Source: Wenzhouxiangella sp.
Lineage (GTDB): Bacteria > Pseudomonadota > Gammaproteobacteria > Xanthomonadales > Wenzhouxiangellaceae
NCBI GenBank assembly: GCA_007134485.1
Contig: SLKT01000113.1
Location: forward strand, 1-43,970
Length of the DNA: 43,970 nucleotides
Reading direction: 5' to 3'
This document shows positions 1 to 43,970 of this stretch, one piece after another. Position numbers and translations under genes: made by a program. The notes below the pieces were generated by a model. The model did no database searches. It saw nothing but the letters and a program-made list of their open reading frames with translations, and was not told the DNA's origin. The stretch's first letter is position 1. Every line of letters begins with the position of its first letter.

Positions 1-268
1 TAGCCGCAAGGCAGGGCTCGCCGGGAATGGCAGCGCCCTTGCCAAGAGGCCTAACGCCGCGGATGAGCGCTTTCCGGCTCGCCCTTCGGGAGCGCGTCTG
101 AGTCGACATTACGGCGTTGCAATCCTTGTAAAGGGCATGCCATTCACTGCGGATTGCGCCTTGTACTGTCGACTCAGTCACGCTCTGAATGTTACAAAAT
201 GAGTGACGGGGTACACTAGCCTTCTTGCCTTCGGCAAACGCACTAAAGGTGGCGTGATCGGGAATCAT
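1..268 (-). CDS. Possible partial ORF running off the window edge (doubtful)
   Basis: An open frame begins with ATG at 268-266, overlaps the methyltransferase stop as ATGA and stays open for 89 codons to the edge of the window. A purine-rich AAGGAAGG lies directly before the ATG, which is closer than a normal ribosome binding site. The predicted product starts MIPDHATFSAF and becomes very Arg/Ala-rich, and I recognise no family. The same DNA holds an 80-base imperfect hairpin (98-177), so this could be a structured repeat that is open by chance. The overlap favours coding; the composition and the hairpin argue against it. Confidence 0.3.
   Translation of the reverse strand, partial: MIPDHATFSAFAEGKKASVPRHSFCNIQSVTESTVQGAIRSEWHALYKDCNAVMSTQTRSRRASRKALIRGVRPLGKGAAIPGEPCLAA
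98..177. repeat. Imperfect long inverted repeat (about 28-bp arms)
   Basis: The left arm (98-125) begins CTGAGTCGACA and ends GCAATCC. The right arm (151-177) begins GGATTGC and ends TGTCGACTCAG. Small bulges separate the two paired blocks, and GGCATGCC lies in the loop. A second pair, AACGCCG (53-59) and CGGCGTT (112-118), links this hairpin to the sequence on its left. No T-run follows on either strand, so it does not look like a simple terminator. Confidence 0.6.
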
Positions 269-924
269 CCTTCCTTTAATCCGCCGTAGAGAGAAAGCGT
301 TCCCAGCGGGGTCGCGAACCGACGTCGTTCGCTGACCGAAACAAATCCGGCCCCGATGAGTATTGGCAGGAACTTGCCCTGAACATGATCGGCGGTGCGA
401 TCAAAGCCGTCCAATAGTTGTACCGGCAGGAATACCATTCGCATCAGGCCATTGCTGGCCTGTCCCCAGTCTGCGATATGGAGTTGGCCTCCAGGCTTGA
501 GTATTCGAAGCGCCTCACGTGCGACTTGAACCTTGTCTTCACCGAGGAGGTGGTGAAAGAACAAGGTGGAAAGTACTCGATCTGCGTGGCCCTGGGGCAG
601 TGGAATTGCCTGGGCCAGCGCGTGGTGGAAGCGTATATCAAGGTGGGCGCGTTTCGCCTTGCGACGGGCAACGGCCAGAATCTGTTCATCACCGTCAATA
701 CCGATGACCTCTGTATCCGGAAACTGCTGCTTGACGGCGATGGCCAGCGTCCCGGTACCACAACCCAGGTCGACAATGACTTGTCCGGGTTCGATGCCTG
801 CCTGTTCAATTAGCGCCTTTTTGAAGGCGCGCTCCCTTACCAGCAAGCGTACGATCAGGTCGTAGGCCGGGGTCAACCAGCGGTACCGCAAGGCGCGCAG
901 GTAGTTGCTTGAAAGATTGGTCAT
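265..924 (-). CDS. Class I SAM-dependent methyltransferase (UbiE-like), 219 aa
   Basis: This is a Rossmann-fold methyltransferase. Motif I is VDLGCGTGTLAIAV (about residues 50-65), followed by the acidic ribose-binding stretch VIGIDGD, a post-I segment AIPLPQGHADRVLS and RILKPGGQLHIADWG, the usual motif III region of UbiE/methyltransferase-11 proteins. The substrate cannot be read from sequence. I chose the ATG at 924 because it overlaps the stop of the upstream two-helix membrane protein as ATGA, which suggests translational coupling; an ATG ten codons upstream is open but would overlap that gene further. It lies at the downstream end of the copper locus on the same strand, so it could methylate a metal- or stress-related substrate, but this is only context. 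Confidence 0.85.
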   Translation of the reverse strand: MTNLSSNYLRALRYRWLTPAYDLIVRLLVRERAFKKALIEQAGIEPGQVIVDLGCGTGTLAIAVKQQFPDTEVIGIDGDEQILAVARRKAKRAHLDIRFHHALAQAIPLPQGHADRVLSTLFFHHLLGEDKVQVAREALRILKPGGQLHIADWGQASNGLMRMVFLPVQLLDGFDRTADHVQGKFLPILIGAGFVSVSERRRFATPLGTLSLYGGLKEG

Positions 925-1175
925 TGCCTTCTGATCCGGCAGTCGGGATTGCACTGACTGTCACACTCCAGGCAGCGGCAGGCATACGCAGCAGCTTCAA
1001 CCAGCAGAATGCCCACAAGGATGAAGAACACCAGGGCGGTGTGGCCGATCAGCATGTGTTCGATGCTGCGATTCATCAACATGCCATCGGCAATCACTGT
1101 CAACAGCAACAAGGTTAGAAGTATGTGCGCGTAAATCCGGTATTTCTCGATCCAGGCCTTGAGTAAAGTCTTCAT
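921..1175 (-). CDS. Small two-helix membrane protein with Cys-rich C-terminus, 84 aa
   Basis: The product has two hydrophobic helices (about residues 17-34 and 43-64) joined by a short loop. A tail of about 20 residues carries five cysteines (C66, C68, C71, C75, C79) in a CxCxxCxxxCxxxC pattern. I do not recognise a family. The cysteine spacing could bind a soft metal or form disulfides. It sits between the AraC regulator and the methyltransferase on the same strand, and its stop codon overlaps the methyltransferase start, so the two are probably co-translated. The copper context makes a metal-binding role reasonable but unproven. Confidence 0.65.
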   Translation of the reverse strand: MKTLLKAWIEKYRIYAHILLTLLLLTVIADGMLMNRSIEHMLIGHTALVFFILVGILLVEAAAYACRCLECDSQCNPDCRIRRQ

Positions 1176-1242
1176 GAGCTCTCCAGTAGATGTGACGCAG
1201 AGTCATGATGTCGGATCGACCCGAGTGTTGGCTTGAACGTAC

Positions 1243-1998
1243 TTACTGATGGATGCTCATGGCCGGAAGTATTTCAGAGGGAGCGATGCCGAAATGCCGG
1301 CGCATCGTGCGGCTCAGGTGAGCGGCATCCGAGAACCCCGCCGCATGGGCCGCTTCGGTCAGATTCTGTCCCGCACTCACTTTTTGCAGTGCCTGTCTCA
1401 ATCTGAGCCAGCGCAGATACGGGCGCAACGGCATGGAAGTGAGCTCACGGAACAAATACGAAAAGCGGCTGGGTGACAGTGCTGCCTCGTTGGCCAGGTC
1501 GGCCAGTCTGAGGTCTTGATGACAACGAAGGGGCAGGGTGTCAATCAGCGCCTGGACTCGTTCGGCTCCCGGTGAACCTGGACGATCTTCGAGACGACAA
1601 GATTGAAGGAGCACGGCAAGCACTGACTTCGGCGGACCGGGCTCGGAAAGCCACGCCTCGGGAGCCCAGGCTAGATTCAGTGCTTCGGCCTGACTGGGTT
1701 CAAGTACCCAGCAGGAATCGGACAGGTCGCCGCTCAGACATTGACCGGCCGTCGATTGTGCGTCGATGAACAGCAACCGCAGCGGATGGGAATCGTGCAT
1801 GAGCCTGTGCCGAGTGTCGGCGCCGACCAGCAGGGCTGGGGCATTGTGTAATATCCCATCGATTTCCATTCTCACCACGCCGCCGGGACTCAACGAGAGT
1901 TGAATAGCGTGGTGGGAATGTGCACTGTTGTCACCACTGGGTCCTTCATAAGCAACCCAACCGTTGCCCATCACCAGTTTTCCTGACCATTGATTCAT
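1243..1998 (-). CDS. AraC-family transcriptional regulator, 251 aa
   Basis: The C-terminal ~100 residues form the AraC/XylS double helix-turn-helix: LRLADLANEAALSPSRFSYL for the first helix pair, and LTEAAHAAGFSDAAHLSRTM followed by HFGIAPSEI for the second. The N-terminal half is short and His-rich near residues 27-30 (HSHH), like a small cupin sensor. Co-directional with copA, 101 bases downstream of its stop codon, it may be read with the copper genes or on its own. Its targets are unknown; control of the copper locus is a guess from position. The start is the first ATG, preceded by GATGAGGC. Confidence 0.88.
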   Translation of the reverse strand: MNQWSGKLVMGNGWVAYEGPSGDNSAHSHHAIQLSLSPGGVVRMEIDGILHNAPALLVGADTRHRLMHDSHPLRLLFIDAQSTAGQCLSGDLSDSCWVLEPSQAEALNLAWAPEAWLSEPGPPKSVLAVLLQSCRLEDRPGSPGAERVQALIDTLPLRCHQDLRLADLANEAALSPSRFSYLFRELTSMPLRPYLRWLRLRQALQKVSAGQNLTEAAHAAGFSDAAHLSRTMRRHFGIAPSEILPAMSIHQ

Positions 1999-2099
1999 GC
2001 CTCATCCATGGAGGTTCAAGGTGGGAAAGAAGAAATGTTGACTGAGCTGCCTGCCAAGGCCGGACCCTTCATGATCATTCCTGCGTCGTGTCAGACGGC

Positions 2100-4367
2100 T
2101 CAAGTTTCGACCACGATCCTTGCACGCTTCAGCAACGTTGAGTTGCCGATCACCGAGAGCGAACTGGTCACCATCGCGATCACCCCGATCATCGGGTGGA
2201 GTAACCCGATGGCGGCAATGGGAATGGCCGCGACGTTGTAGCCGAACGCCCAGTAAAGGTTCTCGACAATCTTGCGGAATGTGGCCTTGGACAGGCGGAT
2301 GGCTTCGACGACCTTGGTCAGCTCACCGGAAACCAGGGTCACGTCGGCCGCCTCGATGGCGACATCGGCGCCTGCGCCGATGGCGATGCCCACATTGGCC
2401 TGCTTGAGCGCCGGGGCGTCGTTGATGCCGTCGCCGACCATGGCCACGTGGTCCCCGTAGCGCTCCTGCAGCTTGCGGATTTCGTCGACCTTGCCTTCGG
2501 GCAGCACCCCGGCCAGTACCTCGTCGATGCCAACTTCTTCAGCCACTGCTTTGGCTGCACGTTCGTTGTCGCCGGTCACCATGGCCACCTTCAGCCCGAG
2601 TTCGTGCATCGCATCGATGGCCGATTTCGAATCCGACTTGATGGCATCGGCCACGGCCACGATGCCGATGGCCTTGCCATCGGCGGCGACCAGGACGGCG
2701 GTTCGTCCCTTTTCTTCCAATTCGGCAAGCGCCTCGTCCAGCGCTTCCAGATCGGTGATGTTCGATTCGGCAAGCAGGCGGCGGTTGCCAATCAGGATTT
2801 TGCGATCGTCCACCATCCCCTCGACCCCGCGCGCGGTCACCGACTTGAACGACTCGACTTCACCGAATTGCACCTCGCGATGCCGGGCGCCGTCGACCAC
2901 GGCCCGGGCCAGTGGGTGCTCGGACGCATTCTCCACCGCCGCGGCCAGTGCCAGTACATCGTCTTCGCCATGACCGTCGGCGGCAACCACCTCGGTCAGT
3001 TCCGGTTCGCCCCGGGTAATGGTGCCGGTCTTGTCGAGCACCACCATGCGGATGTTCTTCAATGTCTGGATGGCCTCGCCCGAGCGGATCAGCACGCCGC
3101 GCTCGGCGCCAAGGCCCGAACCGACCATCAGCGCGGTCGGCGTGGCCAGGCCCAGGGCGCAGGGGCAGGCGATAACCAGCACGGCGATGGCGGCCAGCAG
3201 CGCCAGAATGACCGGCCCGGCGGTTGGATCAACCCATGGCAGAAAACCGGCGCCCCATTCCAGAATCGGGCGCATTGGTTCGGCAAAGAGCAGCCAGGCG
3301 CCGAAACTGGCCAGGGCGATGACGATCACCACCGGGACAAAGCGGGCGGTGACCCGATCGGCAAACTCCTGGATGGGCACCTTGGACGACTGCGCTTCCT
3401 CGACCAGCTTGATGACCTGTGACAGGAACGTATCGGCGCCGATGCGTGTGGCCTTGACCTTGAGCCGGCCTTCGGCATTGATCGTTGCACCCAGGACTTC
3501 ATCCCCGGGTTGCTTGCTGACCGGAATGGACTCGCCGGTGGCGATGGATTCGTCGATGTGGCTTTCGCCCTCGACAATTTCGCCGTCAGTGGGAATCTTG
3601 TCGCCGGGTCGCACGATCATGATGTCACCGGCTTGCAGCTCCTTGACCGGCACTTCGACTTCCTCGCCGTCGCGCTCTACACGGGCGGTTTTCGCGCTCA
3701 GGGTGAGCAGTTTCTTGATCGCTTGCGACGCGCGTCCCTTGGCCTTGTTTTCGAGGTAGCGGCCAAGAATGTGGAACGTCATGATGGTTGCCGCCATCTC
3801 AATGAACGAGGTCATGGGGAAGAAGAACCCCACCAGGCCGATCAGGTAGGGCGGCAGCGAACCCATGGAGATCAGCACGTCCATATTGGCGGTACGGTTG
3901 GTCAGCGAACGCCAGGCCGAGACATGGGTAGCCCAACCACCGTAGAGGAAGACGACCGGAAAGGCGAGAACGGCGATGATGGCCAGATAGCCGGGAATTG
4001 GCTGCCAGAACATGTGTGGCATCATCAGGATCATGATGATGGTGGTGGGAATGGCCGCGATCACGAAACGACGCCAGGCCCGCTTCAGGTAAACCTCCTC
4101 GGCATCGTCCCGGTCATTCGTATCGTCTTCGGTGCGAACCGATGTAACCTCGTAGCCGGCTTTCTCCACCGCTTGTTGAATCTCGTCGGCGCCTGTGAGG
4201 TCCGGATCAAATTCAACGGTTGCCTTGTGACTGGAGATACTGGTCTTGATCGATTCGATTCCGTCGAGGCGCTCGATCGACTTGCGCACAATACCGGCAC
4301 AGTGATCCGAACCCATCCCGGGGACGGTCATTTCAATCCTGGTGTGTTTGTTCGCTTTGTCGTCCAT
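2100..4367 (-). CDS. copA: Copper-translocating P1B-type ATPase (CopA-like), 755 aa
   Basis: This inner-membrane pump would export Cu+ (or Ag+) from the cytoplasm using ATP. Visible hallmarks are one N-terminal HMA domain (about residues 11-77), TGES (277-280), the ion-binding CPC in a membrane helix (401-403), the phosphorylation site DKTGT (D445), SEHPLARAV in the nucleotide domain, GDGINDAP, a helix with FGYN, and a last helix with MVTSSLSVIGN. CPC plus YN plus M..SS is the Cu+-ATPase (P1B-1) signature. The HMA metal site is odd: GMGSDHC has Ser where the first Cys of GMxCxxC should be, leaving only C23. AAGGAG stands before the start at 4367. No CueR-type palindrome was found in the 115 bases upstream, so it may be read through from the cus genes. 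Confidence 0.95.
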   Translation of the reverse strand: MDDKANKHTRIEMTVPGMGSDHCAGIVRKSIERLDGIESIKTSISSHKATVEFDPDLTGADEIQQAVEKAGYEVTSVRTEDDTNDRDDAEEVYLKRAWRRFVIAAIPTTIIMILMMPHMFWQPIPGYLAIIAVLAFPVVFLYGGWATHVSAWRSLTNRTANMDVLISMGSLPPYLIGLVGFFFPMTSFIEMAATIMTFHILGRYLENKAKGRASQAIKKLLTLSAKTARVERDGEEVEVPVKELQAGDIMIVRPGDKIPTDGEIVEGESHIDESIATGESIPVSKQPGDEVLGATINAEGRLKVKATRIGADTFLSQVIKLVEEAQSSKVPIQEFADRVTARFVPVVIVIALASFGAWLLFAEPMRPILEWGAGFLPWVDPTAGPVILALLAAIAVLVIACPCALGLATPTALMVGSGLGAERGVLIRSGEAIQTLKNIRMVVLDKTGTITRGEPELTEVVAADGHGEDDVLALAAAVENASEHPLARAVVDGARHREVQFGEVESFKSVTARGVEGMVDDRKILIGNRRLLAESNITDLEALDEALAELEEKGRTAVLVAADGKAIGIVAVADAIKSDSKSAIDAMHELGLKVAMVTGDNERAAKAVAEEVGIDEVLAGVLPEGKVDEIRKLQERYGDHVAMVGDGINDAPALKQANVGIAIGAGADVAIEAADVTLVSGELTKVVEAIRLSKATFRKIVENLYWAFGYNVAAIPIAAIGLLHPMIGVIAMVTSSLSVIGNSTLLKRARIVVET

Positions 4368-4482
4368 ACTCGATAGCTCCTTGGCGGGTCTCGCGCAGGA
4401 AAGTCAGGTGTTGCATGATCACCAGTACGTAGCAAATCGCCTAATTTCGGCGCGGGGTGTAGCAACAATCGGATTGACGATT

Positions 4483-4803
4483 TCACTCCTCACCTTTGAT
4501 TACCTCGCGTCGATCTCGAATCCGTACGAGCTTGTCCACGGGTGAAATTGCGACGATACCGTCACCAGCCATCCCGGTATGAGCCGATTCCACGATGATA
4601 TCGGCAACCTCTTGGGCCCTGGCGGTGAAGATTTCGATCCTTGAATAGGGGACCTTCCAATCCGGTTTGAAGAAGTTCTTGTAGTCGCCATAGCCCTTCA
4701 CCGCCGTGACCGAGATTCCTCGGATATTGGCCTTGACAAGGGCCTCTTCGACTGTCTCCAGGTAGCTGTGTCGGACAATCGCATGGACCTTTTGAATCGC
4801 CAT
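4483..4803 (-). CDS. PII-like signalling protein of the metal-efflux-associated type, 106 aa
   Basis: This is a PII-fold protein: VHAIVRHSYLETVEEAL at the N-terminus, a VKGYGDY entry to the T-loop, and the B-loop TGMAGDG (76-82) followed by a basic RIRDR stretch that in PII proteins contacts nucleotide phosphates. The T-loop (about 38-52) is shorter than in GlnB/GlnK and lacks the TELYRGAEY segment with the modifiable tyrosine. PII-like proteins beside CusA-type efflux genes are a known but poorly understood subgroup (sometimes called PII-NG). It lies 14 bases after the DUF411 gene and has a strong AGGAGG. It probably binds a nucleotide and tunes a neighbouring transporter; the partner is not known. 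Confidence 0.85.
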   Translation of the reverse strand: MAIQKVHAIVRHSYLETVEEALVKANIRGISVTAVKGYGDYKNFFKPDWKVPYSRIEIFTARAQEVADIIVESAHTGMAGDGIVAISPVDKLVRIRDRREVIKGEE

Positions 4804-4817
4804 GTTTCCTCCTGTGA

Positions 4818-5354
4818 CTAGTGTCGTGACGGATAGTGGTTGTACACGCTGGTATTGCCCTGATGGTCGACCAGGTACACGTCAAAGGCCTGACGGCGGT
4901 TGCCTTGCTCCATGCCCGGCGAGCCGATCGGCATGCCCGGGACGGTCAGGCCGCGGGCATCTGGGCGTTTGGTCAGCAGGCTCTTGATATCTTCGAAGGG
5001 TACGTGGCCCTCTATGAAGTAACCGGCGGTCTTCGCGGTGTGACATGAGCCCATGGCCGGCGGCACGCCCAATTCTTCCTTGATGGGGTGCAGGCTCTCG
5101 ACTTCGCGGATTTCCACTTCGAAGCCGGCCTGTTCGGACAGCTCTGCCCAGACAGTGCAGCAGCCGCACCATGGGGTCATGTAGACCACCATGGGTTCAT
5201 CAACGGTCTCGATTTTGGCCTCGATCGAATTATGAACGCCGTTCTTGCTTGCCGGTGCTGTCGATTGGGCTTGGTCGGGTGAGGGCGAGCAGGCCGCAAG
5301 CAGGGCAATGGCAAAAACGATCGACATTGAGTTAATGGTGGTGTGTGTGTTCAT
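4818..5354 (-). CDS. DUF411 metal-binding lipoprotein, 178 aa
   Basis: This DUF411-family protein is found with copper resistance genes. With the start at 5354 the N-terminus reads as a lipoprotein signal with lipobox LAAC (C22). The DUF411 core has TPWCGCC (C63, C65, C66), then GSCHT (C104), GYFIEGHVPF, and a GLTVPGMPIGSPGME Met-rich loop; these Cys and Met residues are likely Cu+ ligands. The gene overlaps the cytochrome c stop by 23 bases; a second ATG at 5327 would remove the overlap but shortens the signal to MSIVFAIALLAAC with no positive charge. GGAG precedes the 5354 start. The reading frame stays open further upstream only because of the low-complexity His-codon DNA. Confidence 0.85.
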   Translation of the reverse strand: MNTHTTINSMSIVFAIALLAACSPSPDQAQSTAPASKNGVHNSIEAKIETVDEPMVVYMTPWCGCCTVWAELSEQAGFEVEIREVESLHPIKEELGVPPAMGSCHTAKTAGYFIEGHVPFEDIKSLLTKRPDARGLTVPGMPIGSPGMEQGNRRQAFDVYLVDHQGNTSVYNHYPSRH

Positions 5355-6147
5355 GATGGCTGTGCTCCGTGTCGTGATCGTTTTCATCGTGGTGGTGATG
5401 ATGACGATGATTTTCGCCATGACTGTCATGGCCTTCGTTGCCATGTTCCTGATCGTGGTCATGATGATGTTCATGATCTTCCGCATGATGGTGGCCGTTG
5501 TCGTGATCATGTTCATGGTCTTCAGCATTGCCATGATGGTGCTCGTGGTCATGATCATGGTCGTGCTCATGCTCATGTTCATGATCATCGTCATGATGAT
5601 GGTGATGATGTTCCACACCGGCTTCCCGGGCCGCGGCCAGCAAGTTGGCGTAATCGTCATCGGCAAAGTCGGGGAAGCGGGTCATCAGGGCAACCACGGG
5701 CAGAAGTTCATCATCGCTGTGGGTCGGACCCCAGGCCGGCATGCCGGTCATGCGGATGCCGTGTTTCGTGACCCAGAACAGTTCTTCGGGCGATCGCTTG
5801 CGCGCCGATTCGGCCAGGTCGGGTGCCGGTGGGTTGAGGCCCTGGGCCATGGCAGTGGGAGAGCCGCCGGGCGGGGTGTGACAGGCCGCGCACATGTCCT
5901 CGAACCCGACCACGGCCTCGTGGAGCAGGTCGGTATCGGTCAAGTCTGGCAGTAGCGGGCTGATGTCGCGGGCCTGGCGCGCCACCGAGTTGACGCGAAC
6001 CGTCTCGAGCACCCGGTCGGTGACTGGCCAATGTGTGCCATCAGCCGAAACATCCATGCGCCCGGACAAGGCAACGGCCCAATATGTGAGACAGGCGACG
6101 ATAAATATGATCAACAGCGTGATCAGGGCATGCTTGATAAAAGTCAT
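5332..6147 (-). CDS. Membrane-anchored monohaem cytochrome c with a giant His-rich tail, 271 aa
   Basis: An N-terminal helix (about 7-27) anchors the protein. A periplasmic class I cytochrome c domain follows, with haem motif CAACH (C86, C89, H90) and a likely Met ligand in RMTGMPAWG (M133 or M136). From residue 180 to the end (271) the chain is low-complexity His/Asp/Glu: I count 44 His in 92 residues, starting with six in a row and ending HEHTHHH. Such a tail should bind many divalent or copper ions. The gene starts 4 bases after cusA stops and overlaps the DUF411 start, so it is inside the copper operon. The cytochrome could oxidise Cu+ or carry electrons for a copper enzyme, with the tail as metal buffer; that is inference. 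Confidence 0.88.
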   Translation of the reverse strand: MTFIKHALITLLIIFIVACLTYWAVALSGRMDVSADGTHWPVTDRVLETVRVNSVARQARDISPLLPDLTDTDLLHEAVVGFEDMCAACHTPPGGSPTAMAQGLNPPAPDLAESARKRSPEELFWVTKHGIRMTGMPAWGPTHSDDELLPVVALMTRFPDFADDDYANLLAAAREAGVEHHHHHHDDDHEHEHEHDHDHDHEHHHGNAEDHEHDHDNGHHHAEDHEHHHDHDQEHGNEGHDSHGENHRHHHHHDENDHDTEHSHHEHTHHH

Positions 6148-6151
6148 GGGA

Positions 6152-9100
6152 CTATTCCTTGCTGGGTTCGAGTTCATCTGAAGTTTCCTGCTCGTTCGAG
6201 CGCGGCAATTCGCGCCGGTGCCATAGGTAGTACAGCGCTGGCATGACCAGCAGCGCGACGATCCAAACCGTGAACACCCCACCGACCATGGGTGCGGCGA
6301 TGCGCTGCATGACCTCGGCGCCGGTGCCGGTGGAAAACATGACCGGCAGCAGGCCGAGAAAGACCGTGGTTTCGGTCATGGTGATGGGGCGCACGCGTTG
6401 GCAGGCACCCTCGACGACGGCATCGCGCAGGTCGGCGCGGGTAAATGCACGCTCGCCGATTTCTTGGCGGAATCGTTGATAGGCATTGTTGAGATACACC
6501 AGCATGATCACGCCGGTTTCCGCGGCAAGTCCACCCAGTGCAATGAAGCCTACCGCCACGCCCACCGACATCTGGAAATCCAGCAGCCACATCAGCCAGA
6601 AGCCACCGGCCAGAGACAGCGGAATGGTGATCAGCACCATCGTGACTTCGAACAGTGACCGGAAAACCATCAGCAGCAAAACCACGATGATGGCCAGCAC
6701 CAGCGGAATCAGGACCGTCAGGCGTTCTCTGGCACGCTCCAGGTATTCATACTGTCCGGCAAAGCCGATCGAGTAACCACCGGGTAATTCAACCTGCTCG
6801 TCAATGACTGCGCGTGCTTCGCGCACCCAGCCGGCCAGGTCGCGGCCTTCGATATCGACGAACACGAAGCCGGCCGGTCGGGTGTTCTCGGTACGGATCA
6901 TGGCCGGACCGTCGGCGACTTCCACGCCGGCAATCTCGCCCAGGGCGATGTGTGTGCCGGCCGGGGTGACGATGGGCAGCTGACGCAGCTTTTCCGGCGA
7001 ATCGCGCCAGTCGGCCGGAAAGCGCAGATTGATGGGGAAGCGCTCCAGGCCCTCGACCGTTTCGGTCACGTCCATGCCGCCAATGCCGAATCGCACCACG
7101 TCCTGGACGTCGGCGATGTTCATGCCATGACGGGCCGCGGCGACACGATCGGGACGGATCTCGATGTATCGTCCGCCGGCCGGTCGGTCGGCAAAGGCAT
7201 TGGTCGCACCCGGCAGCTCGGTCACCACGGCTTCGATCTGCTCGGCCAGCGACTGGATCTCGGTCAGGTCCGGTCCGGTGATCTCGATACCGACGTCAGT
7301 GCGAATGCCGGTCTGGAGCATGTCGATACGGGTCTGGATGGGAAAGACCCAGGCATTGGTCAATCCGGGAAATTGCACCAGTTCATCGAGTTCACGCATG
7401 ATGTCGGCGGTGGTGATGCCCGGTCGCCATTCGCTTCGCGGTTTCAGGGTGATGAAGGTCTCGATCATGGTCAGCGGCGCAAAATCGGTCGCCGTCTCGG
7501 CCCGCCCGGCCTTGCCCATCACCCGCTTGACCTCGGGTTGCGACAGGATCAGCCGGTCGGTCTGCTGCAACAGTTCGCGCGCCTTGTCCGGCGAAAGGCC
7601 GGGCAGGGTGGTGGGCATATACATCAGATCCCCTTCATCCAGCTCCGGCATGAATTCCGTCCCCAGCCGCGATATCGGAAACAGCATCGACACCACCAAC
7701 ACCCCGGCCAGCATCGACACGATCCACGGATGATTCCCCGAAAACCGCGCCAACGGCCGATAAGCCCACTCCAGCCACCGAGCCACCGGCGACCCTCTCG
7801 TCTCCCGTCTCCCGTCTCCCGTCTTCCCCGGGCGTACGAAGTAGCCCATAAGCACAGGCACCAACGTCACCGCCAGTCCCGCTGCGGCCGCCATCGCATA
7901 GGTCTTGGTAAACGCCAGCGGTGAAAACAGTCGCCCTTCCTGGGCCTGCAGTGCAAATACCGGAAGAAAGGACAGGGCCACGATCAGCAGCGAGAAAAAT
8001 ATCGGACGGCCGACTTCCAGGGTCGCTTCGGTGATGGCCTCCCAGCGCTGCTCGGCATCCTCGGGCGGGTCGCGCTCGAAGCGTTTGTGCACGTTTTCGA
8101 TCAGTACGATGGCGGCATCGACCATCACACCGATGGAAATGATGATCCCGCCCAACGACATGATGTTGGCGTTGATGCCCTGGAAGTACATGACCAGGTA
8201 AGCCACCAATACGCCCATGGGCAGGCTGATCAGCAATACCAGAGACGATCTCAGGTGCCAGAGAAACAGGCCGATGACCAGCACCACGATGAAGAACTCC
8301 AGGGCAAGTTTTTCCCACAGGGTGCGAATGGAGCGGTCGATCAATGCCGAGCGATCATAGGTCTCGATGATCTCGACGCCTTCGGGCAGGCCGGGACGGA
8401 GTTCATCCAGTCGCTCCTTGACGGCATCGATGACCTGGCGTGCATTTTCACCCGAGCGCATGACCACGATGCCCGAGACCACTTCGCCTTCGCCATCGAG
8501 TTCGACGATGCCGCGGCGCTGGGCCGGACCTCGTCGGATTTCGGCGACCTGGTCGAGCAACACCGGTGTGCCGTTGTCGGTCACACCCACCGGGATGCGC
8601 TTGAGATCATCCAGCGACTGGACATAACCGGTGGCCCGCACCATGTACTCCGCCTCGGCCATTTCGATCAGCGAACCGCCGGCCTCGGAACTGCCCCGGC
8701 GAATGGCTGATTCAAGCTGACTCAGTGTCAATCCATGGGCGCGCAGCGCATTGGGATCAGCCACCACCTGGTATTGGCGGACCATGCCGCCGGCCGTGGC
8801 CACCTCCGAGACGCCGGGCACGGCCTGCAGCTCGAATTTCAGGAACCAGTCCTGCAGGGTCCTGAGCTCGGACAGATCGTGGTTGCCGGTTCTATCAACG
8901 AGTGCATATTTGTAAACCCAGCCCACGCCTGAGGCATCCGGGCCCAGCTCGGCGGTGACCCCGTCGGGCAGGCGGCCCTCGACCTGGGACAGATATTCCT
9001 GCACCCGTGAGCGTGCCCAGTACAGATCGGTACCGTCCTCGAACAGCACGTAGACAAAGGAATCACCGAACATGGAAAAACCACGCACGGTATGTGCGCC

Positions 9101-9331
9101 CGGTACCGACATCAGCGCCGTGGTCAATGGATAGGTGACCTGATCCTCGACCACTTGCGGGGCCTGCCCCGGAAACATGGCCCGGACAATCACCTGCTTG
9201 TCAGTCAGGTCGGGAATGGCGTCAACCGGGGTATTGCGGACTGCATACAGACCGGCAACCCCGGTGACGATGGCCAGGATGATGATCAGCAGCCGGTTGG
9301 CCATGGACCAGCGAATGAGGGCGTCAATCAT
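6152..9331 (-). CDS. cusA: CusA-type heavy-metal RND efflux pump, 1059 aa
   Basis: This is the proton-driven inner-membrane component of a Cu+/Ag+ tripartite pump. It starts MIDALIRWSMANRLLI as CusA/CzcA proteins do, has RND signatures such as DAIPDLTDKQVIV, the TM4 acidic motif VMVDAAIVLIEN, the Met-rich strand GDLMYMPTTLPG, and a C-terminal TM block ending near ALYYLWHRRELPR. Length matches the family (about 1045). A linker after GYFVRPG reads GKTGDGRRETRGSP and is encoded by a heptad DNA repeat (7796-7828) that also occurs between genes. The reading frame is open upstream to a TTG at 9430 that overlaps the cusB stop; I prefer the ATG at 9331 because it fits the family. It is followed at 4 bases by the cytochrome gene. 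Confidence 0.95.
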   Translation of the reverse strand: MIDALIRWSMANRLLIIILAIVTGVAGLYAVRNTPVDAIPDLTDKQVIVRAMFPGQAPQVVEDQVTYPLTTALMSVPGAHTVRGFSMFGDSFVYVLFEDGTDLYWARSRVQEYLSQVEGRLPDGVTAELGPDASGVGWVYKYALVDRTGNHDLSELRTLQDWFLKFELQAVPGVSEVATAGGMVRQYQVVADPNALRAHGLTLSQLESAIRRGSSEAGGSLIEMAEAEYMVRATGYVQSLDDLKRIPVGVTDNGTPVLLDQVAEIRRGPAQRRGIVELDGEGEVVSGIVVMRSGENARQVIDAVKERLDELRPGLPEGVEIIETYDRSALIDRSIRTLWEKLALEFFIVVLVIGLFLWHLRSSLVLLISLPMGVLVAYLVMYFQGINANIMSLGGIIISIGVMVDAAIVLIENVHKRFERDPPEDAEQRWEAITEATLEVGRPIFFSLLIVALSFLPVFALQAQEGRLFSPLAFTKTYAMAAAAGLAVTLVPVLMGYFVRPGKTGDGRRETRGSPVARWLEWAYRPLARFSGNHPWIVSMLAGVLVVSMLFPISRLGTEFMPELDEGDLMYMPTTLPGLSPDKARELLQQTDRLILSQPEVKRVMGKAGRAETATDFAPLTMIETFITLKPRSEWRPGITTADIMRELDELVQFPGLTNAWVFPIQTRIDMLQTGIRTDVGIEITGPDLTEIQSLAEQIEAVVTELPGATNAFADRPAGGRYIEIRPDRVAAARHGMNIADVQDVVRFGIGGMDVTETVEGLERFPINLRFPADWRDSPEKLRQLPIVTPAGTHIALGEIAGVEVADGPAMIRTENTRPAGFVFVDIEGRDLAGWVREARAVIDEQVELPGGYSIGFAGQYEYLERARERLTVLIPLVLAIIVVLLLMVFRSLFEVTMVLITIPLSLAGGFWLMWLLDFQMSVGVAVGFIALGGLAAETGVIMLVYLNNAYQRFRQEIGERAFTRADLRDAVVEGACQRVRPITMTETTVFLGLLPVMFSTGTGAEVMQRIAAPMVGGVFTVWIVALLVMPALYYLWHRRELPRSNEQETSDELEPSKE
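7796..7828. repeat. TCTCCCG heptad repeat inside cusA
   Basis: Three perfect TCTCCCG units occupy 7801-7821, flanked by degenerate units. On the cusA coding strand this is a GGGAGAC repeat, the same heptad that forms part of the repeats at 9355 and 36224. It stays in frame and encodes a charged linker, GDGRRETRG, after a transmembrane helix. Confidence 0.8.
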
Positions 9332-9354
9332 GATGTGCTCGCTGCGCTGCGCGC

Positions 9355-9422
9355 GGGGAGACGGGAGACGGGAGACGGAAGACGGGGTTTTCCTTGTTCC
9401 TTGTTCCTTGGGCCTTGAGCCT
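9355..9422. repeat. Composite heptad repeat between cusB and cusA
   Basis: A run of GGGAGAC/GGAAGAC heptads (about 9355-9386) is followed at once by a second heptad family, CCTTGTT, CCTTGTT, CCTTGGG, CCTTGAG (about 9392-9419). It fills most of the 95-base cusB-cusA gap and enlarges what would otherwise be a tightly packed operon junction. The same two heptad families in the same order recur at 36224-36308. Confidence 0.8.
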
Positions 9423-9426
9423 GTCT

Positions 9427-10737
9427 TCAATGATCATGCTGCCCTCCCATGCGGTCGTGGCCGGCGCGGATGTTGGCTTCGGAGTCGATCAGGAACTGGC
9501 CGGAGGTGACGACTACTTCGCCTTCTTCCAGGCCGTGGATGATTTCGGTGTAGGGGCCGGATTCCAGGCCGGCGTGGATTTCGCGGATGCTGAAGCGTCC
9601 TTCTGCTTCGCGGATGACCACGCGTTCCTCAGTGCCGGTGCGGATGATGGCTTCGGTGGGTATGATCAGCAGGTTTTCCTTGGGCCCGCCAAAGATCGTC
9701 ACGCCGGCCCAGTCGCCGGGGCGCAAGGTGCCGTTGGGGTTGTCCAGCACCACGCGCACTCGGGCAGTGCGGGTTGTTGGTGAGAGTTCGGGATAGATGT
9801 AGTCGACCTGGCCGCGCAAGCGTTCCTCGGGATGGCTGGTGCGCTGGATTTGCACCATTTGTTCGTCGGCCAGCCAGTCGATCTGGCCGCCGAATACATC
9901 GGCGTTCAGCCAGACCGTGCCGGGGTCGGCAATCTGCAGAATCTCGGTACCGGGCGAGACGAACATGCCCCGTCGTACATCCATGTCGGAGACATAACCA
10001 TCGCGTTCGGCATACCAGGGCACCCAGGTCATGACCTGGCGATCGCGTTCGAGCCGATCGATCACCCGGTCCTGCATGTCAAGGACTTCCAGGCGCTGGC
10101 GCGTCGCTTGTATCTGTGAATCTCGTCCTGAGCGGAGCGCCTGCAGATACTCCTCCTGCATGTTGACCAGTTCACGCGAGTAGAGGGTGAACAGTCGCTG
10201 GCCCCGGTCGATGGTCTCCCCAATGGCGTTGACATCGAGTTCACCGATCCAGCCTTCCACTCTGGGGTGGATATGACTGAGTCCGGATGGATCAATCTCG
10301 ATGCGTCCAATGGTGTCGATGCGCCGAAACAGGCGACTGCGCCTGACTTCCGCAGTTCTGATATTCATGGTCTGCAACACGCCAGGTGACAGATCGACCG
10401 AGATCTCGCCATCGTCGGCGCGCTGGCGCTCGACGAGGTTCATACCGCAGATCGGGCAGCGACCGGGCTCGTCACGCACGATCTGCGGATGCATGGGGCA
10501 GGTGTAATAGCTGCTTTCTCCAAGCGCGCGGTCTGCCAAAGTCTCGCCGTTGTCGCCGTTGTGCTCATGATCATGATCGTGGTCATGATCGTGGTCATGA
10601 TCGTGTTCTTGATCATGGTCATGGGCCTGGTGCTCGTCATAGTCGTGATGAGCATGTTCATCGTGGTCGTTGCCGCAACCGACCAGCATCAAGATTGCGA
10701 TCGTCGCGATAGTCAGAAAGATTCGGGTCGTTTTCAT
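9427..10737 (-). CDS. cusB: CusB-type periplasmic adaptor with His-rich segment and heavy-metal-binding domain, 436 aa
   Basis: This membrane-fusion protein links CusA to CusC. A lipoprotein signal ends at lipobox LVGC (C21). A low-complexity segment follows with 15 His in residues 25-59, mostly HD dipeptides. Next is the short heavy-metal-binding domain with [17 protein letters not shown] (about 78-102; C80, M82, C94, C97, M99). The adaptor body has barrel-sandwich and beta-barrel segments, for example [20 protein letters not shown] and [12 protein letters not shown]. It overlaps cusC by ATGA at 10737-10734, so the two are translationally coupled. The His stretch would hold several metal ions near the pump; E. 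coli CusB has no such segment. Confidence 0.93.
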
Positions 10738-11993
10738 GGTGAGTCCTCTGCGGCAAGCCAGGCCAGTTCGACGCGAGCGCGCAGCACGGCCAGCCGGGTT
10801 TCGATCAGTTCAATGCGTTGTTCCAGTTCGGCCAGTCGTGTTCGCACCAGCTCGTCGAAGGTGGCCCGATCACTGCGATAGGCTTGCAGTGTGGATTCAA
10901 GGGTCAGTTCGGCTTCAGGAAGAATGATGTCCTCGAGCAGTTCCATCTGCCGCTGGTAGTTGTCGGCAGCGGCGCGCTGGTTGAGAAAACGGCCTTGCCA
11001 TTCCTGAAGTCGCAAACGGTGGTCATGTGTGCTGGCATCAGCCCGTGCCTTGGCGGCAGCCACGCGGCGATCCTGGCGGTTGCCGGTAAACAGTGGCAGG
11101 CTCAATGACACCATGCCGAACAGCTTGTCTGACATGCGCCCGCCCATGGGATCCGAGCCGCGCTGGTGTCCGTAGCCGGCCTCGATCATCCACATGGGTC
11201 GATAGGACTGGCGAGCCAGTTCGACCTCGATGCGGCCGGTTTCAGCGCGCAGGGCCTGGGCTTCGACAACCGGGTGGTCGGCCAGACGCGCATGATCATC
11301 GCGCTCGGGCAGGGCGCGATCCCAGACAGGCAAGTCGGGTGCGTGGTCATTGTTCGGCCACTGACCGGTCCAGCGCGCCAGGCGACTGGCTGCATCTTCC
11401 AGTGCCGTCATGCGATCGATTACGCGCCGGGCCTGCACCGAGCGTTCCAGGCGGGCCTGGTCGACATCGCGCTGCCGGGCCGTCCCGGCACGAAAACGTG
11501 ATTCGGCCAGGTCGAGCATCTCGTCGAGTGCTTCCAGGCCGTCTTCATCGACTGACTTGAAGTGAAAAGCGGCCGCCCAGTCCAGCCAGGCCAGGCGCAC
11601 CTCGCGTTCGATCTCGAGTCGACCGGCGTGCCATTCGGCCTCCAGCACCCGGCTTTCGGACAGGCTGCGCTCCCCGGACAGCTGCCGCGTCTGTCCGGCC
11701 GGCCATTCCTGGCGTATCCCGAACATGTACATGGTCATCATGTCGCTGGCCAAGGGATCGTCGACCGGTATGCCTTCGGCGCCCATGAACAGTTGCGGGT
11801 CGGGTAGGGCGGCTTCGGCCGGTGCCTGCTCTTCATAGGCCAGCGCTCGACTTTTCAGTGCCTGAAGGCCGGCATCGCGCTCAATGGCCATGTCGATGGC
11901 CAGCTCCAGCTCCATGGCCGGGGCTTCCATCCAGAAAATCAACAGAATGACGGCCGACAACCATGTTCGGCGCGTACGGGTCGGGTTTTGCAT
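10734..11993 (-). CDS. cusC: CusC-type outer-membrane efflux protein (TolC family), 419 aa
   Basis: This is the outer-membrane channel of the Cus pump. It has an N-terminal signal peptide (about residues 1-26, ending EAPAMELEL), then two repeats of long amphipathic helices: [38 protein letters not shown] and, in the second half, [18 protein letters not shown] with [17 protein letters not shown]. The [16 protein letters not shown] segment is the usual TolC-family coiled coil. Met residues cluster near 86-92 (MMTMYMFG), possibly metal-related. It is the second gene of the operon after copL and overlaps cusB. It is slightly shorter than E. coli CusC (about 457). Confidence 0.92.
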
Positions 11994-12089
11994 GGCGAAT
12001 CCTCACTACAGATTCCAGATCTACAGGCACACAAGCCGAATCAGCAGGTCGGCTCGCGTGTTGTTCGTGCCCCGTTCAGGGCAAGCTGA

Positions 12090-12497
12090 TCAGGAGATCT
12101 GTGGAGGCCGCAGCAGCGGTGCCGGAGTGAGAGAAGGCAAGTGGTTGATTTCAGCCGGCCGGTTGGTTGCGGGACCCGGTGATTGAAGGGTCGCGAAGCG
12201 CGGGATGGGAATCAGGGTCAGACCGGCGCAGGAACAGCGGCAGTCGGGCCCGCAGCACTCTTCAGCCAGTAAATCGGACTGGAGAGCCTGGTCTTCCACA
12301 ACCGGGGCTGAATCATCGGATGCGTGGTGGGGGCAGCCACCCTTGCCCGAATGGGCAGAATCCGTGTCTTGATCGACTTCGATCTGGGCCTGACGATCAG
12401 GTTCGTCATGTCCCGCCATAGCGTGCACGGGAACACCAGCCATCAGCAGCGATAAGGCCAGCAACAGGTACCCAGTAGTGCACAGGACCGATTTCAT
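12090..12497 (-). CDS. copL: CopL-like secreted metal-binding protein, 135 aa
   Basis: A clear signal peptide (about 1-28, ending VPVHAMA) is followed by a small acidic protein rich in likely copper ligands: GGCPHH near residue 56, and ECCGPDCRCSC near residue 80 with five Cys in eleven residues. It ends in a Pro-rich tail, LLRPPQIS, typical of the CopL family described in Xanthomonas copper loci, where CopL is needed for copper induction. It is the first gene of the copL-cusCBA array, 96 bases before cusC. The family call rests on the Cys cluster, the tail and the context; the sequence is too short for certainty. Confidence 0.75.
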   Translation of the reverse strand: MKSVLCTTGYLLLALSLLMAGVPVHAMAGHDEPDRQAQIEVDQDTDSAHSGKGGCPHHASDDSAPVVEDQALQSDLLAEECCGPDCRCSCAGLTLIPIPRFATLQSPGPATNRPAEINHLPSLTPAPLLRPPQIS

Positions 12498-12505
12498 GAT
12501 TGATC

Positions 12506-12514
12506 ATCGTAGCA
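12506..12514 (-). promoter_or_regulatory. Candidate extended -10 promoter for the copL-cus operon
   Basis: On the minus strand TGCTACGAT (extended -10 TGnTACGAT) lies nine bases before the copL ATG. No good -35 box is seen at the right distance, and the transcript would have almost no leader, so this is only a candidate. The gap to the next upstream gene is 36 bases, so the true promoter could lie inside that gene. Confidence 0.25.
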
Positions 12515-12533
12515 TATTTGCGCACATGGTCCG

Positions 12534-13829
12534 CTATTTCCGGACCCGGATTTCCGTGATCGATTGTATTGAGATGGGGCGCATCAACAGTCCTTGCCGG
12601 GTCTGGATGCTCAGGTAGACTGCATCGTCCTCGACTTCCAGGATGCGACCACGAAAACGCGTTTCGTCGACAGTCAGGATGGTGGCGCGATAATCGATAT
12701 AGTTGCCAATCTCGGTGATGTCGATCAATTGCCATCGGGGGGAGGGCTCGGCTACGACCACCGGGTCTTCCTCGGGTACGACGACTTCCTCCGGATCTGC
12801 TTCGGTCGCGATGACCGGGGTGATCGCCGGATCGGGTGGACGCTCGATTCGGTCGAACGCCAGGTCCACGGGGGTGCCGTCCTCGACGGCAAATTGGATG
12901 GGGATCTCGCCGACCAGGCGAGTGAAACCGGCCTTGTCGAACGCTTCCAGTGTCGGGGCGGGATCGGGTTCAGTGGTCAAGGTCACGGTGCCGGGCTGGA
13001 GCAGGAAGTGTCGGTATGCGACCAGCGGGATACGTCCGGGCTCCAGGCCGCGTTCGGCCCATCGCTGAATCCAGGCGTTGATGTGATGGTTGATGTACTC
13101 GTCCAGGCTCTGATTCGTATGCTCCGCGCACAGGCCCAGTAAGCGGTCGTAAAAGCCCAGGTCGGTGAAGGTCATGCTGGCGTTCAGCAGAGTCGTCCTG
13201 CCCAGGGTGTTCGGAACCTCACGGATACTTCGCGATGGCTCGTTCAGCCCCAGGCGCAAGTGAATGTTGAACTCGGTCAGTTCACTGGCGCTGACGATCA
13301 GACGCAGATCGAGATCATTGCCCTGGTTGACGATCCGATAGTCAATCAGGGAATCCAGGGTCGTGCCGATCAGGTCGATATCACCGAGATGGTAGAAGAC
13401 AAAGGGATCGAAATCACCGCAGCCGGCTGACGCGAACGGCAATCCGGGGTTGAACGGGCCGATCCACTCGCTGAGTTGCCGATTGACCGGCACATCAAGC
13501 GAACGTGCACTGATCCGCAGGCCGGACGGCAGCAGCCCATTATTGAGGCGACGGGCCAGATGCACAAGCGCGCCCAAACTACCAGTGTCAATGATCAGTT
13601 CATCCAGCAAGACCCGGTCGCGACTGTCATGCGGTTCGAAGCGCAGGCGTTTCACCCTGAGCTTTCCGCCAGGATTGATGGCGACTCGATCCCAGCTCAG
13701 ACGTCCATGCGGCGCCACCTGGCTGGCGTAGGCGAGTAATTGTTGCTCGAACTGTCGATTCAGCCAGAAATAGCCGCTGAACACGACCAGAGCAAGGACG
13801 ATCACGACCCCCAGAACGATGCGTTTCAT
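12534..13829 (-). CDS. Unknown membrane-anchored periplasmic protein, 431 aa
   Basis: I do not recognise a named family. One N-terminal helix (about 5-22) is followed by a long soluble part with short repeating beta-strand segments (LRVKRLRFEPHD, LLDELIIDTGSLGAL, GLRISARSLDVPV), loosely like AsmA/DUF748 envelope proteins. Residues around 340-370 are an acidic Pro/Glu/Val linker (EADPEEVVVPEEDPVV). The last ~65 residues, starting WQLIDITEIGNYI, look like a small beta-barrel, ending SIQSITEIRVRK. Its start is 4 bases after the MFS gene, so the two are probably co-transcribed. A role in envelope organisation is inferred only from topology. Confidence 0.75.
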   Translation of the reverse strand: MKRIVLGVVIVLALVVFSGYFWLNRQFEQQLLAYASQVAPHGRLSWDRVAINPGGKLRVKRLRFEPHDSRDRVLLDELIIDTGSLGALVHLARRLNNGLLPSGLRISARSLDVPVNRQLSEWIGPFNPGLPFASAGCGDFDPFVFYHLGDIDLIGTTLDSLIDYRIVNQGNDLDLRLIVSASELTEFNIHLRLGLNEPSRSIREVPNTLGRTTLLNASMTFTDLGFYDRLLGLCAEHTNQSLDEYINHHINAWIQRWAERGLEPGRIPLVAYRHFLLQPGTVTLTTEPDPAPTLEAFDKAGFTRLVGEIPIQFAVEDGTPVDLAFDRIERPPDPAITPVIATEADPEEVVVPEEDPVVVAEPSPRWQLIDITEIGNYIDYRATILTVDETRFRGRILEVEDDAVYLSIQTRQGLLMRPISIQSITEIRVRK

Positions 13830-13833
13830 GGTT

Positions 13834-15162
13834 TCAGGTCACCTCCGGCAGTCTGGCGCTTAGTATCGCACCGGTTACCCCCATGATGGCAAGAATGATG
13901 ATGACCACCGAAACCGGGACGAACGCGGTCAAAGCCCCGATTCCTCCAGCCAGTAACAGCACGACTCCGATGACCGTGTTGCTGACCGAAACGTAGTCGG
14001 TGCGCTTGTTGCCGCCGGCCAGATCCACGATGTAGGTCTTGCGGCCCAGGCGCACACCGGCATGGGCGATGGCCAGCAGGAAGAAAAACAGCGGATACAG
14101 CCATTGACTATCCGCCAGATCCGGCAAGCCATTGACGATGGCGACCAGCGCAATTCCCACGCCTCCGGCGCCGCCGCCGGCCACGATCATCACCCGGCGG
14201 CTTGAGGTGTCCGCGAAACGCCCCCAGAAGGGTGCCGAGACCAGGCTCGCCAGGCCGTCGGCGATCACGAACAACCCCAGCACCAGCAAGGCGCCATCGG
14301 TTTGTTCATGGGCAAGCATGATAAAAAACGGTGCGCTCAACGCCGAGCATAGCAACAGGGAACGAGCGATCACGAACTGGCGAAAGGGCGGGTCGGTGCT
14401 GAGCAATCTGAGGCGTTTGAGCGCTTCGGTAATCGCATTGCCCCCACCTTCGGTGGCCCCGGGAAACTCGCGGATCAAGGCATAACTTCCGGCTGCCAGC
14501 AACCATAGTCCGGCAGCGATGGCCAGCAGAATCAGGTAGGTGGCCATGTCATCGGGCTCGCGCAGTTCAAGCAGCAGCAGGACACCCACCCCGATGGTCA
14601 CCAGTCCGGCCAGAAACTCCGACCAGCCACTGACCCGGCCACGCCGGGTCTTGGGTACGGTCTTGCCGAGCACATCCTTGGAGGCCACCGAGCACAACCC
14701 CCTGGAAAGGCTGAAGATGATCAGCGCGCCGAGCAGGCCGAATCCAGCCGCTGTGCCGGTCAGCGTGACTGCAACCAACGCCATGAACAGGACGGCAACC
14801 GCCTGCAGCACACAGCCGATGACGAATGTCCACTTGCGCACCGCCTGCAGGCGCACGACGCTGGCAATGAAAAGTTGCGGGATCAGTGAACCGGATTCGC
14901 GAATCGGCACCAGGAATGCGGTGAAGACGCCCGGGGCGCCCAGCGCGCTGAGCATCCAGGCCAGCACCGTCTTGGGATTGGCGATGGCATCACCGAGCTT
15001 GGTGAAGAACTGGGTGATGACCTGGAGAAGGAAATTGCCGGGAACGACCCTGCAGGCGCGCTCGTCGATATCCTTGCAGACGCGTGCATCTTCCTCGTTG
15101 ACCAGCAACTGGTAGGCGCGCTCAAGGCGGTCGCTGGCCAGTACCTTCTCGCGGGTATCCAC
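13834..15162 (-). CDS. MFS-type transporter, 442 aa
   Basis: About a dozen hydrophobic helices span residues 60-435. The loop after the fifth or sixth helix, SKDVLGKTVPKTRRGRVSGW, is basic, and FWGRFADTSSRRVM near residue 310 matches the MFS loop 8-9 version of the GRxxDRxxRR motif. An unusual soluble N-terminus of about 40 residues precedes the first helix (EKVLASDRLERAYQLLVNEE). The substrate is unknown. It lies between csiV (3 bases away) and the unknown anchored protein (4 bases away), so the three probably form one operon. Confidence 0.82.
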   Translation of the reverse strand: MDTREKVLASDRLERAYQLLVNEEDARVCKDIDERACRVVPGNFLLQVITQFFTKLGDAIANPKTVLAWMLSALGAPGVFTAFLVPIRESGSLIPQLFIASVVRLQAVRKWTFVIGCVLQAVAVLFMALVAVTLTGTAAGFGLLGALIIFSLSRGLCSVASKDVLGKTVPKTRRGRVSGWSEFLAGLVTIGVGVLLLLELREPDDMATYLILLAIAAGLWLLAAGSYALIREFPGATEGGGNAITEALKRLRLLSTDPPFRQFVIARSLLLCSALSAPFFIMLAHEQTDGALLVLGLFVIADGLASLVSAPFWGRFADTSSRRVMIVAGGGAGGVGIALVAIVNGLPDLADSQWLYPLFFFLLAIAHAGVRLGRKTYIVDLAGGNKRTDYVSVSNTVIGVVLLLAGGIGALTAFVPVSVVIIILAIMGVTGAILSARLPEVT

Positions 15163-15165
15163 CGC

Positions 15166-16092
15166 TTAATCTCCCTGCGTCCCCTGGTCCCCTTCAGGCT
15201 GATCGATGTTCGGGTGTTCCCAGGGTTCGATCCGGATCAATACACCCAGCCAGTTCGAATCGAAGTATTCCATTCGTCCGGACCGGATGGTTCGAGACTG
15301 GCGAATGCGATGAATATCGAAACCACCGGGCGCCAGGTGTTCCGGGGCAAGCGGTCCCGGGCCGGTTTGCAGGGGCTCGTGCCAGACCAGGTCGATATCG
15401 GCGTGGGTGAACTGGCGCTGGCGAATTCTCAGGCTGCCATCGAGACGATAGTGAACCGGTGGGGTCAGTGCTGCGATCAACCCCAGCCCGGGACCCGAAT
15501 CATTGGCATCCACCGGCTGGCCCAGAAGCCGTTCAAGTTCGAGCCAGTGGATGTTCATCAGATGGTCATCATGCATCCGGATGGTCTCGGAGGGGACTTG
15601 ACGCGACAAGGGTTGATACCAGGCACGCCAGGCCAATGCCTGGTGGCCGGAACTGCGCTCCAGCCGGTCCCAGGCCGACCGCATTTCAGTGCCCAGTCGA
15701 TCGAGATTGACGTAGGCGGGCGGGTAGAGCACCTGCAAGGCTTCGACCGGGTCGGGAGGGTGGGTAATGGTCTCCATGACATCGGAGACCGCCTCGGGCA
15801 GATCCAGATGCAGGGTCTCGCTGATCTGATCCCAGTCCGGCTCAGTCGGATACTCATCGGGATCAGGCTCGATGTCCGGGGCAGGCCAGGCGGACTGGCG
15901 TGCATTCAGCAATGGATCGGTCAGCGCACTCAGGTCGGCCGCCTGCTCCAGTCTGTAGCGGTCGGATTGCCCATCCAGATGCAACAGCACGATTACCTCC
16001 ACCCGGACGATCGGTGGAGAATCATCGGCCACTGCAGCCTGGGGCATGCCCAGCAGCATGGCCGTCACAAGCATGAAGAGGAACCTGTTCAT
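15166..16092 (-). CDS. CsiV-family periplasmic protein, 308 aa
   Basis: The signal peptide (MNRFLFMLVTAMLLGMPQAA-VADD) is followed by VRVEVIVLLH, the typical start of CsiV, a family described in Shewanella as a partner of cell-shape and peptidoglycan functions. The rest has alternating helical and beta segments, including LALAWRAWYQPL-type repeats, and ends with the conserved Tyr/Trp-rich block SRTIRSGRMEYFDSNWLGVL then IRIE. I took the ATG at 16092 because it gives the signal peptide; the frame is open 29 codons further up without family similarity. In many gammaproteobacteria csiV lies next to mfd; here mfd is 16 kb away. Confidence 0.8.
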   Translation of the reverse strand: MNRFLFMLVTAMLLGMPQAAVADDSPPIVRVEVIVLLHLDGQSDRYRLEQAADLSALTDPLLNARQSAWPAPDIEPDPDEYPTEPDWDQISETLHLDLPEAVSDVMETITHPPDPVEALQVLYPPAYVNLDRLGTEMRSAWDRLERSSGHQALAWRAWYQPLSRQVPSETIRMHDDHLMNIHWLELERLLGQPVDANDSGPGLGLIAALTPPVHYRLDGSLRIRQRQFTHADIDLVWHEPLQTGPGPLAPEHLAPGGFDIHRIRQSRTIRSGRMEYFDSNWLGVLIRIEPWEHPNIDQPEGDQGTQGD

Positions 16093-16156
16093 CAGGATCG
16101 AAAGTGTACTGCAAGGGGAGGGGTGGCGGAGCGCGGAATGATGGTCTGGCCAAGAA

Positions 16157-16188
16157 GAAACCGCCGGCCCTGACGGCACGGCGGTTTC
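16157..16188 (-). terminator. Hairpin terminator after the OmpA-family gene
   Basis: A perfect 10-bp stem, GAAACCGCCG (16157-16166) and CGGCGGTTTC (16179-16188), has a 12-base loop. On the minus strand it is followed by TTCTT. It lies between the OmpA-like gene stop (16219) and the csiV start (16092), so it would end the former's transcript. Confidence 0.65.
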
Positions 16189-16218
16189 AGGAACGTAGAT
16201 GGAGTCCCGGGACTCGAG

Positions 16219-17298
16219 TCAGTGCTCGACCAACTCGACACGGCGGTTCTGCTGGCGTCCATCCTCGCTGCGATTGGTGGCTACCGGGGCCATCATGCCG
16301 GCGCCGGCCGGCTGCAGTCGATCACCGTCAATGTCATGACGTTCCTCCAGCCAGGCTGCGACTGCCTGGGCGCGCTGCATCGAGAGGTTGAGGTTGTACT
16401 CGAAGTCACCGACGTTGTCGGTGTGACCGACAATCAGCAGATCGAGCTCGGCATTTTCATCCAGTACATCGGCGATGGTGGCCAGGGCATCGGCCGACTC
16501 ATCGATGATTTCAGCGCTGTCGAACTCGAACAGAATGTCGCGCACGGCCACCCGTCCCTCGGAGACTATGCTGGCTTCGATGTCCTCGGCGCTCAGATCC
16601 TCGCGATCATGGGCAGCCACGATCTCATCGCGCTCGGTGGGTTGTTCTTCGGCTGGCTCCGGTGCGGCCATTGCGAGCGTCGTTTCTTCTTCCGGTATTT
16701 CGACCACGTCAACTCGCATGGTCGGTTGGCCGTCATCACGTCGATTGTTGTACATCAGCACGTTGACGTACACGTTCTCGTCTTCGTGGCTGGCTGCCAG
16801 GAATCGCATGTCGCGCTCGCTGCGGCTGCGCGGCCAGCCCAGGTCATGCACGCTCAGTCCGCTGGGTCGACTGCGGTCGAAGGTGTCGAAGCGGTGGAAC
16901 CGACGCCCCAGGTCATCCCGGCCACTTCCAGCGAACTCGATCTCGAAACCGGCCTGCTCAAGTCCCTGGCGATAGGCCCGCTTGACCTGCAGCGTGCTGA
17001 TCGCCGTGTTCGGCAACCGATAGGTCAACTGGGTGTGCTCACCCTCGAATTCGCGCTCATCAGGATACTCATCGTCCTCGCGAGGGCCGAAGGTCAGACT
17101 GACACGATCGAATTCGGTGTATCGGTAGGTGATGATTTCGCTGCCGTCAATGCGAGGCACCAGTCGGTGGTCACCCCAGTCCTCGGGCTTGTCGGCGACT
17201 GTGGTCATTGGTGCCAAGGACAGCAGTACGGCAGCGGCCGCACCAGGCAAGATTCGTTTGAATAGCATTTTGAATAAGAACGTTCGAATGAACTTCAT
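16219..17298 (-). CDS. OmpA-family protein with N-terminal DUF4892-like domain, 359 aa
   Basis: An extended signal sequence (about residues 1-35, ending TTVADKPEDW) is followed by a DUF4892-like domain (about 40-210; WGDHRLVPRIDGSEIITYRY, then NVYVNVLMYNNRR). After a Glu/Pro linker comes an OmpA C-terminal peptidoglycan-binding domain (about 250-357) with DILFEFDSAEIIDESADAL, LLIVGHTDNVGDFEYN and NRSEDGRQQNRRVEL. The NxxxS/Rxx and NRRV motifs that hold diaminopimelate are intact. It would sit in the periplasm or outer membrane and grip the cell wall. It is flanked by a terminator downstream and an 85-base gap upstream, so it is likely monocistronic. Confidence 0.88.
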   Translation of the reverse strand: MKFIRTFLFKMLFKRILPGAAAAVLLSLAPMTTVADKPEDWGDHRLVPRIDGSEIITYRYTEFDRVSLTFGPREDDEYPDEREFEGEHTQLTYRLPNTAISTLQVKRAYRQGLEQAGFEIEFAGSGRDDLGRRFHRFDTFDRSRPSGLSVHDLGWPRSRSERDMRFLAASHEDENVYVNVLMYNNRRDDGQPTMRVDVVEIPEEETTLAMAAPEPAEEQPTERDEIVAAHDREDLSAEDIEASIVSEGRVAVRDILFEFDSAEIIDESADALATIADVLDENAELDLLIVGHTDNVGDFEYNLNLSMQRAQAVAAWLEERHDIDGDRLQPAGAGMMAPVATNRSEDGRQQNRRVELVEH

Positions 17299-17383
17299 AG
17301 TTTAAGAAAAAGCGGGCTACCATGCAGTGCAATTCTGACAATCAGCGATTGACCGGCGCTCATGGGATAAGCTGAGATCCTGC

Positions 17384-18571
17384 TCAGGCAACCCGCGTGG
17401 TCGAGGTTGCTGCTGTCAGTGCCTGATCCAGATCGGCCCACAGGTCATCAGGTTCTTCCAGCCCTACCGACAGGCGGATCAGTCCGGGGTTGATGCCACA
17501 GTCAGCCCGTTCGGATTCATCCATGACCCGGTGAGTCAGGGCCGCTGGATGCTGGATCAGGGTATCGACCGAACCCAGACTGACTGCCGGGGTCATCAGT
17601 CGAACCGATTCGATCAGCCTTGCGGCACAGGTATGTCCCCCAGGCATTTCAAATGCCAGAACACTGCCGGGGCCACGCATCTGGTGCCCCAGCAGCTCGG
17701 CGCCTGGAAAATCGTTGAAGCCTGGCCAGTGGACCTTGTCCACCCGTGGATCTGCAGCCAGTCGTCGGGCCAGGACTGTAGCCACGGATTGGGCTCGTTC
17801 GACGCGCAGCTTCAGAGTCGGCATGGAACGATGGAGCAGGTAAGCCGCCCACGGGTGGAGCAGGGCGCCGGTGGCGACCCGCACCCGGCGGAGGCATCGT
17901 GCAATCTCATCCGAGCATGCAACCACTCCGCCAATGACATCGCCATGGCCACCAAGAAATTTGGTGGCCGAGTGAAGAACCATGGCTGCACCATGACGAA
18001 GCGGCTGTTGAAGAATCGGTGTGGCAAAGGTTGAATCCACCAGTACCGGCACATCGCCGGCCTGGCGAACCACGGCTTCGATATCGATTAGCGTGAGTGT
18101 GGGATTGGCGGGCGTTTCGATCATCACCATGGCGGTATCGGGTCGGATTGCATCACCGACCTCGGAAGCACGGACCCACCTGACTTCGTTCCCCAACAGG
18201 CCCGAGTCCAGCAAGTGGTCACTGGTGCCGTAAACCGGGCGCACCGCAACGATGTGACTGCCGCGCTCGCGCAGTGCCAGAATGCAGGCGGTCAGAGCGG
18301 CCATGCCGGAACTGAATGCTACCGCTGCTTGCGCGGCTTCGACACTCGCCAGGGATTGTTCGAATCGCTGGACAGTTGGGTTGAGCAGCCGGGCGTACAC
18401 CGGGTTGTCGGCGCTGGCCTGACCTTCGACCAGGACATCCAGACAGGCGGTCCCCGACTCCAGGCCGGCCAGCGGGTAGGTGGTGGATAAATCGACCGGC
18501 AGGGCATGGACACCCAGTCTGCGCAAGTCCTCGCGGCCGCCATGAACGAGATTAGTGTGGTTGGTGGTCAT
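17384..18571 (-). CDS. PLP-dependent Cys/Met metabolism enzyme (methionine gamma-lyase / cystathionine lyase type), 395 aa
   Basis: Fold-type I PLP enzyme of the Cys/Met metabolism family. The cofactor lysine is K204 in HSATKFLGGHGD; YARLLNPT, AFSSGMAAL, RPVYGTSDHLL (Y114) and SLGSVDTLIQHPAALTH are all family motifs. It would cleave or form C-S/C-gamma bonds in methionine, cystathionine or homocysteine-type substrates. Bona fide methionine gamma-lyases carry Cys two residues after the active-site Tyr; here it is Thr116, so cystathionine gamma-lyase or related activity is equally likely. It is divergent from an Lrp-type regulator, the arrangement of mdeA/mdeR in Pseudomonas putida. Confidence 0.88.
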   Translation of the reverse strand: MTTNHTNLVHGGREDLRRLGVHALPVDLSTTYPLAGLESGTACLDVLVEGQASADNPVYARLLNPTVQRFEQSLASVEAAQAAVAFSSGMAALTACILALRERGSHIVAVRPVYGTSDHLLDSGLLGNEVRWVRASEVGDAIRPDTAMVMIETPANPTLTLIDIEAVVRQAGDVPVLVDSTFATPILQQPLRHGAAMVLHSATKFLGGHGDVIGGVVACSDEIARCLRRVRVATGALLHPWAAYLLHRSMPTLKLRVERAQSVATVLARRLAADPRVDKVHWPGFNDFPGAELLGHQMRGPGSVLAFEMPGGHTCAARLIESVRLMTPAVSLGSVDTLIQHPAALTHRVMDESERADCGINPGLIRLSVGLEEPDDLWADLDQALTAATSTTRVA

Positions 18572-18661
18572 GACCTTAATGATTCCAGAATGTGGTCCGA
18601 TAATAGAATATAATTATGCTGATTGGGTCATAACCGAAAACTATTTGGTAAAAGGGTGAAT
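18572..18661. promoter_or_regulatory. AT-rich divergent promoter region between lyase and Lrp-type gene
   Basis: This 90-base gap is much richer in A/T than its surroundings and contains TATAAT at 18609-18614 facing the regulator. No clear -35 box is seen. An AT-rich divergent spacer is what an Lrp-family regulator would bind to control both itself and the lyase. Confidence 0.45.
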
Positions 18662-19138
18662 ATGAGGCTGGACTCGACCGATATTCAGATAATCCGCTGG
18701 CTACGGAAGAATGCTCGGATGTCCAACAAGGAGCTGGCGGCAAAGGTGGGGCTGGCGCCTTCATCCTGCCTGGAGCGCGTTCGCCGTTTACGATTGGCCC
18801 GGGTCTTGACGGGTTACCATGCTGAGGTCGATCCCCACGCCATTGGTATCGGCCTGCAGGCCATGGTGGCTGTTCGATTGACCCGCCATGCCCGCAGCGA
18901 AGTCGAATCTTTCCAGCGCCACCTGGAAACTCTGCAGGAGGTCGTGACCATTTTTCATGTTGCCGGCGCCAATGATTACCTGGTGCACGTGGCCGTGCGC
19001 GATTCGGCTCATCTGCGCGAGCTGGCCCTGTCGGCCTTTACCGAGCGGCCCGAGGTGGATCACATCGAAACCCAGCTCATCTTCCAACACAGCCGCAATC
19101 ACGATCTGCCGGTCTACTTTCAATCCGAGGATTCCTGA
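18662..19138 (+). CDS. Lrp/AsnC-family transcriptional regulator, 158 aa
   Basis: The N-terminal winged helix-turn-helix reads LDSTDIQIIRWLRKNARM then SNKELAAKVGLAPSSCLERV (about 3-45). The C-terminal RAM domain (about 65-150) has AMVAVRLTRH, EVVTIFHVAGANDYLVHVAV and EVDHIETQLIFQ, the ligand-sensing part that responds to amino acids. I used the ATG at 18662 rather than 13 codons upstream because GGGTGA lies directly before it and the HTH then begins at the usual place. It is divergent from the PLP lyase, so it probably activates or represses that gene in response to a sulfur amino acid (MdeR-like), inferred from position. Confidence 0.9.
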   Translation: MRLDSTDIQIIRWLRKNARMSNKELAAKVGLAPSSCLERVRRLRLARVLTGYHAEVDPHAIGIGLQAMVAVRLTRHARSEVESFQRHLETLQEVVTIFHVAGANDYLVHVAVRDSAHLRELALSAFTERPEVDHIETQLIFQHSRNHDLPVYFQSEDS

Positions 19139-19250
19139 TTCGACTGTTTTTCGTTGATTGCAATCATGAATTCCGGCATTTGACGGAAATCCTTTTCGTG
19201 GCGCTGTAGGCTATGAGTACATTCATTTCAATGGACGAGCTGTCAACGAC

Positions 19251-19946
19251 ATGAATACCCCCAACTTGATCACGGTGGAGTCGCCCGGCTCCATGATGTC
19301 CAGAATCATTGTTGCAGCGTTCTTCGTAATTGCCGTCAGTCTCAATTCCCAAGCCGAGGAGTGCGCCTGTCTGGAAGCGTTTTCCGAGGACTCGAGCCAT
19401 CTGATGACCCGCGAGGTGATGCAGGCCATGGCTGATCGCTTCGGGCCGGAGAATGCCACTTTCGAGCCCCATTTCGATCCAGATCAGGATTTTGGGGGGC
19501 CTTACGCCTTTTCGATCCCTCTGGGGCGTTTCGAAGAAGACATGAATGGTGCAACCATCACCTCCACCGCGCAGCTATCCGTGGCACTTCGACGTCTGGT
19601 CTCGCGCGAGCAGATTGAATCCGACCAGCACCTCATGCGCGATCTCGAACTCGATTCCGACGATGATCTGATCGAGGCCGTTGCTCGCGCGCCCATGGGG
19701 CAATTCGGCGAACCGTATGATTACGAGGAAGTCGATGGGCCGGGTGATCTGGCCATTTTTCATCGCGACCCCGAACCGATGCTGTTCATCGCGTGCGGCA
19801 ATGCCTTGATGGAATTGGCTGTCGGTCGCCATCAATTGCCGGAAAATCCACCCGAGGACGCAGCGGAAGCCTTCACGGCCAGTGAGCTCGAAATCATGAG
19901 CGCTCTGGCTGAAAAGCTGATCAAGCACTGCTCGACCGATCAGTAA
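19251..19946 (+). CDS. Secreted protein of unknown family, paralogue A, 231 aa
   Basis: A hydrophobic signal (MSRIIVAAFFVIAVSLNSQA) is followed by an acidic domain that begins with EECACLEA. Landmarks are REVMQAMADRFGP, DPDQDFGGPY, LGRFEEDMNG, STAQL, SREQIES, FGEPYDYEE and DGPGDLAIFH, then IACGNAL and a final KHC. Four cysteines (the CAC pair, IAC, KHC) are shared with a paralogue at 31421-32095, roughly two thirds identical by eye over the mature part. I recognise no family. The start could be 19251 or the ATG pair at 19293/19296; the signal peptide is intact either way, and no strong ribosome binding site decides. CsbD and a lipoprotein follow on the same strand. Confidence 0.8.
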   Translation: MNTPNLITVESPGSMMSRIIVAAFFVIAVSLNSQAEECACLEAFSEDSSHLMTREVMQAMADRFGPENATFEPHFDPDQDFGGPYAFSIPLGRFEEDMNGATITSTAQLSVALRRLVSREQIESDQHLMRDLELDSDDDLIEAVARAPMGQFGEPYDYEEVDGPGDLAIFHRDPEPMLFIACGNALMELAVGRHQLPENPPEDAAEAFTASELEIMSALAEKLIKHCSTDQ

Positions 19947-19979
19947 ATTTCTGGAATCAACATCAACCGAGGAAGCATC

Positions 19980-20174
19980 ATGAACAAGGACCAGGCTCAG
20001 GGCAAATGGGATCAAATCACTGCCAAGGTCAAGAAGCAGTGGGGTGATCTGACTGATGACGAACTCAAGAAGGCCGAAGGCAACATGGATGAACTGATCG
20101 CCCGCATTCGAGAAAAGTACGGCGACAGCAAGGAGACCATTTCCAGAAAACTCAACGAGCTGATGGAGGATTGA
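19980..20174 (+). CDS. CsbD-family stress protein, 64 aa
   Basis: The small helical protein starts MNKDQAQGKWDQITAKVKKQ and contains WGDLTDDELKKAEGNMDELI then IREKYGDSKE, the CsbD signature. Its family is induced by general stress in many bacteria, but its molecular function is not known. A good site, GAGGAAGC, lies before the ATG. It starts 33 bases after paralogue A ends and 5 bases before the lipoprotein start, so the three may be one transcript. Confidence 0.9.
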   Translation: MNKDQAQGKWDQITAKVKKQWGDLTDDELKKAEGNMDELIARIREKYGDSKETISRKLNELMED

Positions 20175-20179
20175 AGCAA

Positions 20180-20383
20180 ATGAAGACAACCACCAGAGTT
20201 CTGATGTTGGTATTGATGCTGGCCTTTGTGGCTGGAATTGCGCTGACTGCCTGCCATGATCCTGGTCCTGCCGAGGAAGCTGGCCGTGAGGTTGATGAGG
20301 CCATTGAAGATGCGCGTGATGCCGTTGAGGATCTAGACGAGGAAGCTGAAGAAGCGCTGGAGGAGCTCGAAGAGGGGGATTGA
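20180..20383 (+). CDS. Small acidic lipoprotein, 67 aa
   Basis: A signal peptide ends in lipobox LTAC (the Cys before HDPGPAEE). The mature part is about 40 residues of Glu/Asp/Ala heptads (AGREVDEAIEDARDAVEDL) predicted to form a charged helix or coiled coil. It resembles small entericidin-like or Lpp-like lipoproteins only in general form. GGAGG lies ten bases before the ATG at 20180; an in-frame TTG at 20171 overlapping the CsbD stop is less likely. Its pairing with CsbD suggests a membrane-stress role. Confidence 0.75.
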   Translation: MKTTTRVLMLVLMLAFVAGIALTACHDPGPAEEAGREVDEAIEDARDAVEDLDEEAEEALEELEEGD

Positions 20384-20395
20384 TTCCGAAGAATT

Positions 20396-20420
20396 GACCG
20401 GCCCGAGATTCGGGCCGGTC
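20396..20420. terminator. Bidirectional hairpin between convergent genes
   Basis: A perfect 10-bp stem, GACCGGCCCG (20396-20405) and CGGGCCGGTC (20411-20420), has a 5-base loop. It lies between the plus-strand lipoprotein and the minus-strand TorF porin. T-runs are weak on both sides, so termination efficiency is uncertain. Confidence 0.65.
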
Positions 20421-20438
20421 GATTGGCGGGAAGTATAT

Positions 20439-21185
20439 TCAGAAGTCCAGGGTCCAGCCCACCCAGACTTTCGGGTCCTTGGAGTTGGGGCTGCCCAGGG
20501 CGTCGCTGCTCGAGATATCGGCATACTCTACATTGAAGCTGATCTCTCCGACCACATCGAATGCCCGACTCAAGCTGGCGCCCAGGTGCCAGTAATTGGC
20601 ATCACCCACGCCGAGCTTGCCGTCGTTCTTGAAGTCGTAGTAACCGGCCATCAAGCCCAGTCCCAGGTCAGCGGGCAAATCGAATTCCAGGCCGAGATGG
20701 AAGTACACATCACCGGTATCGAACAGGTCATCGTCGTTGTCGCTGTGGATGGTGTAGGCGAGCCCTCCTGAAAATGATCCGTAGCTGATGGTGGCGTAAA
20801 CCTCACCAAAGTCGATATCGTCCGGGTTGGCATCGGGATAGGCATAGTAAACATAGCCGACATCGAAGCCCAGGCCGTTATCGAGTTCGGAAGCAAAACC
20901 CAGGTACAGGTCGAGCTCGTAGCCGGCGCCGTCGAAGTCGACATTCGAGGCCCAGGTGCCCAGGTAAAACCCGCTATCAGCCTCGAAATCGATGCCGCCC
21001 TGGATGGCTGCCTTGTCATCGGTCTGGGTCACGCCCCTGAACAGGTAGTTCGATGCCACACCGACATTGAAGCTGACCTCGGCCTGGCTGACGATCGGCA
21101 CTGAACCCAGCAGGAGGGCGCCGACCAGCATCGATGTAGTGAGCGCGCTTCCCGGCGCCCTGAGTCGTGAGAGTGTCGTTTTCAT
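20439..21185 (-). CDS. TorF-family putative porin, 248 aa
   Basis: A signal peptide ending VSQAEVSF is followed by beta-barrel strands starting FNVGVASNYLFRGVTQTDDK, the hallmark opening of TorF/Gcw_chp porins, with GGIDFEADSGFYLGTWASNV, alternating aromatic strands, and a C-terminal aromatic (WVGWTLDF) for BAM recognition. It has an AAGGAG site before the ATG at 21185. It begins 19 bases after amtB stops, so it is probably co-transcribed with glnK-amtB and could let ammonium or small nitrogen compounds cross the outer membrane; the substrate is inferred from position. Confidence 0.85.
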   Translation of the reverse strand: MKTTLSRLRAPGSALTTSMLVGALLLGSVPIVSQAEVSFNVGVASNYLFRGVTQTDDKAAIQGGIDFEADSGFYLGTWASNVDFDGAGYELDLYLGFASELDNGLGFDVGYVYYAYPDANPDDIDFGEVYATISYGSFSGGLAYTIHSDNDDDLFDTGDVYFHLGLEFDLPADLGLGLMAGYYDFKNDGKLGVGDANYWHLGASLSRAFDVVGEISFNVEYADISSSDALGSPNSKDPKVWVGWTLDF

Positions 21186-21204
21186 TTCATTGCTCCTTGG
21201 GTGG

Positions 21205-22449
<1,245 letters not shown>

Positions 22450-22465
22450 GGGTTCCTCCTTGGGA

Positions 22466-22834
<369 letters not shown>

Positions 22835-22869
22835 TCAGTCCGGCTTGAACCGGCTTCACCAAAAGCCAG

Positions 22870-22885
22870 AGCAGAATTCGTGCCA
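22870..22885 (-). promoter_or_regulatory. Sigma-54 promoter for glnK-amtB
   Basis: The minus strand reads TGGCACGAATTCTGCT, a near match to the -24/-12 consensus TGGCACG-N4-TTGCW; only the first T of the -12 element is C. It lies 66 bases upstream of glnK and fits NtrC-activated transcription. Confidence 0.8.
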
Positions 22886-22940
22886 TTTCGCCCAGAGCTC
22901 ATGTTTTCAATGAGTTGGAGGGCTTTCCTGACCTGATGTG

Positions 22941-22956
22941 TGGTGCGGGTGCACCA
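22941..22956. promoter_or_regulatory. Palindrome TGGTGC-N4-GCACCA upstream of glnK
   Basis: The sequence TGGTGCGGGTGCACCA is a perfect 6-bp inverted repeat between the sigma-54 promoter and the NtrC-type site. Its half-sites match NtrC half-sites but in outward order, so it may be a second, weaker enhancer or part of one. Confidence 0.4.
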
Positions 22957-22981
22957 GAACCGAACCAAAACACTGGCCAAT

Positions 22982-22998
22982 CGCACCAGGTTGGTGCA
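22982..22998. promoter_or_regulatory. NtrC-type enhancer site
   Basis: CGCACCAGGTTGGTGCA is an almost perfect TGCACC-N5-GGTGCA dyad, the NtrC binding consensus. It lies about 100 bases upstream of the glnK sigma-54 promoter and only 10 bases before the ntrB start at 23009, so it could both activate glnK-amtB and repress or autoregulate ntrBC. Confidence 0.75.
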
Positions 22999-23008
22999 TG
23001 ATTCGCGC

Positions 23009-24118
23009 ATGAGAACGCCATCCCCTGTGCCGCAACCGGGTCAGGACCTGGTCGACCACTTGGCCACCGCGATCCTGGTCTTCGAGGGCGGCCACCGATT
23101 GCTGTGGATGAATGCTGCCGCCGAAGCCCTGCTCGGAGTCAGTGTTCGCCAGTTCCTGGGCGCCAGTGCTGAATCACTGTGGCCGGATGCTTCGGAGTTG
23201 ATCCTGCCGATGGCCGAGGTGGCCGGTGGTGACCAGGCCATGGCCTTTCGGGAACTGAACCTGTTGGCGCGAACACAGGGCCAGCCCATGCGTGTGGACT
23301 GCACTATCACGGCGCTTCCGGCGCGCGCAGGAGTCACTGCAGTGGCCATCGAAATGCAGCTCAGTGATCGCGACCATGCCCTGGTGCGTGATGCCGATCG
23401 CGATGCCCAGCAACGCCTGGCGCATCGCATGGTTGTCAACCTGGCCCATGAACTCCGCAACCCGTTGGCTGGATTGCGCGGTGCAGCGCAACTTCTGGAA
23501 CGCAGGTTGCCGGAGACCGATCTGAAGGATTACACCCGCATCATCATCGGCGAGGCCGATCGACTGGATGCCCTGGTCAGCCGGCTGCTTGGCCCGCAAA
23601 AACCGCCGCGATCTCAACGGGTCAACCTGCACCGTCCATTGGAGCATGTGCGTCGTCTGGTCACTGCCGCTCAGGACAACGAAGTCCGCATTGAACGCGA
23701 CTACGACCCAAGCCTGCCGTCGGTCAGTGTCGATCCCGAACAGCTCATCCAGTCCTTGCTCAACCTGCTACGCAACGCCGGCGAAGCCCTGGCTGAGACT
23801 TCGCAGGCACTCATCCTTCTGCGTACCCGTATCGTCCACAACCAGGTCATCCATGGCCGAAGTCATCGCCAATGTGCCCGCATCAGCGTGATTGACAATG
23901 GCCCGGGCATACCGGCCGACTTGATTGAGCGTGTTTTCTTCCCCATGGTGTCCGGGCATTCAAAACGCACCGGGCTCGGCCTGACCATCGCTCGCAGCCT
24001 GATCGATGCCAATGGCGGTCGGATCGACTGCAATAGCCGGCCCGGTCGCACTGAGTTCATGATCGATCTGCCATTGGATACAGAAATCATTGGCCAGCCA
24101 CAGGGGAGCGCACCATGA
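23009..24118 (+). CDS. ntrB: Nitrogen regulation sensor kinase NtrB (GlnL), 369 aa
   Basis: This cytoplasmic kinase/phosphatase acts on NtrC. It has a PAS domain (about 12-120, VDHLATAILVFEGGHRLLWM), a dimerisation/phosphoacceptor helix with VNLAHELRNPLAGLRGAAQL (H147), and an ATPase domain with VIDNGPGIPADLI and TGLGLTIARSLIDANGG. No transmembrane helix is present. I used the ATG at 23009 because it gives the family N-terminus; the frame is open 23 codons further, through the NtrC site. Its stop overlaps ntrC by ATGA. Divergent from glnK, it shares the control region. Confidence 0.95.
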   Translation: MRTPSPVPQPGQDLVDHLATAILVFEGGHRLLWMNAAAEALLGVSVRQFLGASAESLWPDASELILPMAEVAGGDQAMAFRELNLLARTQGQPMRVDCTITALPARAGVTAVAIEMQLSDRDHALVRDADRDAQQRLAHRMVVNLAHELRNPLAGLRGAAQLLERRLPETDLKDYTRIIIGEADRLDALVSRLLGPQKPPRSQRVNLHRPLEHVRRLVTAAQDNEVRIERDYDPSLPSVSVDPEQLIQSLLNLLRNAGEALAETSQALILLRTRIVHNQVIHGRSHRQCARISVIDNGPGIPADLIERVFFPMVSGHSKRTGLGLTIARSLIDANGGRIDCNSRPGRTEFMIDLPLDTEIIGQPQGSAP

Positions 24119-25509
24119 GCCAGTCCGTCTGGATCGTCGAGGATGATCATGCCTTGGGCTGGGTGTTGGAGCGCACCCTGTTGGGTGCGGGCTTCGATGT
24201 CAGCCTGTTCCGCAGCGCCGATGACGCACTGCTGGCCCTGGCCGATACCACCCCGGCAGTCATCATTGCCGATGTGCGCCTGCCCGGCGAAAGTGGACTG
24301 AGCCTGCTGGGACGATCCACGCCCGACCAACCAGCACCGCCGGTGATTGTCATGACCGCCCAATCCGACCTGGAAAGCGCGATCAGCGCCTATGGCGCCG
24401 GGGCTTTCGAATACCTGCCCAAGCCCTTTGATATTGACGAACTGGTGGTTCTGGTCAACAAGGCTGCCGGTCAGTCCGCGCGCGCCGACGCCGATGAGCA
24501 AAAGTCCGTGGCAACCCCGGAACTACTCGGTGAAGCGCCGGCCATGCAGAATGTCTTTCGGGCCATTGGTCGAATGTCACGATCCGACATGTCGGTACTG
24601 ATCACCGGCGAGACCGGCACCGGCAAGGAACTGATCGCCCGCGCTCTGCACCGACACAGCCCGCGCGCCAACCGGCCTCTGATCGCACTCAACACCGCGG
24701 CCATTCCCACCGATCTGCTTGAAGCCGAGTTGTTTGGCCATGAAAAAGGCGCCTTTACCGGAGCGGACCAGTCGCGACCGGGCCGCTTTGAACAGGCCGA
24801 TGGCGGCACCTTGTTCCTTGACGAGGTCGGAGACATGCCACTGGCTTTGCAAACGCGGCTGTTGCGCGTGCTGGCCGAAGGCGAGTTCTACCGGGTCGGT
24901 GGCCGTGAAACTCGACGTGTCAATGTGCGCATTGTGGCCGCCACCCATCGCGATCTGAAAGAAGAGGTGGCAGCCGGTCGTTTTCGCGAAGACCTGTATC
25001 ACCGCCTCAACGTGATCCATCTACCGGTCCCGTCCCTGCGCGAACGACGCGAAGACATCCCCGACCTGGTCAATCACTTCCTCGCCGGCGCCGCGGTTGA
25101 GCTCAATACCGTGCGCAAGCGGCTGCTGCCGGAAACCCTGGAGCGATTGATTCATCATGACTGGCCCGGCAACGTGCGGGAACTGGAAAACACTTGCCGC
25201 TGGCTGACCGTCATGGCCCCGGGCCAGGACATCACCCCCGGCGATTTGCCAGAGCCCTTAACTGGCTCCAGGCCAGCGGTTGCCGAACCCGACTGGTCGC
25301 AGGCTTTGGCTTACTGGCTGGATCAGCGCCTGGAGGAAGGTGACCGTAGCCTTTGGCAGAACACCAACGAAACGATCGAGCGTATATTGCTCGAGCGCGC
25401 CCTGAATCACTGTCGGAATCATCGCCAGCAAGCGGCTGCCGCACTGGGGATTGGCCGCAACACCCTGACTCGCAAACTCAACAAGCTTGGAATGGAAACC
25501 GATACCTGA
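24115..25509 (+). CDS. ntrC: Nitrogen regulator NtrC (GlnG), sigma-54 activator, 464 aa
   Basis: The receiver domain has phosphoacceptor D53 in VIIADVRLPGESG and the T/K pair VMTAQ and LPKPF. The AAA+ domain has Walker A GETGTGKE, the sigma-54 contact loop GAFTGA, Walker B GGTLFLDEVGDM and the sensor segment VNVRIVAATHRDL. The C-terminal Fis-type HTH (QAAAALGIGRNTLTRKLNKL) ends the protein. Length agrees with E. coli NtrC (469). It would activate the sigma-54 promoter of glnK-amtB upstream. Translationally coupled to ntrB. Confidence 0.96.
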   Translation: MSQSVWIVEDDHALGWVLERTLLGAGFDVSLFRSADDALLALADTTPAVIIADVRLPGESGLSLLGRSTPDQPAPPVIVMTAQSDLESAISAYGAGAFEYLPKPFDIDELVVLVNKAAGQSARADADEQKSVATPELLGEAPAMQNVFRAIGRMSRSDMSVLITGETGTGKELIARALHRHSPRANRPLIALNTAAIPTDLLEAELFGHEKGAFTGADQSRPGRFEQADGGTLFLDEVGDMPLALQTRLLRVLAEGEFYRVGGRETRRVNVRIVAATHRDLKEEVAAGRFREDLYHRLNVIHLPVPSLRERREDIPDLVNHFLAGAAVELNTVRKRLLPETLERLIHHDWPGNVRELENTCRWLTVMAPGQDITPGDLPEPLTGSRPAVAEPDWSQALAYWLDQRLEEGDRSLWQNTNETIERILLERALNHCRNHRQQAAAALGIGRNTLTRKLNKLGMETDT

Positions 25510-25624
25510 AGAAATCTGGTTTCATCGCAGTTCCACGTTCATGGGCTCAGGCCGTTTCGGCGTGGACAAGCCTGGCATGCTTTCTGCCGTAAGATATCCG
25601 GGCCGTTCAAAATAACCCCTGATC

Positions 25625-26506
25625 ATGATTCGGAAATACTTGACGGCGTCCGCGCTGCTTGCCTTGATGTTGATCAACACCATCGTGTTGATCGGGCCGA
25701 TGCTCCTGTTTGCCTTGCTGAGACTGTTGTTGCCCGGCAAAAGACTGAAACAATCGTGTTCGCAAGCGGTGATGTGGATCGCCGAGCACTGGGCCGAGAT
25801 CAACAAGGGCATTTTTGCCTTGCTGCTGCCGACGCAGTGGGATATTCGCGGAACCGAGGGCTTGCGGCGTGACCGGTCCTACCTGGTGATCAGCAATCAT
25901 CAAAGCTGGGTGGATATTCCAGCGCTGGTTGAAGCACTGAACTGCAAGGTGCCGTATTTCAAGTTCTTTCTGAAAAAGGAACTGATCTGGGTGCCATTCC
26001 TGGGGCTGGCTTTCTGGGCGCTGGATTATCCGTTCATGAAACGTTACAGCAAGGAATATCTGGCTCGGCACCCGGAAAAGAAAGGCGAAGATCTGGCCAT
26101 CACTCGCCGGGCCTGCGAGAAGTTTCGCGATCTGCCGGTCACGATTACCAATTTTCTGGAAGGAACACGATTCAGTGCCGAGAAACGCGCTGCGCAGAAC
26201 TCACCTTATCAGCACCTGCTGCAGCCCAAGGCGGGCGGGGTTGCCTTCGTGCTGGCGGTGCTCGGTGAGCAGCTCGATGCCTTGCTGGATGTGACGATTG
26301 TCTATCCGGGTGATCACACGCCTGGCTTCTGGGAGTTGATCAGCGGTCAAGTGCCGAAGGTGATCATTGATATTCAGTCCCGACCACTGGCGCCTGAGTT
26401 GTGGCAGGGTGACTACGCCAACGATCCGGAGTTTCGGCAACAAATGCATCAGTGGGTTGCCCGACTCTGGGAGGACAAGGATCGGCGAATCGCCGAAATG
26501 CGGTGA
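25625..26506 (+). CDS. 1-acyl-glycerol-3-phosphate-type acyltransferase (YihG-like), 293 aa
   Basis: A PlsC-fold acyltransferase that would transfer an acyl chain to a lysophospholipid. An N-terminal membrane segment (about 8-37) precedes the catalytic NHQSWVD (H-x4-D), a substrate motif FFLKKELIWVPFLG, and FLEGTR (the EGTR motif), then LQPKAGGVAFVLAVLGEQ. Overall it resembles the larger YihG/LCLAT1-like group rather than PlsC. It lies alone between ntrC and the convergent DUF442 gene. Confidence 0.88.
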   Translation: MIRKYLTASALLALMLINTIVLIGPMLLFALLRLLLPGKRLKQSCSQAVMWIAEHWAEINKGIFALLLPTQWDIRGTEGLRRDRSYLVISNHQSWVDIPALVEALNCKVPYFKFFLKKELIWVPFLGLAFWALDYPFMKRYSKEYLARHPEKKGEDLAITRRACEKFRDLPVTITNFLEGTRFSAEKRAAQNSPYQHLLQPKAGGVAFVLAVLGEQLDALLDVTIVYPGDHTPGFWELISGQVPKVIIDIQSRPLAPELWQGDYANDPEFRQQMHQWVARLWEDKDRRIAEMR

Positions 26507-26541
26507 TACGAGCGACGACTTCACTCCAGCCGGGGCGTAGA

Positions 26542-27021
26542 TCAGGTCGACAAGCCCACAGCTTTCCGAATGGTGGGCTCGGCGGCTTTCAGACCTGCTG
26601 CCAAGCCACGCTTCAGGGCATCCCGAGCATTTACCTTGCCGTGCCGATACGCGGCCAGAGCCAGCATCGCGCCGACCCGATTGCCACTGGCGCAGTGCAC
26701 CAGCATCGGCTTGAGCTGTGCATCGTTCCAGTAGGTCCAGAATTGTCGCGTCTTGCCCTCATCCACCGTTTCCAGGCCACTGACAGGAAGCTGCAGAAAC
26801 CTCAGGCCAGCCTGTTTGACACGACCGGCGAAATCATCACCATTCCACTCCCTGGTCTCGCGCAGGTCAAGCACGGTATTGACCCCGGCTTGCTTGAGTC
26901 GAGCCAGGTCACGATCGGAAGGGCAGCCGCCGGCAAGGATCCCGGGCTCGGGCAGGCAGGCGTTATCAAGATCCAGCTTGGCTGGATCAGGAAAATCATT
27001 TGCGGGTGAGCTCGAATTCAT
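26542..27021 (-). CDS. DUF442 phosphatase-like / sulfurtransferase-like protein, 159 aa
   Basis: DUF442 (beta-lactamase-hydrolase-like phosphatase) family. The active-site loop is VHCASGNRVGAM, with Cys110 and Arg115 in a CxSGxR (CX4R) pattern, and VNTVLDLRETREWN precedes it. In plant-associated bacteria this domain is fused to the persulfide dioxygenase of the bigR operon; here it is a separate gene. Its start overlaps the TauE stop by ATGA, so the two are co-translated. It is likely a sulfurtransferase or phosphatase helper in sulfide detoxification. The frame is open for much longer upstream over tauE, but the similarity starts at 27021. Confidence 0.85.
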   Translation of the reverse strand: MNSSSPANDFPDPAKLDLDNACLPEPGILAGGCPSDRDLARLKQAGVNTVLDLRETREWNGDDFAGRVKQAGLRFLQLPVSGLETVDEGKTRQFWTYWNDAQLKPMLVHCASGNRVGAMLALAAYRHGKVNARDALKRGLAAGLKAAEPTIRKAVGLST

Positions 27022-27797
27022 TGCTCTGCTCCAGTCAAGGAAAATGATGACATGACTCCGCTGGCATCGATCAAAATGACAGCGGCAACGATCAACAGCA
27101 AGGCAGCGAATGCCTTGCGAAACACTTCTGCCGGCAGTCGGCGCCCCAGCCAGCCACCCAACACGCTGCCGAGACCGCCCAGCAAGATGAAGATACCGAT
27201 GATGGTCCAGTCGACGCTCATGTCCAGACGATCCAGCACCGACAGATATTTGGCAAAACCGGCCAGGGACTTCAGGGCAATGATGACCAGGCTGGTGCCC
27301 ACCGCGATCACTGGGTTCAAGCCGCCCAGGAGAATCAGTGCCGGGATGATCAGGAAGCCGCCGCCCACCCCTACAAATCCGGTCAGTGCCCCCACGGCGA
27401 TACCGTCGACGATGATTTTCCAGCGTGCCCGGACCTTGACTTCCAACGTGGTCGCGTGTTTTCGCAGCATGCCGTAGGCAGCAACCAGCATCACCAGGGC
27501 AAATACCCCAAGCTGAAAAGCACCAGTGACAAATTCGGCCAGCCAGGCGCCGCCCACCGTACCAAGGATGCCAGGCACACCAAACCAGAGCACCGAGCGC
27601 CAGTCGATCATCCCGCGACGCAAGTAGGACAAGGCGCCCAGCCCGGCCACTGCGCCGACGATAGCCAGCGAGCCGGCAATCGCCACCTTTTCCGGCTGGC
27701 CGACCAGGTACACCAGCACCGGAACAGTGACAATCGAGCCACCAGAGCCAAACAGACCCAGGGCAATTCCGATCAGTACAGCGCCAATCCATGCCAT
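27018..27797 (-). CDS. TauE/SafE-family sulfite exporter, 259 aa
   Basis: An inner-membrane protein with about eight helices. The duplicated TauE motifs are visible: ALGLFGSGGSIVTVPVLVYL near the N-terminus and GALTGFVGVGGGFLIIPALI in the second half. It probably exports sulfite or related sulfur oxyanions made by the persulfide dioxygenase. It leads the leftward arm of a divergent sulfide unit, and DUF442 overlaps its end. Confidence 0.88.
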   Translation of the reverse strand: MAWIGAVLIGIALGLFGSGGSIVTVPVLVYLVGQPEKVAIAGSLAIVGAVAGLGALSYLRRGMIDWRSVLWFGVPGILGTVGGAWLAEFVTGAFQLGVFALVMLVAAYGMLRKHATTLEVKVRARWKIIVDGIAVGALTGFVGVGGGFLIIPALILLGGLNPVIAVGTSLVIIALKSLAGFAKYLSVLDRLDMSVDWTIIGIFILLGGLGSVLGGWLGRRLPAEVFRKAFAALLLIVAAVILIDASGVMSSFSLTGAEQ

Positions 27798-27858
27798 ATT
27801 TCAAAACTCCATTCGAGCGGCGCCGGCACAGGCATCGTCCGGCATCCGCGACCAAGTG

Positions 27859-27886
27859 TTGACTATATATTAGAAGATGCTAAACT
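27859..27886 (+). promoter_or_regulatory. Promoter with overlapping TTAG/CTAA palindrome, sulfide operon
   Basis: TTGACT (27859-27864), 16 bases, TAAACT (27881-27886) fits a sigma-70 promoter for the MBL-YeeE genes. Between the boxes is an inverted repeat, TTAG-N6-CTAA (27870-27883), in AT-rich DNA. This is the kind of site bound by ArsR-family sulfide sensors (BigR/SqrR). No such regulator gene is in the window. Confidence 0.55.
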
Positions 27887-27918
27887 ATTTTGCAACTGAA
27901 ATTCTCGGAGGCAATACC

Positions 27919-28845
27919 ATGCAAACTGCAAACCAAAGCATTGATCAGCCACAAGCGTTGGTCACGCCATTCCATCATCCAGACACCGGCACCTGGTCCT
28001 ATGTCGTTCAGGACTCGAGCAGCAAGGCCGCCGCAATCATCGACCCGGTGATGGATTTCGAATTCCGGGCCGGCCGCACCTATACCGACTACGCCGACGA
28101 GATGCTTGATTTCGTTCGACGTGAACAGCTCGAGGTCAAATGGATACTGGAGACCCATGCCCATGCCGACCACCTGTCTGCCGCGCCCTATCTGCAGGAA
28201 CACCTGGGCGCGCCAGTCGGGATCGGGCGAGGCATTACCGCTGTACAGGAGCGTTTCAAGAAGCTTTTCAACCTCCCGGATGCCTTCAGAACTGATGGCA
28301 GTCAGTTCGATCACCTGTTTGACGACGGCGATACTTTCGCTATCGGAAATCTGGCAGGCCGGGTGATCTCCACCCCGGGTCACACCTCCGATTCCAACAG
28401 CTTCCTGATCGGTGATGCGCTGTTCGTCGGCGACTCGCTGTTTGCACCGCGCTTCGGCACGGCCCGCTGCGACTTTCCGGGCGGCGATGCCGGGGTGTTG
28501 TTCGACTCCATTCAGAAGCTCTACCAGCTGCCCGAGGACACGCGGGTCTTTCTCTGTCACGACTACCCGCCTGAAGGCAAGGAGCCGATTTGCGAGACCA
28601 CCATCGGCGAACAGAAGCGCGGAAACGTCCACGTCCGTGCCGATACCGGACGTGAAGACTTCGTCGCCATGCGCAACGAACGCGACGATTCGCTGCCAAT
28701 GCCGGACCTGATCATCCCCTCGGTGCAGGTCAACATCAACACCGGCAAGCCGATGCCGGCCGAAGACAACGGGACGGCCTATATCAAGGTGCCGCTGAAC
28801 ATCTTCCGGGGTGACCCTGAAAGACTGGCAAGGAGTTCGTCATGA
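27919..28845 (+). CDS. Persulfide dioxygenase-like MBL-fold metallohydrolase (ETHE1/Blh type), 308 aa
   Basis: Metallo-beta-lactamase fold of the persulfide dioxygenase group, which oxidises glutathione persulfide to sulfite. The motif THAHADH (about 79-85) is the family metal-binding site; STPGHTSDS, GDSLFAPRFG and LCHDYPP are also characteristic, the last two including an Asp/His metal ligand. GGAGG before the ATG at 27919 favours this start over one 14 codons upstream. Its stop overlaps the first YeeE-like gene by ATGA. It is divergent from TauE-DUF442, together matching the gene content of the bigR operon without the regulator. Confidence 0.9.
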   Translation: MQTANQSIDQPQALVTPFHHPDTGTWSYVVQDSSSKAAAIIDPVMDFEFRAGRTYTDYADEMLDFVRREQLEVKWILETHAHADHLSAAPYLQEHLGAPVGIGRGITAVQERFKKLFNLPDAFRTDGSQFDHLFDDGDTFAIGNLAGRVISTPGHTSDSNSFLIGDALFVGDSLFAPRFGTARCDFPGGDAGVLFDSIQKLYQLPEDTRVFLCHDYPPEGKEPICETTIGEQKRGNVHVRADTGREDFVAMRNERDDSLPMPDLIIPSVQVNINTGKPMPAEDNGTAYIKVPLNIFRGDPERLARSSS

Positions 28846-29297
28846 CAATCGACTGGGCATCGTTCACACCATGGCTGGCCTTGAGCGGCGGCGCACTGAT
28901 TGGATTATCGGCCACCTTGCTTTGGCTGGGCATGGGCCGGATCGCCGGGATCAGCGGCATTGCAGGCGGCCTGTTCAACCTGAAGGAGGCCAGCGGTGAC
29001 CGCAGCTGGCGGTTGCTGTTTCTGCTTGGCTTGATCGGCGGCGCCTTGATCGTTCACCTGGTCACCGGCGGCCTGTTCGAAGTCCGTAGCGGCTACCCGA
29101 TCTGGCTGCTGATCGGCGGTGCCATGCTGGTTGGCATCGGCACGCGCATGGGCTCGGGTTGCACCAGCGGCCACGGCGTTTGCGGCCTGGCGCGCTTGTC
29201 AATGCGTGGCCTGTTCGCCACCCTGACTTTCATGGCCACCGCTTTCATCACCGTTTTCGTGATCCGGCATCTATTTGCCTTTGGAGGTGCAGTATGA
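28842..29297 (+). CDS. YeeE/YedE-family sulfur transporter subunit 1, 151 aa
   Basis: Half-size YeeE/YedE membrane protein with about four helices. The conserved sulfur-relay motif GSGCTSGHGVCGLARLS (C107, C114) is present. Such split pairs are thought to move thiosulfate or sulfane sulfur across the inner membrane. It overlaps both the MBL gene (ATGA) and the second subunit (ATGA), so the three are tightly coupled. Confidence 0.88.
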   Translation: MTIDWASFTPWLALSGGALIGLSATLLWLGMGRIAGISGIAGGLFNLKEASGDRSWRLLFLLGLIGGALIVHLVTGGLFEVRSGYPIWLLIGGAMLVGIGTRMGSGCTSGHGVCGLARLSMRGLFATLTFMATAFITVFVIRHLFAFGGAV

Positions 29298-29719
29298 AAA
29301 ATCTTTTTGCACTGGGCGCCGGCCTGCTGTTTGGCGCTGGCCTGTACGTGGCCATGATGGCCGATCCGAACAAGGTGCTGGCCTTTCTCGACCTGGCCGG
29401 CGCCTGGGACCCGTCGCTGGCCCTGGTCATGGTCGGTGCCATTGCCGTCACCGCGGTAGGTTTCGCCGTTTCCAGGCGCATGCAGACCAGTTTCAGTGGG
29501 CAAGCTTTCGGCTGGCCGACGCTTGGCAAGCCAGACCTTAAGTTACTCGGCGGCGCGGCGCTGTTCGGCATTGGCTGGGGCATGACCGGCTACTGCCCCG
29601 GACCGGGCTTTGCGGCACTGGCTGTCAACCCGGCCGAGGCCGTACCGTACCTGTTGGCCATGGTCGCGGGAATGCTGGCCTGGGACCGGGGACTGTCGAA
29701 GCGAACCAGTCCCGGCTGA
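29294..29719 (+). CDS. YeeE/YedE-family sulfur transporter subunit 2, 141 aa
   Basis: The second half of the split YeeE/YedE transporter, four helices, with the matching motif GMTGYCPGPGFAAL (C101). It starts MKNLFALGAGLLFGAG, overlapping the first subunit by ATGA. Together the two would form one transporter supplying or removing sulfane sulfur for the persulfide pathway. The frame is open upstream inside the first subunit, but the similarity begins at 29294. Confidence 0.88.
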   Translation: MKNLFALGAGLLFGAGLYVAMMADPNKVLAFLDLAGAWDPSLALVMVGAIAVTAVGFAVSRRMQTSFSGQAFGWPTLGKPDLKLLGGAALFGIGWGMTGYCPGPGFAALAVNPAEAVPYLLAMVAGMLAWDRGLSKRTSPG

Positions 29720-29828
29720 TTCCCGAACTGCTTCGGTTGCCGCAGTCCGAGATACTTCGGGCAGTTGGGGGCATGAGGATTGTATGTCCTGCGCGCGCCT
29801 GACGACCAGGTGCCTGGACGATATGGGA

Positions 29829-29867
29829 AGCCGCTTGAGGCTGTAGATCGGTGTCCCGGTTTTTTTT
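29829..29867 (+). terminator. Weak candidate terminator after the YeeE pair
   Basis: A short AGCC/GGCT stem-loop lies shortly before a run of eight T at 29860-29867. The stem is short and not directly next to the T-run, so this is a weak candidate for the end of the MBL-YeeE transcript. A TATACT at 29883-29888 may be the -10 of the next gene. Confidence 0.25.
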
Positions 29868-29917
29868 CAGCCTTGAACAGGATATACTTTAGCGACTTGT
29901 CACCGATGGGGATTTTC

Positions 29918-30760
29918 ATGCCACGCTTTCTAAAATTCATGAGCAGTATGCTGCTCGCAAGCCTGTTTTCGGTCAGTGCAGTCGCCCAGACTGCGGAATA
30001 CGTCGCTGCCAGCTGGGACGATGACCGGATCCACCTGCTTGATGCGGACTTTGAATCGATCAGCGATTTTGCTGCCGGGGCGTCGAACCCGAACGGAATC
30101 GCCTTCGATGGCCAGTACATCTACTCGGGACACTTCGGAAGCGCTGAAATGATCGCCTATGAGGAGGATGGCACCGAGGTCTTCAGGTGGAGCAATCCCG
30201 AGGTCGATAGCCTCCAGGCACTGACCTATATCGAAAGCACCAACGAACTGGCAATCAACGGAGATACAGTTGATATCGCCTTTCTCGACCCGGCCGACGG
30301 CGACGTGACCCGTACCCTGGACCTGGATTTCAGTTGCTCCGGGCTCGAGGGCGTGGCAAGCGATGGGGCTGGCGGATTGTGGCTGTTGTGTAACCAAGGT
30401 CTGTTTCTGATCGACGACACCACCGGTGACCAGATCGATGCGGTCAGTTCGCCGACCACCGGAACCTGCGATTTCAACGGCACGGGGATTGCCCCGGCCG
30501 CTGGCGGTCTGCTTGCACTTGGTTGTACCAACGGCGACTGGTTTCTCTGGAATCCGGATACTGAATCGGTCGTGGAAAGCGGCAATAACGGAATCCAGAT
30601 GTACGGGCTCGCCCCGCTGGGGCTTGACGCGCCGCCACCCCCGACAACGGACACCCCCATCTCGGTTCCGGCCGGATCAATGGTGTCCTGGACGATACTC
30701 GCGTTGATTCTGCTGCTCGCCGCCGGCTTTGTTCTGCGCCGGCGCGGTGAAAATTACTGA
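29918..30760 (+). CDS. Beta-propeller-like secreted protein with C-terminal sorting signal, 280 aa
   Basis: A signal peptide (MPRFLKFMSSMLLASLFSVS, then AVAQ) leads into repeated strands of an NHL- or quinoprotein-like propeller: YVAASWDDDRIHLLDADFES, NPNGIAFDGQYIYSGHFGS, GVASDGAGGLWLLCNQGLF. The C-terminus (about 247-280) is Pro-rich (PPPPTTDTP) followed by SVPAGSMVSWTILALILLLA, then GFVLRRR: a membrane helix with a basic end like IPTL-CTERM sorting signals. GGGGA lies seven bases before the ATG. The ligand is unknown; it is probably displayed on the cell surface. Low similarity between repeats makes the propeller call moderate. Confidence 0.72.
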   Translation: MPRFLKFMSSMLLASLFSVSAVAQTAEYVAASWDDDRIHLLDADFESISDFAAGASNPNGIAFDGQYIYSGHFGSAEMIAYEEDGTEVFRWSNPEVDSLQALTYIESTNELAINGDTVDIAFLDPADGDVTRTLDLDFSCSGLEGVASDGAGGLWLLCNQGLFLIDDTTGDQIDAVSSPTTGTCDFNGTGIAPAAGGLLALGCTNGDWFLWNPDTESVVESGNNGIQMYGLAPLGLDAPPPPTTDTPISVPAGSMVSWTILALILLLAAGFVLRRRGENY

Positions 30761-30771
30761 TCAGCTTGGCG

Positions 30772-30806
30772 GGCACGGCCCGCGAAATTGATTCGCGGGC
30801 CGTGCC
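30772..30806. terminator. Strong bidirectional hairpin
   Basis: A perfect 15-bp inverted repeat, GGCACGGCCCGCGAA (30772-30786) and TTCGCGGGCCGTGCC (30792-30806), has a 5-base loop. It separates the convergent propeller and DsrE-like genes and would stop or stabilise both transcripts. Confidence 0.75.
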
Positions 30807-30833
30807 GAATGCCTTGATCCCACGATTGGGGAT

Positions 30834-31283
30834 TCAGAAGGTAAAGAAGCGGGTATCACCCTCCATGAACGCGCCGACGTCGTCTGGCATGGTCACACCG
30901 ACACCGTCGATCAAATCATCTTCGGTGAAGTCGGTGTTGGGTAAAAAGATGGCGCAGACATCGACCTGGGCACCTGCCTTGATCAGGCCCTTCATGATTT
31001 GTTGAGCATTGGCATCAGGGCCGGCCAGGGTCGGTCCTTCGAATGCCTTGGTGCCCAAGACACCGCCATCGCTACAAAGCAGGATACGGACCTCTGAACC
31101 TCGCTCCACCATCTGGCGGCTCAGGATCATGGCCATGGCCTGGGTTTGCGGGCGATCAGAAGTGACGGTGACCAGCACCTGGTCTGCACTTTCCTGGTCG
31201 CCATGAGAGGCGGCTGACAAGGCCATTGGCGCCATGGCAACTGCGAGAAAGAGGACGATCGGCAGATACTTGATATTTGGCAT
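30834..31283 (-). CDS. Periplasmic DsrE-family protein, 149 aa
   Basis: A signal peptide (MPNIKYLPIVLFLAVAMAPM, then ALSA) is followed by a DsrE/DsrF-like domain: QVLVTVTSDRPQTQAMAMIL, VRILLCSDGGVLG, LIKAGAQVDVCAIFLPNTDF, each with a Cys. Such proteins bind sulfane sulfur. I used the ATG at 31283, with GGAG upstream, because the signal then begins correctly. It is close to the sulfide genes and could act as a periplasmic sulfur carrier for them. Confidence 0.82.
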   Translation of the reverse strand: MPNIKYLPIVLFLAVAMAPMALSAASHGDQESADQVLVTVTSDRPQTQAMAMILSRQMVERGSEVRILLCSDGGVLGTKAFEGPTLAGPDANAQQIMKGLIKAGAQVDVCAIFLPNTDFTEDDLIDGVGVTMPDDVGAFMEGDTRFFTF

Positions 31284-31420
31284 TGGAGGATCTCCAGTCA
31301 GTGACAAGAACACAAGGCCGTAACAACGGCAACTCCAATGTCACTATATCACATATTAGCGAGATCTGATGGAATAGGCCGGAGGCGGGTCAAGGCTGGA
31401 AATGGGTCAGGCGTGTGTCC

Positions 31421-32095
31421 CTATTCCGCCGCTTCCGGGCAGTGCTCGATCAGCTTTTCAGCGAAAGCAACCATGATGTCCTGCTCGCTGGCCGTCATCG
31501 CCTTCGGAGCATCGTCCGGAGCTTCCTCGGGCAGGCCATGAAGGCCGACGGCCACTTCTATGAGGGCATCACCACAGGTGATCATCAGCAACTCCTCGGG
31601 TGAATGGTGCAAGATCGCCAGATCGCCGGGGCCATCGATTTCTTGGTAATCGTAGGGCTCGCCGAACGGCCCCCTGGGCGCACGTGCAATGGCCCCGATG
31701 ACATCGTCGCCGGGTTCCATCTCGAGGTCACGCATGACCTGTTCCTCGGATTCAATCTGCTCGCGAGAGCGCAGGTGATTCAGAGCCACGGCGAGCTGCG
31801 CGGTGGAAGTCAGGGTCACGCCATCCATCGACTCCTCGAATCGGCCCAAGGATATGATGAAGGAATAAGGCCCGCCAAAGTCCTGATCGGGATCGAACTG
31901 CGGCTCGAAAGTGGCATCGTCCGGGCCGAATCGTTCCGCCATGGCCTGCATCACCTCCTGGCTGACCAGCCGTGCGGAATTGTCGGCATGGGCCTCCAGG
32001 CAGGCGCAGTCGTCGGCCATGGCCTGGGGCGCCAGGCCGAAGGTCAGTCCGAAAGTGGCAATGGCGGCGATGGAAGAATTCCTTAATGAAAACAT
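31421..32095 (-). CDS. Secreted protein of unknown family, paralogue B, 224 aa
   Basis: The signal (MFSLRNSSIAAIATFGLTFG, then LAPQAMA) precedes DDCACLEA and the same landmarks as paralogue A: QEVMQAMAERFGP, DPDQDFGGPY, LGRFEESMDG, STAQL, SREQIES, FGEPYDYQE, DGPGDLAILH, ITCGDAL and EHC. All four cysteines are conserved with A. It lies between the DsrE-like gene and mfd. Function is unknown; the conserved Cys and the acidic surface suggest a folded periplasmic domain with possible redox or metal role. Confidence 0.8.
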   Translation of the reverse strand: MFSLRNSSIAAIATFGLTFGLAPQAMADDCACLEAHADNSARLVSQEVMQAMAERFGPDDATFEPQFDPDQDFGGPYSFIISLGRFEESMDGVTLTSTAQLAVALNHLRSREQIESEEQVMRDLEMEPGDDVIGAIARAPRGPFGEPYDYQEIDGPGDLAILHHSPEELLMITCGDALIEVAVGLHGLPEEAPDDAPKAMTASEQDIMVAFAEKLIEHCPEAAE

Positions 32096-32190
32096 AACGA
32101 TGGTTGGCTTTTCCGATTCTTGAGTGTACCCCCAGCTTACGCAAATCGAGTCCAGATTGTGACAATGCAGGGCCAGTTCGGACCGGTCAA

Positions 32191-35100
32191 TCAGGCCGCG
32201 GCCCGCTTTTTCGGCGTCAGCCGATCAAGCAGCTCAGTGGCCATGGCCAGGCGTGCTTCCGGCGATTCGAACTCGCCCTTGACGCGCAGCTTATCGTTGG
32301 CCGGTAGCTCGAAGGTGTGGGCTTCCTTCTGGATCATCTTGAGTAACTCTTCGATGTTGATGTCCGGCTTCGTCACGAACTCCACCCGGCCGCCGGCCGG
32401 GCCGACTTCCAGGCGGCGCATGCCGAGCTTTCTGGCTTTCAGGCGAAGCTCGGCGGTGACAAACAGTTGCTTGACTTCCGGCGGCAGCAGGCCGAAACGG
32501 TCGATCATTTCGACCTGGAGCTTGTGCAGGGATTTGTCGTTCTCGGCCTGGCTGATGCGCTTGTAGAGCACCAGGCGCTGGTGGACGTCGGGCAGGTAGT
32601 CCGGCGGGATCATCGCGGTCGAATGCAGGTCGACCTCGCTGGTCAGGGACAGTGGTTCGTCCAGATCGGGCTCGATGCCGGCCTTGAGCGCCTCGACGGC
32701 GCGATTGAGCATGTCGGAATAGAGCGAAAAGCCGATCGCCTCGATCTGGCCGGATTGATCTTCGCCCAGCAGTTCACCGGCGCCGCGGATTTCCAGGTCA
32801 TGGCTGGCCAGGGTGAAGCCCGCGCCCAGTTCCTCCATCGACTGGATGGCTTCCAGGCGCTTGATGGCGTCGCGGGTCATGGCCTTCTTGTGCGGGGTGA
32901 TCAGGTAGGCATAGGCCAGGTGATGGGAACGACCGACCCGGCCCCTGAGCTGGTGAAGCTGGGCCAGGCCGAACTTGTCGGCGCGGTTGATGATGATGGT
33001 GTTGGCGGTCGGCACATCGATGCCGTTTTCGATGATGGTCGAGCAGACCAGCAGGTTGATGCGCCGGGCATAGAAATCGCGCATGGTGCGCTCCATCTCG
33101 CCGGGCGGCATCTGGCCGTGGGCCATGCCGATACGGGCACGCGGAAACATCTCTTCGAGTTCCGAGACCATGCGCGCCATGTTCCGAACTTCGTTGTGCA
33201 GGAAATACACCTGGCCGCCGCGTTGGAATTCGCGACTGACGGCGTCACGGATGGTGGCCGAGTCCCATTCACTGACAAAGGTCTTGACCGCCAGGCGCCG
33301 GGCCGGCGGGGTGGCGATGATGGACAGCTCGCGAAGGCCGGTCATGGCCATGTTGAGCGTGCGTGGAATGGGGGTGGCGGTCAGGGTCAGCAGATCGACC
33401 TCGGCGCGCAGTGCCTTCAATCGCTCCTTCTGGCGCACGCCGAAGCGCTGTTCCTCGTCGATGATGACCAGGCCGAGGTTGTTGAAGGCGATATCTTTTT
33501 GCAGCAGCTTGTGGGTGCCGATGACGATATCGACATTGCCGGTATTGAGACCTTCGACGGTCTTGGTGGTCTGCTTGCCTGTCCGTGAGAGCAGGGCGAT
33601 ATTGACCGGCCAGTCGGCAAAGCGATCGGTAAAGGTCCGGTAGTGCTGCTCGGCCAGCAAGGTGGTGGGCGCAAGCATCGCGACCTGGCCGCCCGATACG
33701 ACCACGGAAAAGGCGGCGCGCAAGGCGACCTCGGTCTTGCCAAAGCCGACATCGCCGCACACCACCCGGTCCATGGGTTGGTCGGAAGCCAGGTCGGCCA
33801 GCACGGCGTCGATCGCGACCTGCTGATCATCGGTTTCCTCGTATTCGAATCCGGCGGCGAAGCGAGCGTACATGCCGCGCTCGAGTTCAAAGGCATGACC
33901 CTGGCGCGAGGCGCGCCGGGCCTGCAGGTTGAGCAGTTCGGCGGCCACGTCGCGGACTTTTTCGGCGGCCTTGCGACGGGTCTTTTTCCACTGCTCCGAT
34001 CCGAGCTTGTGGAGACTGACCTGGTCCGGGTCGGCGCCGGTGTAGCGGCTGACCAGGTGCAGGTCGGTGACCGGCACGTACAGCTTGTCGCCGCCGTCGT
34101 ATTCCAGGGTCAGGTATTCACCGGTCGAATCACCGACCTCGAGCACTTCCAGGCCCAGATATCGGCCGATGCCGTGTTCCATGTGAACCACCAGCGCCCC
34201 GGATTGCAGATCGGCCAAGCTCTTGACCAGGCTTTCCGGGTCCTGGCCGCTGCGCTTGTCGCGCCGGATGGTGCGGGTATGCCCGGGAAACAGCTCGGAC
34301 TCACTCAGGATGGTCAGGCCGCGATCGGGCAGGCGGCAACCGCCGGAGACCGGCATGACCGCCAGGCATAGTTGCTCGGAGCCGCTCATGAACGCTGCCC
34401 AGGATTCGACCGGGGTTGGCTTGAGACCGGCCCCGCGCAGGCCGTCGCCAATCAATTCGCGTCGGCCGGGGGTATCGGCGGCCAGCAGGATGCGATCGGG
34501 ATGTTCGCGCAAGGCCGCCACCGCCGCTTCTGCGCCATGGTCCAGGTCAATGGCTTCCGGGGGTTCGACCACGCTGCGTGCCGGGGCTCTGCGGGTAATC
34601 CGCACGGCGCAGTCCTCTTGCAGCGTGGCCAGCAATTCGCGGGCCGGGAAGAACAACTCGTCGGGTTCAAGCACCGGCCTTTCGCGATCGCCCTGGCGTT
34701 GTTCGAACCGAAAGCGAATCTGCCCGGACTGTTCCTCGGCGGCCTCGTCGATGCCGGGCAGCAGCACCAGCCGGTGGGTCGAGGGCAGGTAGTCGATCAG
34801 CGAGCAGGTTTTTTCAAAGAACAACGGCAGGTATTGCTCCAGCCCCTGGCCGTGGATACTCTCGCCGACTTCCTGGTAGGGCAGGGCGCCGCGCAGGTCG
34901 ACATCGAATCTCGTGCGAAAACGGCGCCGGAAATCCTGGCGGGCCTGCTCGTCGAAGGGGTACTCGCGCGCCGGCAGCATGGCGATGCGTTCAATCTTTT
35001 CAACGGATCGCTGGCTTTCCGGGTCGAAGGTGCGGATCGACTCGATCTCATCGTCAAACAATTCGATGCGGTAGGGGTCGGGCCGACCCATGGGCCACAG

Positions 35101-35616
35101 GTCCAGCACCGCACCGCGAACGGCGAACTGCCCCGGCTGCCAGACCTGGTCGGAGACCGCATATCCGGCCTCGTGCAAGGTATTGCGGAATGCCATCGGC
35201 TCGATCGACTGACCCACCGAAAGATCCAGGCTCTGACCCTGTACCCAGGCGACCGGGGCCAGGCGTTGCATCAGGGCGTTGATCGGGGCAATGACGATGC
35301 CCGAACTCATGCCCGGCAGGCGCGCCAGCAAATTCAGGCGCCGCGAGACCAGGTCCGGGTGGGGTGAATACAGATCATAGGGCAGGGTTTCCCAGTCCGG
35401 GAACAACTCGGCGGGTGGTCCGTCGAGCTGGTTGAGATCATCACGCAGACGCCGGGCGCTGTAACCGTCGGCGGCGACCACCAGTAATGGCCCGCCTTTT
35501 CGGGCAGCCAGTGTCGACAGGGCCAGCGCCAGGGCAAACCCGTCCAGCAACGGCCAGTCGATACGCTCATGCTCGGTGCGGGGCGGGTTGAGGATGGAAA
35601 AGGACTGGGTCATCAA
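32191..35616 (-). CDS. mfd: Transcription-repair coupling factor Mfd, 1141 aa
   Basis: Mfd removes RNA polymerase stalled at DNA damage and recruits UvrA. The N-terminal UvrB-homology module contains LFPDWETLPYDLYSPHPDLV; the RNA-polymerase-interaction domain has LVVHMEHGIGRYLGLE and YVPVTDLHLVSRY; the helicase/translocase motor has GDVGFGKTEVALRAAF (Walker A), IIDEEQRFGVRQKE (DEEQ box), LTATPIPRTLNMAMTGLR and QLHQLRGRVGRSHHLAYAYL; a C-terminal TRCF domain ends it. Length matches E. coli (1148). A 95-base gap separates it from paralogue B; upstream lies the tRNA-Val promoter. Confidence 0.97.
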   Translation of the reverse strand: MMTQSFSILNPPRTEHERIDWPLLDGFALALALSTLAARKGGPLLVVAADGYSARRLRDDLNQLDGPPAELFPDWETLPYDLYSPHPDLVSRRLNLLARLPGMSSGIVIAPINALMQRLAPVAWVQGQSLDLSVGQSIEPMAFRNTLHEAGYAVSDQVWQPGQFAVRGAVLDLWPMGRPDPYRIELFDDEIESIRTFDPESQRSVEKIERIAMLPAREYPFDEQARQDFRRRFRTRFDVDLRGALPYQEVGESIHGQGLEQYLPLFFEKTCSLIDYLPSTHRLVLLPGIDEAAEEQSGQIRFRFEQRQGDRERPVLEPDELFFPARELLATLQEDCAVRITRRAPARSVVEPPEAIDLDHGAEAAVAALREHPDRILLAADTPGRRELIGDGLRGAGLKPTPVESWAAFMSGSEQLCLAVMPVSGGCRLPDRGLTILSESELFPGHTRTIRRDKRSGQDPESLVKSLADLQSGALVVHMEHGIGRYLGLEVLEVGDSTGEYLTLEYDGGDKLYVPVTDLHLVSRYTGADPDQVSLHKLGSEQWKKTRRKAAEKVRDVAAELLNLQARRASRQGHAFELERGMYARFAAGFEYEETDDQQVAIDAVLADLASDQPMDRVVCGDVGFGKTEVALRAAFSVVVSGGQVAMLAPTTLLAEQHYRTFTDRFADWPVNIALLSRTGKQTTKTVEGLNTGNVDIVIGTHKLLQKDIAFNNLGLVIIDEEQRFGVRQKERLKALRAEVDLLTLTATPIPRTLNMAMTGLRELSIIATPPARRLAVKTFVSEWDSATIRDAVSREFQRGGQVYFLHNEVRNMARMVSELEEMFPRARIGMAHGQMPPGEMERTMRDFYARRINLLVCSTIIENGIDVPTANTIIINRADKFGLAQLHQLRGRVGRSHHLAYAYLITPHKKAMTRDAIKRLEAIQSMEELGAGFTLASHDLEIRGAGELLGEDQSGQIEAIGFSLYSDMLNRAVEALKAGIEPDLDEPLSLTSEVDLHSTAMIPPDYLPDVHQRLVLYKRISQAENDKSLHKLQVEMIDRFGLLPPEVKQLFVTAELRLKARKLGMRRLEVGPAGGRVEFVTKPDINIEELLKMIQKEAHTFELPANDKLRVKGEFESPEARLAMATELLDRLTPKKRAAA

Positions 35617-35703
35617 AGCTTGGAGCGCTTAAACCGGCTATTTTACCAAGGGTGATGCCGAGTCAGACGGCTCGAGTTCGGTTTCGAGGGGGTAAAAATG
35701 GTC

Positions 35704-35732
35704 TTGTCGGAATCGGTGGCTTTTGCTATTCT
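35704..35732 (+). promoter_or_regulatory. Promoter of tRNA-Val
   Basis: TTGTCG (35704-35709), 17 bases, TATTCT (35727-35732), then a GC-rich discriminator up to the tRNA at 35750. GC-rich discriminators are typical of stringently controlled tRNA and rRNA promoters. Confidence 0.6.
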
Positions 35733-35749
35733 TGCCGGCTTGTCGCGAT

Positions 35750-35826
35750 GGGCGATTAGCTCAGTTGGTTAGAGCGCTGTCTTGACATGGCAGAGGTCGC
35801 TGGTTCAAATCCAGCATCGCCCACCA
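35750..35826 (+). tRNA. tRNA-Val(GAC)
   Basis: A complete 77-nt cloverleaf: acceptor GGGCGAT pairs with ATCGCCC, D-arm GCTC/GAGC, anticodon arm CTGTC/GGCAG with loop TTGACAT giving anticodon GAC (Val), and T-arm CTGG-TTCAAAT-CCAG. CCA is encoded. An inverted-repeat element begins at the very next base. Confidence 0.95.
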
Positions 35827-36041
35827 TCGAATTCGTTCCAGCCTTTCTTGTGCACGCCGCTTTCGGCGCCGTCCGTTGCTCGAAATCCTCATGTACCATT
35901 AAGGTACACGCGCGACGGCTTCGCTCAGGGGCTTCTTGCCCTTGCGGGCAAACCGCCCCATCGCTCTCGCCTGCGCTGCGGTTCCTGCGCTACGGGCGTC
36001 ACCGAAATCGACGCACCCAAGAAACGCTGGAACGAATTCGA
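35827..36041. repeat. 215-base element bounded by near-perfect inverted repeats, abutting tRNA-Val
   Basis: The left end (from 35827) reads TCGAATTCGTTCCAGCCTTT and the right end (to 36041) is its complement, GGAACGAATTCGA after AAGAAACGCT; similarity extends about 45 bases inward. Inside is a TGTACC-N5-GGTACA palindrome (35892-35908) and GC-rich stems. It encodes no convincing protein. The arrangement is that of a small non-autonomous repeat (MITE- or REP-like). Confidence 0.6.
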
Positions 36042-36108
36042 TCCTCTGATTATTTCTCCGAATTTTCCGGTTTTTGCACGGAGCTTGCCCTGGATTTGAT
36101 TCGGGGTT

Positions 36109-36215
36109 CGTCACCGAAATCAGCGCCCTCAGCGGCACTGGAACAGCCACAGGCCCTTAGCCGAGGTTGGGGTCGCCGAAATCGACGCACTCAGAAAGCG
36201 CTGGGACGCATTCGA
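36109..36215 (+). repeat. Two further copies of the repeat end
   Basis: CGTCACCGAAATC-type sequence recurs at 36109-36144 (diverged; ends CACTGGAAC) and 36172-36215 (GTCGCCGAAATCGACGCACT to GACGCATTCGA), matching the right end of the element at 35997-36041. The stretch 36042-36108 between copies holds nothing I recognise. Confidence 0.6.
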
Positions 36216-36223
36216 GGGCTTGG

Positions 36224-36356
36224 CGGGAGACGGAAGACGGAGACCGTGGTCGGAGGCTGTCGTAATTTCCTTGCGCCTTGAACCTTGAGCCTTGAACCTT
36301 GAGCCTTTTCCGTAAACCGGTATCCAACCCCTGATCCCTGAATCCTGACCCCTGTC
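36224..36356 (+). repeat. Three consecutive heptad repeat families upstream of thrS
   Basis: In order: GGGAGAC/GGAAGAC/GGAGACC units (36225-36246), CCTTGAA/CCTTGAG units (about 36276-36306), and CCCTGAT, CCCTGAA, TCCTGAC, CCCTGTC (36329-36356). The first two families are the same as those between cusB and cusA. No gene lies in the whole 35827-36409 stretch. Confidence 0.75.
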
Positions 36357-36409
36357 ATTCCTCAATTCAACTACACTCCACTCGCCCAGTAGCGGTAAAA
36401 TTGGCGGTT

Positions 36410-38332
36410 ATGGTTCAGATTACACTTCCAGACGGGAATACCAAGTCCTTCGAGCAGCCGGTGACGGTGCACGAGGTGGCCGAATCCATCGGTCCGGGGT
36501 TGGCCAAGGCCGCACTTGCCGGCGAGGTCGACGGGCGGCTGGTGGATACCAGTTATCGCATCGAGCGCGATGCCGATCTGCGCATCATTACCGGGCGTGA
36601 CGAGGAGGGCGTGGAAATCATTCGCCACTCCACCGCTCACCTGATGGCCCAGGCGGTCAAGCGGCTGTTTCCCGAAACCCAGGTCACCATCGGTCCGACC
36701 GTGGAGTACGGGTTTTACTATGACTTTGCCCGCGACGAGACCTTTGGCCCTGAAGACCTGGAAAAGATCGAGCAGGAGATGGCCCGCATCGTGGCCGAGG
36801 ACATCGCCGTCGAGCGCGAAGTCATGGATCGTGACGAGGCGGTCGAGTTCTTTCGTGACCAGGGCGAGGAATACAAGGCGAAGATCATCGAGGACATTCC
36901 CGCCGGCGAAGAAATCTCGCTGTATCGGCAGGGCGATTTCATCGATCTTTGTCGGGGCCCGCATATTCCCTCGACCGGCAAGCTCGGCGCGTTCAAGCTG
37001 ACCAAGCTGGCCGGTGCCTACTGGCGTGGTGATTCCGACAACGAGATGTTGCAGCGCATCTACGGCACCGCCTGGCCGGACAAGAAGCAGCTCAAGCAGC
37101 ACCTGAAACGCCTGGAAGAGGCCGAAAAGCGCGATCATCGCAAGCTGGGATCACGCCTGGACCTGTTTCATACCCAGCCCGAGGCGCCGGGCATGGTGTT
37201 CTGGCACGACAAGGGCTGGCGCATCTACCTGGCCGTGCAGAACTATATTCGCAGTCGCCTGGAGGAGGCCGGTTACCAGGAGATTCACACGCCCTCGGTG
37301 GTTGATCGCAGCCTGTGGGAAAAGTCCGGCCACTGGGATAATTTCGGCGAGGACATGTTCATCACCTCGTCGGAAGACCGGGTTTACGCGATCAAGCCGA
37401 TGAATTGTCCTTGCCATGTCCAGGTCTACAACCAGGGCCTGAAGAGCTATCGGGACTTGCCGTTGCGCATGGCCGAATTCGGGTCCTGTCATCGCAATGA
37501 GCCCTCGGGCGCCTTGCATGGTCTGATGCGGGTGCGCAATTTCGTCCAGGATGATGCCCACATCTTCTGCACCGAGGACCAGATCCGAGACGAGGTCATG
37601 GCCTTCAATGCGCTGGTCTTCGATGTCTACCGCGATTTCGGCTTTACCGACGTACTCGTCAAGCTCTCGACCCGGCCCGAGCAACGGGTCGGTTCCGACG
37701 AGGTCTGGGACAAGGCCGAAAAGGCCCTGGCCGACGCACTGGAATCGGCCGGTATCGAATACGAGTTGCAGCCCGGCGAGGGTGCCTTCTACGGCCCCAA
37801 GATTGAATTCTCACTGACCGACTGCATTGGTCGGGTTTGGCAGTGCGGCACCATGCAGGTTGATTTCTCCATGCCCGGACGCCTGGGTGCGACTTACGTG
37901 GACGAGAACGGCGAGCGCCAGGTGCCAGTGATGCTTCACCGGGCCATTCTGGGCTCCATCGAGCGTTTTATCGGCGTATTGCTGGAGCACTACGAGGGTA
38001 ATCTGCCGTTGTGGCTGGCCCCGGTACAGGCAGTGGTACTCAACATCACCGACACCCAGGCCGATTATGCCGAGCAGGTGGCTGAAAAGCTGCAACAAAT
38101 GGGCTTCAGAGCCGAATCGGACTTGAGAAACGAGAAGGTTGGCTATAAGATTCGCGCGCGCACCCTTGAGAAGGTGCCCTACCTGCTGATCGTGGGGGAT
38201 CGCGAAGTCGAAAACGAGCAGGTTGCGGTTCGGCTGCGTGATGGCACTGATCTTGGTGCCATGCCGCTGGCCGACCTGGCCGAGCGCATGCGTGTTGAAG
38301 TGGCACAACGGCGCACAATCGGCGATAATTGA
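36410..38332 (+). CDS. thrS: Threonyl-tRNA synthetase, 640 aa
   Basis: Charges tRNA-Thr and edits mischarged Ser. It has a TGS domain ([20 protein letters not shown]), an editing domain with [16 protein letters not shown], and a class II catalytic core with [12 protein letters not shown] (zinc Cys) and [20 protein letters not shown], then the anticodon-binding domain from [15 protein letters not shown] used the ATG at 36410, giving MVQITLPDG as in E. coli; a TTG three codons upstream is less likely. No strong ribosome binding site is present. It opens the translation block. Confidence 0.97.
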
Positions 38333-38374
38333 CTGCTTGACCTGTTTTTTGAGTATTTTGAAGGAGTAGCACCC

Positions 38375-38893
38375 ATCGCAAACGACAAGAAGACCCGACG
38401 CAATGAGGACATCACCGCCCCGAAAGTTCGTGTAGTGGGCTCGGGCGGTGACCAGATCGGTGTCATGGGAATCAGGGAGGCGCTGGCCCAGGCCGAGGAG
38501 GAAGGGCTGGACCTGGTGGAAATCGCGCCGCAGGCCGAACCGCCGGTGTGCCGCATCATGGACTGGGGCAAGTATCGCTTCGAGGCCTCGAAAAAGGCCC
38601 AGGCCGCACGCAAGAAGCAAAAGCAGATCCAGGTCAAGGAAGTCAAGTTCCGGCCCGGCACCGACGACCATGATTACGATGTCAAGTTGCGCAACGTCAA
38701 GCGCTTCATTGAAGACGGCAACAAGGTCAAGGTCACGTTGCGTTTTCGTGGTCGTGAAATGGCCCACCAAGAGCTGGGTCGCGAACTGCTCAAGCGTGTC
38801 GAAACCGACATGGGTGAAGAGATTGTGGTGGAGCAGTATCCCCGCATGGAAGGTCGGCAGATGGTCATGATGATCGCGCCGAAAAAAGCCTGA
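38375..38893 (+). CDS. infC: Translation initiation factor IF-3 with ATC start codon, 172 aa
   Basis: IF-3 binds the 30S subunit and checks start codons. With the ATC at 38375 the protein begins (M)[20 protein letters not shown], the normal IF-3 N-terminus, and continues [20 protein letters not shown], then KPP-like [15 protein letters not shown], to KPGTDDHDY-like [12 protein letters not shown] and MIAPKKA. AAGGAG (38361-38366) lies eight bases before the ATC. The first ATG in the frame (38465) would delete a conserved part. Non-AUG starts let IF-3 autoregulate its own synthesis, as AUU does in E. coli. Confidence 0.95.
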
Positions 38894-39010
38894 TATCGAA
38901 ATACTGCAAAGCGCTGGACTGCAGCCCATCAAAAGTTTTGTCACGGACGGCATCGTGGCGAACGCTGCAGAAAGGCATTTGAATAGTACGTTAACGCAAG
39001 GAGCAAGAAA
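38894..39010 (+). promoter_or_regulatory. infC-rpmI leader, possible L20-binding region
   Basis: The 117-base gap contains CTGCAG twice (in GGACTGCAGCCC and ACGCTGCAG) and an AAGGAG before rpmI. In E. coli the L20 repressor binds a structured leader upstream of rpmI. The spacing here fits such a leader, but I could not fold a convincing pseudoknot by eye. Confidence 0.3.
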
Positions 39011-39208
39011 ATGCCGAAGATGAAATCCAACCGGGGCGCGGCCAAGCGCTTCCGGGCCACGGGTAGCGGGCGCATCAAGCGAAAGCGCGCCTTTCACAGC
39101 CATATCCTGACCAAGAAGGACACCAAGCGCAAACGTCGCTTGCGGTCAACCACCCTGGTAGCCAAGTCGGACGAGAAAGCCGTCCGCCGCATGCTGCCCA
39201 AGCTTTGA
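39011..39208 (+). CDS. rpmI: Ribosomal protein L35 (bL35), 65 aa
   Basis: A small basic 50S protein: [51 protein letters not shown]. Length is typical. A clear AAGGAGC lies before the ATG, and rplT follows after 24 bases, the usual order. Confidence 0.97.
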
Positions 39209-39232
39209 TTGAGAATCTCAGGAGATTGAACA

Positions 39233-40602
<1,370 letters not shown>

Positions 40603-40625
40603 GTCTTTTTTGCTGGGAGAGCATC

Positions 40626-43004
40626 TTGAAGATCAGCTACCGCTGGCTCACTGAATGGGCGGATACCGATCTGAACGCCGAGCAGGCGGCCGAACGATTC
40701 ACCCTGGCCGGACTGGAAGTCGATGACCTGGCCTCGGTGGCGCCGCCACTGGATGGTGTGGTGGTCGGCGAGATCCTCGCGGTCGAACCGCATCCCGATG
40801 CCGATCGCTTGCGTGTGTGCCGGGTGACCGGCGACAGCGAGGAGCGCACCATTGTCTGCGGTGCGCCCAATGCCCGGACCGGGCTGAAAGCGCCGCTGGC
40901 GACCCTGGGCACGACCTTGCCGGGTGGCTTGAAGATCAAGCCGGCCAAGCTGCGCGGCGTGCGTTCGGAAGGCATGTTGTGCTCGGAACCCGAACTGGGC
41001 CTGGGCGAGGATGCCGCCGGGTTGATGGAATTGCCCGAGGATGCGCCGACCGGCAAGCCATTGGCCGGCTATCTGGGCCTTGATGACCATGTGCTGGAAA
41101 TCGACTTGACGCCCAACCGGGCCGATTGCCTGTCGGTGCGCGGACTGGCGCGTGAGCTGGCCGCCCTGACCGGCGCATCGCTGTCGGCCCCGGAGATGCC
41201 GCCAGTCGAGGCAGTGATTGATGATGGCCTGGATATTGAATTGCAGTCGCCCGAGGACTGCCCGCGATATATCGGCCGGATCATCCGCGATGTGGATGTC
41301 CATGCCGAAACCCCGCTGTGGATGGTCGAGGCGCTGCGCCGCAGCGGCCTGCGCAGCCTGGGCCCGATTGTCGATGTCACCAACTATGTGTTGCTGGAGC
41401 TGGGCCAGCCCATGCATGCCTTTGACCTGGCGCGCATCAACGGCGGTATCCGCGTCCGCCGACCGGAAAAGAACGAATGCATGACGCTGCTGGACGGTCG
41501 CGAGGTCGAGCTTGACCAGGACATGGTGTTGATTGCTGATCACCAGGGACCGCTGGCCCTGGGCGGCATCATGGGCGGGGAGGGCTCGGCCGTGGGCGAT
41601 TCGACCCGCGACATCCTGCTCGAATCAGCCTGGTTCAATCCGGCCTCGATTATCGGACGCTCGCGTCGGTTGGGGCTGGCGACTGAATCGGCGCACCGTT
41701 TCGAGCGCGGGGTGGATCCGCAACTGCAGCGTCTGGCCGCGGAGCGTGCGACAGCATTGATCATCGAGATTGCCGGTGGCAGGCCGGGGCCGTTACTGGA
41801 GGCGAGTGATGAGGAATTTATCCCGGTCAACCCCGAGGTTGAGCTACGCGTGGACCGACTCAATCGCGTTCTTGGTTCGGATCTGGATTCGGACACCGTG
41901 CACGAAATTCTCGAACGCCTGGGCATGCAGGTAGATGCTGGCCGAGCCGGGGTGTTCGGGATCATTGCGCCCAGCGCGCGGCGCGATATCGAGATCGAGG
42001 AAGACCTGATCGAGGAGGTTGCGCGGGTTTATGGTTACGATCGGCTGCCGTCGCGGCGACCGGGCGGTGGTCTGACCATTCGTATTCCCGGCGAGGGCGA
42101 GTTGTCTGAAACCTCCCTGCGTCACCAGCTGTGCGCGCGTGGCTTCCAGGAGATCATGACCTGGAGTTTTGTCAGCGAAAAGGAGCTTGAGCGCCTGGAC
42201 CTGCTTGAGCATGCCCAGCCACTGGCCAATCCGCTCAGCCGTGACCTTGCGATTCTGCGCACCAGCATGTTGCCGGGGCTGCTGCAGACCGCCGGCGCCA
42301 ATATGCGCCGCCAGCACGACAGTTTTCGGCTGTTCGAGCTGGGCGAGTGTTTTTCTCAAGGCGAATCAGGACTGGTCGAGACCAGCCGCCTGGGCCTTCT
42401 GATGACCGGCGCCAGTCGCGCGGAGCATTTCAGCGCCAAGCCGCGTGTGGTTGATTTTTTCGACCTCAAGGGTGAGATCGAGCACTTGTTGTCTCTCAAT
42501 CAGGTACCGGGCGAGATTCGCTTCGAGCCGACCACCCGGCCGTGGTTGCACCCGGGGCAGGCAGCCGAGCTGACCATCGATGGTGTGTCTGCCGGTTGGC
42601 TGGGCCAGTTGCACCCGGCCTTGGTCACCGAACTGGATTGGCCACGAAGCGCGTTCGTGGCCGAATTGGCGACCGATCAGATGCGCCGCAAGCAGTTACC
42701 GGAATTCTCTTCGCTGTGGCGTTTTCCCTCGGTTCGCCGAGATCTGTCACTGGTGGTCGAGGAGCAGATTCCGTCTGCCGCGCTGATCGACGAGATCCGC
42801 AAGGTGGGCGGGGCGAGCGTCAGAAATTGTATTATTTTTGACCAATATCAGGGTCCTGGTGTCGAAAAAGGCTTCAAAAGTTTATCTATTGGCTTGATTA
42901 TTCGTGAAGTTTCCCGCACTCTTAAGGATCAGGAAGTTGAGGCCTTGACTGCCAAAGTGGTGGACGGGCTGGAGCAGCGTTTCAACGCAAGACTAAGAGG
43001 ATAA
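40626..43004 (+). CDS. pheT: Phenylalanyl-tRNA synthetase beta subunit, TTG start, 792 aa
   Basis: The editing and tRNA-binding partner of PheS. It starts at TTG (40626), giving [13 protein letters not shown], the family N-terminus; GGGAGA lies upstream. It has the tRNA-binding (EMAP/B2) segment, [20 protein letters not shown], the B3/B4 editing domain ([17 protein letters not shown]-type, here [20 protein letters not shown]), B5 and a catalytic-like fold ending SEKELERL, and a C-terminal ferredoxin-like anticodon domain ([18 protein letters not shown]). Length equals E. coli (795). ihfA begins 4 bases after its stop. Confidence 0.96.
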
Positions 43005-43008
43005 GGGG

Positions 43009-43308
43009 ATGTCACTGACAAAAGCGGACCTGGCAGACACCCTGTTTGAAGAAGTCGGCCTGAACAAGCGCGAAGCCAAGGAGTTTGTCGACGCCTGGTT
43101 CGAAACCATCCGTCAGGCACTGGAGGACGGCGATCACGTCAAACTTTCAGGGTTCGGCAATTTTCAGCTGCGTGACAAGAATCAGCGACCCGGGCGCAAC
43201 CCCAAGACCGGCGAGGAAATTCCCATCTCCGCTCGTCGCGTGGTGACCTTCAAGCCCGGTCAGAAGCTCAGAGCGAGGGTAGAAGCTTATGCTGGATCCG
43301 GGGAGTAA
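43009..43308 (+). CDS. ihfA: Integration host factor alpha subunit, 99 aa
   Basis: A DNA-bending protein of the HU/IHF family: [80 protein letters not shown]. The intercalating Pro in the RPGRNP arm is present. Lying directly after pheT identifies it as the alpha subunit. It overlaps the MerR-like start by 20 bases. Confidence 0.96.
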
Positions 43309-43645
43309 CCAGGAACTGCCACCCATCCCGGCCAAACGCTACTTCACCATTGGTGAAGTCAGCGAGTTATGCTCTGTCAAACCACATGTCCTGCGTTACT
43401 GGGAGCAGGAATTCCCGCAGCTCAAGCCGGTCAAGCGGCGCGGCAACCGTCGCTATTACCAACGTCATGATGTCCTGATGATCCGCCAGATCCGCAGCCT
43501 TCTGCATGAACAGGGCTTTACCATCCTCGGCGCGCGCCAGCGCCTGGAAGGCGACAAGGCCCAGGATGATGTCTCCCGCAGCCAGCAACTGGTCCGTCAG
43601 ATCCGCACCGAACTCGAAGACGTCCTGCAAGTTTTGAGGCGATAG
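43289..43645 (+). CDS. MerR-family transcriptional regulator, 118 aa
   Basis: The winged [43 protein letters not shown] starts at residue 18, and [20 protein letters not shown] is the MerR second helix pair; a short coiled coil ([19 protein letters not shown]) ends it. There is no metal-binding Cys set at the C-terminus, so it is not a CueR-type metal sensor. This small MerR is a constant neighbour of ihfA in gammaproteobacteria; its target is not known. Confidence 0.93.
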
Positions 43646-43719
43646 CCTGAAAACCTTTTGAGGCAAAGCCTTCAGGTCCGAAATCTGGTTCGCTATCGCG
43701 GAAAAAACAATATTGGTCT

Positions 43720-43796
43720 AACCGCCAAGAGCGCAAAGAACTCAAAGTAAAAATGTCTTCTTTTTCTACCTTCGCGTTCTTTGCGTCTTCGCGGTT
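43720..43796. repeat. Long inverted repeat with about 30-bp arms
   Basis: The left arm (43720-43749) starts AACCGCCAAGAGCGCAAAGA; the right arm (43767-43796) ends TTTGCGTCTTCGCGGTT. The arms pair with a few mismatches around a T-rich 17-base loop. It lies between the MerR-like gene and tRNA-Pro and could terminate the long translation-block transcript; the ACGCAAAGAACGCGAAGG-type arm resembles a dispersed intergenic repeat. Confidence 0.7.
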
Positions 43797-43893
43797 CAGG
43801 TTTTTTGGTTTTCAGGGATAGATAGGCCATTTACCACAAGATCCGGCTTTCGCGGTAAAATAACGGTTTACCCCAATATCAAGTTTTTTCGGT

Positions 43894-43970
43894 CGGAGCG
43901 TAGCGCAGCCTGGTAGCGCACCACAATGGGGTTGTGGGGGTCGGAGGTTCGAATCCTCTCGCTCCGACCA
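43894..43970 (+). tRNA. tRNA-Pro(GGG)
   Basis: A complete 77-nt cloverleaf ends at the window edge: acceptor CGGAGCG/CGCTCCG, D-arm GCGC/GCGC, anticodon arm CCACA/TGTGG with loop ATGGGGT giving anticodon GGG (Pro), T-arm GGAGG-TTCGAAT-CCTCT, discriminator A and encoded CCA. A TAAAAT at 43856-43861 may belong to its promoter. Confidence 0.93.

Follow-up and report, generated by a model that had tools for sequence, protein, structure and literature searches.

A class I cytochrome c with a histidine-rich tail, encoded between cusA and copG in a Cus-type operon of Wenzhouxiangella

Results

Genes around the cytochrome

The window (the whole stretch of DNA analysed, 43,970 nucleotides of contig SLKT01000113.1 from Wenzhouxiangella sp.) carries on its minus strand a series of genes in the order CutF-like leader, TolC, CusB, CusA, cytochrome, CopG (DUF411), P-II and Cu-ATPase. 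The features are as follows.

2100..4367, minus strand: Cu-type P1B ATPase with CPC and MxxSS (TIGR01511, 565.3 bits; motifs)
4483..4803, minus strand: P-II-like protein (PF00543, E 2.1e-12)
4818..5354, minus strand: DUF411/CopG-family protein with a CGCC motif (PF04214, E 3e-25 with the frame scanned together with its upstream extension; 6wis_A, E 4.2e-29)
5332..6147, minus strand: one-haem cytochrome c with an N-terminal anchor and a His-rich tail, 271 aa (ORF; PF13442; AlphaFold2)
5332..5610, minus strand: the tail, residues 180-271 (44 His of 92), plus the stop codon (residue count)
5878..5892, minus strand: haem-binding motif CAACH, residues 86-90 (ORF translation; alignment invariance)
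6152..9430, minus strand: CusA-type RND pump (match to E. coli CusA; three Met segments)
9427..10737, minus strand: CusB adaptor that carries an HMBD and, near its N-terminus, a stretch rich in His, 15 of 40 residues (PF19335, PF16576)
10734..11993, minus strand: TolC/CusC-type outer membrane protein (PF02321)
12090..12497, minus strand: CutF-like Cys-rich leader ORF ending in LLRPPQIS, 135 aa (translation by eye)

A reading made earlier from the sequence alone (the sequence-only reading) had placed an intact, single-frame fusion gene with tight junctions between cusA and the DUF411 gene, and the ORF coordinates agree. The cytochrome ORF runs on the minus strand from an ATG at 6147 to a stop codon ending at 5332; 4 nt separate the stop of CusA (6152) from its start, and the ATG of the DUF411 gene (5354) lies inside the tail, giving an overlap of 23 nt. 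A plus-strand gene at 5332-6147 was ruled out, because that frame carries an internal stop.

CusA of the window scored 1264.6 bits against E. coli CusA and 580.9 bits against ZneA, which rules out a Zn-type pump. The Met segments align with those of the E. coli protein, and we take their three Met residues to be the Cu(I)/Ag(I) path; judged from its sequence, this pump belongs to the Cu(I)/Ag(I) class. The start listed for it is a TTG, and translation probably begins at an ATG further on. The DUF411 protein, the only one encoded in this genome, has the CxCC and conserved Met (GMP/SPGM) of the CopG family and is assigned to it. P-II matches also follow CopG in L086, L087, L100, L101 and L106. 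The metal-binding domain of the Cu-ATPase, in which the usual motif is CxxC, reads GMGSDHC.

The multicopper oxidase (MCO) domain PF07732 was absent at E 1e-10 from this genome (94.6% complete) in a search that detects it in E. coli; it was present in 6 of the 43 genomes of the window's bacterial family and in 1 of the 15 of its clade. CusF (PF11604) was found in none of the 43 family genomes by a search that detects it in E. coli and Caulobacter. The operon is accordingly a Cus variant without CusF.

A promoter scan of the window returned 3 sites against 3.7 expected. Terminator-like sites numbered 17 against 8.3 expected, two of the best lying inside the His-codon stretch of cusB. Elsewhere in the window, 19251-19946 (plus strand) and 31421-32095 (minus strand) encode two similar exported-looking proteins about 11 kb apart, with CACLEA near the start and FDPDQDFGGPY.

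A CutF-like leader upstream of tolC

The leader ORF was recognised by eye from its signal-like N-terminus, Cys motif and Pro-rich C-terminus upstream of the OEP gene. The accessible portion of PMC9973294 describes CutF-like sensors by these same three marks and by a position upstream of an OEP or copper gene. It matched no Pfam family up to E 10, hence not DUF2946, and we therefore call it 'CutF-like' only. Among 14 loci searched, 12 had a TolC match; by pattern search, 10 of these 12 Cus-linked relatives carry an ORF ending in LLRPP or PLRPP upstream of tolC, and the remaining 2 lack sequence at that position. In the gap between leader and tolC the predicted fold is more stable than those of dinucleotide-shuffled sequences (z -3.83), with the SD paired. 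Pairing of the SD itself was no better than in shuffles for the window (0.36) and for 5 of 8 relatives (0.28-0.50), the values for L129, L130 and L124 being 0.03-0.06. The leader is perhaps a copper-sensing translational switch for the Cus operon. From its marks and its recurrence upstream of tolC, induction of the operon by copper appears likely.

The cytochrome body

Up to residue 179 the protein had been read as a normal small cytochrome c with the haem motif CAACH and a single N-terminal anchor, and this description was borne out. The body matches PF13442 (E 1.2e-11, 45.2 bits against a Pfam cut-off of 27), a class I cytochrome c. C86, C89 and H90 are invariant in alignments of 20 and 53 rows. 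Across the 53 rows the segment MTG-MPAWG is invariant, as are M133 and M136, either of which is a candidate distal haem ligand. AlphaFold2 modelled residues 1-179 with a mean pLDDT of 93.8 and a hydrophobic helix at 2-28. The solved folds nearest to this model (Foldseek) are small one-haem cytochromes, the best being 9vr0, cytochrome c552 of Thioalkalivibrio paradoxus (E 4.8e-3, probability 1.00, TM 0.43 by query); none reached E 0.001. Compared by sequence with solved structures, the protein gave weak matches alone (best E 0.055), and in NCBIfam no family exceeded its cut-off. From these features we infer a periplasmic protein, exported, anchored in the inner membrane and carrying one attached haem.

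The histidine-rich tail

Residue counting upheld the claim that the last 92 residues hold 44 His interspersed with acidic residues: residues 180-271 contain 44 His, 16 Asp and 14 Glu. At its richest, the tail has 20 His within 40 residues; in the 34 ORFs of the window checked, CusB comes next (15) and the others have at most 6. The tail is probably disordered. Its His codons are 29 CAT and 15 CAC, and the tandem-repeat rows inside it match at 62-79%. At the DNA level the tail is no pure repeat, and the mixture of codons together with the inexact repeat matches speaks against recent growth by pure expansion.

It had been asked at the outset whether the tail is confined to this genome as a repeat expansion. 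This was ruled out: at least 3 His follow the matched domain in 71 of the best 80 of 182 GTDB homologues, and among relatives in other genomes the three nearest (86, 87 and 90% identity over the cytochrome body) carry a tail of 57-81 residues, 25-34 of them His. None of the other tails listed reaches 44 His, so the window's is the maximum in size. In the 15 rows of the window's clade the tail ranges from 2 residues (L123) to 92 (window), that of L115 having 85-87. L123 adjoins CusA, and its two tail residues include no His. A tail so variable and dispensable is unlikely to be a fixed storage device, and the 44-His size would be partly lineage-specific growth. The sequence-only reading of a high-capacity tail beside copper genes is partly supported.

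Recurrence beside CusA

The same reading proposed asking whether the fusion recurs beside cusA, and in the window's bacterial family it does. The cytochrome was found in 22 of the 43 genomes, at 27 places with its own included. We took pumps with at least 54% identity to the window's CusA as CusA-type and, after dropping 13 of 59 HME rows that covered fewer than 1000 residues, retained 25 CusA-type and 21 distant HME genes (up to 17 candidates scored per genome; the counts are lower bounds). Of the 25 full-length CusA-type genes, 16 are followed by the cytochrome in the same orientation and at most 2.5 kb away, as against 0 of the 21 distant pumps (Fisher p 3e-6). Nine CusA-type genes have no cytochrome, including that of G012, which is 86% identical to the window's CusA; the cytochrome is therefore an optional part. 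In G012 an ATPase like the window's (named by eye; locus L193) comes after CusA, and its metal-binding domain has the same GMGSDHC.

Of 14 genomes with CopG, 12 have the cytochrome. For the 14 relatives in the window's clade, an HME pump is nearby in 12 and CopG in 6; L109, L116 and L120 are CusA-linked and show no CopG within the available sequence. CusB is His-rich (7-20 His in 40) in 6 of the 9 clade relatives in which it was found, not in L112 and L113, and the CusB of L110 is incomplete.

We also clustered the neighbours of a first set of relatives, the best 80 of 182 in GTDB, together with the window's own locus. P-ATPases were found at 28 loci, HME pumps at 26, OEP at 23, MCO at 18, CusB at 16, CopG at 13 and CopB at 13 (OEP, MCO and CopB named by Pfam, the others by likeness to the window's proteins). 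One of the loci, L004, on a contig filed under an Elusimicrobia MAG, is a Wenzhouxiangella-type operon with an 86% identical cytochrome, probably a binning error.

Copper markers in a gammaproteobacterial sample

At least 39 of 370 evenly drawn gammaproteobacterial genomes carry the cytochrome family (E 1e-25, own included; up to 9 candidates scored per genome, the count being a lower bound). We examined 39 places besides our own, from 38 genomes. Copper markers were recognised with HMMs derived from genes next to the first loci, and the same HMMs served for samples and for controls, the latter being other PF13442 cytochromes. For the controls we turned to 20 of the 38 genomes, picked mostly for long contigs, and took from each the best listed match outside the family; G330 gave none among the matches listed, which left 19 places in 19 genomes. 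Two matches were skipped, one at the edge of a contig (G149) and one in a frame of 525 residues (G279); the control from G289 lies in a 489-residue frame, and L185 is a short contig.

A strict copper marker lay within 5 kb at 21 of the 39 places versus 4 of the 19 controls (Fisher p 0.024, unpaired); three of the marked controls have a P-ATPase and one has CopG. With any marker of the set except CusB, the counts were 25 of 39 and 5 of 19. At 18 of the 39 places there was no strict copper marker within 5 kb. MCO was nearby at 17 places and CopG at 6. One control cytochrome, from another subfamily (L192, near 7706-8200), adjoins CopG; its genome, G326, also holds L168.

Tail histidines and copper context

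In the class sample a marker was present at 15 of the 20 places with at least 5 tail His versus 6 of the remaining 19 (p 0.010). Among the 26 places in the window's family other than its own, the figures were 16 of 18 versus 2 of 8 with fewer His (p 0.003). On a tree of 64 rows (L172 and L173 left out) the link ran in the expected direction and was not significant once relatedness was counted: of 5 tree pairs on starred branches, on average 1.4 went the same way, 0.1 went the other way and 3.6 showed no difference. A His tail does not by itself imply a copper operon; that strict rule was ruled out by L123 and by L140 (21 His) and L168 (18 His), whose His-rich tails lie without copper markers. 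The gene in L140 (7346-8134, minus strand) adjoins apparent plsX and fabH, read from the sequence; similar neighbours also occur at a few loci of the first set.

Two separate cytochrome lineages in the window's family are both Cus/CopG-linked and His-rich. The second comprises six loci whose tail has a DUF4440/SnoaL-like domain (Pfam on L101 and L103 alone); in its sister paralogues L126, L128, L131, L132 and L134 a body of the same kind bears a tail of different chemistry, long and rich in Glu and Pro with 0-1 His, and none of them has copper markers. The architecture of cytochrome c, His stretch and DUF4440/SnoaL-like domain is seen in L098-L101, L103 and L106 (the same as L124, L125, L127, L129, L130 and L133); most of these proteins end in a His stretch, and most lie near CusA and CopG. 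Tails in L155, L158 and L161 are also 163-216 residues long.

Discussion

Comparison with known systems

The system is built from known kinds: a class I cytochrome, a His-rich tail, Cus and CopG. The cytochrome shares CxxCH and conserved downstream Met residues with class I PF13442 cytochromes (c552/c6) and differs from them by the N-terminal anchor helix, the MTG-MPAWG segment and the His-rich tail; in the second Cus-linked lineage this segment reads MTAMPSHL. With E. coli CusCFBA the operon has in common CusA, CusB, a TolC-type protein and the three CusA Met segments, but it lacks CusF and adds the cytochrome, CopG, P-II, the Cu-ATPase and the CutF-like leader. The CopG protein resembles CopG (PF04214; PDB 6WIS) in CxCC, in the GMP/SPGM segments and in a sequence match over 121 residues, whereas its gene differs in overlapping that of a His-tailed cytochrome. 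In cutFOG of Rhodobacter capsulatus, so far as the accessible portion of PMC9973294 describes it, a Cys-rich leader with a Pro-rich C-terminus likewise precedes copper genes including a CopG homologue; the window's leader instead precedes tolC-cusBA and the cytochrome, and the window has no multicopper oxidase. A literature search, with most subscription journals outside its reach, returned no recognisable description of a His-tailed copper cytochrome.

A possible role in copper oxidation

We infer the metal bound by the cytochrome, its partners and the direction of its electron flow as follows. The reading that we prefer, at a probability of roughly 0.4, is that the protein is part of a copper-detoxification operon, its haem accepting electrons from Cu(I) and passing them to the respiratory chain while the tail buffers Cu(II). 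The Cu-ATPase would deliver periplasmic Cu(I), to be handled by CusA and CopG; Cu(I) would be oxidised, and the haem would take the released electrons, via CopG or near CusA, and hand them on to the respiratory chain. The tail would bind the resulting Cu(II), or other excess metal nearby, as a buffer of tunable length.

Of the two possible redox directions we favour flow from Cu(I) to haem, which the sequence-only reading gave as an example (Cu+ oxidation followed by capture), in view of the absence of PF07732 and CusF, the single DUF411 gene and the terminal oxidases of the genus. According to the part of PMC7691419 accessible, core genomes of Wenzhouxiangella encode cbb3 and other terminal oxidases, a possible electron sink. 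DUF411/CopG is linked to copA and cusCBA and has been proposed to act in Cu(I) oxidation, as excerpts of PMC7558416 state. In other lineages the neighbours include MCO and CopG, for which Cu(I) oxidation is known or has been proposed, and this counts for the oxidative reading. Coupling of electron transfer to copper storage, suggested from the sequence at the start, gains from the in-frame fusion recurring beside cusA and from the DUF411 protein being CopG, and loses from the variable tail and the His tails at non-copper places.

The tail might serve as a metal buffer only, shielding the cytochrome and its haem attachment from copper, with the haem engaged in normal electron transport during copper stress. 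Copper affects the assembly of periplasmic c-type cytochromes (PMC10304878, in the portion accessible, citing Durand 2015), CusB of the same operon is His-rich without a haem, and tail length varies widely and can be nil. An ordinary cytochrome, however, needs no place downstream of CusA, yet 16 of 25 CusA-type genes have it there, and we regard this explanation as somewhat unlikely.

Under reductive loading, Cu(II) caught by the tail would be reduced by the haem to Cu(I) for export by CusA, and the protein would replace the missing chaperone CusF. His and Asp ligands favour Cu(II), CusF was found in none of the 43 family genomes, and in the clade HME pumps are nearby in 12 of 14 relatives and CopG in 6. 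Periplasmic copper reduction would raise toxicity, however, and the other recurrent neighbours, MCO and CopG, stand on the Cu(I)-oxidising side; we consider reductive loading unlikely.

His-rich tails bind several metals, and the null result on the tree and the His-tailed members at non-copper places would suit a tail whose main metal is zinc or nickel, or one grown as low-complexity sequence with little function, the copper linkage being inherited by descent, but the two separate Cus/CopG-linked His-rich lineages, the sister paralogues with 0-1 His and no markers, and the mixed codons and imperfect repeats make this quite improbable.

Beyond the operon, the preferred oxidative reading might extend to a haem-based family for periplasmic copper redox, associated with CusA, CopG or MCOs, that would provide respiratory-linked copper oxidation in many proteobacteria; in the window's lineage it would replace the missing MCO, with the His tail as tunable capture of the product. 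We hold this wider proposal to be doubtful. A strict rule that the cytochrome replaces MCO was ruled out by the sampled places with MCO close by; beside an MCO it cannot be the replacement of that MCO.

Here a Cus system lacking CusF includes both a His-tailed cytochrome and a CusB rich in His. The cytochrome is a concrete candidate for the electron acceptor in Cu(I) oxidation that involves no multicopper oxidase, or for the acceptor of electrons from CopG, and its recurrence in copper gene clusters of other bacteria suggests a link between electron transfer and copper detoxification.
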